A stretch of 64,000 bases of DNA, taken from Bdellovibrionales bacterium RIFOXYC1_FULL_37_79. Its GTDB lineage: Bacteria; Bdellovibrionota; Bacteriovoracia; Bacteriovoracales; Bacteriovoracaceae. Where the stretch lies: the NCBI GenBank assembly GCA_001770015.1, contig MEQB01000049.1, positions 1 to 64,000 of the forward strand, in the 5' to 3' direction. Position numbers and translations under genes: made by a program. Positions 1-64,000 of this stretch are shown here, piece by piece; the first letter of the stretch is position 1; the number at the start of each line of letters is the position of its first letter. A model generated the notes under the pieces. The model saw only the letters and a list, made by a program, of their open reading frames with translations. It did no database searches and was not told where the DNA came from.

Positions 1-225
1 TGATCGGGTTTGTGGATATGGGAAAATTCCGAAATTATCTGAAATAATATTGAGGACTTGCCCCAAAGTTAGCTAACCTTACATTTTATAAAATAAACGA
101 CGCTGGCATAAAAAAATTCCCCTCTAAGAACGCTCAATATCAGTAATAACAAATATCTGTGCTAATTGAAGGACCAAACGTTCTAACATCTTGATCTTTA
201 AGAGAAGTTTCTAAATGGATTTGAC

Positions 226-342
226 ATGAAATCATTTTTTAAAAGATTACTTAACCAACTGAAATCAGATAGTTTTTTCTTGTTTGGTGCACGAAGTACT
301 GGAAAATTTTTGAATAGTGGTTATTTGACAGGCTTTAATTAA
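226..342 (+). pseudogene. Truncated AAA-family ATPase N-terminus (gene remnant)
   Basis: A 38-codon reading frame starts at ATG 226 and ends at TAA 340-342. Its product begins MKSFFKRLLNQLKSDSFFLF and continues into GARSTGKF, which looks like the first strand and Walker A loop of an AAA_14-type ATPase. The usual Ser/Thr after the Walker lysine is Phe, and the frame runs into a stop 11 codons later, so the ATPase core is missing. Its last bases overlap the 3' end of an intact but differently sequenced AAA_14 ATPase on the other strand. I read it as the stump of a lost gene. A chance short ORF is possible, but the strand-Walker A pattern makes that less likely. Confidence 0.5.
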
Positions 343-1510
343 TTATTTCACTATCCCATAATTCTTTAAGAAATTCGTTACAAGGATAAATTTCAATACC
401 ATCAACTATTCTTTTTTGACTTTCCCTTGAAACAACAATTGTTCTATCAACGATTTTTTCTTCCTTTAATGCCTTTAGTCCTTTAAGGTCATTTTCTTGA
501 ATATGTTTTGATAACTTTACCTCTATCGCAACTTTAGTATCAATTATAAAATCAACTTCAAGATGTTGACTGGCCGTTCTCCAATATCTTATTTCGCAGT
601 TTAATGCTTGATAATCGATATAGGTCGCTAACTCATGATAGATGTATGTTTCAAACTCTTTGCCCGCATTATTTAGAGAGGGATCAAGGCCTATGGAAAA
701 ACCTGCTAATCTTCTAACCACCCCCACATCAAAAAAATAAAATTTGGGTGTCTCTAGCGGTTTTCTTTTTTGAGTATAAAGAAATGGCGGTATTTTTTTA
801 GCAATCAAGGTATCCTCTAAAATTGAAAAATATTCTATCACTGTTGTTTTAGGAACTTGGGCATCATTTGCAATTTTGGAATAATTTAAAATCTCTCCAT
901 TACAATTGGCGGCAACTTCCAGAAAACGGGCAAAAGATGGTAAATTACGGGTAAGTGATTCATTGGCAATTTCTTCTTTTAAATATGTACTACAATAACT
1001 CTTAAGCATCTTCTCAGGTGTCTTGGCATTATAAATTTTGGGAAGCGTTCCGAAACTTAGTATCCTTGCTAAATCAAACTCACTATCGCTTATAATTTCA
1101 GGATAAGTTAGGGGATGAAATATCATTTGTAAGGCACGTCCTCCCAGCAAATTGACGCTTTGTTTTTTTAATTTTCGAGCACTAGAGCCGGTTAAAATAA
1201 ATTTAACACTTTCTTCTTCCAATAGAAGATGAACTTCATCCAGCAGTGTAGGTACCTTTTGAATTTCATCGATAATAATTAAATCAATATCATTTTTCAT
1301 CGCCCTAAAATGTTCTCTTAATTTATAAGGCCTTAATGTGAATTCTTGAAAAATATCAGTTGCCAACAAGTTGATGTACCAGATTTTTTCTAATGCAGAA
1401 TGTTTTATTAAAAATGATTTTCCAGTTTGCCGAGGTCCTAAAATAAAAAATGCTGAAAAGTCTGGATTTTTTGAAAAAATTGAATTTATTTCTATTTTTC
1501 TTGTAAACAT
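335..1510 (-). CDS. AAA_14/DUF4143 family ATPase
   Basis: 391 residues. The N-terminal half is an AAA-type ATPase with Walker A GPRQTGKS (about residues 26-33) and Walker B LIIIDEIQK (about 77-85), followed by a sensor-like LTGSSARKLK. The C-terminal half matches the DUF4143 type, which has a restriction-endonuclease-like fold; the stretch EVDFIID followed by IEVK fits a PD-(D/E)XK core. These proteins are common, often horizontally transferred, and their cellular role is poorly known. Some have been linked to nucleic-acid handling or mobile elements. The gene stands alone, about 150 bp from the phn genes and facing a remnant of another ATPase, which suggests a spot where such genes come and go. 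Confidence 0.85.
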   Translation of the reverse strand: MFTRKIEINSIFSKNPDFSAFFILGPRQTGKSFLIKHSALEKIWYINLLATDIFQEFTLRPYKLREHFRAMKNDIDLIIIDEIQKVPTLLDEVHLLLEEESVKFILTGSSARKLKKQSVNLLGGRALQMIFHPLTYPEIISDSEFDLARILSFGTLPKIYNAKTPEKMLKSYCSTYLKEEIANESLTRNLPSFARFLEVAANCNGEILNYSKIANDAQVPKTTVIEYFSILEDTLIAKKIPPFLYTQKRKPLETPKFYFFDVGVVRRLAGFSIGLDPSLNNAGKEFETYIYHELATYIDYQALNCEIRYWRTASQHLEVDFIIDTKVAIEVKLSKHIQENDLKGLKALKEEKIVDRTIVVSRESQKRIVDGIEIYPCNEFLKELWDSEIIN

Positions 1511-1662
1511 ATATTATCCATATATTTTTAATTAGTTACATTGTAATTTTAGACCGTTAATATGTCTATTATTATATAATATAACCTGATATTTTGTCTA
1601 TAACAATTTTTTTGCAATTTCTGATAGTTATTGCTTAAACCAAACCTGTTTTAAAATTCAAG

Positions 1663-2745
1663 TTAAATATATTTTCTTCTGATATAACTGGTGATCGAGT
1701 CTAACACGCCGATAGTCACAATGATGATTATCATCATTGTGGCAACTTCCCGGTAAAGATAACCATTAATTTTATCAAACATTAAAAAGCCAATTCCACC
1801 TGCTCCACAAAAACCCAAAATGGTGGCACTGCGAACGTTGGTTTCAAAACGCAGCAGGGCATAGCTGATAAAATCAGGCAAGACTTGGGGGATAATAGCA
1901 AATGAGAGTATTTGGAATTTATTAGCGCCACAGGATTCTACGCCTTCCACGGTACCTGGATGACAGGTTTCAAGGTTTTCACTAAAGACCTTGCCCAGAA
2001 TTCCGAAGGTATGAATCCATAGCGCTAAAACACCCGCAAAGGGCCCAAGCCCTATGACTGCAACAAAGATAAGCGCCATCACAAATTCATTAAATCCCCT
2101 ACAGATGTCGAGTAATCTTCGAATTAAAAAATAAATACTATTTCGGAGATATTTGACCCAAAGCTGATCTCCGGGAATGATGATTTTTATGGTGTTTTGA
2201 GCTGCCAAAAAAGCCACCAAGGTGGCGGTTAAAAAAGCCAGTAAGCTACCCCATATGGCGATATAGATGGTTTCTACCAAGGCCCATAAATATTCCTTAA
2301 TTTTATGGAGATTGGTTTCGGGAGGGAAATATCCACCTTTTTTGTCATCTAAAATACTTTTATACTCACTGTCGATCCATGCTTGCCATTCATTGTGATT
2401 TTTTTGGTGATAGATTTGCGTGGATAATTGATTGATTTCGTTTTGCAGTTCTTTATTATTTGGAAGAGATTGATCAGCGTATTTTTCGCGGATTAATCTC
2501 TTGGCCTCCTCCTGACTCATCAATTGGGGATACATTTGTGCCTGTCTCATGGCCTCTTGGTGATCTTCCTTGGTTAATTTTTTTCCGAAGATGTAGCTAT
2601 AGGCGTTTTGTCTTTTTTCAATCAGTTTTAAAAAATTAATTTCTGTTTTTTTAAAAGACAAGATTAAGATGATGAAAAACAAAAGAGTCAAAACGGTCTT
2701 AAATATTTTTTTAAACACAGAGGGGGGTAAAGTGTTCAAAGTCAT
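1663..2745 (-). CDS. phnE: Phosphonate/phosphite-type ABC transporter permease (PhnE family)
   Basis: Inner-membrane permease of a PhnCDE-type importer. The C-terminal two thirds carries the membrane segments and an EAA-like loop (residues about 255-275, GTVEGVESCGANKFQILSFA) followed by IIPQVLPDFISYALLRFE. At 360 residues it is longer than the usual 260-290: after a first hydrophobic segment (about 15-30) there is a charged, helical insert of about 100 residues before the next membrane segment near 150. The start overlaps the phnD stop by 4 bp, and the order is phnC-phnD-phnE, so the three are co-translated. No phosphonate-degrading gene is near. The true substrate could be phosphate, phosphite or phosphonate. 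Confidence 0.88.
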   Translation of the reverse strand: MTLNTLPPSVFKKIFKTVLTLLFFIILILSFKKTEINFLKLIEKRQNAYSYIFGKKLTKEDHQEAMRQAQMYPQLMSQEEAKRLIREKYADQSLPNNKELQNEINQLSTQIYHQKNHNEWQAWIDSEYKSILDDKKGGYFPPETNLHKIKEYLWALVETIYIAIWGSLLAFLTATLVAFLAAQNTIKIIIPGDQLWVKYLRNSIYFLIRRLLDICRGFNEFVMALIFVAVIGLGPFAGVLALWIHTFGILGKVFSENLETCHPGTVEGVESCGANKFQILSFAIIPQVLPDFISYALLRFETNVRSATILGFCGAGGIGFLMFDKINGYLYREVATMMIIIIVTIGVLDSITSYIRRKYI

Positions 2746-3581
2746 GGCCTATATTCCAACCTTTTTTTAACCGACATCAGATATCTGATAATATCATATT
2801 CGCTATCATTGGCCTTTACAAAGCCACGATTGCCAAGGAGCGAGGTTACAAATGAAGGAAGGTTTAAAATAGTTTTTTCCAGCATTTTAAATTCCTGGTC
2901 TTGGGGTTTATACCTTGAGACAATGACGGCCCCAGGTATCAAATCTGATTCCCAGATAATTTTATAATCGGATTTTTGAATTTTTCCGCTGCCAAGCAGG
3001 TTCCTTAGATCTACATTGTTAGTGGCAGCCAGATCCACGGTTTTATTTTTAATGGATAAAATGCTGGCCGCATGTGATCCTGAAAACTTGACTTCTTTAA
3101 AAAATTTTTGCGGGACGATAACCGGATTGGATTTTAAAAAACTGATACTGGGAACCAGATGACCCGAGGTGGAGTTAGGTCCGGTAAATGCAAAAGTGTG
3201 ATTTTTGCCTTCTTGGATGGAGGTTATCGGAAGATCGCTTCTGGCGATGATCAGGCCTGTGTATCCCGAAAATCCCTGAATATTGACCTCTTTTGCCATT
3301 AAGGAAATATTGCATTTCTTCTGGGCCTCTACATAGCTTTTAGGGCCTAAGTAGGCAAAATCAATATTTCCGTTACATAAAGCGGTTACCACCCCCGCAT
3401 AATCAGAGACGGGAAAAAAAAGCACCTTATGCTTGATTTGCCCGGATAGATATTCCATAAAGGGCGTGAACTTTTCTTTGATATTACTACCTCCTCCTTC
3501 GGAGGGAACAATGCCAAATTTAAAATCATAAGCACAGGTTACCAGGGGAAATAATAAAAGGAGTAACCAGAATATTTTCAC
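2742..3581 (-). CDS. phnD: Phosphate/phosphite/phosphonate ABC transporter substrate-binding protein
   Basis: 279 residues with a signal peptide (MKIFWLLLLLFPLVTCA) and a PhnD-family binding protein fold. The mature start FKFGIVPSEGG, then VSDYAGVVTALCNGNIDFAYLGPKSY and the segment TGPNSTSGHLVPSISFL, are typical of PhnD, in which the Ser-Thr-Ser-Gly-His loop binds the anion. It delivers an oxyanion of phosphorus to the PhnE permease in the inner membrane. It overlaps phnC upstream and phnE downstream by 4 bp each. TC at the end of the signal peptide is a poor lipobox, so simple cleavage after Ala is more likely than lipid anchoring. Confidence 0.88.
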   Translation of the reverse strand: MKIFWLLLLLFPLVTCAYDFKFGIVPSEGGGSNIKEKFTPFMEYLSGQIKHKVLFFPVSDYAGVVTALCNGNIDFAYLGPKSYVEAQKKCNISLMAKEVNIQGFSGYTGLIIARSDLPITSIQEGKNHTFAFTGPNSTSGHLVPSISFLKSNPVIVPQKFFKEVKFSGSHAASILSIKNKTVDLAATNNVDLRNLLGSGKIQKSDYKIIWESDLIPGAVIVSRYKPQDQEFKMLEKTILNLPSFVTSLLGNRGFVKANDSEYDIIRYLMSVKKRLEYRP

Positions 3582-4339
3582 GTTTGGCTTCCCTGGTAGA
3601 TGACGGATAATTGGTCGTTGGTTAAGTTTTTCAAATTGCCATCAAAGACAATTTCACCGCTATTCATGCCAATGATTCGTTGGGCATATTTTTTGGCCAG
3701 GTCAGCCTGATGGAGATTAATGATCACGGGAATATTTTTGGTGATATGGATTTTTTTCAAATAATCGAGAACAATGGCAGTGCTTACGGGGTCCAAACTC
3801 GCCACCGGTTCATCGGCCAAAATGATGCGAGGGTTTTGCATTAGGGTGCGAGCGATGGCGACTCGTTGCTTTTGTCCTCCCGATAAGGTATCGACTCGTT
3901 GATGAGCACATTCCATAAGATTTAAAATGCTAAGGCAATCCAGACCTTGGATTTTTTCTTGTTTGCTAAAGGTATGCAATAAGCAGCTTCTCAGTTTATT
4001 AAATGGGGTTTGCATGTACAGACTTCCGATCAAAACGTTGGTTAGCACATCCAGTCTTTCAATCAGATTATATTGTTGAAAAATCATGCCGATATTTTTG
4101 CGGATCATGGAAAGTTTTTTACCGTGAATCAGGGTAATATCTTGATCGTTTAGAAAAATCTTGCCACTGGTGGGGGTAACTAGTCGGTTAATTGAACGAA
4201 GCAGAGTACTTTTGCCGGCTCCCGACGGACCTAAAATGGCTAAAAAAATATTGTCATCAATTTGAAAGGAAACCTTGTTCAAAGCGCAGGTATTGCGGGG
4301 AAATATCTTAGTTAAATTTTGTACACTGACTATACTCAT
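3578..4339 (-). CDS. phnC: Phosphonate-type ABC transporter ATP-binding protein
   Basis: 253 residues. It energises the PhnCDE importer at the cytoplasmic face. Walker A GPSGAGKS (about 37-44), Q-loop FQQYN, signature LSGGQKQR (about 153-160), Walker B RIILADEP and the switch His in INLHQADLA are all present. Only 61 bp separate its ATG from the divergent mutS2 start, so the two promoters must lie within that gap or in the neighbouring gene. It is the first gene of phnCDE, with ATGA-type overlap to phnD. Confidence 0.9.
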   Translation of the reverse strand: MSIVSVQNLTKIFPRNTCALNKVSFQIDDNIFLAILGPSGAGKSTLLRSINRLVTPTSGKIFLNDQDITLIHGKKLSMIRKNIGMIFQQYNLIERLDVLTNVLIGSLYMQTPFNKLRSCLLHTFSKQEKIQGLDCLSILNLMECAHQRVDTLSGGQKQRVAIARTLMQNPRIILADEPVASLDPVSTAIVLDYLKKIHITKNIPVIINLHQADLAKKYAQRIIGMNSGEIVFDGNLKNLTNDQLSVIYQGSQT

Positions 4340-4400
4340 AAAGACTTTAATTATACCCTTTTTAAAAAAAAATGGATATATAATAACCTACAGGATTTTT

Positions 4401-6782
4401 ATGAATTTAAATTTACTTGAAACTAACTCAGAAGCATTATTAAACCTGGTAGACTGGCAGGAAGTCATCGGCGTTCTTAGTCACAGAATGTATTTTCAAG
4501 ATGCGAAAAAAAAGCTCGAACACCGTCCTTTATTTTGTCCAAAAGCTGAGTTGACCCAAAATTTTTTGGCAATGGATACCTATTTGGAAAACAAGAATGA
4601 ATTTGACCAGATTATTAATGAAGAACTGGGTTATATTAAAAGTGATACTGATTTTTCCACTCTTTTAAAAAAGCTGATTCGGGGTCACATCCTGGATTTG
4701 GGTGAATTGAATACTTTGGCAAATATTTTTTCGGGTTATAAAAAATTCAAAAAACACATTCGGATTTTTCTCAACCTGACTGACGATCGAGTGGATCAAT
4801 CCACCATTTCGTTGATTGAAACCAAATTTGTTCGTCCAATCCGTACCTTTGTGGAGAGAAATGGTGAGATTCATTTTGATCAACATCCGATGCTGAGTCA
4901 AATTTATAAAAAAATTTTACAAATTGAAGCGCAAATTCGAGAAGAATTATCCATTCTGGTGAAACAAAATCCCTACAAGGATGCGATTCAATATAGTGAA
5001 TATGATATTATCAATGATCGTTATGTCCTGGCGATCAGAAGTGACAGTTATAAATCCCCTCTTGGACAAATTTTATTTCGCAGTAATAGCGGCATGACTT
5101 TATTTGTTGAACCGATTTCTTTGCGTGACAAAGGACAGATGCGGATTCAATTTCTAGCGGAACTAGATGAAATCAAAAATAAAATCTGCCAGGAATTTTC
5201 GCTTTTTTTACATGAATATGAAAAGGCATTTCTTGAGTTTAAAGATTATCTGCTCTTTATGGATTCATTAAAGGCAAGATGCGATTATAGTTACGAGTAC
5301 GATCTGGTAAGGCCTACACTTTGTGATGATTTTCAAATAAATATAAAAAATTTTTGGCACCCTTTGATTAAAAATCCCGTCAAAAATTCCATTTTCTTAC
5401 TAACTGATCAAAAAGGACTTATTATTTCCGGGCCTAATACTGGCGGGAAAACTGTGGCCTTAAAATCTATTGCAATCTCTTATATGTTTTTGTATTCGAA
5501 ACTTTTTTTGCCGGCGCATGAGGCAACCATTTATCCTGTGTGCGAATTATATTATCTTGGGAGTGATGGCCAGAATTTGACGGACGGGCTTAGTTCTTTT
5601 GCGGCGGAGGCCCGGAATTATTTGTTGTTGCTTAAAAATATTCAAAGTGACAGTTTGATTCTAATTGATGAAATATTCAACTCCACCTCCAGTGAAGAGG
5701 CCAGTGCCTTGGCCATCTCGCTACTTTATAAGTTGCAAGAAAAAGTAAACACCAAAGTGATTATTTCCACTCATCATCAATTACTTAAAACATATATGCA
5801 TAATAATAAGGAATACCAATCGGCCCATGTGGAATATGATCATGAAAAAAATCAACCGACTTATAAACTCATGGTGGGGCAACCTGGAAGTTCGCTGGCA
5901 TTTAAAATTTTGAGTCAATTGGCCAAAAGCTTTGATCTGGACGAGGACTTAACCACCAAGGCGTTTGAAGTTTATGATCAAAAACAATATTTATATGAAA
6001 AATTATTGGATGAGCTGTCTTGCAAAAAATCAACTTATCAAAAATTATTAATAGAGCAAACCGGACTTAATCATGAGTTGAAAAACCAGAAACAATCCAT
6101 GGAGGGGCTCTTGTTTATTGAGCGCAAATCTTTACTGGAGAGTTATCAAAAGCAACTGGAAAAATTATTAAAAGAAGCCAGAGATTTGGTTCAAAATGTC
6201 AAAGAGGAAAAAGTACAAGACAAGAAGAAGATTTTTGAGACCATCTCCCATCTTAAATCAAGTTTAAACCGGGAAAAAGAACAAATGACAAGCAGTTTGT
6301 TGGTTGAACAAAATTATATTGATAAAATTTTAGACATCAAAGAAGTTGTTATCAACCATCAATATTTTTCTATTAGTTTGAATAAAAAGGTTACGGTGAT
6401 TTTTGTCAACGAAAGGAAAAATGAAGTAAGTGTTTTAGCATTAAAGGTGAATGTTATACTCAAGGCAGATGATCTAAGACTTTTGAAAAGTCAACCACCT
6501 CTCAATAAGCACAAAAACCAAATTGAAATCACCATTCAAAAAGATGATGATAGGCCTATGGAAATTGATTGTCGGGGAATGCGACTGAGTGAGTTTGAAA
6601 CGATAGTAGAGCAAAGTTTAAGCGGACTTTATAAGGGGGATATCCCTTATGTAAATATTATACATGGACATGGCGATGGAATACTTAAAAATTGGCTACG
6701 TGAGCGTATTGAAAGTGATGGTGCCTTAATGTGGTCCACTAGTGAAGGAAATGACGGCCATACTGAAATCAAGCTTAGATAG
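4401..6782 (+). CDS. mutS2: Endonuclease MutS2 (MutS2/Smr)
   Basis: 793 residues from the ATG at 4401, which follows an AGGA; an open frame reaching further upstream would run into phnC and has no support. MutS2 proteins act on branched DNA and on stalled or collided ribosomes; they do not do mismatch repair. Visible parts are the N-terminal core, a clamp region, the ATPase with Walker A GPNTGGKT (about 335-342) and Walker B LILIDEIFNS, a long coiled coil (about 520-640), a KOW-like stretch, and a C-terminal Smr domain with IDCRGM (usual DLRG) and IIHGHGDG. Length and domain order match the family. It stands alone between phnC and the MNT-HEPN pair. Confidence 0.93.
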   Translation: MNLNLLETNSEALLNLVDWQEVIGVLSHRMYFQDAKKKLEHRPLFCPKAELTQNFLAMDTYLENKNEFDQIINEELGYIKSDTDFSTLLKKLIRGHILDLGELNTLANIFSGYKKFKKHIRIFLNLTDDRVDQSTISLIETKFVRPIRTFVERNGEIHFDQHPMLSQIYKKILQIEAQIREELSILVKQNPYKDAIQYSEYDIINDRYVLAIRSDSYKSPLGQILFRSNSGMTLFVEPISLRDKGQMRIQFLAELDEIKNKICQEFSLFLHEYEKAFLEFKDYLLFMDSLKARCDYSYEYDLVRPTLCDDFQINIKNFWHPLIKNPVKNSIFLLTDQKGLIISGPNTGGKTVALKSIAISYMFLYSKLFLPAHEATIYPVCELYYLGSDGQNLTDGLSSFAAEARNYLLLLKNIQSDSLILIDEIFNSTSSEEASALAISLLYKLQEKVNTKVIISTHHQLLKTYMHNNKEYQSAHVEYDHEKNQPTYKLMVGQPGSSLAFKILSQLAKSFDLDEDLTTKAFEVYDQKQYLYEKLLDELSCKKSTYQKLLIEQTGLNHELKNQKQSMEGLLFIERKSLLESYQKQLEKLLKEARDLVQNVKEEKVQDKKKIFETISHLKSSLNREKEQMTSSLLVEQNYIDKILDIKEVVINHQYFSISLNKKVTVIFVNERKNEVSVLALKVNVILKADDLRLLKSQPPLNKHKNQIEITIQKDDDRPMEIDCRGMRLSEFETIVEQSLSGLYKGDIPYVNIIHGHGDGILKNWLRERIESDGALMWSTSEGNDGHTEIKLR

Positions 6783-6798
6783 TTAAAGTTCGAAGTTA

Positions 6799-6827
6799 TT
6801 GACCACTGAGCTAAATTGATGTATAAT
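6799..6827 (+). promoter_or_regulatory. Sigma-70-type promoter of the MNT-HEPN operon
   Basis: TTGACC at 6799-6804 and a perfect TATAAT at 6822-6827 are separated by 17 bp. The expected start of transcription is near 6834, giving a leader of about 26 nt, with an SD AGGAG at 6849-6853 six bases before the ATG at 6860. This is one of the best promoter matches in the window. The -10 box sits inside the first copy of a 21-bp tandem repeat. Confidence 0.75.
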
Positions 6828-6856
6828 TGTAGTCAATTGATGTAAATCAGGAGTCA
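6815..6856 (+). repeat. Two tandem 21-bp imperfect repeats over the MNT-HEPN promoter (operator candidate)
   Basis: Copies at 6815-6835 and 6836-6856 both begin ATTGATGTA and both end AGTCA. They agree at 16 of 21 positions. A spacing of 21 bp is two helical turns, which would put two bound proteins on the same face of the DNA. Copy one covers the -10 box, and copy two covers the start of transcription and the SD. The junction holds the palindrome TCAATTGA (6833-6840). The first gene of the operon has an N-terminal winged HTH, so autorepression is a natural inference. Confidence 0.6.
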
Positions 6857-6859
6857 ATT

Positions 6860-7453
6860 ATGGAATTGCTAGCAAAAATACTTTTGTCTAAAACCAGAGC
6901 TGGTATATTTAAATATTTGTTTTTACACAAGGGAGATGAGTATTATTTAAGAGAATTGGAAAGGTTAACAGGTATTGGCATTAAATCCTTACAAACAGAG
7001 ATTCGAAAACTCGTTTTGCTCGATATCCTTCTTGAGAGAAAAGATGGGAATCGAAACTATATTCGTGCAAACGTGGAGCATCCCCTCTATGTTGATTTTT
7101 GCTCAATTGTAAACAAATTACATGGCCCTCCCGAGCAGTTACGAGCAATTTTTAAGGACATTCACAACATTGAATTTGCTTTTATTTTTGGATCTTTTGC
7201 AAAAGATGAAACCCATGCAGGCAGTGACATTGATTTATTTATATTGGGAGATATCCCTTCCAAGCAAATAAGCGATATATTATTTACATTTGAAAAAAGC
7301 ATACCTTATGAACTCAATGAATACAACTACTCCTTGAGATTGTTTAAAAAAGAGGTTAAAGACAAAAAGCATTTTTTAATGTCGTTAAAAAGCACTACAA
7401 AAATCTTCCTAAAAGGAGATGAAAGTGAATTTAGAAAATTATATTGCCAATAA
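6860..7453 (+). CDS. Winged-HTH and MNT nucleotidyltransferase-domain protein
   Basis: 197 residues. Residues about 1-75 form a winged helix-turn-helix (YYLRELERLTGIGIKSL, then wing KDGNRNYIRAN). Residues about 95-190 are a minimal nucleotidyltransferase with GSFAKDETHAGSDIDLFI (111-128), matching the GSx10DxD active site with both aspartates in place. In MNT-HEPN pairs such as MntA-HepT, the nucleotidyltransferase acts as antitoxin by adding AMP to the HEPN toxin. The HEPN gene follows with overlap. The wHTH fusion suggests that the same protein binds its promoter, where a 21-bp tandem repeat is found. A non-toxin regulatory role is the alternative. Confidence 0.82.
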   Translation: MELLAKILLSKTRAGIFKYLFLHKGDEYYLRELERLTGIGIKSLQTEIRKLVLLDILLERKDGNRNYIRANVEHPLYVDFCSIVNKLHGPPEQLRAIFKDIHNIEFAFIFGSFAKDETHAGSDIDLFILGDIPSKQISDILFTFEKSIPYELNEYNYSLRLFKKEVKDKKHFLMSLKSTTKIFLKGDESEFRKLYCQ

Positions 7454-7883
7454 AATTCAATCCGGGAAAACGTATGTTAAGAATGAACCAACTTCAAAGC
7501 AAGAAATTGGTGATTTATTCAAAATTGCTAGAAGAGACTTGGCCGATAGTAAAAAAACTGAAATTTCGGAGGATTGGCAGTTTGGGATTGCTTATAATGC
7601 TGCTTTAAAACTTTGTACCATTTTATTACGGGCGGATAATAAGCGAGTATCAGCTGGTGCCCATCATTTTCTTACTATGATGGCCCTTCCTTTTTATCTT
7701 GGAGAGAATTATGAATCGGTTACTAATTATTTAAATAGATGTCGGAAAAAAAGAAACCGCATAGAATATGAATCTGTTGGCGGGGTCAACTCAGATGAGA
7801 TTTCAGAGTTGATTTCTTTTGTATCCGATTTGCTACAAACAGTAGAAAAATGGATGTATAGCAATCACCCTGAACTTATGTAA
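7425..7883 (+). CDS. HEPN-domain protein, partner of the MNT nucleotidyltransferase
   Basis: About 152 residues of alpha-helical HEPN type. I prefer the GTG at 7425 because GGAG (7415-7418) lies six bases before it, while the ATG at 7419 touches the SD. It overlaps the MNT gene by about 29 bp, so the two are translated together. HEPN toxins are RNases with an Rx4-6H motif, and HepT uses RNxxxHxY. Here the matching place reads KKRNRIEYE (around residue 110), so His is replaced by Tyr and the AMP-accepting Tyr is absent. RNRIEY-type variants are known among HEPN proteins paired with MNT. The product may be a non-canonical toxin or an inactive binding partner. Confidence 0.75.
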   Translation: MNLENYIANKIQSGKTYVKNEPTSKQEIGDLFKIARRDLADSKKTEISEDWQFGIAYNAALKLCTILLRADNKRVSAGAHHFLTMMALPFYLGENYESVTNYLNRCRKKRNRIEYESVGGVNSDEISELISFVSDLLQTVEKWMYSNHPELM

Positions 7884-7934
7884 TTCACCAATCTTAATTT
7901 ACTAATGAAGTTAAGAAACTCCTCATTCTTTTGC

Positions 7935-8810
7935 TTATTTGATTTTGATAAACTCCATACCATCCACATTGATAGAATTGACTCTTACTCCCCAATGCAA
8001 ATGAGGGCCGGAGACTCTTCCAGTCATACCAGACAGGCCAATAATGGCATTTTGGGGAACATACTCCCCTACTCTGGTTTTGAGCTTATTCAGGTGAGCA
8101 TACATAGTAAAAATTCCAAGTCCGTGATCAATTAAAACCGTTTTACCTGAGAAAAATAAATCCATGGCCAAAACCACTTTACCGCTGTTGGCTGCAGGTA
8201 CCGGAGTGTCCACGGCTGCCCGAAAATCCACTCCGCCATGCTGATTTTCCTTTTGATTGTTATAAATTCGTTTTCTTCCATAAGTACTGGTCAAAACTGA
8301 GTTAAGTGGAGCAACGAATGGTCGATAAAACAGTGGTGCCTGATTGGGAGTGGCGTAAGCCTTGGCAATAATTTCTTTCTCTTTTAAATACCTCTCCAGA
8401 TCTTTTTTACTAAGATCGATGGTCGTTTGCGGGACATTCAATACTTCGCTTTGAAATTCTTTATCGAGTATCTTTACTTTAGCAACGATGGCCTTTACTT
8501 CCTTTTTATCCAATAAATAAGTTAATTCACAAATAAAGGATTTAATACTAGTTTTTACCGGAACTGCTACATAGGCTTTTAAAGTAGTTCCCATTTCATG
8601 GAACATTATCGGGACATCATTGCAAATTAATCTCTGCGGTTTAACATCACCGTTGGTGGGAATGCTTAAAACTTGGGCTTCCCCTATACGGATAGCAAGT
8701 TCTGCTGTGGGGTAAGGATTTGATTCATTAGCAAAAATGCTGCTAAAATTCTTGTGAGAGCATGACCACAAAACGCAAATAAATAAAAAAGAGACATAGT
8801 TTTTAATCAC
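7935..8810 (-). CDS. M23 (LytM-type) peptidase, putative lipoprotein
   Basis: 291 residues from GTG 8810, which has AGGGA six bases upstream; an in-frame ATG at 8828 has no SD. The N-terminus MIKNYVSFLFICVLWSC looks like a lipoprotein signal, although Trp at -2 of the Cys is unusual. Residues 195-290 form an M23 zinc peptidase: HGGVDFRA (the first His and Asp ligands) and GPHLHWGV (the HxH motif) are both intact, so the enzyme should cleave peptidoglycan cross-links in the periplasm. The middle region is not recognised. It converges on the HEPN gene with a 51-bp gap, the loosest convergent junction in the window. Confidence 0.85.
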   Translation of the reverse strand: MIKNYVSFLFICVLWSCSHKNFSSIFANESNPYPTAELAIRIGEAQVLSIPTNGDVKPQRLICNDVPIMFHEMGTTLKAYVAVPVKTSIKSFICELTYLLDKKEVKAIVAKVKILDKEFQSEVLNVPQTTIDLSKKDLERYLKEKEIIAKAYATPNQAPLFYRPFVAPLNSVLTSTYGRKRIYNNQKENQHGGVDFRAAVDTPVPAANSGKVVLAMDLFFSGKTVLIDHGLGIFTMYAHLNKLKTRVGEYVPQNAIIGLSGMTGRVSGPHLHWGVRVNSINVDGMEFIKIK

Positions 8811-8841
8811 GCAAAATCCCTTTAACATGTAAAAATGATTC

Positions 8842-8863
8842 TTTTATACTAAGAAGTATAAAA
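8842..8863. repeat. Perfect 9-bp inverted repeat over the M23 gene promoter
   Basis: TTTTATACT (8842-8850) and AGTATAAAA (8855-8863) are exact reverse complements around a 4-base centre. The repeat overlaps the predicted -10 box of the M23 gene and begins 30 bp past the feoA stop. It could be an operator, or an AT-only hairpin serving as a weak terminator for feoA. The stem has few G/C pairs, which argues against a strong terminator. Confidence 0.5.
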
Positions 8864-8874
8864 CCGGTAGTCAA
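8846..8874 (-). promoter_or_regulatory. Sigma-70-type promoter upstream of the M23 peptidase gene
   Basis: On the minus strand, TTGACT (8869-8874) and TAGTAT (8846-8851) are 17 bp apart. It sits between feoA and the peptidase gene, 36 bp before the GTG start, so the peptidase need not depend on read-through from feoA. Confidence 0.5.
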
Positions 8875-8893
8875 GGCCTTAAGAGATTCAAAA

Positions 8894-9130
8894 CTAACAA
8901 AAGGTCCCCTGGACGATGATTTTTTGCGCTTCCTTGTTTCTAAGTGCAATGGAAAGACCTTTGACAATTATATTGATGGGATCCCCTAGCGGGGCGATTT
9001 CCTTAACAATCACTTCGCTTCCAGGCATTATGCCCATCGCACGGATTCTGCGGTTAAAGGGCCCATTATCTTCAATCAGGGAGATAATACCTTTTTCACC
9101 TTTATGAAGTTTATTTAATCTTTTAGTCAT
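8894..9130 (-). CDS. feoA: FeoA-family protein
   Basis: 78 residues from ATG 9130; upstream in-frame starts at 9160 (ATG) and 9169 (TTG) would add 10 or 13 residues, and none has a clear SD. The SH3-like FeoA fold is recognisable from LNKLHKGEKGIISLIE, RRIRAMGIMPGSEV and PINIIVKGLSIALRNKEA. FeoA is a small cytoplasmic protein that supports ferrous-iron uptake by FeoB. No feoB lies next to it. It may act on a distant feoB or belong to a stand-alone FeoA-like group. No obvious Fur box was seen upstream. Confidence 0.8.
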   Translation of the reverse strand: MTKRLNKLHKGEKGIISLIEDNGPFNRRIRAMGIMPGSEVIVKEIAPLGDPINIIVKGLSIALRNKEAQKIIVQGTFC

Positions 9131-9367
9131 ACTAATATAATAAATCGAATAGTTTTCCATGTCAAACAATAATACTGCTATTAAAACAATTATTATATTA
9201 ATGAAATTTTATCTTCAATCTGGCCATTAAAATGGGCATAGCGAAGTTAACACAGTGAATTAAATGTCTAATTTAACCTTTTGATATTAATGAATTGTTA
9301 TAAAATAATTCAAACCACTCTTAAGCAAATGAGAAGATTGGCCGATAATAATACTGAGGTATTATTA

Positions 9368-11281
9368 ATGAAACTTTTTTATATTCTTCTTGTGCTGGTT
9401 TTAAGTTTTTCCAATCTTTTGTACTCGAAAGAAAAGGAGCAGGTTACTTATGCCAATTCAGATCAAAAAGCGGTGGATAAAAAAAATGATTTAATTAATA
9501 TGTTTTTAGAGTATCCGGCCGTAAAGCCCATCTATGAATCGTGTTTAAAAAAACAAAAAGATCAGAGCTTAAAGATATCCATTGCTGAATGTGTTTGGAA
9601 AGAAGTGGATGATAACACTAAAAATGAATTAAAAAATGCCATTAGTTCAGCGGCATATAAAAAAGATGTTAAGCGGGATCCCGCCAATAAAAATGAAACT
9701 ACCTCCAAAGAAAACACTGCTGATGATAAGGAAAGTGAGGAAAAAGCGTTGAAGGATGGACAAGGTAGAAATTATGAGGGAGTGGATCTGGGAACTGTAA
9801 CTCCCCATAAAAGGGATAAGGCCCTTTTAAAAGTGGAGGAATTTTTAGTTAAAAGATTGGAGGAATCATTGATTGGAGTTGATCCTAAAGTGACCAAAAT
9901 CGTGGATCATCAAAAGTTTCATGCCCTTTATCAATCACAAGTGGGTAAAAATATTTTGCATGCCTTATCTGGTTATTGTGTGGAAGCCAAAATGTTTGAA
10001 AATCCGGCCAAGGGGTTTATGGCCTCCAATTTCCTGGTCGAGGAGAATAAAATTGATGAAAACCGAAAAACTAATATATCGCTTTTAACCAACTTCGATG
10101 AGAAAGGCGAAAATGAGGTTTATAATGTGTGGAAAAGTTGTGTCAGGAATATAAAAAATATTTGTTATAGGGAGGAAGGATTAAATGGTGTGGATTACGG
10201 TGACCCGAAGATTTTAGTGGAAAATAGCTACTCTCATAATCGAGCCTGCTTGGTGACTCACTATATTCGAGAACACCGACAGAATTTGATCGTTACTGAA
10301 GCCATTCAAGAAAAAATGACAGAATTCACCAAGACCAATTCGAATCCTTCGTTTGCGGCGGAGGTAAAATATTATGATTATGGCAAGGGTGAAAAAGAGG
10401 AAGATTTAAACCAATTGACGACCCTGTCCTCCAGAGAGTTTTATGATGCGTACAAGGAAAAGGCCAAAGAGGTATCAGAAGAATTTGATAAAAAGTGTTT
10501 GGAAGCAAAAGACAAAGAGGAGTGTAAAAAATATGTGATAGTGGGTAAGGATAAGGAAAATTTGACCAAGGAACTGGCGGAATTTGAACTGAAAAGAAAA
10601 GTGATGGATGAAAAGATTAAAAGTATAAGATCCCCGGCAGAAATAAAACAGTATTTAAAGGAAGAAGGATATCAAAATGATGAAATTGATCTCATGATTG
10701 GTGATTCTACGGATGAACTGGTGATCAGGGACGCTATTGAGAGACATTATGAAAAAGAAAAAAACAGTCTGATCGCTGCTATTAACCAACAGCTAGAAAA
10801 AAGTTCTTCGCAAAATGATGAGATTTCTTTTGAAGCCGATAATACTAATAAAAGTGATATGGAAATTTTAGCGGGAATATCAAAAGATTTGAAAAGTAAC
10901 GGTATAAGATATCAGGAGATGATGCATTTTAGTAATATTATTTCCAGCTTTTTGTCCATTACTATTGAAACGGAAGAAGAAACCGAGGAAAATCGCAATA
11001 CCGCTGCTTTGTTTCGTGAACTTGAGCATGAGAAAAACGCACAGAAAGATCGGGCCCCGGCAGATGATACTTTTATGAATGGCAGTGACCGGTTAGTCGA
11101 TGTGACTGAGATGGAAAATAAGGCCAGGGAGGCCGGAGTAGAGGAAACCAAGGAAGAGGAAGATCCCGCAAAGCGAAGTAATGCAAGTACTTTGGATGTT
11201 GATGAGGTGATTAACAAAAATTTTCTTGATTACGGGTCTAATGTCAAAGTGCCACCGCCTAAGAAAAAATCCCAAAAATAA
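9368..11281 (+). CDS. Large exported charged protein of unknown function
   Basis: 637 residues from ATG 9368, chosen because GAGG (9356-9359) precedes it by eight bases and the product then starts with a good signal peptide (MKLFYILLVLVLSFSNLLYS). The mature protein is rich in Lys, Glu, Asp and Asn, with long helical charged stretches (about 370-480 and 500-600) that look like coiled coil. Paired cysteines occur in the middle (CVRNIKNICYREE; CLEAKDKEECKKY). There is no lipobox and no domain I can name. It is upstream of, and in the same direction as, the MnmD-like gene with a 37-bp gap. A periplasmic or secreted structural role is plausible but unproven. Confidence 0.72.
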   Translation: MKLFYILLVLVLSFSNLLYSKEKEQVTYANSDQKAVDKKNDLINMFLEYPAVKPIYESCLKKQKDQSLKISIAECVWKEVDDNTKNELKNAISSAAYKKDVKRDPANKNETTSKENTADDKESEEKALKDGQGRNYEGVDLGTVTPHKRDKALLKVEEFLVKRLEESLIGVDPKVTKIVDHQKFHALYQSQVGKNILHALSGYCVEAKMFENPAKGFMASNFLVEENKIDENRKTNISLLTNFDEKGENEVYNVWKSCVRNIKNICYREEGLNGVDYGDPKILVENSYSHNRACLVTHYIREHRQNLIVTEAIQEKMTEFTKTNSNPSFAAEVKYYDYGKGEKEEDLNQLTTLSSREFYDAYKEKAKEVSEEFDKKCLEAKDKEECKKYVIVGKDKENLTKELAEFELKRKVMDEKIKSIRSPAEIKQYLKEEGYQNDEIDLMIGDSTDELVIRDAIERHYEKEKNSLIAAINQQLEKSSSQNDEISFEADNTNKSDMEILAGISKDLKSNGIRYQEMMHFSNIISSFLSITIETEEETEENRNTAALFRELEHEKNAQKDRAPADDTFMNGSDRLVDVTEMENKAREAGVEETKEEEDPAKRSNASTLDVDEVINKNFLDYGSNVKVPPPKKKSQK

Positions 11282-11318
11282 TCTTAACAGTTGCTGTGTT
11301 TTATAATAGAAGATCAGG

Positions 11319-12137
11319 GTGGATAATTCAGGTAAAATATTTTTCAGTACTTCGTTTTCAACTTATGAAATAGTGAGAACGAATGATGGCCACCCTACCC
11401 TATTTTCTAAACATTTTGATGAATTATGCCATTCGAATGTCGGCTCCTACGAGGAAACCCTGTTTAATTATATTAATGCCCTGGAAATCATAAAAATCTT
11501 AAAGACTCAAAAAGAAATCACTATTTTGGAGATGGGTTTTGGAGTTGGGATTGGGCTGTTGGTAACTTTAGATGAATATTTTAGACATCAAATTGATAGT
11601 CGCATGAGTTATCATTCCTTGGAGATAGATGAAGGGCTTTTTTACTGGTCGTTGGAAAACGTGTTTAAGGAAAAACCTTACTATGCGTGGATGAATCATT
11701 ACCGGATTATTGAAGAAAATGGTTTTAAAGTATTTAATATTGATTATCAAAACATTCAGATTAATATTCATATAGGTGATGCCAGAAAGGTTACAAAACA
11801 TCTTTTAAAAACGATGGCAGGAAGTGTCGATGCCTTTTATCAAGATCCTTTCTCTCCTTCCAAGAACCCTCTGCTTTGGACGGTGGAATGGTTTAAGGAT
11901 CTATATAAGCTGGGCGCTTGGAACGCAGTACTTTCAACCTATAGTGCTTCCACCCTTATTCGTAAATCGTTGCTGCTTTCTGATTGGCAGTTTGGCAATT
12001 ATCTGGGGTATGGCACCAAACGAGGTATGACTCGCGCCTGGAAAAACGGTCACCAAATGGATGAGGTACTTAAAGGCAAAGTTACCCGTTCCCCCCTGGT
12101 ACCTTTGCAAGATCACAATTTTAAACTGCAAGATTAA
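11319..12137 (+). CDS. MnmD-type tRNA 5-aminomethyl-2-thiouridine methyltransferase (MnmC N-terminal-like)
   Basis: 272 residues from GTG 11319. It resembles the methyltransferase half of MnmC (DUF752/Methyltransf_30): N-terminal FSTYEIVRTNDGHPTLFSKH, SAM-binding LEMGFGVGIGLL (about 70-81), and the family motif YQDPFSPSKNPLLWT (about 174-188). These enzymes methylate the nm5 group of wobble U34 to mnm5(s2)U in tRNA. The oxidase half of MnmC is absent, so it is the stand-alone MnmD form. The start has only a weak SD. Its stop is 4 bp from the stop of the opposing 904-residue gene. Confidence 0.83.
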   Translation: MDNSGKIFFSTSFSTYEIVRTNDGHPTLFSKHFDELCHSNVGSYEETLFNYINALEIIKILKTQKEITILEMGFGVGIGLLVTLDEYFRHQIDSRMSYHSLEIDEGLFYWSLENVFKEKPYYAWMNHYRIIEENGFKVFNIDYQNIQINIHIGDARKVTKHLLKTMAGSVDAFYQDPFSPSKNPLLWTVEWFKDLYKLGAWNAVLSTYSASTLIRKSLLLSDWQFGNYLGYGTKRGMTRAWKNGHQMDEVLKGKVTRSPLVPLQDHNFKLQD

Positions 12138-12141
12138 ACAA

Positions 12142-14856
12142 CTATTTTTCTTCCACAGTTTGTTTCTTCTTCATCAGTACAGGGTAGCCTATTTTTTGAT
12201 AGGTTTTAGTGATTTTTGTCCATAAAGTATCCTCTTCTTTCACTTCAAAATCTCTGGCCTTTCTGGACTTTTCATACTGCTCTAGATCCAGATATTCCTT
12301 GGCCTGGGCATCCGTTAGAGCTTTCTCTTTTCCGGATTCATTGTTATCCTCTGATTCGTTTGAATTTCCAAGACTCGTATCTCCTCCACTACTGGAGGAT
12401 GGAAAGGCAATGCTTGAAGGCATGGCGTCCACACTATTAACGTTAGCAGCATAATCGGTATTTTTTGCATCTTCCGGTGCTTTGATCTTGCTTCCACTTT
12501 TTAATCTGCTCAAGAGGTCTTGAAGCCCAGCACCTGATCCGGCAATGCTGGTAGTGCTTTCCAGCACTTTAATTCTTTTATCGCTTTGTTGTTTGTCAAA
12601 TTGAGCTTGATCAAAGGGTTGTTCAATGATGGGCGTCAGTCCTAGTTTAATGCGATTTTCATCTCGTTGTTTTCGATAGGTTTCCCCTAGTGCGTTTAGT
12701 TTACCGGCAAGTTTACGAAGGTAGTCACCGCCTTTCATGGATTTGGTCTTGGCCCCTTTCTCGCTGGTCCTGATAGCACTTAGTTTGGAGTTTGCCTTGA
12801 AGTTTAAACTGCCAGAACTGGACATCCCGTTGACACTTCCAGCTTGAGTGATATTGGCGCTTTCATTGTCTTGTATATTTTTGGGATCATCGATGGCGGT
12901 ATCTTCTTTGGAACCGACATCTTTTTTACTACCAAATATTTTCATATCCTCTGAGAGGTTACCGGTTCGATTTTGACTTTCTTTAAGGTTGGGATTAGTG
13001 ATAGTGTCACTTTCATCCGCCCCTTGACTGGCCAGACTTACGATTCTTGACAGGTAGGAAACTCTGCTTTCAGGTTCACCAAAACTGTTACTCATGTCGG
13101 AGGCCTCAGATTTTTTGGTTTGAATGAAAAGATTATAAATATCTGATCCAGTCTTTAATCCCAAGGCGCTGGTAATTTTTTTACCTTCAGCAAAGGCGTT
13201 ATTAACAAAAGAGAGCTGTTTAAACCATCTATCAAATTTTTGCATCATCGATGCTTGAGTGATAATTTCAACTTCAAACTTTTGCAAATCAACTTCACTC
13301 ACATAAAGATTTTCTCCTGCAGCTTTACAAGCTAATTTGGTATGAGTTGCTGATTCACCACCACCTCCTCCTCCACCGCCGCCTCCGCCGGCCCTATTGT
13401 TGACATCTTGAAGAGCATCGTCGGCTTTTACCTTGGCATCGTCGGATTTTTGGATAAAGCCCCACAAAACCCCTGCCAGTCCAAGGCCCAAAGACCAATA
13501 TTTGGCGTTCTTGGGACACATAGGTACACAGTGGGAGGTTCCACAACACATGCCCATTCCTGCCCCGGCTGCGATTAACACCATGCCTATCCAATCTTTG
13601 GAGGCTTTAGAGTAATCGGCCTTTTTCTCAGCAGCATCATCTAAAGCCTGGGCGGCACCATCACCACTTCCACCTTGGGCCTGTTCTGCGGCTGCTCGTG
13701 CTTCTTTCTGGCGCACTTCAAGTTGGGCAACTTGTAACACTCTGGCCCACATTTTTTCCAAGACGCTTTTGGCGGCCTTAATTTTGTCACCAAAATCGAC
13801 ACTTTCTGTGCGCACATTTTCTGCTATCATAATCTGCTCAGTTTGAGCGTCAAATTTATCTTTTTCATTGGGGGTTGATTTTAAAATATCATTCTGGTTT
13901 TGATTATAAGCGCTGATAAGTCTAACTTTAGTGGAAACATAAACAGCGCTAGCTGCCTTGAACAGATGATAAGATACTGAGAAAGCGTCTCCCAGATTAC
14001 TGCAATCCAGATCAAGACAGGAGGCGGTGGAGACTCCCAGGATATCGGTATTAGTCAGCATATCAATTTCAAATTCACGCTCGAGAGCATCCTTGTTAAG
14101 TTCGAAGCTATCATTGACACTTTTTTTCAAGAGGTTGATGGCCTCCGCTTTGGTGGCCTTGGCCAGATTGACAGCCTTATTATAGGAGGCATTATCGACA
14201 TCCACCATTTTATCCACAGCATCCCACAATTGATTGCTGGTATCGTAGAGTTGATTTGCCTTTACATCGTTTTCATCTGATTTTCCGTTGGCCTTAGGGG
14301 CTGTTGACAGCCAGGCGACTCCACCAATGATGGCCCCTACTGGGGGAACCAGAGGCATTCCTGTGGCCCCTTCAAAATTTTCTATGGCCGGCTCCAATTC
14401 ATTTTTAGTGTGATTTTTGAGATCGGTGGTTTCGGCTTTTAGTTTGCTGGTGAGTAATTCGATATTTGCAGCAGCTTCACCCATGGCATTTATGCCAAGT
14501 GCAGAAAGAGAGCTATAAAATTTGTTAATCAGTGCTTCATTGTCTCTTAGGATGGCCGCATTTAGCGCAGCTTGTTTTTCTAGTCTTTTAATTTCAGAGG
14601 GAGGTAACGAGTAACCCTGTTTTCGTTCCTTGGCAGCATCCACCCAATCCCGGGTCGTCTTATTAATGCCTATTTGGGTTTTACATTTACTGGTTTCCAA
14701 TTCATCCACTTTGCCATCTTGGTTTAAGTCGCATTCATCTTTTTCCTGACTTGGAGACGTTGTGTTTTCGGCCAAGACCAACCCAAACTGCATTTGCAAA
14801 AACCCTACAAAAATAATTGGTGCGATCAATTTTCTAAAGATATTTATATTCAACAT
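12142..14856 (-). CDS. Large exported protein with EF-hand and glycine tract, unknown function
   Basis: 904 residues with a signal peptide (about 1-29) and SD AGGAG seven bases before the ATG. Just after the signal comes a canonical EF-hand loop, DLNQDGKVDELE (43-54), between two cysteines, so calcium binding is likely. The middle has coiled-coil-like segments, then two hydrophobic glycine-rich stretches (about 420-470) around a Cys-rich piece (GMCCGTSHCVPMCPKN), followed by a run of 11 glycines (about 487-497). The C-terminal third is rich in Ser, Asn and Asp and looks disordered. The two hydrophobic stretches may insert in a membrane. I cannot assign a family. It converges on the MnmD-like gene with a 4-bp gap. 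Confidence 0.75.
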   Translation of the reverse strand: MLNINIFRKLIAPIIFVGFLQMQFGLVLAENTTSPSQEKDECDLNQDGKVDELETSKCKTQIGINKTTRDWVDAAKERKQGYSLPPSEIKRLEKQAALNAAILRDNEALINKFYSSLSALGINAMGEAAANIELLTSKLKAETTDLKNHTKNELEPAIENFEGATGMPLVPPVGAIIGGVAWLSTAPKANGKSDENDVKANQLYDTSNQLWDAVDKMVDVDNASYNKAVNLAKATKAEAINLLKKSVNDSFELNKDALEREFEIDMLTNTDILGVSTASCLDLDCSNLGDAFSVSYHLFKAASAVYVSTKVRLISAYNQNQNDILKSTPNEKDKFDAQTEQIMIAENVRTESVDFGDKIKAAKSVLEKMWARVLQVAQLEVRQKEARAAAEQAQGGSGDGAAQALDDAAEKKADYSKASKDWIGMVLIAAGAGMGMCCGTSHCVPMCPKNAKYWSLGLGLAGVLWGFIQKSDDAKVKADDALQDVNNRAGGGGGGGGGGGESATHTKLACKAAGENLYVSEVDLQKFEVEIITQASMMQKFDRWFKQLSFVNNAFAEGKKITSALGLKTGSDIYNLFIQTKKSEASDMSNSFGEPESRVSYLSRIVSLASQGADESDTITNPNLKESQNRTGNLSEDMKIFGSKKDVGSKEDTAIDDPKNIQDNESANITQAGSVNGMSSSGSLNFKANSKLSAIRTSEKGAKTKSMKGGDYLRKLAGKLNALGETYRKQRDENRIKLGLTPIIEQPFDQAQFDKQQSDKRIKVLESTTSIAGSGAGLQDLLSRLKSGSKIKAPEDAKNTDYAANVNSVDAMPSSIAFPSSSSGGDTSLGNSNESEDNNESGKEKALTDAQAKEYLDLEQYEKSRKARDFEVKEEDTLWTKITKTYQKIGYPVLMKKKQTVEEK

Positions 14857-15092
14857 ATAAGACTCCTAAAAAAACAATTAGATTAATTCTATTATCTGAT
14901 GGATTGTTGAAAAAATCATAGGAATTACAGCCTAATAACCAAAAACCCGCGAATTTATGATTCTTTGTCTAAATAAGTTAATATAAGGTGGCATTTAAAA
15001 AGTGACCATAAATGGAGGCTTTTCAAGAAATAATCTAATAATTCTCATGATTTTTATAAAAATGAAAGAAATGAAAATAAATTAAAAATAAA

Positions 15093-15121
15093 TAGATACT
15101 ATTTAAAATTATTCATATAAT
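15093..15121 (+). promoter_or_regulatory. Possible promoter of the tyrosine recombinase gene
   Basis: The 299-bp divergent gap 14857-15155 has no gene I can support and becomes extremely AT-rich after about 15040. In it, TAGATA (15093-15098) and a perfect TATAAT (15116-15121) are 17 bp apart, 35 bp before the recombinase ATG. The AT-richness raises the chance of a random match. Confidence 0.35.
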
Positions 15122-15155
15122 ATTAATTATAAGACAAATAAACAATAAAATTTAT

Positions 15156-16127
15156 ATGAATATTGATAAAATTATACGACAAAACAACAAAGTGATCATC
15201 GGTTTGTTTTTAAAAAATATGAGGGAAAAAAATCGTTCATGGCAAACCATAAAAAATTATCAGGCAGATTTAGTTAAATTTTTGATTTGGTTTGAATCTC
15301 ATTACCATTATTATTTGTGGAATATTACGGCTGACGTAATGGGAGTTTATCTTTCCTTTTTAATGAATGGTGGACAATACCTTCATCAGGACAAGCCCCA
15401 TCCTTTTTTTAATCTAGTATTACAAAAAGTGTATAAAAGATCTCCACTCATTATCATTGAACAAGTGCCACTTACCAGCAACTCACGAAAAAGACATTTA
15501 AGTGCCATTAATAATTTTTTTATTTTTTTAAAGGAATACCACGAAGGAATATCCCATAAATTTAAAATCAATCCAGTCAAAAGAAAATTACATGCTATTC
15601 GGGTGAAGGATGTCGATATTACCCATACTCAAATTTTAGATCCCAGTACTTTTGCACTGATTTTGAATACTCCGATGAAACTTCTGGATAAAATTCTCAT
15701 CAATCTTCTCTATTATGGTGGGCTTCGCCTTAATGAATTAAATGAATTGAAATATGAGGATTTTGATTTGATCAATCAGACCATTTTTTTAAAAAGAAAG
15801 GGCGGGAACACCCAAAAGCTTAAAGTGGTGCATCCTGAATTCATTTTTCCGTTGGTGGAAAAGATGATGAGCAATCGCTTTGCCTTTGAGTATTTATGTG
15901 TCTCGAAAAATAAGAAAAAATTATCCTCACGGGCGTTATACAATCGCATCAAAGTAATTATTGAAAAATCCACCAATAAGAAATACTTAAGTCCCCATAG
16001 TTTTCGCAAGGCCTGTGCTACTAATTTGTATCAAAAAACCAAGGATCTCTTATGGGTGAGAGATTATCTTGGGCATAGTGATGCGAAAGTCACCCAGACT
16101 TACATTGATACGACTTATATCCAATAA
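15156..16127 (+). CDS. Tyrosine recombinase, XerC/XerD type
   Basis: 323 residues. An N-terminal SAM-like core-binding domain (about 15-150, SWQTIKNYQADLVKFLIWF) precedes the catalytic domain. The catalytic set is visible: Arg in YYGGLRLNEL, HSFR in LSPHSFRKACATNL, the second His in DYLGHSDAKV, and the nucleophile Tyr in TQTYIDT. The length fits Xer recombinases, which resolve chromosome dimers at dif, better than long phage integrases. No tRNA, direct repeats or phage genes flank it. The gene is AT-rich like its surroundings, and its stop is 1 bp from the opposing gene. It could also be a resident integrase-like Xer with another target. Confidence 0.85.
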   Translation: MNIDKIIRQNNKVIIGLFLKNMREKNRSWQTIKNYQADLVKFLIWFESHYHYYLWNITADVMGVYLSFLMNGGQYLHQDKPHPFFNLVLQKVYKRSPLIIIEQVPLTSNSRKRHLSAINNFFIFLKEYHEGISHKFKINPVKRKLHAIRVKDVDITHTQILDPSTFALILNTPMKLLDKILINLLYYGGLRLNELNELKYEDFDLINQTIFLKRKGGNTQKLKVVHPEFIFPLVEKMMSNRFAFEYLCVSKNKKKLSSRALYNRIKVIIEKSTNKKYLSPHSFRKACATNLYQKTKDLLWVRDYLGHSDAKVTQTYIDTTYIQ

Positions 16128-16128
16128 T

Positions 16129-19100
16129 TTACGGGAAAACAATCAAAGGCGCATCTTCCATTCGGTAGGGAGCAATGTCGAGTGTGCCCTTGTTGTTAAA
16201 ATCCATGGCACCTAGTTGACCAGAGAAATTTTTGCCCCAACATTTAACCGACTTGGTGTTAAGTAAAGCGCAATTATGATAGTACCCTGCCGCAATATCT
16301 AGAGCAACGTCTGATAATCCAATGGGGGCCAAAGAAGTCGCAGAATAGTTGTGAGCAGTGGTGGAATTTCGTCCCAGTTGCCCGACACTATTGTCTCCAA
16401 AGCAATAAGGAGTTTGGCCTGATAAAATACAAGTATGATAGACTCCCGTAACAATCTTGCTGGATACTCCCGTACCTGGGATGGTAACGTTTGGCAGTAA
16501 CGCCATTTCACCGGCACTATCTCCCCTGTGATTATTGTCCCCTAGTCCCAGTTCGCCATTACTGTTGAAGCCAAAACATTTAATAAAATTATTGGAAAAG
16601 TAAAGACAATTAAAAAATCCTCCGCTGGTAATCTGTGCAACTGTACCCAGGGTGGGAGGTGACCAGGTCAAAGAGGTACTGGCGGTGGCCACAATCGGAA
16701 GGTTATTATCATCCCCGAGTTGTCCATAAAAACCATTTCCCCAGCAGGTGGTTTGATTATTACTTAATACGGCACAGGTGTGAAATGCCCCGGTAGAGAT
16801 ATCGATAGCGGTGGTTTGGAGGGGAACTGGGATGCTTGAGACAGCTTCATCATCACCCATGTGATCGATAGTACCGTTGCCGAGCTGGCCTGAATTATTG
16901 GCGCCAAAACAGTAAACCAGTCCTTCCTCACTTAAAGCACAGGTGTGTCTTTCACCTAGGGCAAGCTTAACCGCTTTAAGTTTGGCCCCGTTATCCAGAT
17001 AGACATAGGCCAAATCATCTCCCATGTCTATGCTGGTGGATGGTCCCCAGTCTGGTTCTGGAAACCCCAGTTGTCCAAAACGGTTGTCTCCCCAGCATTT
17101 TATTTCACTATTTTGGTTGAGCACACAATTATGATTGCCTCCGGCCACAATACTGGTTGCGATAAAATCAGTACCAAGATCCAGGTAATCGTATAGGGAA
17201 GTGATGGTCGTAGTAACAGATTCGCTAGGGTTATCGCCATAGTTGGTGCCGAAACCGTTTGAAACGGTATCAAAACCCAGCTGGCCATACAGATTACCAC
17301 CCCAGCATTTGACTTTGCCACTCATCAAGATGCAGCTATGATCTTCTCCTAGGGCGAGTAAAGAAGTGTCATTATCAGTAATGGTTACGGTCAGTGGATT
17401 AGGGGCCCCCAGTACTGCATTGGAAGGACTGTCGGCGGTGAAAATAATGGTCTCATTTCCTTCAGTTAAAAAATCTTCTAAGATATGAAAGCTATATTGG
17501 CCGGCAATATTACCTGGAGGAATAATCATTATTCCACTTACGGCTTCATGATCGGAAGAATTAGAAGTACCAGAAATGATAAAATTGGCCGAAACTGTTT
17601 TAGAACTGAGTCGATCCAGTACAAATGTTACAAACACCTCACCAGCTGATTCCGGAAAGGTCAGTGCTGCGGCAGAAAAGGCAATATTGGGTAATGGATC
17701 ATCGTCCACAATAGTTGTGGTTGCAGTAAGCATTACACCGCTTGTGCCATTAGTGATATTATACAAGGTGATGGCCAAAGTTTCATTGTCTTCATCTACA
17801 GTATCCCCTACGATACTGACGGTAAGCGTATCTGTAAGTGATCCGGCCGTAATGCTAAAAGTAGTGGCCTCTAACGCATAGTCTGTGACATTAGTGGCAC
17901 TTCCCCCTGTTTGAAAACTACCCGTAACCGTTTTGCCACTGGTGGCGTTTAATGAAACGATTATATCGTAACTTCCAATGCCTTCACTCACCGGACTGGG
18001 AGCCGAAATATTGACAATTGGTAGAGCGTCATCATCAATAATAGTGGTGGTATATCCAGTTAAGGCAGTGGCGTAATCTAGATTGGTAACATTAATAATA
18101 ATTGTTTCATTATCTTCATCCAAAGAGTCATTGATCACCTGGAAAGTGGAAGTGGCAGTCAGGTTTCCCGGCGTAATGGAAATATTTTTTGTGCCAAAGG
18201 TGTAATCAGAATTTTCAGAGGCGGTTCCGGATAAAACAAATAGGCCGGTTATTGGGTTAGCGCTGGTTGAGCTGAGAGTTAGAGTGACTGTAAAAATGGT
18301 GTTGATCGATTCTATGACTGAACTGACTTGGGAGATACTGGTGGTGGGGGGAGCATCATCATCCTCGATGGTGGCATAAGTGGTTCCGGTAAAGGTGGCA
18401 TTTGACAAACCAGTTAAATAAAAATTTACGCTTTCTGACGGTTCATCAGTGGTGTCGTTTAGAACGGTTATACTTAAAGTGGCGGTGTTGCTTCCTGGAG
18501 GAATGGAGACGGCGGTTGCATTCAATTGATAGTCGTGATTAATGGTGGAGGTCCCTGTGGCGTTGAGGGTGGCCGTCATGGTTTGATAACTTAAGACATT
18601 TGATTGCACAATTAGATCGTAAGTTCCCCCACTCTCACTAAGGGACGCCGTATTGGTCGTTATGGCTAGGGTCGGAATTGTATCATTATCCAAAATACTG
18701 GTAGTGGAAGTGATCGTTCCTTCCATGGCGTTTTGAATATTGGCAATATTAAAAAAAATGGTTTCGCTGGCCTCATAATTAGAATCGTTTTCAAGATAAA
18801 CGGTGACGATTTGAGAGGTGCTTCCGGCCGTGATCAAAACCGAGGGAAGGGCAGGTGAAAAATAATAATCCAGCGGATGATTGGCACTACCAACATAACT
18901 AATGTCAGCGGTGACATTTAATTGGGTAGTGGCGGAAAGCGTGATAAGCACATCAAAAAAAGCATCATTTTCATTTACGGTAGCAGGTGAAGATACGGTG
19001 ATGGTGGGAGCAAGATCATTTTCCACAATAGTCAGGGCATGGGTTGCGCCGTTGGTGGCATATGTTGCCCCTGAAATGGTGAACATGATGCTTTCATCAC

Positions 19101-21168
19101 CTTCGAAGGTGGTATCCTCTGAGATGGTCAACTCAGTGGTGGCCGTTACATTTCCTGCGGTGATGGTAAAGGATGTTGTAGCTACCGCATAGTCCACGGT
19201 TTCGGTGGCCGTCCCAGTGAGAGTGATATTGAAACTGGTATCCAGATAACTGGTGGAGGTAAGGGTTATCGTAATAAGGTGGGGACCGACGTCATCCTCA
19301 GGTATTTGATCAGTGGCCAGGATGGTTAAAGACGGTAGTGGGTCATCATTTAATATCGTAAAAGTCTGCGTGGTTCCAAGGGTTGCACTCATGAGATCAG
19401 TGGCAGAAAGCATGATGGTTTCATCCAGTTCAAAACCATCATCATCGGTTAAAGTGAAAGTGACCGTCTGGGTGATGTTCCCTGATGGGAAGATTAAATC
19501 GATGGTAGAAAAATCAAAATCTGCTCCCAAGGTTGCCGTACTTGCTGTAACATCCAAACTGGCAGAAACCGTCACTTCGCTTGGGTGTGAGAGGGTGATG
19601 GTGGCAGTATAGGTATCTAAGGAATTTTCATAACTTGAAATTTCAAAGATCGAAATATTCAGCGTGGGCATTATTTCATCGCTGACTAGGGTGATGGAGT
19701 GACTGGCGTTTGTTCCGATAGTTGCATTAGTGGGGCTTCCGAGGTAGAGGATGATGGTTTCATCCTGCTCATATAAGGCATCATCGTTTACGGCAAAGGT
19801 GACCGTTTTACTGATTTCACCGGCCAAAAATTCCAAATTGGTATTAACAAACAAGTGATCTTCGCTGGCACCATAAGTGGCAGTACTGGTGGCTGCCAGG
19901 GTAATGGGGACGGTGATCGTTTGTCCGCTGATGGCATCAAGATTAACTTGCAGGCCGATGGTCAAAACGGTTTCGTTTACGCTTTGGGAGGTCGAGGTAA
20001 ATTCCACCGAAGGGAGAGTGTCGTCATCGATAATCGAGGTGGTGGCACTCAATATACTTCCGCCAATATCAGTGAGTGGATGATAATTAGTGAGGGTAAA
20101 TACGATATCTTCATCTATTTCGTTTAAACTATCGTCCACTACGGTAAAGGCAACGGTGGCCGTGGTATTTCCGGCGGTGATCAAAATATCTTGAGTAGCG
20201 ATCAGAAAATCGTTAGTAAGGGTTGCCTGTGACCAGCTCAAAGAAAGGCTGGCCCCAATATTCAGTGCAAAAGGTGCCGACAGCGTAATGGTTGCGGTAT
20301 ATTCGGAAGCGTCGTTTTCATCAATTATATCAGTGGCCGTAATGGTCAAGGCGGGGCGTGGCTGATTGTCAATAATGGTGATTGTTTTAGTAGGATTACT
20401 ACCTAAGGTGATATGAGTGGTGGCATTTAAGCTAATAATAATATTTTCATCGGTCTCGGTTGCGGCGTCATCCAATATGTCAATGGTGAAGGTCTGAGTG
20501 GTCTCTCCTGCGGTAAAGAACACTTCGGTGGTGGTGGAAAGATAATCAATTCCTCCGCCCGTGGCGGTGCCTGAAAAATTTAGAGCGATATTGGTATCAA
20601 CGCCACTGGCACTATCTAGGGTGACGGTAGCGGTTAAAGTGGTTGCTGCTTCAGTTACCGAAATAATGGGATCGGTAAAATTGCTTTCTGGAATGTACAG
20701 GGCGTCGTTGGTGTTGATAGTGATATTTTGAATAGAGGGTGATCCTCTCAGCGCACCTGAAACATAAGTAATAGAAAAATTAAACGCTTCATCCAACTCG
20801 TACAGATTATCATCAAGCATGGGAATGTTGACGGTGTAAAACGAGTAACCGGCGGGGATAGTAATCGTTCCCACGGAGGGGATGTAATCTTCCCAGGCAA
20901 CGGCGGTAACATCGGAAGTGGTGTAACCTATGATCACTGGAACCGAAGCCGCTGGACTAATATTTATGGTAACATAAATGTTAGCATTAATTTCATCCGA
21001 GATTATTTGGGAACTGGAAGCCAAACTGACTGTCGATTTATACACGGGGTTTGATTGCTGGTTGCTTGGTTTGTAAAACGGAGTAGGCTCAACGCAACCG
21101 AGGAGGGTAATCAGTGCCAAAACGATGAGTTGGTTGATCAGATTAAAAATTCTTTTCTCCTTGACCAT
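16129..21168 (-). CDS. Giant lipoprotein with 11 Calx-beta modules and a seven-blade RCC1 propeller
   Basis: 1679 residues. The signal ends in a strong lipobox (ITLLGC, Cys about 25), so the protein is lipid-anchored in the envelope. Residues about 45-1290 hold 11 tandem Calx-beta modules of roughly 105-115 residues, each ending in an acidic loop such as DDNLYELDE, DDAATETDE or NDSLDEDNE that typically binds calcium. Residues about 1300-1679 hold seven RCC1 repeats (each with an H/F-x-C turn and a CWG or CFG plus GQLG), enough to close one seven-blade propeller. Each blade carries a Cys pair, which suggests disulfides outside the cytoplasm. Such proteins usually serve adhesion or surface contact. 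It converges on the recombinase with a 1-bp gap. Confidence 0.9.
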   Translation of the reverse strand: MVKEKRIFNLINQLIVLALITLLGCVEPTPFYKPSNQQSNPVYKSTVSLASSSQIISDEINANIYVTINISPAASVPVIIGYTTSDVTAVAWEDYIPSVGTITIPAGYSFYTVNIPMLDDNLYELDEAFNFSITYVSGALRGSPSIQNITINTNDALYIPESNFTDPIISVTEAATTLTATVTLDSASGVDTNIALNFSGTATGGGIDYLSTTTEVFFTAGETTQTFTIDILDDAATETDENIIISLNATTHITLGSNPTKTITIIDNQPRPALTITATDIIDENDASEYTATITLSAPFALNIGASLSLSWSQATLTNDFLIATQDILITAGNTTATVAFTVVDDSLNEIDEDIVFTLTNYHPLTDIGGSILSATTSIIDDDTLPSVEFTSTSQSVNETVLTIGLQVNLDAISGQTITVPITLAATSTATYGASEDHLFVNTNLEFLAGEISKTVTFAVNDDALYEQDETIILYLGSPTNATIGTNASHSITLVSDEIMPTLNISIFEISSYENSLDTYTATITLSHPSEVTVSASLDVTASTATLGADFDFSTIDLIFPSGNITQTVTFTLTDDDGFELDETIMLSATDLMSATLGTTQTFTILNDDPLPSLTILATDQIPEDDVGPHLITITLTSTSYLDTSFNITLTGTATETVDYAVATTSFTITAGNVTATTELTISEDTTFEGDESIMFTISGATYATNGATHALTIVENDLAPTITVSSPATVNENDAFFDVLITLSATTQLNVTADISYVGSANHPLDYYFSPALPSVLITAGSTSQIVTVYLENDSNYEASETIFFNIANIQNAMEGTITSTTSILDNDTIPTLAITTNTASLSESGGTYDLIVQSNVLSYQTMTATLNATGTSTINHDYQLNATAVSIPPGSNTATLSITVLNDTTDEPSESVNFYLTGLSNATFTGTTYATIEDDDAPPTTSISQVSSVIESINTIFTVTLTLSSTSANPITGLFVLSGTASENSDYTFGTKNISITPGNLTATSTFQVINDSLDEDNETIIINVTNLDYATALTGYTTTIIDDDALPIVNISAPSPVSEGIGSYDIIVSLNATSGKTVTGSFQTGGSATNVTDYALEATTFSITAGSLTDTLTVSIVGDTVDEDNETLAITLYNITNGTSGVMLTATTTIVDDDPLPNIAFSAAALTFPESAGEVFVTFVLDRLSSKTVSANFIISGTSNSSDHEAVSGIMIIPPGNIAGQYSFHILEDFLTEGNETIIFTADSPSNAVLGAPNPLTVTITDNDTSLLALGEDHSCILMSGKVKCWGGNLYGQLGFDTVSNGFGTNYGDNPSESVTTTITSLYDYLDLGTDFIATSIVAGGNHNCVLNQNSEIKCWGDNRFGQLGFPEPDWGPSTSIDMGDDLAYVYLDNGAKLKAVKLALGERHTCALSEEGLVYCFGANNSGQLGNGTIDHMGDDEAVSSIPVPLQTTAIDISTGAFHTCAVLSNNQTTCWGNGFYGQLGDDNNLPIVATASTSLTWSPPTLGTVAQITSGGFFNCLYFSNNFIKCFGFNSNGELGLGDNNHRGDSAGEMALLPNVTIPGTGVSSKIVTGVYHTCILSGQTPYCFGDNSVGQLGRNSTTAHNYSATSLAPIGLSDVALDIAAGYYHNCALLNTKSVKCWGKNFSGQLGAMDFNNKGTLDIAPYRMEDAPLIVFP

Positions 21169-21369
21169 ACTAGAGCTATTACCCCTATCGTCTCTTACGC
21201 CTAATCTATTTAGGAGAAACAGAGTGATATTAGAGAGTTGCTTTAAAGCATCGGGAAAATCGGGTCAAAAATGATAAAATTGGTTGTTTTCCAGGAGTAA
21301 CTAATTAATTATTAAGGGGTATAAAAATATCTACATAAAATGCTAAAGTTTTTTAAAGGGGTCATTTTC

Positions 21370-22083
21370 ATGCTTTGGTTGATAAGAATGGTTGGGTTAG
21401 TAATGGTTTTTTTTCTTTTATCCGTTCCATTTTTTATCATTTTTTTACTTTGTCCAAGGAATGTAATCGTACTTTACTATGCCGCCAAACTATTTTCAGG
21501 CATCGGATTTAAAATTTTAGGAATTAAAATTGAAAAAAGGAATTTAGCGTTACTGGAAACCGTCAGGCCTGCCATTATTATTTCAAATCACCAGTCGTTT
21601 TTAGATGTGTTAGTGGGGTCAGCCTCCATTCCCAGATATACTGTCAGTCTGGGCAAAAGATCCATTCTCTTAATTCCCTTTTTTGGTTGGCTTTACTGGA
21701 TTTCAGGCAATATTTTAATTAATCGCAAAAAGAAAGTGCATGCCTATAAAACCATGGAAACCGTGGGACAAGAAATTAAAACAAGAAAGGTCTTTGTTTG
21801 GATTATGGCCGAAGGCACGAGAAATAAAACCAAACAAATGTTACTGCCTTTTAAAAAAGGTCCTTTTCATGTGGCCATCTCATCTAAAATTTTTATTTCA
21901 CCAGTGGCCATTAGTAGGTATGATAAACTCAACTTTAATAAATGGTGTGCTGGGAAAATAATCGTAGAAGCTTTGGCACCGGTTTCTTCCGATGATAAAA
22001 CCAAAGAGCATATCCCCTATATGATCGAAGAGCTGCATCGAAAAATGGAAGAAAAAATTATTAGTCTTACTGGTGAAGTTTGA
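21370..22083 (+). CDS. plsC: 1-acyl-sn-glycerol-3-phosphate acyltransferase
   Basis: 237 residues from ATG 21370, which has AAGGGG eight bases upstream; an in-frame ATG at 21340 lacks an SD and would add ten residues. The N-terminus is a long hydrophobic segment that anchors the enzyme to the inner membrane. The acyltransferase motifs are clear: NHQSFLD (HX4D) and AEGTRNK. The enzyme makes phosphatidic acid from lysophosphatidic acid. Its last 17 bp overlap the 3' end of the opposing rsmJ-like gene. Confidence 0.88.
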   Translation: MLWLIRMVGLVMVFFLLSVPFFIIFLLCPRNVIVLYYAAKLFSGIGFKILGIKIEKRNLALLETVRPAIIISNHQSFLDVLVGSASIPRYTVSLGKRSILLIPFFGWLYWISGNILINRKKKVHAYKTMETVGQEIKTRKVFVWIMAEGTRNKTKQMLLPFKKGPFHVAISSKIFISPVAISRYDKLNFNKWCAGKIIVEALAPVSSDDKTKEHIPYMIEELHRKMEEKIISLTGEV

Positions 22084-22816
22084 GATAAACATCGTAGCGG
22101 ATGCTTTTGCCAGAAAAACTACAGTGCGGTTCTTGCTCGAGATAAAAGGGATTCCTTAAGGGTCTTTTGATAATTAGTTTAGAAAAATTTGATTGATTAA
22201 ATTTAGAAAATAAGGTTGTTTCAAATAGATATTTTGGAAGGACTTCTTGGAATATGCGCATTTCTTTTTTTTGTAAACTTTTTCGCTTCTCCAGATGCTC
22301 GAACATAGGATCAAAATACATAATATCTCCCGATATCTGCCATGAATTCCCTGGTTCTAAATAATCTCCAAAGTAAAGCTTCACGTTTTCCCTCTCCTCC
22401 AATCCTGCCCGTTTCCAAGCATCATAAAGCAATAAAAAAACATACGGGTTTCTTTCAAATGCATTTATTTCCTTTACACCAAACGATAGCATTAAGGCAA
22501 AATCGTTGCCCATTCCGCAGGTGAGATCACATACACTACTTTTTCTAAGCTCCCCCCGCCCAAGGGCCTTGGCGAATAATTCTTTATGAATCGAATATCT
22601 TTTGCGTTGGTGATAGTTTAATAACTTAGTCAGATCAATCAAAAGAGGCCTTTCTTTTCGCTCGATCATTGGTTGAGTAATCAAACTTAAAATACCGTGG
22701 TCATCAAAAAGATATTGGTCACCCAAGCTATCTACCTCAACCAGACTAAAATTATTCTTCTCAATAACGTTTTTGATATGGGGTGGCAATTTCCCATTTA
22801 TTTTTACTTCATTCAT
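22067..22816 (-). CDS. rsmJ: RsmJ-like 16S rRNA guanine-N2 methyltransferase
   Basis: 249 residues. Motifs match RsmJ, which makes m2G1516 in 16S rRNA: SAM-binding CDLTCGMGNDFALML (about 97-111), acidic end of strand two in NAFERNPYVFLLLYDAW, and the catalytic-type YFDPMFEH followed by KKEMRIFQ. The N-terminal region is less conserved. It overlaps plsC tail-to-tail by 17 bp and is divergent from gcvP. Confidence 0.8.
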   Translation of the reverse strand: MNEVKINGKLPPHIKNVIEKNNFSLVEVDSLGDQYLFDDHGILSLITQPMIERKERPLLIDLTKLLNYHQRKRYSIHKELFAKALGRGELRKSSVCDLTCGMGNDFALMLSFGVKEINAFERNPYVFLLLYDAWKRAGLEERENVKLYFGDYLEPGNSWQISGDIMYFDPMFEHLEKRKSLQKKEMRIFQEVLPKYLFETTLFSKFNQSNFSKLIIKRPLRNPFYLEQEPHCSFSGKSIRYDVYLKLHQ

Positions 22817-22893
22817 AGCTCGATTATACTGGATAAATTTAGGCCTTTCATGCTAAATTTTTTTCCAAATTAATAATTATCAAGGTGAAAAAA

Positions 22894-25800
22894 ATGTCCG
22901 AACATGTAAGAAATCTTCCATATGACCCAGCTAAATTCAAAAGAGAAACCCTTCCATACTATATCAGTATGACTGATAGTGAAATAACGGAAATTTTAAA
23001 TATCCTGGGCCTTCATTCCCTGGATGAACTTTTTAATCATCTGCCTGATAACATAAAATTTAAAAAGGATTTTAACATTGGCAAACCACTTTCGTATAAC
23101 GATCTTATTGAGCATGTAACCAACCTGGCCAATAAAAATAAAATAACCACTTCGTATGTGGGTGATGGACTTAAAAATTATAAAGTAGAAAAAATCGTTG
23201 AAGATGTATGCTCCATTCGAGGATTGACCACCGCCTACACCCCTTATCAACCAGAAAGAGGCCAAGGCACACTTTGGAGTCTTTATCTTTTTTCAAATAC
23301 CATCCACGCATTGACTGGATTCGAGGCCGTCAACGCTTCAATGTATGATCGTTCCACTTGTTTATTTGAAGCTTTAAGTGCTTCTGCCAAGATTGCTAAA
23401 AATAAAAATACCGTGCTACTGCTGGAATCCATTTATCCTGGCGATATTGAAGTCGTACAAACCCTCAGCAAACATACCCCTTTAAATGTCATCTTGGTTC
23501 CTTTTAATAAATCTACCGGTCTCACCGACATTTCTGTGGTCAAAGACTATGTGGAAAAATATCAATCAGAGTTGGCTTCGATTGCTTTTCCCCAAATCAA
23601 TTCTTTGGGAAATATTGAAAACTTTACTGGGCTTACTGAAATTTGCGAGGAATATAAATTAGTCTCGATTGCCATCATTGATCCTATGCTTATATCAACT
23701 GAGGGCCTGCTACCTCCATCTCAGTACGGAAAAAAAGGCACCAATTTTTTTGTGGCCGAAGGCCAACATCTAGCCCTAGCTCCTAACTTCGGAGGGCCAG
23801 GCCTTGGTATTTTTGGCTCCAGATATAACGAAACTGATAAATTAAGTATTCGGGCCACCCCAGGTCGCTACACTGGTAAAACGGTGGATCATGATGGCAA
23901 TGAGGCCGTAACCATGATTCTTTCAACGCGTGAACAACATATTAGAAGAGACAAGGCTTCTTCAAATATTTGTTCTAATCAAGCCTTTGTGGCGACCATT
24001 GCTGGTGCCGCCCTTTTATCGCGGGGAAGTAGTGGCATTACCACGTCCTTTAAAACAGCTCGTAAAAATGCAGAAAACCTCTACAACTTGATGACATCCT
24101 TTGATGGATTTAAACCCCAATACCCTAATACTCCTTTTGTTAATGAATTTTGCATTTCTCTACCCATTAACACCTGCGACTTTTTAAAAATGGCAAGAAA
24201 TGATCAACTTGAACTGGGTATTGATGTATCTGATCGGGTAAGAGCAAAAAACAAAAATGTCCTGCTGCTTTCTTGTTCTGATATCCAAACAGATGAGGAT
24301 TACCGAAAAGTAGAATCTTTCCTCTTAAAAAAATTTAAAAAAACCTCCACCTCACTGATTGCCCCGAAGATTCCTGAAAAATATCTCCGTCTTGATAAGG
24401 TAAAACTACCAACGTATCCACGAGAAGAACTTTTTAATTTATATCAAAAATTAGGTCAACAAAATGTAAGTCCTGACGACAATATTTATCCACTTGGTTC
24501 TTGCACCATGAAATATAATCCTCTGGTAAACGATTATCTGGCCGGACTTCCAAATATTACTGATCTTCATCCTCAGGCAAGTGACCTAAATGCCCAAGGT
24601 TCTTTACAAATTCTTTATGAAATTGCGGAAATGTTCAAGCAAATTACCGGCCTGGCCGGGGTGGCACTTCAACCGGTTGCTGGCGCCCAAGGCGAACTAG
24701 TTGGAATAAAAATGTTTCAGGCCTATCACGCAGACCACAGCAAGGGACAATCCCGCAATATTATTCTCATACCCAAGTCTGCCCACGGAACCAATCCAGC
24801 GACTTCCACAATGGCCGGTTTTATTACTAAGGAAACCAATGGAGCTACTCAAGGAATCATTGAAATCTGCGCCAATCAGCAAGGGCAAATAGATATGCAC
24901 CAGCTTAAGGAAGTGGTTTCAAAATACCATCAACAAATTGCCGGGATCATGGTCACCAATCCCAACACCTCCGGTATTTTTGAAACTAATTTTAAAGAAA
25001 TGGCCGACTTAATCCACAGCGTGGGAGGTCTGGTTTATATGGATGGTGCCAACATGAATGCCATTGCTGGAATTGTTAATCTGGATAAACTGGGAGTCGA
25101 TGCTGTTCATAATAATCTCCATAAAACCTGGTCCATCCCCCATGGCGGCGGCGGTCCTGGAGATGCCATCGTAGCAGTTAGTAAAAAGCTAGTTGATTAC
25201 ATTCCTGGCAACCAAGTAAAACAACATAATGGGGTCTATGAAATTTTTCATGCCCCTAAATCCATTGGCAGCTTTCATCGTCACCATGGAAATTTTGCTC
25301 ACAAAGTCAGGGCCTACAGCTACTTATTGGCCCTTGGCACGGAGGGTGTGATCAAAATGTCCTCGATTGCGGTTCTATCCGCTAGATATCTTTTTCATCG
25401 ACTGGGCAAAGCATTTCCCACCTTACCAGAAAATACTCAAGCAATTCCCCGCATGCATGAATTTATACTGACCCTCACCAAAGAGGATTTTGATCGAATT
25501 CAAAAAATAGGTATTCCCCGCACCAATATTATCCCTCAAATCGGAAAACTGTTTTTAGATTTTGGAGTGCATGCACCAACGGTTGCTTTTCCAGAAGCCT
25601 TTGGACTGATGATCGAACCCACCGAATCTTTCAGTAAGGCCGAGCTTGACCGTTTTTGTGATATTGTTCTTTGTATTAGAAAAATAATTGATGAATATCC
25701 CAATATTCTCATTACAGCTCCACATTTCACCCCTATTAGAAAAGTCGATGAAGTTAAGGCCAATAAGGATATTACACTCAATATCAATCTGGATAAATTA

Positions 25801-25902
25801 CCAACCATTTTACCCAATAAGATTGAGCCCCGTGCTCTAAACAGCATGAGCATAAACGAAATTTTTGAAAGAATTTTAAAAGCACACGAAGAATATAAAT
25901 AA
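22894..25902 (+). CDS. gcvP: Glycine dehydrogenase (decarboxylating), P protein
   Basis: 1002 residues from ATG 22894; AAGG at 22882-22885 is eight bases before it, so I prefer it over the GTG at 22885. This is the fused two-lobe P protein of the glycine cleavage system. It decarboxylates glycine with pyridoxal phosphate and passes the aminomethyl group to the H protein. The PLP lysine lies in NNLHKTWSIPHGGGGPG (Lys about 744), and the N-terminal lobe shows the expected GQHLAL and FGGPGLGIFG regions. gcvT, gcvH and lpd are not in the window. The 77-bp leader is too short for a glycine riboswitch and shows none. A weak promoter pair, TTTACT and TATACT (22803-22830), overlaps the start of the divergent gene. 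Confidence 0.95.
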   Translation: MSEHVRNLPYDPAKFKRETLPYYISMTDSEITEILNILGLHSLDELFNHLPDNIKFKKDFNIGKPLSYNDLIEHVTNLANKNKITTSYVGDGLKNYKVEKIVEDVCSIRGLTTAYTPYQPERGQGTLWSLYLFSNTIHALTGFEAVNASMYDRSTCLFEALSASAKIAKNKNTVLLLESIYPGDIEVVQTLSKHTPLNVILVPFNKSTGLTDISVVKDYVEKYQSELASIAFPQINSLGNIENFTGLTEICEEYKLVSIAIIDPMLISTEGLLPPSQYGKKGTNFFVAEGQHLALAPNFGGPGLGIFGSRYNETDKLSIRATPGRYTGKTVDHDGNEAVTMILSTREQHIRRDKASSNICSNQAFVATIAGAALLSRGSSGITTSFKTARKNAENLYNLMTSFDGFKPQYPNTPFVNEFCISLPINTCDFLKMARNDQLELGIDVSDRVRAKNKNVLLLSCSDIQTDEDYRKVESFLLKKFKKTSTSLIAPKIPEKYLRLDKVKLPTYPREELFNLYQKLGQQNVSPDDNIYPLGSCTMKYNPLVNDYLAGLPNITDLHPQASDLNAQGSLQILYEIAEMFKQITGLAGVALQPVAGAQGELVGIKMFQAYHADHSKGQSRNIILIPKSAHGTNPATSTMAGFITKETNGATQGIIEICANQQGQIDMHQLKEVVSKYHQQIAGIMVTNPNTSGIFETNFKEMADLIHSVGGLVYMDGANMNAIAGIVNLDKLGVDAVHNNLHKTWSIPHGGGGPGDAIVAVSKKLVDYIPGNQVKQHNGVYEIFHAPKSIGSFHRHHGNFAHKVRAYSYLLALGTEGVIKMSSIAVLSARYLFHRLGKAFPTLPENTQAIPRMHEFILTLTKEDFDRIQKIGIPRTNIIPQIGKLFLDFGVHAPTVAFPEAFGLMIEPTESFSKAELDRFCDIVLCIRKIIDEYPNILITAPHFTPIRKVDEVKANKDITLNINLDKLPTILPNKIEPRALNSMSINEIFERILKAHEEYK

Positions 25903-25903
25903 A

Positions 25904-27007
25904 TTATTCGTGCACAATGCGAAGCTGACTGCATAATTGACTTAATTCGTATTTATCTTTTGCATAAATTTTATTTTCGTGGAGTAATGTTTGCATTTTC
26001 TTTTCGGCTTTTTGCATCTGCTGAATCAGATCAAAAGAATAGGCAACCGGTCTTGAATAAGAACTCAAAAGACCTGCTTGCCTGGTTATGAAATCCATAT
26101 AACCGGCCCGTTGATTAGCAACCCACTCACTATGTAAAAGATCACAATACCCATTTTTCTTGATCATCTTAAACATTTTTTTTATCCGCTTCGGAGTATA
26201 GCCAGAGGTATTAAAGGATTCATCCCAATAAGGATTGACATAATTTCTAAAATCGATTTCCGTGGTTAACTCCCATTTACCATTTTCACTGGACAGATAA
26301 GGAGTTTCCCCTTCACACATATCAATGGTCATCAACATACCTTGAAAATTGGCCTCTAAATCAGCATAAGAAAACACCCCAGTTGATTTAATACCAATAA
26401 TTCCCCCTTCCATCATATAACCTTTTTTAACTGCATATTTAATAGCATCAATCTCACTTTTGCCTCGCTTTTTGGCCTTCAAATAATTACCATAATAGAG
26501 ATACCCCGAGCCAGTGAAATGGCTGAGTTTATCCGTTCCAAAATAGATGCCTCCCACATTGACCACCCTATCAATTGATATAAAAAAACTTTCCACAAAT
26601 GAGGGAGAAGGCCCATACAAGCTGATTGTTCTCATTTCATCGTTAGTAGTAGTGTTGATAGGATAACTCTCAATTAATGGATTATCCTGGGCCCAAAGTT
26701 CAAATTCCGCATTCAAAGCCGCCAGGCCCAAATAATTTGTACCTAGTTTCTTGATAATCTCCATAGACACATTTTCACATTCCTTATACACATGAGCGGA
26801 TTGACTCCCGTTTTTCATCGCCCTATTGATTTTTCCCACAGTATGTCCAATCCGATCATTTAGAAATTGATTAAATAAAATATAACTATCTGGAATATCT
26901 TTTTCCCAGGCGAGATAATTATCGACTTCTCCTGCCCAAATTAAAAAGGCTTGCATAAAACTTAGTAACAATATTCCCAATAATTTTAAATCGATCATTT
27001 TCATCAT
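25904..27007 (-). CDS. Exported protein of unknown function
   Basis: 367 residues. GGGA lies five bases before ATG 27007, supporting this start. The N-terminus (LLGILLLSFMQAFLIWAG) is a signal peptide. The mature protein contains YFGTDKLSHFTGSGYLYYGN followed by a Gly-rich stretch EGGIIGIKSTGVFSYADLEAN, which recalls small families with a DK..H motif near a membrane, but I cannot name one. Its own Cys content is low. It ends 1 bp from the gcvP stop. A periplasmic enzyme or envelope factor is possible. Confidence 0.7.
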   Translation of the reverse strand: MMKMIDLKLLGILLLSFMQAFLIWAGEVDNYLAWEKDIPDSYILFNQFLNDRIGHTVGKINRAMKNGSQSAHVYKECENVSMEIIKKLGTNYLGLAALNAEFELWAQDNPLIESYPINTTTNDEMRTISLYGPSPSFVESFFISIDRVVNVGGIYFGTDKLSHFTGSGYLYYGNYLKAKKRGKSEIDAIKYAVKKGYMMEGGIIGIKSTGVFSYADLEANFQGMLMTIDMCEGETPYLSSENGKWELTTEIDFRNYVNPYWDESFNTSGYTPKRIKKMFKMIKKNGYCDLLHSEWVANQRAGYMDFITRQAGLLSSYSRPVAYSFDLIQQMQKAEKKMQTLLHENKIYAKDKYELSQLCSQLRIVHE

Positions 27008-27112
27008 AAAAATCCCACATCATAAGGTTTATACCAAAAGCAAAATATATCGTTACCCCCCATTATGCTCAACCCTATTGAAAAAATTACCTCTCCCCAA
27101 CTTCATCCCTCC

Positions 27113-27349
27113 CTACTGAGGGCACCTAGATGGTTGATAAATTTCATTAAATGTCAAAGAATGGCTTTTATCCTTATCCAGGGCCCCAAATAAATGCTCC
27201 ATATATTCAAAAAATTCGGCATGGGAGACTTGAGCATCCTGATTAATATCAATCATCGGATAATTAATTGAATGAATCTGCTGATCACATGCTCGTTCAA
27301 AACTTGAGCAACTCATCAGCAATACCATGAGAATAATTTTAGGTACCAT
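27113..27349 (-). CDS. Small EF-hand lipoprotein
   Basis: 78 residues. The signal ends in LLMSC (Cys about 14), a good lipobox, so the protein should be lipid-anchored. Two EF-hand loops follow: DINQDAQVSHAE (about 33-44) and DKDKSHSLTFNE (about 58-69). Both have Asp at 1 and 3 and Glu at 12, so a paired calcium site is likely. The central Gly is replaced by Ala or Ser. It lies upstream of, and on the same strand as, the 367-residue exported protein, with a 105-bp gap. Function unknown. Confidence 0.75.
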   Translation of the reverse strand: MVPKIILMVLLMSCSSFERACDQQIHSINYPMIDINQDAQVSHAEFFEYMEHLFGALDKDKSHSLTFNEIYQPSRCPQ

Positions 27350-27378
27350 CTTTTATTTACCTTTGTTAAAATGATGAC

Positions 27379-27669
27379 ATGAGTTTACTGGAAAATATTA
27401 TAATAGAAAAACTATCATTTTATAAACCGATGAATAAGGGCGAAATCATTCTTCACATGAATGACGTGGAATTAAAGGAAGTGGGTAATCTGGACTTGCA
27501 GGCCTTTGATCAGGCCTTAAAAACACTCCAAAGAAAAGGTAAAATCAAATCCATTAGGAACCATGATCACACTCTTTGGCAACGAATCAACCCAGGCAAA
27601 ATCTCCTGGATTAAAAAAATTTATTACCGATTGGATTTGGGGTTTTTGACCACTTTTTTTAAAAAGTAA
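27379..27669 (+). CDS. Small protein, possible winged helix, unknown function
   Basis: 96 residues. The pattern EIILHMNDVELKEVG ... FDQALKTLQRKGKIKSIRNHDHTLWQRI resembles a winged-helix layout, with a helix pair and then a two-strand wing ending in Trp. The C-terminus is basic and aromatic (WIKKIYYRLDLGFLTTFFKK) and could touch membrane or nucleic acid. It overlaps the opposing HD-type gene by 11 bp at the 3' end, and its start has only a weak SD. A small DNA-binding protein is a guess. Confidence 0.6.
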   Translation: MSLLENIIIEKLSFYKPMNKGEIILHMNDVELKEVGNLDLQAFDQALKTLQRKGKIKSIRNHDHTLWQRINPGKISWIKKIYYRLDLGFLTTFFKK

Positions 27670-29017
27670 TGGATTCAAGCGACTCCACAAATTTTTTCAT
27701 TCGCTGTTTTTTATATTTTAATTGAATTTTTTTGACCAATTTCCCGGGATTAAATTGGTCGGGAGTATATATTTTCATTAACTCCCGGGTAAAATCCTGG
27801 GCCACCATAGAGAGCTGTGCCAGATGAGAAATATTTCCTTGAATATCCTCCGGAAAACCAACTCCATTATAGCTACCATGATGCTGTTTAATAATAACGT
27901 CCACTTCAAAAGGAGTAACTGGCAAATCTTTGACCAACTCTGAGGCAATGGAGGCATGCTTTTCAATCACCTCTTTTTCCTCCTGGCTTAATCCATTATT
28001 AATGGCCTCCTGTAAATCATCATTACTCAAAATAGGGATAAGTTTTTCTGCATCCAAATCAGGGGACAAAAACTCTAAATCTTGAAAAAATGTCGCAAAA
28101 TTCAATTTTTCAATTTGTTCCTTGGACCCCCACTCCGTTTTACTCACCATATGATTGGTTACATAGGTTAAAATTTGACAGTATTTATAGGTCCATGACT
28201 CTGGGGATTTTAATAATCTATTTAATAAATTGGTAAGTTTCGGATAGTCTTTAATCGTTTTTTCAATAGATTCAATACAGGTTTTTGCCATTACAGAGGT
28301 ATGCTCATTGAGCCCTATCGATTTGATTTCTTCAGCGGTTATTTGCATCGCCATATCAGTAACAGCGATCCGATCATGGGCCGATAATTTTTCAGATTTT
28401 AACCGGAGAAATGTTTGCGTAGTAAAATAATTGGTAAATTTCAATCGATCAATGGCCGGTATATAAAGTTTTTTTAGGCCTTTGATTATATATTCTTCCA
28501 ATAACCCCTGATCAAAGGTTTCACCTTTTCTACATTTTCTATCGTATTGATAACTCCCATCTGCGAGATTGATCCGTATATAAACATCCGTAATATTATT
28601 TTCCAGTCCCACAAAATAATTAATAGGTATTGAGTAGAACTCTCCCACGTTGAGCGAAAACATATTTTTAGCAGTAACATCAAAAAATTTTGCCAAAAAT
28701 CTCACCAATTCCTTGAGTTCTAATGCTTGCTTAAAAATATGATAAATTCCTTCAGCTACCGAAACCTCTCCAATTGAGCACACCGGAATCGCCAGTTTTT
28801 TTTCCTTAACCACTTTCAAAACCTCTAGCGCCAATTCTTGATCCCCTGCTTGATTCACACTAATAATAATATCCACCGAGCTATCCAAATCTAAAAATTG
28901 TCTGACTTTATCAGAAGAGTTGAGTATGGTGACCTCTGTTCCAACAAAAGATCGCAAATTTAAGGAATAGATATCCATTTGCAGCATATCTTTTCCAAGC
29001 AGGATGGTTTTACTCAT
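27659..29017 (-). CDS. Pseudo-receiver plus degenerate HD-GYP-like protein
   Basis: 452 residues. Residues 1-115 look like a receiver fold (ILLGKDML, DIIISVNQ, VCSIGE) with neither the acidic pair nor a phosphorylatable Asp. Residues 230-450 match an HD-GYP domain whose key residues are changed. The HD pair is QD in FFQDLEF (310-316), and the HHExxDGxGYP motif reads HHGSYNGVGFP (379-389). It is a paralogue of the che-operon HD protein at 41286-42614, which keeps HD and HHERPDGLGFP. It is therefore probably a non-catalytic cyclic-di-GMP or protein-binding version. It overlaps the opposing small gene by 11 bp. Confidence 0.78.
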   Translation of the reverse strand: MSKTILLGKDMLQMDIYSLNLRSFVGTEVTILNSSDKVRQFLDLDSSVDIIISVNQAGDQELALEVLKVVKEKKLAIPVCSIGEVSVAEGIYHIFKQALELKELVRFLAKFFDVTAKNMFSLNVGEFYSIPINYFVGLENNITDVYIRINLADGSYQYDRKCRKGETFDQGLLEEYIIKGLKKLYIPAIDRLKFTNYFTTQTFLRLKSEKLSAHDRIAVTDMAMQITAEEIKSIGLNEHTSVMAKTCIESIEKTIKDYPKLTNLLNRLLKSPESWTYKYCQILTYVTNHMVSKTEWGSKEQIEKLNFATFFQDLEFLSPDLDAEKLIPILSNDDLQEAINNGLSQEEKEVIEKHASIASELVKDLPVTPFEVDVIIKQHHGSYNGVGFPEDIQGNISHLAQLSMVAQDFTRELMKIYTPDQFNPGKLVKKIQLKYKKQRMKKFVESLESITF

Positions 29018-29220
29018 GAATGGGCCCTATTATTAATAATTAGTCTTTATGTTATCATACTTGGGCCTGAGAAAAATGACTCTAAGGAAAATTTGTTCCA
29101 TAATATCCATTATTTATATTTTTGAAAAAAATACCAATGCATTGACCATGTGCACAATCCCATGGTAATTACTTCTGATTGAAACATTAATTAATTCTTT
29201 TATTTATTTATAAGGATAAT

Positions 29221-29772
29221 ATGTTGTGCATAATTAAAATATTTTTGGTTCTACTCTTACCCCTTTGTATTGGTATGAAATCAATATCTTACCCACCGAA
29301 ATCCTATTCAACCACCCCCTTAAATCTCGAAATATTGGCCATCTATGAAATGAATAGTAAAGTCTGGGGCACCTATAAATTAGACAAAGAATACATTTAT
29401 CAAGTTGAAAACAAGGCCAAAACCCTTATTAAAAAAAATGTCAGCCAATTTATTCAAGAATCATTGTTATTTGAAAAAAACAAACTGTTTTTAATCCACA
29501 ACGGTTCCAACGATAAAAACAAAGGCAAGCTACTAATCAAATCCTTCTCGTATATCAATCATCGATCAGATTTAACTATTGAACTTTATAAGAATAAAAA
29601 TGATTATTTTGATTTGAATTATTTGAAATTAAATGAAATTTTATCCACCATCGCCCCTGACAACAAGGTCAATTTCAATGGTCCTGATTATCTGCATGTT
29701 GGGAATATGAATTGCAAAAAAACCATTAACCGCTATATTTGTAAAACCAATCTCACCTTATCGGTAATCTAA
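29221..29772 (+). CDS. Small exported protein of unknown function
   Basis: 183 residues after AAGGA, five bases before the ATG. A signal peptide (MLCIIKIFLVLLLPLCIGMKS) precedes a mature domain rich in Lys, Asn and Tyr with alternating strands (TYKLDKEYIYQVEN; LLIKSFSYINHRSDLTIELY). Three cysteines near the end (MNCKKTINRYICKTNL) may form a disulfide. There is no recognisable family. It is followed 105 bp later by the aminopeptidase gene. Confidence 0.65.
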   Translation: MLCIIKIFLVLLLPLCIGMKSISYPPKSYSTTPLNLEILAIYEMNSKVWGTYKLDKEYIYQVENKAKTLIKKNVSQFIQESLLFEKNKLFLIHNGSNDKNKGKLLIKSFSYINHRSDLTIELYKNKNDYFDLNYLKLNEILSTIAPDNKVNFNGPDYLHVGNMNCKKTINRYICKTNLTLSVI

Positions 29773-29877
29773 AACCTGCCAACGATATCTGTTTATATTA
29801 GATCTGACCACACTTACCAACTACGAAGTTTCGGTTTAAATATTTACATTTAAAAATTTTCACAGTATCAACAAACC

Positions 29878-31113
29878 ATGAACGAAAAATTTTTAGAAAA
29901 ATATGCCCAACTAATTATCAAAGTTGGTATCAATCTGCAAAATGGACAAAATTTAATAATCAGAGGTGATTCCTGTCACTGGGATTTTGTCAATATTCTT
30001 CAAAAAGTGGCATACCAAAATAACGCTGCTATTATTAAAACCGAACTGGCTCCCCCGACTGATTTGACCAATCGAGTGAAATATCAAAATGCCCAATATT
30101 TAAACCGAACTCCCAGCTATTTAGATTACGAGATACAAACCCTGATCAAAGAAAAATGGGCCTTTATCCGCCTAGAGGGATCATCCGATCCTGATGCCTA
30201 TGAGGCCCTTGATCAATCCAGGAATGCTATTTTGGAAAAGGCATATCGAGAAAAATCTTCCCCCATGATCGGTGCCTATATGAACGGAGATTGTCACTGG
30301 ACCATCGCGCCTGTTCCCACTTTCAAATGGGCGCAAAAAATTTATGGGACTCAAAATAAAAATAGCGATTACACCCAGAAACTCTGGGACACACTCATCC
30401 CCATTTTACGTTTGGACCACGAGGATCCCACGTTGGCCTGGCAAAAACATAATGAAATGCTTGAAACGAGAATGTCTAAACTAGAGCAATTTGGCCTAGA
30501 ATATTTACATTTCCAAGGCCCTCAAACAAATTTAAAAATTTATTTATCCAAATATTCTAAGTGGGCCGGTGGATACTTTAAAGATGCCCAAGGCGTGCGC
30601 TTTAATCCCAATTTACCCACTGAAGAAATTTTTACCACTCCCGATTATCGCAGAACTTCTGGCCATATTTTAATCACCAGACCGGTTATGGTCCTTGGAA
30701 AATATGTTGAAAATGCTTGGTTTGAATTCATCGACGGGCAAGTCGTGAACTATAAGGCCTCTAAAAATATTGAATGTTTGGATAAATTTTTTGAAATTGA
30801 TAAACAGGCCAAATATCTGGGAGAAGTGGCATTAGTCGACTTATCATCACCAATCAGCAAAACCAATACGATTTTTCACTCTATCCTCTTGGATGAAAAT
30901 GCCAGTTGCCATATCGCTCTCGGCAGAGGTATCACGGCTGCACTTAAAAACTGTGACAATATGACTAAAGAAGAAATCAATGCCATTGGATGCAACAATA
31001 TGAGTATCCTGCATACGGATTTTATGGTGGGATCAAAAGAACTGAACATCAATGGATACTGCTTTGATGGAAATACCGTTTCCATCATGAAGGATGGGCA
31101 CTTTGCGATTTAA
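29878..31113 (+). CDS. M29-family (thermophilic-type) aminopeptidase
   Basis: 411 residues, the normal length for family M29 metallo-aminopeptidases (AmpS/PepS/aminopeptidase T). Characteristic pieces are the N-terminal KYAQLIIKVGINLQNGQNLII, the IRLEGSSDPDAYEALD region, EYLHFQGPQTNLKIYL, the Asn-rich ...RFNPNLPTEEIFTTPDY (a metal-ligand Glu lies in LPTEE), and FHSILLDENASCHIALGRG with a His ligand. It removes N-terminal residues from peptides in the cytoplasm using two metal ions. The 3' end overlaps the rhodanese-like gene by 20 bp. Confidence 0.88.
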   Translation: MNEKFLEKYAQLIIKVGINLQNGQNLIIRGDSCHWDFVNILQKVAYQNNAAIIKTELAPPTDLTNRVKYQNAQYLNRTPSYLDYEIQTLIKEKWAFIRLEGSSDPDAYEALDQSRNAILEKAYREKSSPMIGAYMNGDCHWTIAPVPTFKWAQKIYGTQNKNSDYTQKLWDTLIPILRLDHEDPTLAWQKHNEMLETRMSKLEQFGLEYLHFQGPQTNLKIYLSKYSKWAGGYFKDAQGVRFNPNLPTEEIFTTPDYRRTSGHILITRPVMVLGKYVENAWFEFIDGQVVNYKASKNIECLDKFFEIDKQAKYLGEVALVDLSSPISKTNTIFHSILLDENASCHIALGRGITAALKNCDNMTKEEINAIGCNNMSILHTDFMVGSKELNINGYCFDGNTVSIMKDGHFAI

Positions 31114-31546
31114 TGGCCGTGCTTTTTTTAAAAAACATTTCATTTTAGCTGTTTGGTGCGTCACTATTATGGCCTGCGTGTCCTCAACGGCCTTTACCAA
31201 AGACTTATGTAGTCTGGATTATGAAACCTATGGACTAACTGCCACAGAGGCATACAATTTCATCATCTCCCATGCCGAGAAAATATTCATCATCGATCTC
31301 AGGGAGCCTTCCATATTTAAAACCGGTCATATTCAGGGGGCCCACAGCATTAATTTTCTTCATAACGACTTTAACTATGAAATCTATAAACTAGATCGCA
31401 ATGAAATTTACTTATTATATTCAGATACCGACGATGATTCATTTACAACTGCTTTGATGATGCTCGAAATGAATTTTCTCTCACCTTATTTTTTAAAAGA
31501 TGGACTCAGGTCCTGGCGCAAACAAGGTCTGCCAACCGTAAAATAA
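31094..31546 (+). CDS. Exported rhodanese-like protein lacking the catalytic cysteine
   Basis: 150 residues with a hydrophobic N-terminus (FILAVWCVTIMACVSS), probably a signal peptide. The rhodanese fold is clear from FIIDLREPSIFKTGHIQGAHSINF and the C-terminal GLRSWRKQGLPTVK. The active loop, normally YCxxGxRS, reads YSDTDDDS, so Cys is replaced by Ser and sulfur transfer is unlikely. It overlaps the aminopeptidase by 20 bp. An AAGG directly before the ATG is too close, so the exact start is uncertain. A binding or structural role is inferred. Confidence 0.75.
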   Translation: MGTLRFNGRAFFKKHFILAVWCVTIMACVSSTAFTKDLCSLDYETYGLTATEAYNFIISHAEKIFIIDLREPSIFKTGHIQGAHSINFLHNDFNYEIYKLDRNEIYLLYSDTDDDSFTTALMMLEMNFLSPYFLKDGLRSWRKQGLPTVK

Positions 31547-31557
31547 CTTTTCCCTTG

Positions 31558-32097
31558 CTATTTTTTCTTTTTAGTGGCCTTGGCAGCCTTTTTCTTGACC
31601 GCTACCGCTTTTTTCTTCGCAACCACTTTGGTGGCCTTCTTTTTGGCAACTTTAGCAGGTTTAACTTTGGTAACCTTTTTCACTTCTTTCGTCGCTTTCG
31701 TCGCTTTCACCGTTTTGACTGCCTTATCAATTTTTTCCATTACCTTGGTCTCAACTTGCTCCTTGATTTCTCCCATTTTTTCTTCAATAACATTGGCAAC
31801 TTTTCTGACCTCTTGTACAACTTCAGTGGGGACGCTCATTTTTAACGTTTTGTATTCGTTAACAATTTGGCCATAAAATCCCAAAAGTTTCTTTTTTTGA
31901 ATATTGACATTATTATAAGAGGACACAAAAACGTTTTTGAGTGCCAAACCTTTCTCTTTATCAATTTCAATGATTTTATTAATAATATCCATGCATTTCT
32001 CTTGAAAATTATCCTTGTGATGATTCTTTTTCTTATTATCTTTGTTTTTCAGTTCTTCTTTTAGTCTTTTTTCTCTTAGAAATGTATTGATATCCAT
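31558..32097 (-). CDS. Histone H1-like protein with Lys/Ala tail
   Basis: 179 residues after AGAGGGG, four bases before the ATG. The N-terminal 120 residues are charged and helical (MDINTFLREKRLKEELKN; VPTEVVQEVRKVANVIEEKM). Residues about 125-179 are almost only Lys, Ala, Val and Thr in KPAKVAKKKATK-type repeats, like bacterial histone H1-like tails (Hc1, AlgP, BpH1 types). It should bind DNA or RNA non-specifically in the cytoplasm. The long open frame on the opposite strand is a by-product of AAA/AAG codons. It converges on the rhodanese-like gene with an 11-bp gap. Confidence 0.75.
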   Translation of the reverse strand: MDINTFLREKRLKEELKNKDNKKKNHHKDNFQEKCMDIINKIIEIDKEKGLALKNVFVSSYNNVNIQKKKLLGFYGQIVNEYKTLKMSVPTEVVQEVRKVANVIEEKMGEIKEQVETKVMEKIDKAVKTVKATKATKEVKKVTKVKPAKVAKKKATKVVAKKKAVAVKKKAAKATKKKK

Positions 32098-32129
32098 AGT
32101 CCCCTCTTTGAATTAAATAATATCTATAA

Positions 32130-32159
32130 AATTTACTTTTTTCCGCCTTATTTAGTCAA
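32130..32159 (-). promoter_or_regulatory. Possible promoter of the histone-like gene
   Basis: On the minus strand, TTGACT (32154-32159) and TAAATT (32130-32135) are 18 bp apart, about 33 bp before the ATG of the histone-like gene. The -35 is good and the -10 is moderate. Confidence 0.35.
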
Positions 32160-32245
32160 GCTTGTTTTTCTTTTCTTTATGACCTTTTTTAATCATAATT
32201 AAACTAAGTCATCATTTTTAGCATTTAATTTGTTAGGTACACGGT

Positions 32246-32437
32246 ATGAGAGATTACTCCAACTATAAAAAATTCACCCAAAATTTTAATATTACAGACA
32301 AAGAGCTGATGGAACAACGGCTTATCTGTTACGAATTGGAGCTGCTGGATAAAAAAAAGCATTCAAAGAATCTTTTTTTAGACAAAGATGACAGGCAAAA
32401 AATCACCAGGCAACTTAAAAAAATTTATAAGATATAG
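32246..32437 (+). CDS. Small charged protein of unknown function
   Basis: 63 residues, helical and charged (ITDKELMEQRLICYELELLDKKKH; KDDRQKITRQLKKIYKI). It has no signal peptide or known motif. It lies eight bases before the HIT-family gene on the same strand, so the two are probably co-transcribed. An AGG stands about eight bases before its ATG. The tight spacing to a real gene is the main support. Confidence 0.55.
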   Translation: MRDYSNYKKFTQNFNITDKELMEQRLICYELELLDKKKHSKNLFLDKDDRQKITRQLKKIYKI

Positions 32438-32445
32438 GTCTGTTT

Positions 32446-32829
32446 ATGAGCAAAGATTCAAAAGAATGTGTTTTTTGTAAAATAAGAGACATTGATATGG
32501 CATTGAAAAATGATTTATGCTTTGCCATCTATGATTCTTTTCCCGTCAGCAGCGGCCACATGCTGATTATCCCGTTTAGGCATTTTGATAATTTTTTTGA
32601 ATGTACCGAGGAAGAAATTGCATCCGTTTGGGATTTATTACAAAAATGTAAAAAGATGCTTGCAGATGACCTAAAACCAGCTGGCTTCAACATAGGTGTT
32701 AATATTGGTGAAATTTCTGGTCAAACCATTTTTCATACCCACCTCCATCTTATTCCAAGATATGTTGGTGACATTGATGATCCAAGAGGAGGAATTAGAG
32801 GAGTTATTCCAGAAAAACGGATTTATTAA
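32446..32829 (+). CDS. HIT-family nucleotide hydrolase/transferase
   Basis: 127 residues. An N-terminal CVFCKI, the strand IPFRHFDNFF and the catalytic histidine triad HTHLHLIPRY (around 106-115) define a HIT protein of the Hint/HinT or Ap4A-hydrolase branch. The triad is complete. It works on nucleoside phosphoramidates or dinucleoside polyphosphates in the cytoplasm. The short C-terminal piece DPRGGIRGVIPEKRIY is typical of HIT proteins from these bacteria. It converges on the next gene with an 8-bp gap. Confidence 0.88.
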   Translation: MSKDSKECVFCKIRDIDMALKNDLCFAIYDSFPVSSGHMLIIPFRHFDNFFECTEEEIASVWDLLQKCKKMLADDLKPAGFNIGVNIGEISGQTIFHTHLHLIPRYVGDIDDPRGGIRGVIPEKRIY

Positions 32830-32837
32830 CCCTCTGA

Positions 32838-33077
32838 TCACTCAATCCATTTAACATTTCCGTAGCTGATCTTCTTTTTTTCATCCCAGGTTAAAAAAGC
32901 CGCCACTACAGAGGAGACATCTTCACCCTTTTCAATTTTAGCAATGATATTTTTGGCAACTGCCAGCGGATAATACTGAAAAACTTGTTTGGTTAAATGA
33001 TCTTTTTGTCTAATTTCTTGATTGATTAATTGCTTAACAAATTCTTTTAAATTCATTAACTCAATCATAGGCATCAT
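32838..33077 (-). CDS. Small conserved-looking protein of unknown function
   Basis: 79 residues preceded by AGAAGGA. Sequence such as MNLKEFVKQLINQEIRQKDHLTKQVFQYYPLAVAKNII is fully helical; the end AFLTWDEKKKISYGNVKWIE is beta-like. There is no signal peptide, cysteine or named motif. It sits 27 bp after psuG in the same direction and is probably in that operon. Confidence 0.55.
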   Translation of the reverse strand: MMPMIELMNLKEFVKQLINQEIRQKDHLTKQVFQYYPLAVAKNIIAKIEKGEDVSSVVAAFLTWDEKKKISYGNVKWIE

Positions 33078-33104
33078 AAATATCCTTCTCCGATAGTGAA
33101 GATT

Positions 33105-34016
33105 TTATTTTTTCAAATATATTGCAACGTTTGCACCCAGATGTACATTACTTTTTATCAGGGCAATATTAGCGATCAGGCTTCTTTGATTGGTTTTATC
33201 GCGCAGTCTTTTTAAAAGAAAAGGAGTGAGCTCTTTTCCCGATATTTTTTGGATTCTGGCTTCCTCCACCAGTTCCGCAATAACCGGTCTGAGTTCATTT
33301 AACTCGATTTCATACTCCTTTTCAATAGGATTACATACTAAAACTGATTCAGTGGCCCCCAAGCTCCAGTGAATTTTGGCAATTTCCGCAATCTCTTCCG
33401 GGTGGTTTAATACTTGCTTTATTTTAACACCGCTTGCGCTTGAATAAAATGCCGGAAAATCATCCGAGCCATACCCCATCACCAAAACTCCTTTGGTTTC
33501 CAAGTATTCAATGGTTTTTGGCAGATCAAGAATTGATTTTGCTCCTGCACATATGACGATCATTTTGGTCATCGCCAGTTGTTCCAAATCCCTCGAAATA
33601 TCAAAGGTCTCGGTCACGCCGAGATGAACCCCCCCAATACCTCCGGTAACAAAGGTTTTTATACCGGCCAAGTTAGCGATGAACATCGTTGATGAAACAG
33701 TCGTCGCCGCACTTTGTTTTCTTAGCATTGTGTAGGCAATATCACCACTAGTAGCTTTGAATACCTCGTTTGACAAAGCTATATATTCCAATTCATCTTT
33801 CTCCAGGCCTACTTTAATCTCACCTTTAATAATGGCGATAGTCGCTGGAACTGCCCCATAACTTCTGACAATATCTTCGAGTTCTTTGGCCAGTAGATGA
33901 TTTTGAGGTTTGGGAAGTCCGTGGGCAATAATCGTAGATTCAAGGGCCACGATCGGCAACCTCTGGCCGATGGCCATCTTAACTTCATTTGAATAATATA
34001 TTTTAGCTGCTCTCAT
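33105..34016 (-). CDS. psuG: Pseudouridine-5'-phosphate glycosidase
   Basis: 303 residues, the usual size. PsuG splits pseudouridine 5'-phosphate to uracil and ribose 5-phosphate. Family motifs include IVALESTIIAHGLPKPQN, the lysine in IKGEIKVGL, TTVSSTMFIANLAGI, FVTGGIGGVHLG, and ICAGAKSILDLPKTIEYLET. The partner kinase psuK is not adjacent, so pseudouridine salvage may depend on a kinase elsewhere. The ATG at 34016 lacks an SD; an in-frame ATG at 33977 would shorten the N-terminus by 13 residues. It lies downstream of the che genes on the same strand. Confidence 0.92.
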   Translation of the reverse strand: MRAAKIYYSNEVKMAIGQRLPIVALESTIIAHGLPKPQNHLLAKELEDIVRSYGAVPATIAIIKGEIKVGLEKDELEYIALSNEVFKATSGDIAYTMLRKQSAATTVSSTMFIANLAGIKTFVTGGIGGVHLGVTETFDISRDLEQLAMTKMIVICAGAKSILDLPKTIEYLETKGVLVMGYGSDDFPAFYSSASGVKIKQVLNHPEEIAEIAKIHWSLGATESVLVCNPIEKEYEIELNELRPVIAELVEEARIQKISGKELTPFLLKRLRDKTNQRSLIANIALIKSNVHLGANVAIYLKK

Positions 34017-34027
34017 TTTTTAGTGTG

Positions 34028-34372
34028 CTAGATGGTTTCTTTGATGATTTTGGTATTCACCAAATCGTTTACAATAGGAGTTATCAGGAAATCAAACCAA
34101 TCATAAAAATTTTCTTTGGAAACATCTAAATTTATTTTATCATTTTCATTCCATTCAAATAACAGATTGGTAAATATGGTATTTTTATTTTCTTCAATAT
34201 AGAGGAAAGCATTTTCTTCATCCTCATACTCAGGGATTAAAAAAACCGTAGGTTCCGTGTTGATTTCCTCGATGCTCAATTGTTCATGCTCAAACCCATC
34301 CTGCTGGTTGACCCAATCGAGCATTTTTTCTTTTGCATAAACAATCAAAGCACCCCGTTTAACCAGTTCCAA
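34028..34372 (-). CDS. Small acidic protein of unknown function downstream of the che genes
   Basis: 114 residues from TTG 34372, which has a strong GGGGAG six bases upstream. It is acidic (EYEDEENAFLYIEENKNT; FEWNENDKINLDVSKENFYDWFDFL) with two-layer alpha/beta character and no known motif. It sits 30 bp after a response regulator and 11 bp before psuG, all in one direction, so it is likely part of the same transcript. A role as an adaptor in the signalling pathway is only a positional guess. Confidence 0.6.
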   Translation of the reverse strand: MELVKRGALIVYAKEKMLDWVNQQDGFEHEQLSIEEINTEPTVFLIPEYEDEENAFLYIEENKNTIFTNLLFEWNENDKINLDVSKENFYDWFDFLITPIVNDLVNTKIIKETI

Positions 34373-34402
34373 GCTAGACTCCCCATGGTGGTATCTGAAT
34401 TT

Positions 34403-34834
34403 TTATTCTTTTCTGGTATCAACCACTTTATTAATTATTCTGGACCAATAATCAAATTTTTGAACCGCCATATTGACCACATTTTCCAGCTCATCAAAAT
34501 CGAAAGGCTTTTTTAAGTAAGAAAGAGCGCCATCATAAAAACATGCCGAACATAGGGCGAAAGAAGAAGATCCCGTCAGGATGATCACTTCACACTCTTG
34601 TTTCATGTTTTTGATTTCTCTTAAAACTTTATCCCCACTCATTTCAGGCATGGATAAATCCACAAAAGCTATATTGATGTCCTCGTTTTTAACAATATCT
34701 AGCCCTATAAGAGGATTAGGCGTGATAAAAACCTGTAACGTATCAGGATACTTTTGCTCAAGATACTGCTTTAAAATGTTTAATAAGGCTTCTTCATCAT
34801 CTATCACTAATAATTTATAAGGTCTTTTAATCAT
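34403..34834 (-). CDS. Single-domain response regulator
   Basis: 143 residues. The receiver is complete: acidic pair in LLVIDDEEAL, phospho-acceptor Asp in AFVDLSMPEMSG (about 59), Thr in ILTGSSS and Lys in YLKKPFDF. After the receiver there is only a short helix, so it has no DNA-binding output. It overlaps cheB by 4 bp, with GAGGA upstream, and is translated with it. It is the second free-standing receiver of the che operon and may be a phosphate sink or a second CheY. Confidence 0.85.
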   Translation of the reverse strand: MIKRPYKLLVIDDEEALLNILKQYLEQKYPDTLQVFITPNPLIGLDIVKNEDINIAFVDLSMPEMSGDKVLREIKNMKQECEVIILTGSSSFALCSACFYDGALSYLKKPFDFDELENVVNMAVQKFDYWSRIINKVVDTRKE

Positions 34835-35910
34835 TTTTTATCCTCGTTCATAAAATTTTTATTAATCAAATACTTTTTTATGTCCTCTAACGACATTTGC
34901 TTTGCCACGCCCCCCCTCTCAAAAGCAACTTTTGGCATACCATATACTGTAGAACTTTTTTCATCTTGTCCCAGCGTATATGCCCCTGCATCCTTCATTT
35001 CCAGTAAACCATTGGCACCATCATCTCCCATCCCGGTGAGAATGATGCCAAGTGCATTGGGACCAACCGTTTGGGATACACTCCGATAGAGTACATCCAC
35101 TGATGGTTTATGGCGATTTACCAGCTGGCCATCATTTAGTCTTACATAATATCTCGTTCCACTTCTTTCCACAAGCATATGTCGATTGCCGGGAGCAATA
35201 AGAATTTGTCCAGACAAGATGGTATCATTGTCTTCAGCTTCTTTAACCAGCATTTGGCATTCGTTATTTAATCTTTGCGCAAATGACCGAGTAAATCCCT
35301 CTGGCATGTGCTGGACTACCACAATTCCTGGTAATTCTGACGGCAATTCGGGTAGTAACTTGGACAGTGCCACGGTACCTCCTGTAGAAGCACCAATCGC
35401 AATCACTTTTTCCGTGGTAATAAAATCAATTTTTTTAGTCTTTTTCAGGAGGACTTCATCGGTAGAATATTTTTTTTCCACTTCTAATTTAGTGGTTTTT
35501 AATTGTTTGACTTTAGAAGTTACACAGGCATCCAGCTTATCCTTGATTTCTTCATGCAAATATTTAAGATTATCTTTAATCGCCGCAGTTGGTTTATGGA
35601 TATAATCGACTGCGCCAAGTTCCAGGCCTTTCAAGGCGAGATGAGAGTTTTTGGCCGTCAAAGAGGAAATTAAAAGAACCGGCATAGGTCTTAGTCTCAT
35701 TAATTTTTCTAAAAAAGTCAGTCCATCCATCTTGGGCATTTCCACGTCAAGCGTAATCACATCCGGTTTTAAAGTCATTATTTTTTCTGCACCAACATGG
35801 GGGTCTGGAGCAGTGCCTACGACCTCATATTCAGGAAAACTATTAATGATATTACTAAGCACCTCTCTAATTAAGGCTGAATCATCAATAATTAAAACTT
35901 TTTTTACCAT
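34831..35910 (-). CDS. cheB: Chemotaxis protein-glutamate methylesterase CheB
   Basis: 359 residues. The receiver (1-120) has VLIIDDSALIREVL and the phospho-Asp in ITLDVEMPKMDGL. The esterase domain (about 170-350) has the catalytic Ser in IGASTGG, His in VVQHMPEGF and Asp in LTGMGDDGANGL. The enzyme removes methyl groups from, and deamidates, chemoreceptors when phosphorylated by CheA. It is 13 bp after cheD in the operon and overlaps the following response regulator by 4 bp. Confidence 0.95.
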   Translation of the reverse strand: MVKKVLIIDDSALIREVLSNIINSFPEYEVVGTAPDPHVGAEKIMTLKPDVITLDVEMPKMDGLTFLEKLMRLRPMPVLLISSLTAKNSHLALKGLELGAVDYIHKPTAAIKDNLKYLHEEIKDKLDACVTSKVKQLKTTKLEVEKKYSTDEVLLKKTKKIDFITTEKVIAIGASTGGTVALSKLLPELPSELPGIVVVQHMPEGFTRSFAQRLNNECQMLVKEAEDNDTILSGQILIAPGNRHMLVERSGTRYYVRLNDGQLVNRHKPSVDVLYRSVSQTVGPNALGIILTGMGDDGANGLLEMKDAGAYTLGQDEKSSTVYGMPKVAFERGGVAKQMSLEDIKKYLINKNFMNEDKK

Positions 35911-35923
35911 GTATTATACCTGT

Positions 35924-36529
35924 TTAAAAGAATGTAATCTTATCGGTTTTATCTTCAAACGTTTTTTCTTTTTGCGATTCAATCGTTCTTTTGTATTTAG
36001 TTTCTTCTAGGATAATTTGATCTTTTTTATCCTTACCAATTCGAAATAATTTTACATGCCCAGTAGTTGTATCGAAATAAACTCTTCGAGCATGATCAAG
36101 CCCCACATCCCGGTTAATAATCGGAATCCCTTCCTGTGCCAGATATTCTTTACAAAATTCTATATTCTGTTCTCCCACCGAGACCCGGTCACTATCTTTG
36201 GCAAAACCAAACATATTGGCCCCACCAAACATTTTTGCCTTCAACCGACTTCTTTGTGCCCCCGCCTTCAGGGTTTCATTAATAAGCATCTCCATTGAAT
36301 TAATGCCATATTTGGCCTTTCCAAATACCAGATCCTCCACTTCCATGGTCGGACCGGGAAGCATATAATGGTTCATGCCACCCACTTTGGCATGAGGATC
36401 AAAAATGCAAGCAGAGATACATGATCCAAGAGTGGTACTGATAATTTCGCTTTGATTGGAAACAAAAAATTCACCTTGTCCAATAAAATACACATCCACC
36501 TTAAATCTTGCATCGTACATTTTTTTCAT
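35924..36529 (-). CDS. cheD: Chemoreceptor glutamine deamidase CheD
   Basis: 201 residues after AAGGTG, six bases before the ATG. The CheD core has the catalytic Cys in STTLGSCISACIFD and the His in VGGMNHYMLPGP. It deamidates receptor glutamines and may interact with CheC/CheX-type phosphatases, of which two relatives lie at 57-59 kb. The C-terminal 40 residues (KLFRIGKDKKDQIILEETKY onward) are charged and not part of the usual domain. It sits between cheR and cheB with gaps of 9 and 13 bp. Confidence 0.93.
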   Translation of the reverse strand: MKKMYDARFKVDVYFIGQGEFFVSNQSEIISTTLGSCISACIFDPHAKVGGMNHYMLPGPTMEVEDLVFGKAKYGINSMEMLINETLKAGAQRSRLKAKMFGGANMFGFAKDSDRVSVGEQNIEFCKEYLAQEGIPIINRDVGLDHARRVYFDTTTGHVKLFRIGKDKKDQIILEETKYKRTIESQKEKTFEDKTDKITFF

Positions 36530-36538
36530 TACAACACC

Positions 36539-37372
36539 TTATAACACTTTCGAGTAAATTGTGTTTTGTCTAAACTGATAAAGATCCTTATACATAAATA
36601 AATTCTCACTGTGCCCGACAAACAACGTCCCGGTATCCTTTAAATACTCATAAAACATCTTTAAAACATGGGATTTCATCTCTTCACTAAAATAAATCAT
36701 CACGTTTCGACAAAAAATCAGATCCATTGGTTCTTTTAACGGGTATCTCTTCTCCATCAAATTTAAGCGTCTAAATGAAATTTTATTTTTAATACTATCC
36801 TTTACTTTGATTTTGCCACCACTCACTCTATCAAAATATTTGTAATATTTATTAGCATGCACATGCTTGCCTAAATTTTTTTCATCATATATCCCACGAT
36901 AGGCCTCTTCCAAAACTTCCGTATTGACATCAGTTGCTAGAATTTTGTATTTAATGGACGGATTATTTTCATTGTATTCGTTGATGGTCATGGCAATGGA
37001 ATAAGGCTCCTCACCGCTGGAGCAAGCACTACTCCATATCCTCATTTCTTTGGTATCTGACAGATTTTTTTTTTCATTTTGCATCTGGGGTAGCAGCACA
37101 TTGGTCATATACTCAAAATGCTTGAATTCCCTAAAAAACGATGTCTCATTGGTGGTGATGCGATTAATAAGGTCTTCCATTTCCCGGGCGGGTTCCGCAC
37201 ATTCTTTGAGATAACTGATGTATTCCTGAAAAGTATTAATTCCCAGCTCTCTTAATTTGGAAGAAAAACGAGAAATCACCAGCACTTTTTTACTATCAGA
37301 CAATCTAATACCCAAAATTTTAAGTACTAATTCCTTAAGCGTATTAAATTCCGGGTCAGTTATTTGATACAT
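36539..37372 (-). CDS. cheR: Chemotaxis protein methyltransferase CheR
   Basis: 277 residues. The N-terminal helical domain (1-80) leads into the SAM domain with ITTNETSFFRE, WSSACSSGEEPYSIAM (SAM-binding), KILATDVNTEVLEEA and LIFCRNVMIYF. It methylates receptor glutamates in the cytoplasm, opposing CheB. It follows cheW by 5 bp and precedes cheD by 9 bp. There is no clear SD in front of its ATG, so it may depend on translational coupling to cheW. Confidence 0.95.
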   Translation of the reverse strand: MYQITDPEFNTLKELVLKILGIRLSDSKKVLVISRFSSKLRELGINTFQEYISYLKECAEPAREMEDLINRITTNETSFFREFKHFEYMTNVLLPQMQNEKKNLSDTKEMRIWSSACSSGEEPYSIAMTINEYNENNPSIKYKILATDVNTEVLEEAYRGIYDEKNLGKHVHANKYYKYFDRVSGGKIKVKDSIKNKISFRRLNLMEKRYPLKEPMDLIFCRNVMIYFSEEMKSHVLKMFYEYLKDTGTLFVGHSENLFMYKDLYQFRQNTIYSKVL

Positions 37373-37377
37373 ATTTT

Positions 37378-37947
37378 TTAGACTTCTTTGCTATCAGGCA
37401 ATTCTTGATTTTTACCACTTGATAAACCTTCAATCTCTTTATTGGTTAAAATTTTATCGATACTTAGGATAATAACGAACTTATCTCCCACTTTGCCCAC
37501 ACCACTTAAAAGCGAAGTATCGATATTCATGGCCATCTCTGGGGTATCTTCAATATTTTCCTTGTCAATGGTAAGAACATCACTAATTTTATCAACGATC
37601 ATTCCAATCGTCTTACTATTGCTTTTGAAGATAATAATGACTGATTTCTTATCAAAAACTTTTTCTTCCAATCCAAACCTAACCCTCGGGTCCATGATGG
37701 GAATCACATTCCCCCGTAAATTTAAAATACCTTTGATGTAATTGGGGGTATTGGGAAGAACCGTTAAATCCTTAAAAGCGGTGATCTCTTGAACTTTTTT
37801 TATATCGATTCCATAATCCTCACTACCAATGGAAAAAGTGACAAATTGATTTCCTCCGGTAGCCGATGAATTTAAAAGATTCATGAGGGCCTCTTTTATA
37901 TCGGCCTGTTTAACTTTCTTTTCTTCTTTTTTATCTTCCAAACTCAT
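37378..37947 (-). CDS. cheW: Chemotaxis coupling protein CheW
   Basis: 189 residues after AAGGGG. The CheW fold is marked by FVTFSIGSEDYGIDI, VQEITAF, LPNTPNYIKGILNLRGNVIP and VDKISDVLTI. It links receptors to CheA. Short charged tails extend both ends: the N-terminal 30 residues are Lys/Glu-rich and the last 15 hydrophilic. It is 23 bp after cheA and 5 bp before cheR. Confidence 0.95.
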   Translation of the reverse strand: MSLEDKKEEKKVKQADIKEALMNLLNSSATGGNQFVTFSIGSEDYGIDIKKVQEITAFKDLTVLPNTPNYIKGILNLRGNVIPIMDPRVRFGLEEKVFDKKSVIIIFKSNSKTIGMIVDKISDVLTIDKENIEDTPEMAMNIDTSLLSGVGKVGDKFVIILSIDKILTNKEIEGLSSGKNQELPDSKEV

Positions 37948-37970
37948 TTAATACCCCTTTAATGCTGGCT

Positions 37971-40148
37971 TCAGTTAGACGCTTGTGCATTAATATGTTT
38001 TTTATGTGTTATAATCGTGGTTTTTTTATAAAGCTTTACTAATTCACCTGGCTCAACAATGGGAGCAATACTTCCGTCCCCCAAAATGGTGGCCCCGGCA
38101 AATCCTTCAACATTACCGTAATTGTCATCAAGGCTTTTTAAAACGACTTGTTGTTTACCAATGATATCATCCACCAGGAATGAATATTGTTTATGATCCA
38201 CCGTAACATTTAAAACAATTGATTCTTCTGGTTTTTCGTTAGCATCCTTGATTTTAAAGACTTCAAACAACTTAATCAAGGTATTCGGTTTCCCCCGGAC
38301 ATCCATATATTCACCTTTGCCTTCAATCGTTCTTATACTTTGTTGTTTAGGTCGGATGGTCTCATCAACTGATAAAAGAGGAATTACAAATTTTTGTTTT
38401 CCTACCGTAAATAATAAACCCTCGATGATGGCAAGTGTGAGTGGCAAGCGAATGATAAAGGTGGTCCCCACATCTTTTTGGGTTTTAATATTGATTTGTC
38501 CATGTAATTCACCGATCGCTTTTTTTACCACATCAAGACCGACGCCTCTACCTGACACATCGGTCACTTCTTTGGCGGTTGAAAAACCAGGTACCATGAT
38601 TAATGCAAAAATCTGATCATCTGTCAGCATTTCATCTTTTTGAATAAGCCCTCTCTCGATCCCTTTTTGAATAATTCGTTCCCGATCCAGCCCTTTTCCA
38701 TCATCTGTTACTTCAATAAAAACGGCTCCCTCTTTTTGATAGGCCTTGAGTTGAATTAAAGCCTGAGGGTTTTTACCATTATCTTTTCTCTCGGTTTCAT
38801 TTTCAATACCGTGATCAATGGCATTCCGAACCAAATGCGTGAGGGGGTTATTTATTTTTTCTATGATATTTTTATCAAGTTCAGTTTCTTGTCCGGTTAA
38901 CACCAACCGGATATTTTTATTCATTTTCCCTGACAAATCTCGCACCAGTCGATGAAATTGGGAAAAAACCACATCTGCCGGAACCATCCGTGTACTCATA
39001 ATCCTTTCTTGCAGATCATTAATAATCCGAGAGGTTTCTTCACATTTTGAATGCATAAGTCTTTGCAGTTTTTTATCTGCAATTTCTTCAGAGAGAGTTC
39101 TAAGCCTTGATTCTGTAATAACCAATTCACCGACCAAATTCACCAAACTATCCAGTTTCTTGATATCCACCCTTACGGTGGTTGGAATCAGCTTTCTGGC
39201 CTCTTTTTGAGCGTCGAGCGCCTCATCTACATCCTTTTTGGAAACTTTCTTCTTTTCCACCAGAATTTCGCCAAGTTTTTTTTGTTCGCTGGCAGCTCGC
39301 TTGACATCTTCTTCGGAGACCTTGCCTTTTTCTATTAAAATATCTCCCAACCTTTTATCCACATTAATTTTTTCGGTACCATTATTTAAATACCTTCCCG
39401 TGACATCCTCGTATCTGATATCACTTTTGGATTTCACAAACATAAAAATATTCATGATTTCTTCAGGCATTTCCTGGGTTTTGACAATCAATTCCCAGGA
39501 AATGTAGAGCTTTTCAAAATCAAACTGGTCTATTTCAGGAATAGCTTGGGTGGAAGCCGTGATTGACACGATATCCCCGTATTCCTCAATCTCTCTAAAA
39601 AACATCAAGGGATCGGTACCAGTTGAAAGCAAATCCGCATCGAACCGAATAATAAATTGATAATACCGGTACGCTTCCCCACTTGGCACGGTGGCAGGCG
39701 AGGTTTTTTTATCGGCAGATGGCGGGGACTGTTGTTTATCTGCCTCCACCAAACCCAGTAATTTTTTAAAGGCCTCACTATCTGACAAAGGCCCAACATC
39801 TTTCTCGTTACTGATCAAGTCTGAAAAACCATCCCTCATGACATTGACTGCTTCAAACATCGTAGCGAGAATTTCTTTATTCAATTTCAATTTTTTGTCT
39901 TTGGCATCTGTCAAAACACTTTCAAAAGCATGCACAAATTCTGTCATATTATTATAAGACAACGTGGCAGCCGAAGCCTTTAAGGAATGAACAATCCTAA
40001 AGACCTCGTTGATTACCGGTGCCAGCATGTCCAAATCGTCAATATTATCTTCCAGAAATCTCATTTGATTTTCTAGTGAGGTTAGAAAATCACTGCATTC
40101 TTCTGCAAATATTTTTTTTAGTTTTGTATCTAAATCGTTAGATGCCAT
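37971..40148 (-). CDS. cheA: Chemotaxis histidine kinase CheA with tandem MshEN-like motifs
   Basis: 725 residues. P1/HPt has the phosphorylated His54 in RIVHSLKAS (the usual Gly is Ala). Residues 160-260 are a P2-like or regulatory region. Residues 266-289 and 291-314 are two 24-residue repeats, RLGDILIEKG...Q and KLGEILVEKK...Q, that match the MshEN cyclic-di-GMP motif pattern; the second lacks the Arg and Gly. P3 dimerisation follows (VDIKKLDSLVNLVGELVI), then P4 kinase (N box HLVRNAIDHGIE, G1 VTDDGKGLD, G2 SGRGVGLDVV) and the P5 CheW-like domain. It phosphorylates CheY and CheB. It is 20 bp after cheY. Confidence 0.95.
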   Translation of the reverse strand: MASNDLDTKLKKIFAEECSDFLTSLENQMRFLEDNIDDLDMLAPVINEVFRIVHSLKASAATLSYNNMTEFVHAFESVLTDAKDKKLKLNKEILATMFEAVNVMRDGFSDLISNEKDVGPLSDSEAFKKLLGLVEADKQQSPPSADKKTSPATVPSGEAYRYYQFIIRFDADLLSTGTDPLMFFREIEEYGDIVSITASTQAIPEIDQFDFEKLYISWELIVKTQEMPEEIMNIFMFVKSKSDIRYEDVTGRYLNNGTEKINVDKRLGDILIEKGKVSEEDVKRAASEQKKLGEILVEKKKVSKKDVDEALDAQKEARKLIPTTVRVDIKKLDSLVNLVGELVITESRLRTLSEEIADKKLQRLMHSKCEETSRIINDLQERIMSTRMVPADVVFSQFHRLVRDLSGKMNKNIRLVLTGQETELDKNIIEKINNPLTHLVRNAIDHGIENETERKDNGKNPQALIQLKAYQKEGAVFIEVTDDGKGLDRERIIQKGIERGLIQKDEMLTDDQIFALIMVPGFSTAKEVTDVSGRGVGLDVVKKAIGELHGQINIKTQKDVGTTFIIRLPLTLAIIEGLLFTVGKQKFVIPLLSVDETIRPKQQSIRTIEGKGEYMDVRGKPNTLIKLFEVFKIKDANEKPEESIVLNVTVDHKQYSFLVDDIIGKQQVVLKSLDDNYGNVEGFAGATILGDGSIAPIVEPGELVKLYKKTTIITHKKHINAQASN

Positions 40149-40168
40149 ACAATGTTGCCCCTTCGTCC

Positions 40169-40555
40169 TTACACTTTTAAAAACTTTTTCATGACTCCTG
40201 CAATTTCATCTGGTGAAAGAGGTTTAGTAATCCATCCAGCTGCACCAAAATTTTTTCCTTGAATTTTTATTTCGTAGTCCCTTTCGGTGGTTAACACGAT
40301 AATGGGAATAAACTTGGTTTTAGGGTTTGCTTTTAATTTTTCTATTAATTCAATACCATTCATATTAGGCATATGAATATCCGTAAAAATAATAGTCGGC
40401 ATGCGTCCGGCCTTGACCACCTCATTAATTTTATTTAAAGCATCTTGCCCATCTTCCGCTAATAAACATTCAGCTGACACGAGTTTTGCCGCCTCCTCAT
40501 AAATCAAGCGATTAATTTTGGAGTCATCTACTCCTACCATAAAAATATTACTCAT
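40169..40555 (-). CDS. cheY: CheY-type response regulator
   Basis: 128 residues. A single receiver with VGVDDSKINR, phospho-Asp in IIFTDIHMPNMNG, Thr in VLTTERD and Lys in WITKPLSP. It receives phosphate from CheA, whose gene follows 20 bp later, and carries it to an output not found in the window. A GAGGGG lies eight to nine bases upstream of the ATG, and the start overlaps the HPt-STAS stop by 4 bp. Confidence 0.9.
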   Translation of the reverse strand: MSNIFMVGVDDSKINRLIYEEAAKLVSAECLLAEDGQDALNKINEVVKAGRMPTIIFTDIHMPNMNGIELIEKLKANPKTKFIPIIVLTTERDYEIKIQGKNFGAAGWITKPLSPDEIAGVMKKFLKV

Positions 40556-41274
40556 AAAACCATCCCCTCTAGGCCTAATCTTGCCAAGGTATCTAAAGAC
40601 TCCCTGTTGGTTATTTTAAAACTGATATTGAGATCCTTGGTTTTTTTCAAGGAAATCAAGTATTGTGCACCGGCCGTATCCAGCACCTCACTTTGGATTT
40701 TCACCATATATGATTTGCCCTTTTCAAATTTATTTTCCTTTAAAATTTCGCTCATATTAGCAATCGTAAGATTTTTATCAATAACAATGTCCATAACTTT
40801 GGCCCCTTGCTGGTTTTCTATTTTGTCTCCATGATCTTCTAAGTGAAATGGAGCTGCCTGAAGATGAGTGTTGTCAGATGCTGGTGCCTTCATACCAACG
40901 GAATTTTTAATAGCACTAATCCGGGCATCAAGCCCCTCATCAATTGGAAAATAATTTTTATCCCGACTAAGACCTTCCAACCAAGATTCAACAAATGAAT
41001 GCACATCCAAAAATAATTCTACATGGGTCAGATTAAAATCAATTTGTTTTTTTCGAAGCAAATCAATCACATCTTCCACTCTGTGTATAAATTCACCAAA
41101 TTTTCCCAGATCCACCATTTTAGAGGAACCTTTAATGTTATGGGCAATCCTGAATAATTCATTAAAATCAGGATTACTTGAATCTTTTTCCAAGGCCAAA
41201 CATTCGCTTTCCCATGTTTGCAACATATCAAGCACATCTTCCAAAAAAAAGGCCATCATGTCTGATTCGCCCAT
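40552..41274 (-). CDS. HPt-STAS two-domain protein in the che operon
   Basis: 240 residues from ATG 41274, which has GGAG five bases upstream; a TTG at 41295 lacks this support. Residues 1-100 are a histidine phosphotransfer domain with HNIKGSSKMV (phosphorylatable His about 46). Residues about 155-240 resemble a STAS domain with VLDTAGAQYLISL, where the Ser phosphorylated in SpoIIAA-type proteins is Ala. The fusion could shuttle phosphate and bind partners at once. It lies between the HD-GYP-like protein and cheY, overlapping cheY by 4 bp, so it is a core member of this operon. Confidence 0.8.
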   Translation of the reverse strand: MGESDMMAFFLEDVLDMLQTWESECLALEKDSSNPDFNELFRIAHNIKGSSKMVDLGKFGEFIHRVEDVIDLLRKKQIDFNLTHVELFLDVHSFVESWLEGLSRDKNYFPIDEGLDARISAIKNSVGMKAPASDNTHLQAAPFHLEDHGDKIENQQGAKVMDIVIDKNLTIANMSEILKENKFEKGKSYMVKIQSEVLDTAGAQYLISLKKTKDLNISFKITNRESLDTLARLGLEGMVL

Positions 41275-41285
41275 ATTCACTCCAT

Positions 41286-42614
41286 CTAATTGCAATAAAT
41301 CTCAAGCATTTCTTTAAAGGCATAATAAGGTGTTCGGTAATTTCCCTTATCAAATGTTCCCTTCATTTTATCAATCATCTTTAAACATTGGTCCCGATCC
41401 AGCACCTTATCGTAAATACTATTGACGAAGGTTTCACCAATAATAAACAAAGCCGCTATCTGTGAAACCTGGGTGGCCCTAAGTCCTCTGGGAAACCCCA
41501 GTCCATCTGGACGCTCATGATGGGTTAGAATTATGGAATCAACATCAGGAGGGATATCCTTCATGTTTCTCACCATTTCCGAGGCTTCCAATGCATGCAT
41601 TTTAATTCTCTGTTTATCTTGTTTGGACAAATCAGCTGCCTCGATCTCAGCCATAGAATCAATCATGGCCTCCTTGGAACTTTTTAAAACACAGTCATGT
41701 AAAATCGCCGAAAAAGTTATTTTTTGCAGGGATGAATCAGTATTCCATTTCATCCGCAGCGCTGCCAGAGAGGTTAAATAACCAATCAGCAATGAATGCT
41801 TGTGTAAATACCCCATTTTATCACTCATAAATTGTTCAAACAGATTTTTCAAGGTGGCAAGCTTTTTCACTGTTTCAATACAAGATAGGGTGATGTCATT
41901 TAACATGGTTTCCGTATCTTCATCAATTTTAAAATTTTGAATATTTCCACAGACCATTTTAATACCTTCAACCTGGGCATCCAACACGACATCCAAAGAG
42001 GTATTCATTTTGAGTTTTTCTTTAAGCTCACCATACATTTCCCGGATTAAACTGGGATAATCTGAAGTTTTGACGTAGAGATATTTCACCCTATCGCTAT
42101 ATTTAGTAATTTGTTCTTTATCATAATTTTCATCTTTGTTGATGATTTTTAGCATTTTGTCATCGGATAGCTTGACATAGACATCTGCATTCAGCTTTTT
42201 ATGTTTCAAAATCCGGCTAATTCCAATCCTGACAAATTTGGAAACTTCAATATTTTCTTTTTTTAAAATAATCTCTCTGACCAGCTTAAACAACTCCTCG
42301 CCAGATTGTTTTACATCAATGTAACCATTAAGTGGATTCACCTCATAGAAATCTTTTTCACATAATTGATCATAGGGCGTTTGGGTGTACCAGATAAAAG
42401 GAACATTGCTACCGGTTTTTTTTATAAAGTTAAAAAGTTTCAAAGACTGGGGCTGCGTGCCACCGGCCACTACCAACAAGACCTTATTATTTTTTAAAAT
42501 ATTTACAGCCTCATCAATATTTTCAGATATCAATGGGTCAACTTGTTGCAATTCCTTGATTTCCTCTTTTAGGGATTGAGGATTGTTTTCAATGGCAAAA
42601 AACAAAATCTTCAC
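41286..42614 (-). CDS. Pseudo-receiver plus HD-GYP-like protein, first gene of the che operon
   Basis: 442 residues from GTG 42614 (AAGGATG about nine bases upstream). The first 115 residues resemble a receiver with no acidic pair and no Asp at the end of strand three (LLVVAGGTQ). Residues about 265-430 are an HD-GYP domain with HKHS (271-274), HD in ILHDCV (306-307), a later His in KMHALEA, and HHERPDGLGFP (365-375), close to HHExxDGxGYP. It may therefore hydrolyse cyclic-di-GMP. It is 11 bp before the HPt-STAS gene and follows a good promoter. Confidence 0.8.
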   Translation of the reverse strand: MKILFFAIENNPQSLKEEIKELQQVDPLISENIDEAVNILKNNKVLLVVAGGTQPQSLKLFNFIKKTGSNVPFIWYTQTPYDQLCEKDFYEVNPLNGYIDVKQSGEELFKLVREIILKKENIEVSKFVRIGISRILKHKKLNADVYVKLSDDKMLKIINKDENYDKEQITKYSDRVKYLYVKTSDYPSLIREMYGELKEKLKMNTSLDVVLDAQVEGIKMVCGNIQNFKIDEDTETMLNDITLSCIETVKKLATLKNLFEQFMSDKMGYLHKHSLLIGYLTSLAALRMKWNTDSSLQKITFSAILHDCVLKSSKEAMIDSMAEIEAADLSKQDKQRIKMHALEASEMVRNMKDIPPDVDSIILTHHERPDGLGFPRGLRATQVSQIAALFIIGETFVNSIYDKVLDRDQCLKMIDKMKGTFDKGNYRTPYYAFKEMLEIYCN

Positions 42615-42660
42615 TATTTATCATCCTTGATACATAATTCCCAAACACAAACTTTAGTTT

Positions 42661-42688
42661 ATTATATATCAAGAAAAAAAGTCTTCAA
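42661..42688 (-). promoter_or_regulatory. Promoter of the chemotaxis operon
   Basis: On the minus strand, TTGAAG (42683-42688) and a perfect TATAAT (42661-42666) are 16 bp apart. Transcription should start near 42654, giving a leader of about 40 nt to the GTG at 42614. The site lies in the 107-bp gap after the Crp-family gene, so the che genes can be expressed separately from it. Confidence 0.55.
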
Positions 42689-42721
42689 TAACGAATTCGT
42701 GACATTAAGGTAATTTTATAA

Positions 42722-43327
42722 TTAAAGGCTTACTGCACTCAATTCGTCGGTCATCCCTGTCTCTTTTCTTTTTAATCTGCTTAGGGTGGAGGGGTTAATC
42801 CCAAGATAGAGGGCAATTTGATTTTGAGGAAGTCTTTTCACCAGATCTTTTTTTTCCTTTAAAAATTTATAATACCTATCTTCCGCTGATTGAAGCATTA
42901 AATCCCGCTCCTTGCTCTCTTTCTCTGCCAATTTTTTTTCAATCACTTTTCTCCCCAGATCGGCCCAAAAAATGCTGGTGGCATTTAAACGTTGTAAATC
43001 ATCATACGCCAAAGTAATTAACTCTGTTGCTTCCATCGCTTCAATATAACGAAGGGAAGGAAGATTATTTTGAATCTCATGGTAGGGGGCCACAAAATCC
43101 CCTTCTTTTTGAAAATTAGAAATGTACTCCCGTCCATCTGAAGAACAATAATAGGTTTTTAAAAGCCCTTTTAAGACAAAGGCAATTTTCCTAGTGTAAT
43201 CACCAGGACCTATATAGATATCACCTTTTCCCAAGGAAGCCGAAGTGGTAAAAGCTAAAATTTTCCTGACTTCCTCATACGGAATATAACTTATTTTATT
43301 AAATTCTTTTACTAATTGATCCAGCAT
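42722..43327 (-). CDS. Crp/Fnr-family transcription regulator
   Basis: 201 residues from ATG 43327, with AAGGAG six bases before it; a TTG at 43357 and an ATG at 43330 are also open. Residues about 20-115 are a cyclic-nucleotide-binding-type beta roll (GPGDYTRKIAFVLKGLLKTYY). Residues 155-195 form the C-terminal helix-turn-helix, NQIALYLGINPSTLSRLKRK. The Arg-Ser pair used for cAMP is not obvious, so the ligand is unknown. It is upstream of the che operon and divergent from a receiver-PilZ gene, and may control either. Its own region 43330-43609 holds AATGC repeats. Confidence 0.87.
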   Translation of the reverse strand: MLDQLVKEFNKISYIPYEEVRKILAFTTSASLGKGDIYIGPGDYTRKIAFVLKGLLKTYYCSSDGREYISNFQKEGDFVAPYHEIQNNLPSLRYIEAMEATELITLAYDDLQRLNATSIFWADLGRKVIEKKLAEKESKERDLMLQSAEDRYYKFLKEKKDLVKRLPQNQIALYLGINPSTLSRLKRKETGMTDELSAVSL

Positions 43328-43495
43328 CATTGACTCCTTAAGAACAGTTTTAGGCAAGACGTTTTGATGATTGCAAATTAAAGACCAAAAATTGACAACA
43401 GTAATCGGTAAGTTACAATTTTAAAAAAATTGATCAGCACTAATTGTCACCAGTCGGAAGTGTCATTTTAAATTTAGCACAACATAAAAAAAACC

Positions 43496-43529
43496 AATGC
43501 AATGCAATGCATTTATTTTAATTCATTGC
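43496..43529. repeat. AATGC triple direct repeat with distal inverted copy
   Basis: Three adjacent AATGC units lie at 43496-43510. GCAATG (43499-43504) is repeated inverted as CATTGC (43524-43529). The site lies between the divergent Crp-family and receiver-PilZ genes, so it could bind the regulator. It does not resemble the standard Crp or Fnr site. Confidence 0.35.
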
Positions 43530-43609
43530 GCTTTTCGACCTAGATAATAATCTTGTTTAAAATGACCTTGTCCGCTACTATTTAAAGAGAAAAAAATTTA
43601 AGGATTAGC

Positions 43610-44278
43610 ATGAAAATATTATTCGTTGATAATGATCAGGCCATTTGTGAGCTCTTTCAAACCACTTTGGAAAAAAGATATCAGGCAAACGTTATAACGG
43701 TGCAAACAGCGGCTCAAGCAGTGGCGATAATCAAAAAAACCTCTGATATTGATATCGTGGTATGTGATTACATTTTATCTGATGATCATGGTGCCAATGT
43801 TTATCGTTTTATCAGGGATAATTACCCTCAAATGATCTTTATTCTGCAAACATCTAATTTACAAATTTTAAAAACGGACACCCGCTTTTTTGATTTTTTT
43901 GACAATATCCAGATTAATCGGGCCATCAGCCGGCCATTTACCCCCAGCGAATTATTTTGGGTGATCGGCGATAATCACATCCGTCAATCCTTGCGCCCAG
44001 AAGCGAAGTTAAGGCAGCAGGAACGTTGTAACATCATTATTGATGCATTTATTTTGGGTAGCTCCATTAATTCCAAACAACATGTCCGAAGTTTAAATGT
44101 TTGTCAAAATGGAATGTTTATTATCTGTGACCACGACCTGCTTCAAATTGGTGATATCATAAGCTATGAAATGTCAGTAAATTTTTTTAATTATGATAAA
44201 CCCCAGGCCATTGTCAGATGGAAAAGAAAAGGTAATATTTGTAACTTGCCATCAGGTGTAGGTGTTGAGTTTATCTAA
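43610..44278 (+). CDS. Response regulator with PilZ output
   Basis: 222 residues after AAGGA. The receiver (1-120) has LFVDNDQAI (one acid of the pair is Asn) and phospho-Asp in VVCDYILSDDHG; the conserved Lys is Arg in ISRPFTP. The PilZ domain (about 135-222) has RQQER (RxxxR) and NVCQNGMFI, where the Ser of NxSxxG is Cys. So both signal inputs are slightly altered. It is a paralogue of the 48121-48801 protein. It is divergent from the Crp-family gene. Confidence 0.85.
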   Translation: MKILFVDNDQAICELFQTTLEKRYQANVITVQTAAQAVAIIKKTSDIDIVVCDYILSDDHGANVYRFIRDNYPQMIFILQTSNLQILKTDTRFFDFFDNIQINRAISRPFTPSELFWVIGDNHIRQSLRPEAKLRQQERCNIIIDAFILGSSINSKQHVRSLNVCQNGMFIICDHDLLQIGDIISYEMSVNFFNYDKPQAIVRWKRKGNICNLPSGVGVEFI

Positions 44279-44363
44279 TAGAACTTTAGAACTTGACGAT
44301 TAAATTAAAACCTATCTAGAATCATGTATTTGGATTTATACAATCATAACGTGGAGGATCCCT

Positions 44364-44867
44364 TTGGTAGTCAACATGCTCTATCTCATCACCATTTTCA
44401 TCTTTACCCTTTCCTCACTTGCCAACGAAATTTTTCTCACCCAGATAACTCATTCGGAGTCCGATACTGTTCGCCACTTAAGCATAATAACCGACCAATC
44501 CGGGAGCCTTTTCGCCTTTCAAATTACCGAATTTGAAGAAGCCGGTCCCATCTACAGCACCATTAGTTTTGATGAGCTGACCGAAGAAATTTATACCTTA
44601 CCTGTCCCCATCAACAAATTTGCCAGTATTGATGCTCGCGAGCTTTCCCAGACGCAGGGAGGAAAAATGATCGTGACTTACACTCCCAATATTTGGGTGC
44701 CCAAAAAACAGATGATTGAATTTGACCTGGTTAAAGATCATGACACCTGGAGGCTTTATGATACTATCAGTTTCCGACCAATTATTCATCTTAAGATGAT
44801 TATTAATAAAAAGGCCATGGTGCCCGTCGGGATTAAGCAATTTATAATTAATCCTAGCGCTTTATGA
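44364..44867 (+). CDS. Exported protein of unknown function
   Basis: 167 residues from TTG 44364, supported by GGAGG (44353-44357) six bases upstream; the next ATG at 44376 is too far from that SD. A signal peptide (MLYLITIFIFTLSSLANE) precedes a beta-rich domain (GGKMIVTYTPNIWVPKKQM; TWRLYDTISFRP). No motif was recognised. It overlaps the next lipoprotein gene by 4 bp, which suggests that they act together at the envelope. Confidence 0.65.
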   Translation: MVVNMLYLITIFIFTLSSLANEIFLTQITHSESDTVRHLSIITDQSGSLFAFQITEFEEAGPIYSTISFDELTEEIYTLPVPINKFASIDARELSQTQGGKMIVTYTPNIWVPKKQMIEFDLVKDHDTWRLYDTISFRPIIHLKMIINKKAMVPVGIKQFIINPSAL

Positions 44868-45475
44868 AATATTCACTCGTCTTTTTTTTATTATTGTCCT
44901 GCTCTTTGTTTGAAGAAAGCAAGGTTCACTATTTTAACAATCAATTAACCCCCACCATTAATGCCTCTCTGGCCCTTTTTTCGGCTTATATAAAATGCAA
45001 AAAATCCACTGATGCTGGCAATCTTTCAAAATTTAAGGGGGTCACCTTCACGGTAAAAGGCAGGCAGGATCATTTTTATCTTATCCAACTCACCTCCGTT
45101 ATGGGTGAATTGAATACTTGTGATCAAGTGGTCACTTTTTCTCCCAAAGAAATCCCCTACCAGAACCAATTGACCAGATGGTATGATAAGGAAAAGAAAA
45201 TATTAACTTATGACATTGGCCATGGAAAACTATACAATTTTAATCAAATGTATGTGGATACCACTTATCAATTCCAAATAACCGTGGTCAGTGAAAATGA
45301 AATTGAAGTTTTTATCAAAAGAACTGATCCTGCTAAGAACCTAAGTACCCAAGAAATCCAAGCAAAAGGCCCCTCCTTTTATGAGCAACATAGTTTTCGT
45401 GGCATCCTGAAAACCTATGAACCTGTCCCAGTTATTTATATACCTCCTGGCACAGAGGTTGAATTTTCTTGGTGA
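44864..45475 (+). CDS. Lipoprotein of unknown function
   Basis: 203 residues. The N-terminus MKYSLVFFLLLSC is a lipoprotein signal with a good lipobox (LLSC). The mature part is beta-rich (FTVKGRQDHFYLIQLTSVMG; DTTYQFQITVVSENEIEVFI) with two Cys after the anchor (IKCKKSTD; NTCDQVV). It is translationally coupled, by a 4-bp overlap, to the exported protein before it. No family was recognised. Confidence 0.7.
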   Translation: MKYSLVFFLLLSCSLFEESKVHYFNNQLTPTINASLALFSAYIKCKKSTDAGNLSKFKGVTFTVKGRQDHFYLIQLTSVMGELNTCDQVVTFSPKEIPYQNQLTRWYDKEKKILTYDIGHGKLYNFNQMYVDTTYQFQITVVSENEIEVFIKRTDPAKNLSTQEIQAKGPSFYEQHSFRGILKTYEPVPVIYIPPGTEVEFSW

Positions 45476-45567
45476 CCTACCAACCATCAACCTCCCAGCT
45501 TCTCTTATAAAAAACTTAATTAATGCCCGTTTACATGTTACCATCCTACTAATAAGGAGATGAGGAT

Positions 45568-46380
45568 ATGTCAGTCATTCAAAATTGCAGATTTCTTTTA
45601 ATAAGTTCTGGTACCGAAATCATGACTCCTTTACAACAAAAATTAGATGAGCTGGGAGTACTGCACTTCGAAATATGCTTAATGATCAAGGCCGCTAAAC
45701 CCTTTATTAATAAGTCGCTAACTAACGGACACATTTTTCAATATATCATAGTGGATGAAGACTGCGGCAAAGAGGAGGAGATCTTGTCATTTTATTCCTA
45801 CCTTGAAACACTTGAAAAATACAAAGATACCAAATTTATCTATATTAAAACATCAGTGGATTCCTTTACCTCTGGCCCTAAAATCAAAAGTTCACTTGAA
45901 CTGGAAAGTAACTCTAATATCAAATTTTATTCCAAACCTCTTGACTGCAAATTGCTTATTAAAGATATTGAAAAAATGTTCCTTACGACTTTTGATGAGA
46001 ACAAGGATTTTATTGAATCCATACCGATTGACGATTGTATCATTTATAAGATGGGCCCTATCATTGACAAAACCACCGCCAGAGAGATGGAAAAAATTAT
46101 TTTAAGGGCCATCCAAAAACAACAAAATACCCTGATTTTTAATTTTAAAAACACTCTAAGTTTTCCCAGCGCTGAAATGAAACATATCTCTCAAATTTTG
46201 TTAAAATCTCAAAAAGATTATCCTTTTATCCACACCACCTCTTTTACCAGCGATGTTTTAGCTGAAATGAGAAAAGGTGGCTTCACTCAGGTATTTGATA
46301 CCAAAACCAGTTTTAAAGATCTGGTGCTGAAATATAAGATTAATACTGAAAAATTAAAAAAAATTTTGGTATCCATCTAA
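45568..46380 (+). CDS. Pseudo-receiver plus STAS-like protein
   Basis: 270 residues with AAGGAG and GAGGAT upstream. Residues 1-130 resemble a receiver (RFLLISSGTEI; FQYIIVDEDCG; KFIYIKTS; IKFYSKPLD). The Lys-Pro is kept and an Asp ends strand three, but the N-terminal acidic pair is missing. Residues 150-265 look STAS-like (ILRAIQKQQNTLIFNFKNTL, then SAEMKHISQIL) without the canonical DSSG. It resembles the middle of the 58213-59574 protein. It may be a protein-interaction adaptor in the chemotaxis-like network. It overlaps the opposing PilZ gene by 4 bp. Confidence 0.65.
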   Translation: MSVIQNCRFLLISSGTEIMTPLQQKLDELGVLHFEICLMIKAAKPFINKSLTNGHIFQYIIVDEDCGKEEEILSFYSYLETLEKYKDTKFIYIKTSVDSFTSGPKIKSSLELESNSNIKFYSKPLDCKLLIKDIEKMFLTTFDENKDFIESIPIDDCIIYKMGPIIDKTTAREMEKIILRAIQKQQNTLIFNFKNTLSFPSAEMKHISQILLKSQKDYPFIHTTSFTSDVLAEMRKGGFTQVFDTKTSFKDLVLKYKINTEKLKKILVSI

Positions 46381-47477
46381 TAGCTTTTAATAATTTCTTT
46401 TATACGCTTGGTGATTTTACTATTTAAGTTTATAAATTGCACTCCAAAACCGTTGTGGGTACCGCCCTGCCTTTTATTTCTTACCACTGAGTGAATCGAC
46501 ATATCTTGGCCGGTAAGATCAATCAAATAATTATCCCCAATATGTAATTCCCGACTTTCACCAATAAAGGCTCCTTCGGGAGAAATATTTTGAATGATTC
46601 CATCGATCACCTCATTTTCTGGTGAAATTAATTTGCAGGCCAGGTTCACTTCGATTCTTCTTTGCTTTCTCCACCAGACTTTAGTCATATCCGCAAATCT
46701 TTTTCTTTCATCACTTAGAAATAAGTAAACAATCAGCAACACGTTGATCAATAAAAGCAGCAAGGATGAAACATGTGGGGCCTTGCTGACATAGGGCCAG
46801 GTAAATTTTTGATAGGTTAAATGGGCAAAGATGGAATAAATCTGCAATAACAGAAAGATAATAAAAAACATCTTTCTAAAAAACAATAAAAGCAAACCAC
46901 TGACGGGAAACAACAGCCAAAACTGAATAAATTTCAATCCCAGAGGTATTCTTTTAATATTATCCAAAACGGTCAATATTGAAAAATCGGTCATCATCCA
47001 CAGATAGAGAATTTTCATGAATGGTTCAAACAATAAAAAAACTATCACCACTTTAAAAATTACCGGCAACTCCCGTTTGGAAAAACGCTTCAATCTTTCA
47101 TCCAGCTTATGCACCAAGTTTCGATTTGGCTTAATACGATTGTAAATTTTTTTCAGCTCATCATAGTCGCCCTTAATTGTCGGATATATATACATGGATG
47201 AATGTTTGGATTTTAATTCCATTTGTATTGCGTTACTACTCGTTAGAATGATAATCGGTATCTCATGTAAACAGCAGATATCTATAATACGGTCCATTTC
47301 GTTACAAGTGGCCTCGTCATACTCGGTGATAATCAGCTTAGGCCTTTCCAATAAGATATCATTCATTAATGAATTAATGTTTTTAAAAATCACTAACGAA
47401 TCATGGCCTTCATGGATTTGTCCATTTTGCATTGATTGATAAATTAGATCCATGGGGTCGTTAAGAAAAATCTTCAT
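46377..47477 (-). CDS. Membrane PilZ protein with pseudo-receiver
   Basis: 366 residues after AAGGA. The first 115 residues resemble a receiver in which the phospho-Asp position is Glu (LIITEYDEA), a possible constitutive mimic. Then come about four membrane segments (about 130-150, 175-200, 203-222, 235-255). A C-terminal PilZ domain (about 265-366) has RKQRR (RxxxR) and NISPEGAFI (NxSxxG), so it should bind cyclic-di-GMP at the inner membrane. It overlaps the 3' end of the STAS-like gene by 4 bp. Confidence 0.82.
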   Translation of the reverse strand: MKIFLNDPMDLIYQSMQNGQIHEGHDSLVIFKNINSLMNDILLERPKLIITEYDEATCNEMDRIIDICCLHEIPIIILTSSNAIQMELKSKHSSMYIYPTIKGDYDELKKIYNRIKPNRNLVHKLDERLKRFSKRELPVIFKVVIVFLLFEPFMKILYLWMMTDFSILTVLDNIKRIPLGLKFIQFWLLFPVSGLLLLFFRKMFFIIFLLLQIYSIFAHLTYQKFTWPYVSKAPHVSSLLLLLINVLLIVYLFLSDERKRFADMTKVWWRKQRRIEVNLACKLISPENEVIDGIIQNISPEGAFIGESRELHIGDNYLIDLTGQDMSIHSVVRNKRQGGTHNGFGVQFINLNSKITKRIKEIIKSY

Positions 47478-47535
47478 ACAATATCCTTCATTTAAAGATT
47501 AGACTATAATATTATAAAATTCAATTGGAGAAAAA

Positions 47536-48036
47536 ATGATACCCAAGGATAAAGAACAACTACTCAAAGAATTCGGCGACGAGTTTGAAGACATCATTAA
47601 AGAATTCTACAATTGCAACGAGGAAGTTGCTGACCTGTTGGAAATAGGAAAAATCTCCGCCTCCATTGAAGGCAAGCTGCTTGACATTTATAAGGATAAG
47701 TTTCCCAAAACGTGTCAAAACTGCAAAAGGGTATATAAGGATCATCAAGAATTCCTAAGGGAGACCACTCCCCTGGAAAAAACCTCCACCATCTATTTAG
47801 AAAACTATACTGAGACCAAAAGAGTCCAGGAATATAGAAACTGCCGATGTGGATCGACTCTGTTAATTGCTTGCATGGATCGCCGAGATAATAGTGAAAC
47901 CGGCAAGCTGCGCAGAGATATTTTTGATGTGTGTGTTAGTAAAATTGAAAAAATCACTGAAAAAAACCCCCAAGAAATTCAAAGTGTCTTAAGACAAATT
48001 TTTAAAAAATTATTTAAAAAGCTATATATTGGTTAA
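47536..48036 (+). CDS. Small cysteine-containing protein of unknown function
   Basis: 166 residues after GGAG. Cys pairs CQNCKRVY and NCRCGSTLLIAC could bind a metal, like a zinc ribbon. The rest is helical and charged (KEFYNCNEEVADLLEIGK; SVLRQIFKKLFKKLYIG). It is about 85 bp upstream of a receiver-PilZ gene in the same direction, so the two may be co-transcribed. Confidence 0.65.
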   Translation: MIPKDKEQLLKEFGDEFEDIIKEFYNCNEEVADLLEIGKISASIEGKLLDIYKDKFPKTCQNCKRVYKDHQEFLRETTPLEKTSTIYLENYTETKRVQEYRNCRCGSTLLIACMDRRDNSETGKLRRDIFDVCVSKIEKITEKNPQEIQSVLRQIFKKLFKKLYIG

Positions 48037-48120
48037 ATCCTGAAAATAAAAAAAACTTTATCATTTTTATCATTTGTCTTATCATTAAGCTAAACTGTGT
48101 TTAAAAAAAATGAGAGACCT

Positions 48121-48801
48121 ATGAGAATATTATTAGTCGATGACCATGAAGCAATCCGGGACATATATGAAATATTTTTAACCAGCTATTTTAATTGTGA
48201 TGTCATCCAAGCAGAGTCAGTGGTAGCGGCGGCCACAGAAATACTTAAAAATACCAAAAACATTGATATCATTGTGTCCGATTACCATATGCCAGAAGGA
48301 AATGGCGGGGTGCTTTATACCTATGTCAAAAAATATCTACCCGAAACACCTTTTATTCTTTTCACCTCAAATGTTGGCATCATTGACACTGACATTGTCT
48401 TTAAAAATTTTTTTAAAGATAATCCTTATAATAGTGTCATTTCCAAACCTTGTCCGGCAGATGAGTTTGCCTTTATTGTGGGAAATATTTATCAGGAATC
48501 AAACTCATGTGCTTTAAAGCGTATTTACCCAAGAAAACATGATCGTTATAATATGGTAGTGGATGCTTCCATTAAATTTACTGCTAACGAGCAGATCAAA
48601 TACACCAAGGTCATGAATCTTTCAAATGGTGGCATGTTTGTCCGCTTGGATGATCAATTTCCTACCACCAATTCTTTCATTGAATATGGCCTGTTGTCGG
48701 GTAATTTAAACCAACCTCATGGACGTGGAATCGTCAGATGGGTAAGGGATAAAAAAGTCAATCATTTACTCACTGGTTGTGGAGTGGAATTTATTCAATA
48801 G
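48121..48801 (+). CDS. Response regulator with PilZ output
   Basis: 226 residues from ATG 48121, which gives the normal receiver start MRILLVDDHEAI; a GTG at 48097 would add eight residues. The receiver has the acidic pair DD, phospho-Asp in IIVSDYHMPEGNG, Thr in LFTSNVG and Lys in VISKPCP. PilZ (about 135-226) has RKHDR (RxxxR) and NLSNGGMFV (NxSxxG). Both inputs look functional, unlike the paralogue at 43610-44278. It is a likely output of the chemotaxis-like pathway in which phosphorylation and cyclic-di-GMP meet. Confidence 0.88.
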   Translation: MRILLVDDHEAIRDIYEIFLTSYFNCDVIQAESVVAAATEILKNTKNIDIIVSDYHMPEGNGGVLYTYVKKYLPETPFILFTSNVGIIDTDIVFKNFFKDNPYNSVISKPCPADEFAFIVGNIYQESNSCALKRIYPRKHDRYNMVVDASIKFTANEQIKYTKVMNLSNGGMFVRLDDQFPTTNSFIEYGLLSGNLNQPHGRGIVRWVRDKKVNHLLTGCGVEFIQ

Positions 48802-48838
48802 CCTTTTCATTTCATGCTTTAACTTGTACTAACAAAAG

Positions 48839-49738
48839 ATGATAAAAATTTTACTAGGTCCTTTTTTAATTAGTACTTGCATGATGCTTAGGTCCACTGA
48901 TATTTTTTTCCGGACCAATCTGTTAATGCACTTCTTCCCCTTTTTTTTAATCACCCTCGAACACCTGATCGGCGCTTGTATTCTTCTACCCAAAATCGGA
49001 CTATTAAAAAATATCTCCAGGATACAAAAGAATGACATTATACCCATCATTTTTATTGTCTGTGGAAGTTCGGTGGGTGGAATTTATTTTTTTACCAAGG
49101 CCTTTATGCATCTTAATCCTGCCGTGGTTATCCTTTTGCAAAAACTCCAACCTATTTTTGCCACCTTGCTGGCCATGGTGTTACTTAAGGAAAAACCTTC
49201 CAAAATCTTTTTGCCGTTGGCAGGTATGGCGCTTTTATTCAGCTATATTCTTACCTTCAAACTCACCAACCCCCTCACCATACTTAATGCCATCGAACTG
49301 GAGGGAAGTTTTTATGCCATCTTGTCGGTCTTTTTCTGGGGTGGTGGAACAGTGGTTGGTAAAAAACTTTTAACTCATTTTTCATTTTTTGAATTAACTC
49401 TTTTTAGATACTTTGGCGGTTGTCTTTTTTCGTTAGTCATTTTTGGAATATTTTATAACACTTACTTTAATCAAATCCGACAGGCCAATCAAGCCGATGT
49501 TTTTTCCATCATCTACGTTGCCCTTATCCCAGGGCTTCTGGCATTATTTTTATTTTATCGGGGTTTGGAGCAAACGTCAGCGATTCAAGCATCGTTTTTA
49601 GAACTTATCTTCCCGGTTTGTTCCACTTTTTTGGCCTGGAAGTATTTAAACCGACCACTGGATATGATTCAAATCACCTCAGGAATTGGGTTGCTTGCTT
49701 GTGTAACTTGCCTGGGGATTAGCAAAAAACCAGCTTAA
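48839..49738 (+). CDS. EamA/DMT-family transporter
   Basis: 299 residues with about ten membrane segments in two five-helix EamA repeats, as in DMT-type exporters of metabolites. Typical pieces are GGIYFFTKAFMHLNPAVVILLQKLQPIFATLLA and AILSVFFWGGGTVVGKK in the first repeat and halfway, and GLEQTSAIQASFLELIFPV in the second repeat. The substrate cannot be told. Its stop directly abuts the stop of the opposing MCP gene. Confidence 0.85.
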   Translation: MIKILLGPFLISTCMMLRSTDIFFRTNLLMHFFPFFLITLEHLIGACILLPKIGLLKNISRIQKNDIIPIIFIVCGSSVGGIYFFTKAFMHLNPAVVILLQKLQPIFATLLAMVLLKEKPSKIFLPLAGMALLFSYILTFKLTNPLTILNAIELEGSFYAILSVFFWGGGTVVGKKLLTHFSFFELTLFRYFGGCLFSLVIFGIFYNTYFNQIRQANQADVFSIIYVALIPGLLALFLFYRGLEQTSAIQASFLELIFPVCSTFLAWKYLNRPLDMIQITSGIGLLACVTCLGISKKPA

Positions 49739-50902
49739 CTAACCCTTATAGCGTTCAAAATTTTTGTCAAAATCATGATCATCCGCTTTATTATCACGAA
49801 CATTCTGAGTAGATATAATATGCACATCATTTAATTTGGGACTAATCGAAACCTCACTTGATTCCGATCGTGAAGTATTGACCACTCCAATAAGTTTTTT
49901 AATATTTAACTTTACCTGGTCTCTAATTTCCTTCAAATTGCCCACATCATCCATGGTTTTTAATGCTAAATTATTATTATTCGAAGCTGCATCTCCCAGT
50001 TGAATAAGCGCCTTGGAGGTTTGAACTACACCTTCCTGCTGCTCATTTGAGGCTTGCACAATCCCTTTCACCTGGCCATCCACTTGGATAACATCGGCTT
50101 TAATTTGTGAAAATATCTCCAAAGCAGCTTGAGAAGTTTGAATTCCACTCTCCACTGAAACCTTGGTTGACTCAATAATTTTATTAACTTCCTTATTACT
50201 GTTATCAAGCAACTCGGCAATTTCCTGAGCGGCATTACCACTCATTTTGGCCAGATTCCCCACTTCCTCGGCGACCACGGCAAATCCTTTACCATGCTGT
50301 CCGGCCCGGGCCGCTTCGATCGAGGCATTAAAAGAAAGCAGTTGGGTTTTAAAAACAATTTCATTGATGATGTCGGTTTTTTTACGAATGTGTTCGATAA
50401 TCACCCCCATATTGGCCATATCAACGTTCGCTCTTTCAATACCAATCATGGATTTAGACAGCTCATCCATAATGGTATTACCCTCAGTGGCCTTAACACT
50501 GACGCTATTGGTGGTTTGTTGACTATTACGTGCGTATTCATGGGTATAACCAATCATCGATCTCATCTCTTCCATCGCCGCCACGCTCTCTTGCGTGGCT
50601 GAAGCCTGTTCAGTGGATGTAGATGATAATTCACCACTGGAAGATGCCAGTTGTTCGGATATTTTAGATAAGTCATCCAGGTTCTTTAAAAGATTAATAG
50701 CGATTTTTTTTATTGGATCAGAAATAGATTTGGATATCACAAAGGCGGCCACTGTTCCAAGTGCAATGATGGCCAAAAAAACCACTAAAGCAAAAAAACT
50801 TTGTAGCTGGGTTTTAAAATAATTGGACATGATATAAGTGGTAACCATTCCAATAATTAAAGGACATAATGAGACAACTAGAATCTTATTTTTAAGTGAC
50901 AT
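49739..50902 (-). CDS. Methyl-accepting chemotaxis protein without periplasmic sensor domain
   Basis: 387 residues after GGGGTG. Two membrane segments (about 7-26 and 35-57) lie only about eight residues apart, so there is no periplasmic ligand domain. Then come a HAMP-like stretch ([16 protein letters not shown]) and the signalling coiled coil with the hairpin tip [18 protein letters not shown] and [15 protein letters not shown]. The C-terminal tail is charged and has no NWETF-type docking peptide. It is the only MCP in the window, 6 kb from the che operon. It may sense membrane state or an intracellular cue, or rely on partner proteins. Confidence 0.92.
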
Positions 50903-51008
50903 CTTTCACCCCGCAATTATTACTCATATTATCACCTATATTCATGATATTGAATAATTTCAGTTTTTGAAATCACTTTTAAAAAAAGCCTTGATTACCC
51001 GACTGGAT

Positions 51009-53090
51009 TTATCTGCCTTGTCTGTTCTCTTTTTCTTTTTTTCGATTTTCCAATACTATTTTTTCAATATTTTCAGAAAGAAGTTCATAGTGATCAAATT
51101 CCATGGAAAAATTGGCCCTGCCACTTGAAAGACTTCTTAAGTCAGAGGCATAGCCGAACATTTCCATCAGAGGAACTTCACCAGTTAATTTCTGGCTCCC
51201 TTTTCGATGTCTCCTCATGCTAACAATTTTTCCTCTACGCTTATTCACATCACCCACCACATCCCCTATGTAATCATCAGGAGTGTTGATCTCAAGCTTC
51301 ATGATAGGTTCCAGCAATTTAGGCCCCGCACTTTTAATCGCTTGTTTTAAGGCAATGGAGGTACAAATTTTAAACGCCATATCTGATGAATCCACCGGGT
51401 GAAAGCCACCATCCGTTAACGTCATTTTAATATTTACCATTGGATAATCCGCATAAAGTCCTTTTTTAATTTCATGTTTAAAAGACTTTTCAATCGCTGG
51501 TATATATTCCCTGGGTATGGTCCCGCCTTTTACCTGGTCAACAAATTCGTTGTCGTTGGTATCGCTGGGGGATATTTTAAATTTAATATGGGCAAATTGT
51601 CCCTTGCCGCCAGTTTGCTTTTTATACTTATGATCGTATTCAACTGCCTTAGTTATGGTTTCCCGATAAGCAACCGCAGGACGGCCCATCTCAACGGCAA
51701 TGCCGTATTCCGTTTTGAGTCTATCCACAATAATTTCTAAATGCAATTCGCCCATGCCTGAAATAATGGTCTCCCCGGACTCCTCATCCCCTTTTACATC
51801 AAACGACGGATCCTCCATGGATAATTTTCTTAAGGCCATGCCTAACTTATCTCTATCCTTGTTGGATACCGGGTTTATTTTTAAATCTATAACCGTCTCT
51901 GGATAAGTAATGTTTTCCAATACGATTGGTTTATCAATATCACACAAGGTATCACCGGTGGTGGTATTTTTAACCCCGATAATGGCCCCAATATCCCCTG
52001 CTGATAATCTCTCCACATCCTCTCTCGAATTGGCCTTTATCCGCATGATTCGCCCGATTCTTTCTTTTTTCATTTTAGTGGAATTATAGATGGAACTTCC
52101 GGCCTCAATAACACCCGAATAAACTCTGATGAATGTTTGTTGGCCCACATAAGGATCATTGATAATTTTAAATGCCAAAGCTGCATTAGGCTCACTGGTG
52201 ACCGGGGCCCTGGTTTGGGGTTTTTCCAAATCATCAGGATCGTGACCAACCACCGCTCCTCTATCAATAGGTGAAGGTAAATAGGCAACCACGGCATCCA
52301 ATAATAAACGCACGCCTTTATTCTTAAAAGCAGAGCCACAAAAAACTGGGGTCAGACATAAATGAGTCACCGCTTTTTTAGTTACTTGTTTAATCAAATC
52401 TTGCTCAATAGTCTCTTCTGACAGTAATTGGGAAAGCAACTCATCATCAAACTCGGAGAGCTTTTCCAACATTTTATAACGATATTTTTTAGCCTCATCC
52501 AAATATGCAGAGGGAATTTCCTCGACGATCATCTCCAAACCATTATAAGTAATGGCCTTCATTTCCACCAAATCAATGATACCTTGAAAGTTTTCCTCCG
52601 AGCCAATAGGAATTTGAAATAAAACCGCATGGGCCCCCAGCATGTTATTCATTAAATCAACTGTATGAAAAGCATCGGCACCTTGCCGATCCATTTTATT
52701 AATAAAAGCAATTCGGGGAACTTTATGTTTATCGGCCTGGTGCCATACCGTTTCGCTTTGAGGCTCAACCCCACCTACTGCGCAAAAAACCATGACTATG
52801 CCATCCAGTACTCTAAGGGATCTTTCCACTTCCAAGGTAAAATCTATATGTCCAGGAGTATCTATAATATTTATTTGATGATCTTTCCAAGTGGCGGTAA
52901 TGGCCGCAGAGGTAATGGTGATGCCTCTTTTTTGTTCTTGTTCCATAAAATCCATCACCGCATTCCCGTCATGCACTTCACCGATTTTATGAGTCTCACC
53001 AGTGAAAAAAAGAATTCTTTCGCTGGTAGTTGTCTTGCCTGCATCAATATGGGCCACGATACCAATATTTCTAATATCCTTAATATGCAC
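51009..53090 (-). CDS. fusA: Elongation factor G
   Basis: 693 residues from GTG 53090, supported by GGAG/AGAAGG just upstream; the in-frame ATG at 53141 lies upstream of the likely -10 box and would add 17 residues unlike EF-G. All G motifs are present: G1 [10 protein letters not shown]2 RGITITSA, G3 DTPGHIDF and G4 NKMDRQGAD. Domains II-V follow in the usual order. It drives ribosomal translocation and recycling with GTP. The gene is not with rpsL, rpsG or tuf, so it may be a second EF-G or a displaced single copy. Confidence 0.95.
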
Positions 53091-53120
53091 TTTCCTTCTC
53101 TCCGCTAAAATATGACTACT

Positions 53121-53126
53121 ATTATA
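53121..53126 (-). promoter_or_regulatory. Probable -10 box of fusA
   Basis: On the minus strand a perfect TATAAT lies about 30 bp before GTG 53090, giving a leader of about 24 nt that contains the SD. The -35 is weak (CTTAAT at 17 bp). Its position supports the GTG as the true fusA start. Confidence 0.45.
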
Positions 53127-53198
53127 CAACCTTTTTAGCACACATTAAGCGTTCTCAAAAGAATTATTCTCTGATCAAGGAGAATTTATATTAGAAAA

Positions 53199-53804
53199 CT
53201 AAGCGTACTGTTTTTTCAGATAGAAACGTACCCTTCTCATTTTTTGTAAAAAATTATGTTTTATCCTTTTAATAAAAAAATCCGGTGATCTTAAAGGAAA
53301 AAGATAGAGGTTGCTTTTTTTAACATATTCAACCACCTCATTATCGTAATCCTCCATGCCTGGAAGAATTTCGGTTTTCCCTTTGAAGAGTCTCACTGGT
53401 CTGGCAGGCTCATACATTTTCCCAATTTGAGGATTACTCATACTGAAAGCATAGACAAAATTGTCTTTTTTGGAGCGAAGAAGTTCCACATATAACCTTC
53501 CCCAAAACCGGATAGACTTGCTTCGATCTTTGGCCGATGGAACAAACCAAAGCCCGGTCACTTCACAGGTTTTATCCAAATTTAATCCATGGGGATTGCT
53601 ACTGGCAGGAATGGAGTCCAGTACTCTAAACGGGCCTTTCATAACCAGCACAAAACCACCACACATCCGGTTTTGAGAATCGTAACAACAAAAAACCCTT
53701 GACCTTTCCAAATATTCAATGGGAAATAAAACATGAATATATTTATTAGTCAGCTTTCTAAAATGATCAAGCTCCAATAAACCTCTAATCCTTCTAATTT
53801 CCAT
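53199..53804 (-). CDS. GNAT-like protein of unknown function
   Basis: 201 residues from ATG 53804, which has AAGGAG six bases upstream; further upstream codons to 53870 are open but unsupported. The pattern SRVFCCYDSQNRMCGGFVL, then EVTGLWFVPSAKDRSKSIRFWGRLYVELL, then YAFSMSNPQIGKMYE resembles an acetyltransferase fold, but the acyl-CoA loop is not clear. The C-terminal 60 residues are basic (RIKHNFLQKMRRVRFYLKK). The reading as GNAT-like is tentative. Confidence 0.65.
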   Translation of the reverse strand: MEIRRIRGLLELDHFRKLTNKYIHVLFPIEYLERSRVFCCYDSQNRMCGGFVLVMKGPFRVLDSIPASSNPHGLNLDKTCEVTGLWFVPSAKDRSKSIRFWGRLYVELLRSKKDNFVYAFSMSNPQIGKMYEPARPVRLFKGKTEILPGMEDYDNEVVEYVKKSNLYLFPLRSPDFFIKRIKHNFLQKMRRVRFYLKKQYA

Positions 53805-53898
53805 ACATACTCCTTGGGAAAATTCCCCTGTCCTTTGACTACTATAAAAAATAAAGAAGGATAATGGCATTGATATTTATCATAGGATAAATATTAGC

Positions 53899-53933
53899 GT
53901 TCCGAGTTTAAATAGGAGTTCATAAGTCGGAAC
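53899..53933. repeat. Inverted repeat downstream of msrBA
   Basis: GTTCCGA (53899-53905) and TCGGAAC (53927-53933) are exact reverse complements 21 bp apart. They lie between the msrBA stop and the next gene on the same strand. A second short hairpin, GATCAA...TTGATC (53957-53971), lies closer to the msrBA stop. Neither is followed by a clear T-run, so a terminator role is only possible. An operator for the downstream gene is the alternative. Confidence 0.4.
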
Positions 53934-53982
53934 ATAATAATTACATTATTATCTTAGATCAAGATTTGATCAATTTATAAGC

Positions 53983-55053
53983 TCAATACCTGAGGAAATG
54001 ACAATTGTATCCACTTGGAAACTTGTCCAAATAGTCCTGATGGTATTCTTCAGCTTCATAAAATTCCTTTTGCCTAACGATTTCGGTGATAATTTTTCCT
54101 TTGTAAAATTTACCATCCTCCACTTTTTTGAGTATTTTTAATGCGATTTCTTGTTCTATATCATCACTTACAAAAATCGATGAACGGTACTGATGACCAA
54201 TATCATTTCCTTGCTGATTAGGAGTGGTCGGATCATGTATTTTGAAAAAATATTCCAGGATTTCAGCATAAGTCACCAAAGAGCTGTCATACTCGACCTT
54301 TAAGGCTTCAGCATGACCGGTATCCCCTTTTTTTATCTGTGCGTAGGTGGGATGGGCCACAAAACCCCCGGTATAACCAACTCTTGTGGCCACCACTCCC
54401 TTTAATTTTTTAAAATAAAATTCCATACCCCAAAAACAGCCTCCGGCCAGGATGGCGGTTTTAAGTTGCGGTTTGATCGAAGTATTAAACAAGCTTAGAT
54501 ATTCTGCATAGCCATTTTTTTCTAAATCAGCTTTGGGAATAAATTTCAAAGCCGCCGAATTCATGCAATATCTTTTTTTCCCAGGCATAGGACCGTCATC
54601 AAAAACATGTCCCAAATGGGAATTGGCCAATTTACTTCTCACTTCCGTGCGGGGAAAAATTAATTTATAATCCTTGCGATGAACCAGGACGTCCTCAGTT
54701 ATCGCTTTAGTAAAACTGGGCCACCCAGTCTTGGAATCAAACTGATCAAGTGAACTAAATAGTGGTTCACCAGAAACAATATCCACATAAATGCCTTCTT
54801 CTTTTTTATGGTAATATTCGTTTTCAAACGGCAACTCAGTACCATTTTCCTGGGTCACCTGATATTGAAGCGGAGTCAAAGTTTTTTTTAAGTGATCCTT
54901 GCTGAATTGATCGGATTTATAATTTTTCCAAGTCAACGCTAACCTCCCATTGCTGGCGATGACACTTTCAAATAAGTTTAAAAATAAAATAAATATTGAA
55001 AGTTGCCTCCACATATTATTTAGTGTCATTTTATAAAAATCATTACTGGACAA
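53983..55053 (-). CDS. msrBA: Exported MsrB-MsrA fusion (peptide methionine sulfoxide reductase)
   Basis: 356 residues. The N-terminus has a signal peptide ([21 protein letters not shown]), with possible starts TTG 55053, ATG 55029 and ATG 55014. The MsrB domain comes first (about 35-180), with [12 protein letters not shown] and the catalytic Cys in [11 protein letters not shown]; the CxxC zinc motifs and the recycling Cys (SKTGWPSF instead of SGCGWPSF) are missing. The MsrA domain follows (about 195-356), with catalytic GGCFWG, GYTGG and GHQYRSSIF. It repairs both isomers of oxidised methionine in periplasmic proteins. The B-A order is less common than A-B. Confidence 0.92.
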
Positions 55054-55109
55054 ATTCTTTCACCCAGTGTTTTATGATCATAAGGATAAACTCATTTCAG
55101 GAGATCATT

Positions 55110-55691
55110 ATGGCCTATTTGATACTTATTTCGTCAATCTTGATGAGTGCAATGTCTCTAGCGGAAATTCGCCCGATTGAAGATTTCAACCTTTCCTACT
55201 ACCGCATGGCCTTCGGGGAAGCTCATTATCAAGAAAGTTTCCCCATCAACGACCCTCTTTCCCAGCTACCCACCAACCAGGATATTTTAAAAATCTACAA
55301 CGATCACTTGCTTTTTCTTGGATATATCAGAGAAATTTCCACTGATGTAGGTTGCGATTCTTTTTGCAAACCGTTGGACTTTACACTTGCCATTGACAAA
55401 AATCCTGCTTTTATCAAGCTCCTGGTATATGAACCCCTCACAAAACTAGGCCACGCCGAATTTTCTGATGCAGATTATAGCAAACTGCACGCCATTTTAA
55501 CCACTGCCCCCACCAGTTATCAAAACATTTTAAAACCTGACGACATGGTTGATGCATCCACTGGGGCCACCAAACTGGAGCTGGCCAATGACGTGGTGGC
55601 CACCGCCGCCTATACCTGTTTTAGAATTCACCAATACAAACAACAGACGATTGAACATATCACCCAAAATATGCTAAAAGAATTCCTTTAG
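55110..55691 (+). CDS. Exported FMN-binding-like protein
   Basis: 193 residues from ATG 55110, which has AGGAG (55099-55103) six bases upstream; codons further upstream are open but unsupported. A signal peptide (MAYLILISSILMSAMSLAE) is followed by a domain with two Cys (GCDSFCKPLDFTLAI), LTKLGHAEFSDADYSKLHAIL and the motif VDASTGATKLE. The last matches the DxxSGAT flavinylation motif of FMN-bind proteins in pattern (the Ser position is Thr), so covalent FMN is possible. No NqrC, RnfG or ApbE is near. It overlaps the opposing lipoprotein gene by 18 bp. Confidence 0.65.
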   Translation: MAYLILISSILMSAMSLAEIRPIEDFNLSYYRMAFGEAHYQESFPINDPLSQLPTNQDILKIYNDHLLFLGYIREISTDVGCDSFCKPLDFTLAIDKNPAFIKLLVYEPLTKLGHAEFSDADYSKLHAILTTAPTSYQNILKPDDMVDASTGATKLELANDVVATAAYTCFRIHQYKQQTIEHITQNMLKEFL

Positions 55692-56339
55692 AATTTCCCT
55701 GGTCGAAGATTCATTGATTTTATTTTCATTGAGCATTTTGATGGCGCTTTTTATATTTTCTGAAATCACCTGGAGCATTTCCTCATAAACGTTTATCTTC
55801 AACTGATCCACCTCACAGCCTGGTGATAAAAATTCAATTCGATATTGATCAGAATGTTCTAAAATACTCTCCGGCTTAGCAGGATTTTTTTCCCCCACCG
55901 CTCTTACCTGATATAGGTATTGATTGGTTTTATGATCATTGGTATTTGGTACGTAATAAGCCTGGATAATCTGGTCAAAACTAATTTTGCCGCCCTTATC
56001 CTGGTAAATGCCACCCAAATGGATTTCTACCCCGTACTCGTCATACAAGGCATTGATCCTTTCCTCAATTTCCTTCGAGTTAAAGATACGTGCCACCTCT
56101 TTAAGAAATTTTTCGGCACAATCCTGATTAGTGGATTTCTTGATCAAATTGGCAGTTTGATCTTTATTTAAACGTGTATCTTGAACTTGATGATCAAACA
56201 TAATAATAAAAAATGCGCGATGACCAACTGGCTTGGTAACAATTGAGGCCATAAGACGCTCATTGGAGTCATATGATTGCTCCATAATCGAACAGGCACT
56301 CATTATCAGACATAATATTAACCACATATTTCTCATCAT
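55674..56339 (-). CDS. Lipoprotein of unknown function
   Basis: 221 residues after AGGTG. The signal MMRNMWLILCLIMSAC has an acceptable lipobox (MSAC). The mature region mixes strands (RAFFIIMFDHQVQD; RIEFLSPGCEVDQLKINVY) and helices. Cys occur at about 94 and 175. No known motif. It overlaps the opposing FMN-binding-like gene by 18 bp at the 3' end. Confidence 0.65.
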   Translation of the reverse strand: MMRNMWLILCLIMSACSIMEQSYDSNERLMASIVTKPVGHRAFFIIMFDHQVQDTRLNKDQTANLIKKSTNQDCAEKFLKEVARIFNSKEIEERINALYDEYGVEIHLGGIYQDKGGKISFDQIIQAYYVPNTNDHKTNQYLYQVRAVGEKNPAKPESILEHSDQYRIEFLSPGCEVDQLKINVYEEMLQVISENIKSAIKMLNENKINESSTREILKEFF

Positions 56340-56445
56340 ATTCTTTCACCTTGTTTCAAAAGAATCCCGCCAAGGCTTCTCGTCACAAAGCATGAGATCA
56401 TTTAATTTTTCTGATTGTCCGACTATTCTAAGCGGTCTTTTTTCC

Positions 56446-57111
56446 CTAAAAAGAACCCATTTCATCGCCCATAATCTTAATGTTAACCTGGCCCGCCCTT
56501 AGATAGGTTTGACACAGTTCTTGCCACTCAACTAAATATTTCCTTAAAATGCTTCTATCGATTAAATCCTTAGCACAATAGATAACCCCCAAAGCATTTT
56601 TACAATCAGAAAAACATTTACACCTCATGGAGTCTTTGACGGGAGTGCCAAATGGCCCACAATCATCAGACAGCGTAATTAAATCTCTAAGCTTAATATC
56701 ATGACCAGCATTATTAAAAACATAAGATTCCGTGGGAAGTCCCAACCGAAGCTCCACCGGCCCATTTATTTTATTAAAATCAAAAATACTGACAGGAAGA
56801 TTGCTGCTCATGGAAATGTAATTATTAAGATCAACCATGGGGTTAATGCTTTGAAATTGGCCGCTGGTTAGATAGGCATTAATTAAAAATTCACTGGCCG
56901 GCTTGACCCTTCCACTTGGAGAATAAACACCATTGCGCAATAAATTGCGAATGCCATGTTTTATCTTTTCATCCACCAGCTTATCTTTTAAGGTCTGGAG
57001 TTGGGCATGAATGAATGCTGATAATTCCAGATTTTCACTGTTATCAAAATCGATTACTTCAATCAAGGCCAAAACCACTTTATTAGAGATAGCAGTAATA
57101 ACGACATCCAT
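56446..57111 (-). CDS. B3/B4 tRNA-binding-domain protein
   Basis: 221 residues from ATG 57111, which has a strong AAGGGGGG a few bases upstream. The central part (INPMVDLNNYISMSS, LPVSIFDFNKI, GPVELRLGLPTES, then acidic strands) matches the B3/B4 domain found in PheRS beta and in stand-alone proteins of unclear role, some thought to edit or bind aminoacyl-tRNA. A Cys-rich insert (MRCKCFSDCKNALGVIYC) is unusual and could bind metal. It is divergent from the receiver-CheX gene. Confidence 0.75.
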   Translation of the reverse strand: MDVVITAISNKVVLALIEVIDFDNSENLELSAFIHAQLQTLKDKLVDEKIKHGIRNLLRNGVYSPSGRVKPASEFLINAYLTSGQFQSINPMVDLNNYISMSSNLPVSIFDFNKINGPVELRLGLPTESYVFNNAGHDIKLRDLITLSDDCGPFGTPVKDSMRCKCFSDCKNALGVIYCAKDLIDRSILRKYLVEWQELCQTYLRAGQVNIKIMGDEMGSF

Positions 57112-57235
57112 TATTCCCCCCTTATTAATTCCGACCAATTCACTTGGTTTTATATGTTAAATACTCATATTGCGACCACTTTTTTATTAGGTTATAATCA
57201 AAATAGCTAAATTCCAAGAAGAAGTAGGGGTCGTG

Positions 57236-58204
57236 ATGTATTCCAACGAAATGAAGATACTCATCGTAGACGATATGCTTACCATGAGAAAATATGTGCA
57301 AAAAAAATTTGAAAAGCTGGGTTTTTCAAATTTCCTTGAAGCGGAAAATGGTAAAGTCGCACTGGATATCCTGCTTGAGAAGGCCAGTGAAATAAAACTT
57401 GTCGCCACCGATATTAATATGCCGGAAATGACGGGCATTGAATTTATTAAAAAGGCCCGCCAAATTGATTCCATCAAAAACATTCCCTTTATTGTGATTT
57501 CGGCAGAACGGGAGCAAAAAAGCCAGCAAGAGGCCAGTGAGGCAGGTGCCAACGGCTATCTTTGTAAACCTTTTGATGAAGATTCACTCAAAGCAGAGCT
57601 AGAGCATCTCTTTGTTAAAAAGACCGGTCAAGACCATAAAAAAGTTAGTGCTACGAAACCAAAAAGTAATTTTTTAAACCACCTGGATGCTCTTTTCAAC
57701 CCTATTTCCGACAGTATTAACAAAACCCTATCCCAACAATGTGGTGTTGTACTTAAATCAGGGGTGTTTTATAAAAAGGCCTTTGGCGAAACCTGGATAC
57801 CAAAAGGTCATTGTCAAATTGTTTCCAACGCCTTTCTGGCGGATGGCAATCAAAACTGTTCCCTCACCCTTTATTTTGATAAAAATGTATTTCTAAAATT
57901 TGCATCGGTTATGTTCGAGGAAGATTTTCAAGAAATCGCCGATGACATTAGGGACTTGGTAGCAGAATGGCTCAATATCGCTCTTGGGAATTTGAAACAT
58001 GAACTCAATGATGTCATGGGCTGCAACTTTACCAGCACCATTCCGATTATTGTAATCGGCAATCAGCTGGTAACCAGTAGTACAAAAGAAAACCCGCTGT
58101 TTATCTTTCCTTTTAACTCGGACTTAGGCGATTTTCACCTGCTACTCAATCTGGGCGAGGAAAGAATTATTCCTTGGGATAATTCCATTTTTGATTTTCT
58201 CTAA
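57236..58204 (+). CDS. Response regulator with CheX/CheC-like phosphatase domain
   Basis: 322 residues from ATG 57236 (GGGG five bases upstream; an adjoining GTG at 57233 is also possible). The receiver is complete: LIVDDMLTMRKY, phospho-Asp in VATDINMPEMTG, and Lys in YLCKPFDE. Residues about 145-322 resemble CheX, with the catalytic pair in VAEWLNIALGNLK (E-x-x-N). CheX removes phosphate from CheY, so this fusion could dephosphorylate CheY while itself being regulated by phosphorylation. It converges with a pseudo-receiver/STAS/CheX protein, 8 bp apart. Confidence 0.82.
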   Translation: MYSNEMKILIVDDMLTMRKYVQKKFEKLGFSNFLEAENGKVALDILLEKASEIKLVATDINMPEMTGIEFIKKARQIDSIKNIPFIVISAEREQKSQQEASEAGANGYLCKPFDEDSLKAELEHLFVKKTGQDHKKVSATKPKSNFLNHLDALFNPISDSINKTLSQQCGVVLKSGVFYKKAFGETWIPKGHCQIVSNAFLADGNQNCSLTLYFDKNVFLKFASVMFEEDFQEIADDIRDLVAEWLNIALGNLKHELNDVMGCNFTSTIPIIVIGNQLVTSSTKENPLFIFPFNSDLGDFHLLLNLGEERIIPWDNSIFDFL

Positions 58205-58212
58205 AGGGCACC

Positions 58213-59574
58213 CTAAAGCGACGAGTGACCGTTTATAATCATAGATATATAGCCAAGCTTTGAGTTAATCGGGATGACGATCGAGGTGGGGTTAGTCATT
58301 TCTTTCAGGATGGATTCATAACTGTGAACCAACTTGATATCCTTCTCATCTTCAAATATTTCGATCCCATCACTGGCCAGCTTTTCTTTAGCTTTGGAAA
58401 AAACCTTGTCCAATAGTTGATTGATCTGACTCATGATCACTTTCACATCGTGAGTATTACATTGTAAGGCCACCAGCCGGCACAGTTTAACAAAGGTTTC
58501 CTTGGTATAAATTTGCGCAATAGTTCCAAAAAATACCGGTGACTCCAGCCGGATAACCGTGGCAAAACTGCTCATAGGCGGAATCACAAAATTTTCCGTC
58601 ATTCTTGGTTGTTGAGGTTGTAACTGGATATCCATATAATCATTAAAACAATTGATACTGGCCTGAATGAACGGTTTAACCATATTGGTATTGATCGAAA
58701 TATATTTTTCAGTTGCTTTAACCGGAGTTTTTGGTTTGGTATTAACGGAAGTAACACCGGTGGTACCGGCCGATTTGGGAGCGGGTCTTTTTAAATTGAA
58801 GCTATCCAATAATCCATTTTGTTCCATCATCTGGGCCACTGCTTCGTTCACATTGACCGATTGAAAAACCACTCCAAGTTTCTTGGTATTAAAAAGCATT
58901 TGAAAAATCAATCTGAGATCCTGAAACCCCATATTTTCAACTCGGCAAAAATTAAACACCATCTCCTGAATACTTTCGCTGACCACTTCTTCGAGCAATT
59001 GCGCCAGCTCATCAAAATTAACCTTATCCATCACGGTGGGAACAATGAGTTCGTACTGGTTTTCACCTTTTTTTATTTCAAAATTACACACCCCTTCCGG
59101 ATAGGCCTCATCGATCAAATTTTCCATATGATCAACGACCCAATTCATGTCAAGGGGACGATTTACAAATTTGGTCAAACTGTCGGTAAACCAAGCATCC
59201 TGACCGGTTCCTGCACCTTCTTCCTGACATTCAGAATCATCCAAAGATTTTTTTTGTTTATTATTCCAATCCTTATTCAAAATAAGAATGGGGGTTTTCT
59301 GGGTCAAAGGAAATTTCCTTACATAATTAAAAAAATTCAACCTTTCATTATAATACTCACCATCAATATCGATGATGAGTAGATGGACCTCCGTATTGGT
59401 ACCCTTATACTCCTCCATCCGTCTTTGCACCTGTTCCAAGGCCGCAAAGTTTTCGAAACCTTTGATTCCATTTTTTTCCACTAAATCTTTAAAGGCATTC
59501 CGAGCGTCTAAATTTGAACTCACTAAAAAAACTCTACAATTATAAAGCCGGGCCTTGATATCTTCACTAAACAT
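58213..59574 (-). CDS. Pseudo-receiver, STAS-like and degenerate CheX-like protein
   Basis: 453 residues after GGAG. Residues 1-150 resemble a receiver (CRVFLVSSNLDARNA; HLLIIDIDGEYY) with an Asp but no acidic pair. Residues about 170-265 are STAS-like (ELAQLLEEVVSESIQEMVFNF). A Thr/Pro-rich linker leads to a CheX-like domain (about 300-453) that starts NTNMVKPFIQASINCFN. The catalytic ExxN reads SQIN in MSQINQLLDK, so Glu is lost and phosphatase activity is unlikely. It may be a scaffold that pairs with the active receiver-CheX protein next door. Confidence 0.75.
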   Translation of the reverse strand: MFSEDIKARLYNCRVFLVSSNLDARNAFKDLVEKNGIKGFENFAALEQVQRRMEEYKGTNTEVHLLIIDIDGEYYNERLNFFNYVRKFPLTQKTPILILNKDWNNKQKKSLDDSECQEEGAGTGQDAWFTDSLTKFVNRPLDMNWVVDHMENLIDEAYPEGVCNFEIKKGENQYELIVPTVMDKVNFDELAQLLEEVVSESIQEMVFNFCRVENMGFQDLRLIFQMLFNTKKLGVVFQSVNVNEAVAQMMEQNGLLDSFNLKRPAPKSAGTTGVTSVNTKPKTPVKATEKYISINTNMVKPFIQASINCFNDYMDIQLQPQQPRMTENFVIPPMSSFATVIRLESPVFFGTIAQIYTKETFVKLCRLVALQCNTHDVKVIMSQINQLLDKVFSKAKEKLASDGIEIFEDEKDIKLVHSYESILKEMTNPTSIVIPINSKLGYISMIINGHSSL

Positions 59575-59692
59575 GAACTTACTCCATTTGACATGTATAT
59601 GTTAAATCGCTTTGGCAATTTAGTAAATGCTTCCCAAAAAATTTAATAAAACTTAACTTTTTCCAATAATGGGCACTGATCGTATCGGTCAA

Positions 59693-61039
59693 CTATATTT
59701 CATGGGCAAGTAAACGCCGATAAGGCCTGAAATATGTTCTGGGAGAGTAATCCAATAGATCTGTGATGCTAGACATGTAAATACAGGCATAGCGTTGTAC
59801 CAGATCAGCATAAAAACTCTCTTCCTGGCCGGCCCTCATCAACTCTCCCCAGTAAGGATTAAAATGTTTTTGATAATTTTTTATTTCATTTTGAATGCCC
59901 CGATCAATTGACTCGATCTTTTCAAATAACTTATTTATTTTCTGAGTATTCTTTTTTTTATCACCAAATAATTTATTAAGTTCATTTTCGAGACTGCGTT
60001 TTTTTATCATCCAATTATCAATTTTTTCCTGGATCGGCCTGACCTTATTCAAAGATTCAATTTCCGATTTGAGCGATTCGATCACCATTCCTGTACGCCA
60101 GCCAGATTTTTTTTTAAGTCTTACCACGTCCCCATAAATATGATCACCCAGATAAAGAATATCCTCTCCTTTTAAAACAAAATCTTCCTCAAAGATCTTG
60201 CCGCTTCCCCCTTGATAAACACCATTTTGAATAGGACGTACGACATTTTTCATAAAACCAGTGGTTTTATCAATTTCCAGTATTTTACCTTTTTCAGTGA
60301 AAAAATCCGGTTTTTGTGCCAGGGTCACCACCACGTCAAATAACTCGCTCCAATCCTTATAATTTTTAATAAACGGATTAATCGCAAAATCCAGAAGGAT
60401 CTTGGTATATTCATAATCCGAGTTCGTTATAAGAAAAATTTTTTTCTTTGAAGCTTTCAACGTTTCGAGAAGTAAAACAATTTTATCATCTTGAATAATA
60501 AACCTGCCCAGGTTTTTTTTAACCTCGTTTTTTAAACTACCGTCAGTATGAATTTCATCTAACACATCTTTTATGTCTGCCGCTAGCTGCGGATAAGATG
60601 GCAGCTTTAATCCATCCAATTTTAACTGGACAATATCCGAATATAAGATTCCGTGGGCCATGGCAAACGAAGTGTTTAAAGGCATGATATGTTTATCCCG
60701 CGGATCAATGATATTGTTGGAATACAATTCCTGGGTGGTCTGATAATCAAGTATTTTGGCCCCTCTCATACACATTTTAACTTTGCCAAAGCGAGAAATT
60801 TTAATAATTGTCCCTTGTAATGAATCCAGCATTAAGCCGTGGGACATTTTCTTTAAATTAAATTTCAATTTCCGGATTTTTCTAGGATATTTTTTTTTAA
60901 TGATCAACCTTTCAATCAAAGTCTTATAGGTAAGATTTTCAAAATTACTGGTTTTATATTTGACCAAGGTGTGGTCCATATCAAAACCAATCGCCTTGAT
61001 TTTTCTCATGTTTAATACCCGATTTACATAAATACTCAA
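59693..61039 (-). CDS. HAD-superfamily 5'-nucleotidase (IMP-GMP type)
   Basis: 448 residues from TTG 61039, which has GAGG six bases upstream and overlaps the preceding stop by 4 bp; ATG 61009 is an alternative. The HAD motifs are IGFDMDHTLVKY (nucleophile Asp and acid Asp), FLITNSDYEYT and DILYLGDHIYGDVVRLKK, which place it in the HAD-IG 5'-nucleotidase family. It likely dephosphorylates purine nucleotides in the cytoplasm. It is co-translated with the EVE-domain gene upstream. Confidence 0.9.
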   Translation of the reverse strand: MSIYVNRVLNMRKIKAIGFDMDHTLVKYKTSNFENLTYKTLIERLIIKKKYPRKIRKLKFNLKKMSHGLMLDSLQGTIIKISRFGKVKMCMRGAKILDYQTTQELYSNNIIDPRDKHIMPLNTSFAMAHGILYSDIVQLKLDGLKLPSYPQLAADIKDVLDEIHTDGSLKNEVKKNLGRFIIQDDKIVLLLETLKASKKKIFLITNSDYEYTKILLDFAINPFIKNYKDWSELFDVVVTLAQKPDFFTEKGKILEIDKTTGFMKNVVRPIQNGVYQGGSGKIFEEDFVLKGEDILYLGDHIYGDVVRLKKKSGWRTGMVIESLKSEIESLNKVRPIQEKIDNWMIKKRSLENELNKLFGDKKKNTQKINKLFEKIESIDRGIQNEIKNYQKHFNPYWGELMRAGQEESFYADLVQRYACIYMSSITDLLDYSPRTYFRPYRRLLAHEI

Positions 61040-61512
61040 TTCACACCTCGATTTATATATTCCATAATAGCGCTTGCCTGGATGGAATCAAGTCCAATTA
61101 CCGACAATCGATTGCCTTTTTTTAATAATCTGCACTTTTGCAAAGCTTTAATGGTCTTAAGTTCAGACAGGGTGATAACTTTATGATATTTTTGTTTAAA
61201 GGACACTTCTATCGCCCACCACAACGGGTTTTGCTCAGAGGATTTTTGATCATAATAAGGCCCTTTGATGTCAAAGGCGGTTTCATCTGGAAAATACGGC
61301 GAACTAATCATACCATATCCTACAATTCCATTATTTTTTGTACTAGAATGATAGATAAAGGCACCATCCCCCACTTGCATTTTTTTTATATTATTTCTGG
61401 CCTCAAAATTTCTAACCCCTTCCCATGTGGTTTTTTGCTCCCTTTGAAAATCATCAATGGAAAAAAGGGATGGTTCTGTTTTTAAAAGCCAATAATTATT
61501 TTCAATTTTCAT
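61036..61512 (-). CDS. EVE-domain protein
   Basis: 158 residues from ATG 61512 (GGA six bases upstream; ATG 61515 and GTG 61527 are alternatives). The EVE signature is clear: NYWLLKTEPSLFSIDDFQ, TTWEGVRNFEARNNIKKM, VGDGAFIYHSST and the later WWAIEVSFKQKY. EVE domains bind modified bases in DNA or RNA and resemble YTH domains; many occur beside restriction genes. Here it is coupled to a nucleotidase gene by a 4-bp overlap, so housekeeping nucleic-acid or nucleotide care is more likely than defence. Confidence 0.88.
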   Translation of the reverse strand: MKIENNYWLLKTEPSLFSIDDFQREQKTTWEGVRNFEARNNIKKMQVGDGAFIYHSSTKNNGIVGYGMISSPYFPDETAFDIKGPYYDQKSSEQNPLWWAIEVSFKQKYHKVITLSELKTIKALQKCRLLKKGNRLSVIGLDSIQASAIMEYINRGVN

Positions 61513-61610
61513 CATAATTCCATGCACTAGTATAATTGACGTTTTTTTTTCAATCTTTCATTTTTTTTATTATGATATCAAATTAATTAGATATATATTA
61601 ATCAAAATTT

Positions 61611-62714
61611 ATGCGCAAAAAAATTAAATTTCACATTGATCATCTAGATCCCCTGGCCCAAGGGGTTTACAAGTCAGACGGAGATATTTTCTTTATCAGT
61701 AAGACCCTTCCTGGAGAAACCGGAACTGCCATCGTCACCGATAACAAGAAAAATATCCATTTTGCCTACCCCGATAACATAGAAGTTATGTCCCCTGAGC
61801 GAATTTTTCCACTTTGCCCCCACTATCAGGATTGTTCATCTTGCCACTACATGCACACCTCCTATGCACAAGAAACCCTTTTCAAACAAAAGGCCCTCTA
61901 CAAACATTTGCAAAAAATAAACTGCCCTCACCACCAGATTTTTGTCCATCATGCCCATGATCGGTTTCACTACCGCAATCGGATACAACTGCATTATGAT
62001 CTGGCCCGGGAAAAACTTGGCATCATTAGCAGACATATGAATGAAATTATTCCCATTCCTGATTGCCAGCTGGTTCATAAGGATATTTCAGATAAACTAA
62101 AAGCACTATATCAAATGAAGCTATCAGACATCGTGGATGCGTCCAAGCATCCACCCCAAGGTCACCTGGAGCTTGCCTTAAACGAAACTGGTAAAATGTT
62201 TATCAACCAACCCTACGCTTATGAGGGGTTTTCCCAGGTTAATGCTCAACAAAATCATATTCTACTTGATCTGTTATCCCAGGCGGCTACTAAATATGTC
62301 AAAAACAATCCGGTTATTTTGGATTTATTTGGGGGAAATGGAAACTTAACCCACCACATAGAGGCATCCCAAAGACATGTTTTTGATCTTTATAAAAAAA
62401 TTCCTGCCCCTAAAAACGGCCAAACTTTTTATTCCCAAGATTTGTACGCCAAGGATGCCATTAACCAACTGGCAAAAATTTGTCCTCACCCAGATTTGAT
62501 CATTTTAGACCCACCCCGCAGCGGGTTCAAAGAATTGGGCCTGCTTGTCAAAAATTTTAAACCAGATATGGTTTTTTATGTCAGCTGCAACCCGGCCACC
62601 TTCGCCCGAGATCTATCTTCCATCGAAAATTATTCAGTTTTGGAAATTCACCTGATTGACTTTTTTCCTTGCACTTATCACTTCGAAACCTTTGGCATTC
62701 TTGTCAAACAATAG
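61611..62714 (+). CDS. RlmD/TrmA-family RNA uracil-C5 methyltransferase
   Basis: 367 residues, shorter than the usual 430. An N-terminal TRAM-like piece (IDHLDPLAQGVYKSDGDIFF, LPGETG) precedes the Cys cluster CPHYQDCSSCHYMH (Cx5Cx2C), with the fourth Cys in IPDCQLVH, fit for a [4Fe-4S] cluster. SAM motif LDLFGGNGNLT, LILDPPRSGFKE and catalytic VSCNPATFARDL follow. It makes m5U in 23S rRNA or tRNA; the exact position cannot be told. It converges on the next gene with a 1-bp gap. Confidence 0.88.
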   Translation: MRKKIKFHIDHLDPLAQGVYKSDGDIFFISKTLPGETGTAIVTDNKKNIHFAYPDNIEVMSPERIFPLCPHYQDCSSCHYMHTSYAQETLFKQKALYKHLQKINCPHHQIFVHHAHDRFHYRNRIQLHYDLAREKLGIISRHMNEIIPIPDCQLVHKDISDKLKALYQMKLSDIVDASKHPPQGHLELALNETGKMFINQPYAYEGFSQVNAQQNHILLDLLSQAATKYVKNNPVILDLFGGNGNLTHHIEASQRHVFDLYKKIPAPKNGQTFYSQDLYAKDAINQLAKICPHPDLIILDPPRSGFKELGLLVKNFKPDMVFYVSCNPATFARDLSSIENYSVLEIHLIDFFPCTYHFETFGILVKQ

Positions 62715-62715
62715 A

Positions 62716-63003
62716 TTATAAAAGAATCCCCACCGAAACGGCATTACAAGAATAGTTACCATTTTTCAGCCTGGTTATTTGATCAACCGTATTGCATTGG
62801 ACATTTTCTTTAAAGCATCCTTCATTGGCAATTTCTCTGGCCTTTTTACATGCTTCAAAGGGAGTTTTATCTTCGCAGGACGCCTTGCAGGTAAAATCCT
62901 TATTATCCTTAAGGCAAATAGCTTCGTCCAAACTGGCCGTTTTAGCATTAAAGCAAATCCCTGCTGCCAATATAAATGCCACTAAGACAAAAAGCTTGAT
63001 CAT
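62716..63003 (-). CDS. Small cysteine-rich exported protein
   Basis: 95 residues after GGAG. A signal peptide (MIKLFVLVAFILAAGICFNA) is followed by a short mature part with seven cysteines (at about 30, 39, 43, 52, 63, 70 and 86), which suggests a disulfide-bonded periplasmic or secreted peptide. An odd number leaves one Cys free or joined to another chain. No family was recognised. Confidence 0.7.
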   Translation of the reverse strand: MIKLFVLVAFILAAGICFNAKTASLDEAICLKDNKDFTCKASCEDKTPFEACKKAREIANEGCFKENVQCNTVDQITRLKNGNYSCNAVSVGILL

Positions 63004-63119
63004 AGAAACTCCGATTCATTTAGGTATATTAAAATAACATTTGGCAAAATTAATATCAATGAATTCGATGCAGCGTGTAGTTTTTACAATGTTATTGATT
63101 TTAGATAGTTAGCTTGATT

Positions 63120-63692
63120 TTAACGCTTTTTTAAGACCAATGAATACACATGCCACTTTTTAACATCACCTAAGGCAGTCGGCCGGTGAAAATGTTCCTC
63201 ATCAAAATACATGATATCAAACCCCTTGATTAGTTTTGTCAATTCAAGATGTCCGATGGTCTTTACCCGGGTAGAATTTTTCCAATCATCTTGGTCACCG
63301 AAAAGTTCACCGCTTAAGGTTCCTCCCGTTTTAAGTGATTCCACCATTTTTTGCCATAAGAGATCAAACCCTTCTTCCCCTGCAAATCCAAAAGAATAAG
63401 TGCCGTGAATCAGCTCAGATGATTGAAAAACCAGCTTAGTAAAGTCTTCCTTAAGACAATTTAACCCTTTAAATTTAGATAAATCCTTTTTAAGCGTTAC
63501 CATGGCCATATCTTCTCTATCAATGGCCAATACATTCCATTTTTTGGTTAATAAAAAACGGGTATCGGACCCGGTTCCACAACCAACATCGTAGGCCACA
63601 CCATTTTTATAAAAATTATTGGTCAGGGCGATTTTAAGTAAGGGCGACGGCGGTTTATTATAAAATTTTTTGTAATAGATTTCCCAACTCAT
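63120..63692 (-). CDS. Class I SAM-dependent methyltransferase, TehB/thiopurine-type
   Basis: 190 residues. SAM motif VAYDVGCGTGSDTRFLL (about 32-48) and the acidic strand NVLAIDREDMAM are clear, followed by CLKEDFTKLVF and LKTGGTLSGELFG. This resembles small-molecule methyltransferases of the TehB type more than RNA methyltransferases. The substrate is unknown. It is 21 bp downstream of the gene cut by the window end, so the two are probably co-transcribed. Confidence 0.82.
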   Translation of the reverse strand: MSWEIYYKKFYNKPPSPLLKIALTNNFYKNGVAYDVGCGTGSDTRFLLTKKWNVLAIDREDMAMVTLKKDLSKFKGLNCLKEDFTKLVFQSSELIHGTYSFGFAGEEGFDLLWQKMVESLKTGGTLSGELFGDQDDWKNSTRVKTIGHLELTKLIKGFDIMYFDEEHFHRPTALGDVKKWHVYSLVLKKR

Positions 63693-63713
63693 TTTGTGCT
63701 TCTTCTGGTGGTT

Positions 63714-64000
63714 TTAATTGAAATCTAAAATACCTTTTTGTCCAGAAGAACGCAATTTTTTGTTTTTTAAAGTAGATATCTCATCATCCAATATGGATAT
63801 TTTTTCTGGTTGAGTCTGACTTATAAACTTGGCAAAGCTTTCTTCCGTTTCGATCTTTTTATTGTTCAAATCCTTCATGCGATTGATAGACAGTTTCGTA
63901 AAACTTTTACTTTTCATGGAACTGGCCTGCTCGGTTTTAACCTTCCATTCATCCTGTCTGGTGATTTCTAGGGCATAAAAATTTGACTGAAGCCTGACAT
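63714..64000 (-). CDS. C-terminal part of a gene cut by the window end, unknown function
   Basis: The frame stays open from the stop at 63714 to the last base of the window, reading FYALEITRQDEWKVKTEQAS before an internal Met at 63917, so the gene starts outside. The visible 95 residues are charged and helical (MKSKSFTKLSINRMKDLNNK; LDDEISTLKNKKLRSSGQKG). No motif can be named. It precedes the small methyltransferase gene on the same strand. Confidence 0.55.
   Translation of the reverse strand, partial: VRLQSNFYALEITRQDEWKVKTEQASSMKSKSFTKLSINRMKDLNNKKIETEESFAKFISQTQPEKISILDDEISTLKNKKLRSSGQKGILDFN

Follow-up and report, generated by a model that had tools for sequence, protein, structure and literature searches.

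The chemotaxis kinase CheA is usually viewed as being controlled via chemoreceptors and CheW. Elsewhere cyclic-di-GMP (c-di-GMP) reaches chemotaxis via MapZ acting on CheR1 (P. aeruginosa) or via c-di-GMP-binding chemoreceptors (PMC12564702), that is, through an adaptor on CheR or a receptor and not through a domain within CheA. Wang et al. 2016 (PMC5013675) had already recorded an association of the MshEN domain with CheA, so that the MshEN-CheA architecture is not new. Our literature search turned up no study that tested the function of a CheA fusion of this kind, and neither MshEN nor c-di-GMP was seen to be mentioned in a survey of CheA architectures published in 2023 (PMC10782961).

The ligand contacts of this domain family have been described for MshE and PilF. 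In MshE, c-di-GMP is held by both Gly3 backbone amides, which recognise guanine, by both Gln24 side chains, which form hydrogen bonds to ribose and phosphate, by position 1, and by triads of Leu2, Leu17 and Leu21 (PMC5013675). Mutations in PilF GSPII-A identified Gln24, position 1 and Gly3 as the most important positions, with Leu17 and Leu21 replaceable by other large hydrophobic residues; even with a full consensus GSPII-A did not bind, owing to its context (PMC12002112). PilF GSPII-B, with a lysine (K167) at position 1, binds at 6 nM, Lys can even outdo Arg, and an extended consensus gives R/K/L at position 1 (PMC11731258).

A tandem motif between P2 and P3 of CheA

Within the 64,000-nucleotide stretch of Bdellovibrionales bacterium RIFOXYC1_FULL_37_79 analysed here (the window), a CheA was identified with P1, P3, P4 and P5 all present, including the phospho-acceptor His, invariant in the ortholog alignment, and the ATPase boxes (Table 1). 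The surrounding operon runs in the order HD-GYP-like, Hpt, CheY, CheA, CheW, CheR, CheD, CheB, REC. The initial annotation had described two 24-residue repeats in CheA resembling the MshEN motif, and their coordinates proved exact: residues 266-289 (RLGDILIEKGKVSEEDVKRAASEQ) and 291-314 (KLGEILVEKKKVSKKDVDEALDAQ) correspond to 39353-39207 on the minus strand. The repeats share 13 of 24 residues, with an ungapped BLOSUM62 score of 64; the top-scoring 24-mer pair in the whole protein is this same pair with an offset of one residue, which scores 67, while none of 200 shuffled versions of CheA exceeded 50.

Table 1. Coordinates of CheA, its domains and the neighbouring che genes in the window
Feature	Position	Strand	Evidence
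HD-GYP-like protein (HHERPDGLGFP), first che-cluster gene	41286..42614	-	PF13487 8.8e-12
Hpt-domain protein	40552..41295	-	PF01627 4.4e-10
CheY-like response regulator	40169..40555	-	PF00072 8.7e-19
CheA, 725 aa: P1 (Hpt), P2, MshEN_N-like module, P3, P4, P5	37971..40148	-	ORF; Pfam CheW, H-kinase_dim, HATPase_c, Hpt, weak P2
P1 / Hpt, residues 11-96, phospho-acceptor His54 in HSLKAS motif	39861..40118	-	PF01627 E=2.8e-9
P2, residues about 161-250	39399..39668	-	PF07194 weak, E=0.014; alpha/beta fold in full-length AlphaFold2 model
MshEN_N-like (c-di-GMP_motif) module, residues 266-314	39207..39353	-	NF053729 71.6 bits (sum over three overlapping stretches), cut-off 38; AlphaFold2, Foldseek
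Motif I, residues 266-289 (Arg266, Gly268, Gly275, Ala286, Gln289)	39282..39353	-	sequence
Motif II, residues 291-314 (Lys291, Gly293, Lys300, Leu311, Gln314)	39207..39278	-	sequence
P3 dimerisation domain, residues 323-385	38994..39182	-	PF02895 E=1.2e-18
P4 ATPase, residues 435-571	38436..38846	-	PF02518 E=2.2e-16
P5 CheW-like, residues 576-705	38034..38423	-	PF01584 E=1.8e-21
CheW	37378..37947	-	PF01584 3.9e-35
CheR	36539..37372	-	PF01739 5.9e-62
CheD	35924..36529	-	PF03975 8.4e-33
CheB	34831..35910	-	PF01339 7.7e-65
Single-domain response regulator	34403..34834	-	PF00072 5.7e-22

Homology and predicted fold of the module

Searches with the NCBIfam model NF053729 ('c-di-GMP_motif, MshE-related') matched CheA above its curated cut-off (E=3.4e-20), the bit score being split over stretches because the short spacer interrupts the alignment; the best stretch aligns residues 266-314 to profile positions 1-53. 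At the DNA level the best single stretch in cheA reached 28.5 bits, or 57.4 bits with its neighbours, while the closest ortholog (L073) scored 51.7 bits in one stretch, and the model matched 15 of the 15 module sequences tested. Matches to proteins of known structure were also obtained: phmmer with a 70-residue CheA segment retrieved PilF (E=2e-11) and MshE (5htl, E=7.6e-5) from the PDB, and a profile built from the 15 module sequences alone, with no traffic ATPase included, retrieved V. cholerae MshE (5htl, 4.8e-10, spanning both motifs), PilB (1e-9) and PilF. Together, these matches lie far above noise and make homology of the module to the c-di-GMP-binding subdomain of MshE and PilF well supported at the level of sequence.

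The MshEN profile search called for by the initial annotation thus succeeded with NF053729, while the Pfam model PF05157 (MshEN) gave no match to CheA. In genuine PilB proteins (e.g. L001:1288-3021, +) PF05157 begins after the two motifs, and because the model covers this C-terminal subdomain its silence on CheA is uninformative; we therefore dropped it as a decisive test of the module. The relaxed 24-residue search pattern of Wang et al. 2016 likewise failed on both repeats at position 11, and on the second also at position 10, a failure that is not decisive because the genome's own PilB fails as well. Pfam-based annotation overlooks the CheA module, a segment of about 55 residues between flexible hinges, and surveys relying on Pfam only will overlook isolated MshEN_N modules in general, PF05157 covering the subdomain that follows the c-di-GMP motifs.

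A template-free AlphaFold2 prediction for residues 252-338, based on the 15-row alignment, showed four helices with moderate confidence (block means 72-78). Among PDB structures, the ten best Foldseek matches of this model were all c-di-GMP-bound MshEN or PilF GSPII-B (prob 0.99-1.00), with an rmsd of 1.1-1.3 Å over about 55 columns except for one at 2.3 Å; 5htl and 8pdk matched at about 1.2 Å and prob 1.00, and E-values were no better than 0.09-0.5 owing to the short query. The same helices (267-273, 279-286, 292-298 and 304-319) were recovered between P2 and P3 in a full-length model, for which the alignment comprised the window and locus proteins with the Pseudomonas row left out; here the module helices have pLDDT of about 77-85, and the hinges on either side, at 261-264 and 320-324, are modelled with low confidence. 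These predictions bear out the MshEN-like assignment of the initial annotation, and a four-helix MshEN_N-type fold is well supported by the models. In both models helix 2 stops three residues short of Gln289, which is how the predicted structure accommodates the shortened spacer, and Gln289 may therefore not sit as it does in MshE.

We also considered whether charged helical hairpins in the CheA linker might resemble a repeat by chance alone, an explanation favoured by the K/E/L/V-biased composition of the segment and by weak off-target Pfam matches. Given the curated and PDB profile matches, the MshEN fold predicted by AlphaFold2, a repeat score beyond all shuffles and conservation among orthologs, we regard such an origin as highly improbable. 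Of the off-target matches, FumaraseC_C and DUF1319 look like composition effects and were set aside. DUF4388 is perhaps related to the module, and it also weakly matches the motif of real PilB; one protein with the same tandem motif (L083:1512-1778, -) reads like a DUF4388-type protein and was rejected as a module-bearing CheA, and DUF4388 may generally contain an MshEN_N-type element. This protein was kept in the 15-row module alignment (A3) and excluded from the conservation counts below.

Ligand-contact positions and spacer length

With residues 1-62 of V. cholerae MshE (5htl) and with NF053729, the CheA module shares two tandem 24-residue motifs that each contain Gly3 and Gln24, a fold predicted as a four-helix bundle and, in part, the hydrophobic pattern. 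Among the positions that contact c-di-GMP in MshE, CheA retains Arg266, Leu267, Gly268, Gln289, Lys291, Leu292, Gly293, Leu311 and Gln314. Across 13 CheA modules, Gly3 is present in 26 of 26 motifs and Gln24 in 25 of 26, while position 1 is always Lys or Arg in motif II and free in motif I, counts that are partly biased by the profile used in finding the modules. The alignment with related CheAs proposed in the initial annotation therefore shows conservation that includes the ligand-contact positions. That annotation had also correctly read Lys at both position 1 and the turn Gly of the second repeat, although its treatment of the Lys for Arg substitution as a weakness was unfounded: both Arg266 and Lys291 lie within the extended consensus, and PilF GSPII-B binds with Lys at this position (PMC11731258).

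Unlike MshE, the CheA module has a single residue, a Lys, between its motifs as opposed to five, as the initial annotation had noted, so that the spacer of about five residues given for MshEN by Wang et al. 2016 is absent. It also differs in having Lys at position 1 of motif II and in place of its turn Gly (Lys300), Ala286 and valines in the stacking triads, no MshEN_C subdomain, and a location inside CheA; at position 11, moreover, Lys takes the place of the hydrophobic residue. Leu267, Leu292 and Leu311 of the triads are kept, whereas Val282 and Val307 occupy position 17, and the small Ala286 stands for Leu29 of one guanine-stacking triad, an alanine common to the three closest module-bearing orthologs. 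The best Foldseek and phmmer matches, GSPII-B and GSPII-C of Thermus thermophilus PilF (8pdk, 8pfa, 6f8l), tolerate Lys at position 1, and motif II of GSPII-B is one residue shorter, showing that length variation occurs; they differ from the CheA module in belonging to a traffic ATPase, in their spacers of 5 and 7 residues and in possessing the C-terminal subdomain. Spacers of 5 and 7 were also found in the traffic ATPases sampled from the phylum, compared with 1-2 in most CheA modules, giving repeat periods of 29-31 in the former and 25-26 (31 in one) in the latter. No solved c-di-GMP binder with a spacer as short as 1 was found.

The one-residue spacer, Ala286 and Lys300 are thus, on comparison with known binders, real weak points for binding. 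Together with Val at position 17, they raise a less probable but by no means negligible alternative, namely that the module is a degenerate MshEN_N bundle that no longer binds c-di-GMP, its role being to space P2 and P3 structurally or to provide a docking element for proteins between them; non-binding MshEN domains do exist, as in XpsE and PilF GSPII-A. XpsE, however, lost Gly3 twice (G11V, G40L) along with Arg38 and Gln61; the CheA modules, in contrast, keep Gly3 and Gln24 almost without exception. The altered stacking pocket might alternatively accommodate another cyclic nucleotide or related ligand, and MshEN does bind cGAMP weakly (KD 3.3e-4 M; PMC5013675), but backbone recognition by Gly3 in MshEN is guanine-specific and we consider this improbable. 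Since the polar contacts are kept while a stacking residue and the spacer deviate, binding of c-di-GMP is likely but not assured, and on these residues we predict it with somewhat better than even confidence.

We therefore favour, with similar reserve, a reading of residues about 265-319 as a short-spacer MshEN_N module between P2 and P3 that probably lets c-di-GMP tune CheA. The messenger would be clamped in the groove between the motifs by the backbone amides of both Gly3 residues and the side chains of both Gln24 residues, and binding might stiffen or reposition the segment through which the mobile P1-P2 arm is attached to the P3-P4 core. CheA autophosphorylation or phosphotransfer could then follow the concentration of c-di-GMP in addition to chemoreceptor input. 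Direct sensing of c-di-GMP by CheA is thus plausible from the conserved residues and, if true, would tie chemotactic signalling to the switch between motile and sessile life at the level of the kinase, where elsewhere PilZ adaptors or receptors provide the link.

Distribution of the module and c-di-GMP signalling context

Although the motif itself occurs in 231 of the 242 good genomes of the phylum, carried among the cases listed mostly by frames of 570-600 aa, the size of traffic ATPases, its combination with P3 was detected in only 12 CheA genes from 10 of 369 genomes. In a tree of 66 CheA cores, module-bearing proteins fall in several separate places, corresponding to 7 changes, at least 5 of which are forced by well-supported branches. 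Such recurrence across separate CheA lineages argues against a merely degenerate bundle. Within the window's own ortholog group the module is present in four of five members, the exception being a close CheA ortholog (L007:1468-3696, +) with a Thr/Ala/Glu-rich low-complexity linker in its place; this absence we count against binding and in favour of a non-binding structural bundle. The same protein offers a natural module-less comparison.

Binding in the CheA of the window remains our preferred reading, and the module is carried by each of the genome's three clear CheAs, which belong to three distinct lineages and, together with PilB, are the only NF053729 carriers of the genome. The other two, L048 (on contig C12) and L049 (on contig C26), have 2-residue spacers, motif I of L049 being short by one residue. 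Relative to Wang et al. 2016, three things appear to be new: the short form of the spacer, the repeated occurrence of this form across several CheA lineages, and its being found in every clear CheA, three in number, of a single genome. We tentatively propose, with somewhat less than an even chance, that MshEN_N modules with spacers of 1-2 residues define a class in several CheA lineages that makes these kinases c-di-GMP receptors, with the messenger directly setting all three chemosensory systems of this bacterium. A search for related loci in genome contigs returned only one distant Nitrosomonas kinase. Beyond the phylum, where sampling comprised plasmids, one Pseudomonas CheA with the module was identified (L121:2209-4392, Pseudomonas sp. 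HR96 plasmid NZ_CP139142.1), its tandem motif lying between P2 and P3 with a long spacer of about 12 residues; such fusions therefore occur outside the phylum too.

The HD-GYP-like gene heading the che cluster is counted in favour of a tuning role for the module. Its product shows a similarity that stays below the cut-off (4.8e-14) to c-di-GMP phosphodiesterase regulators of the NosR family and has GFP where GYP is expected. The gene is syntenic in G142 (L098:12046-13410) and absent from G086 and from the module-less G019; being present in two of four module-bearing orthologous clusters (the window and G142), with the contig of a further such cluster, G085, ending before the gene could show, it was rejected as a constant partner of the module. 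The genome as a whole encodes 4 GGDEF proteins with intact motifs, 1 EAL, 15 HD_5 and 17 PilZ matches, and c-di-GMP is therefore very likely made and its signalling active. The only EAL protein (L104:14588-15442, contig C26 of genome G000) lies about 3.6 kb downstream of a second module-bearing CheA, and two PilZ-domain proteins, at 46377-47477 (-) and 48097-48801 (+, a REC-PilZ fusion), are encoded no more than 9 kb from the che cluster.
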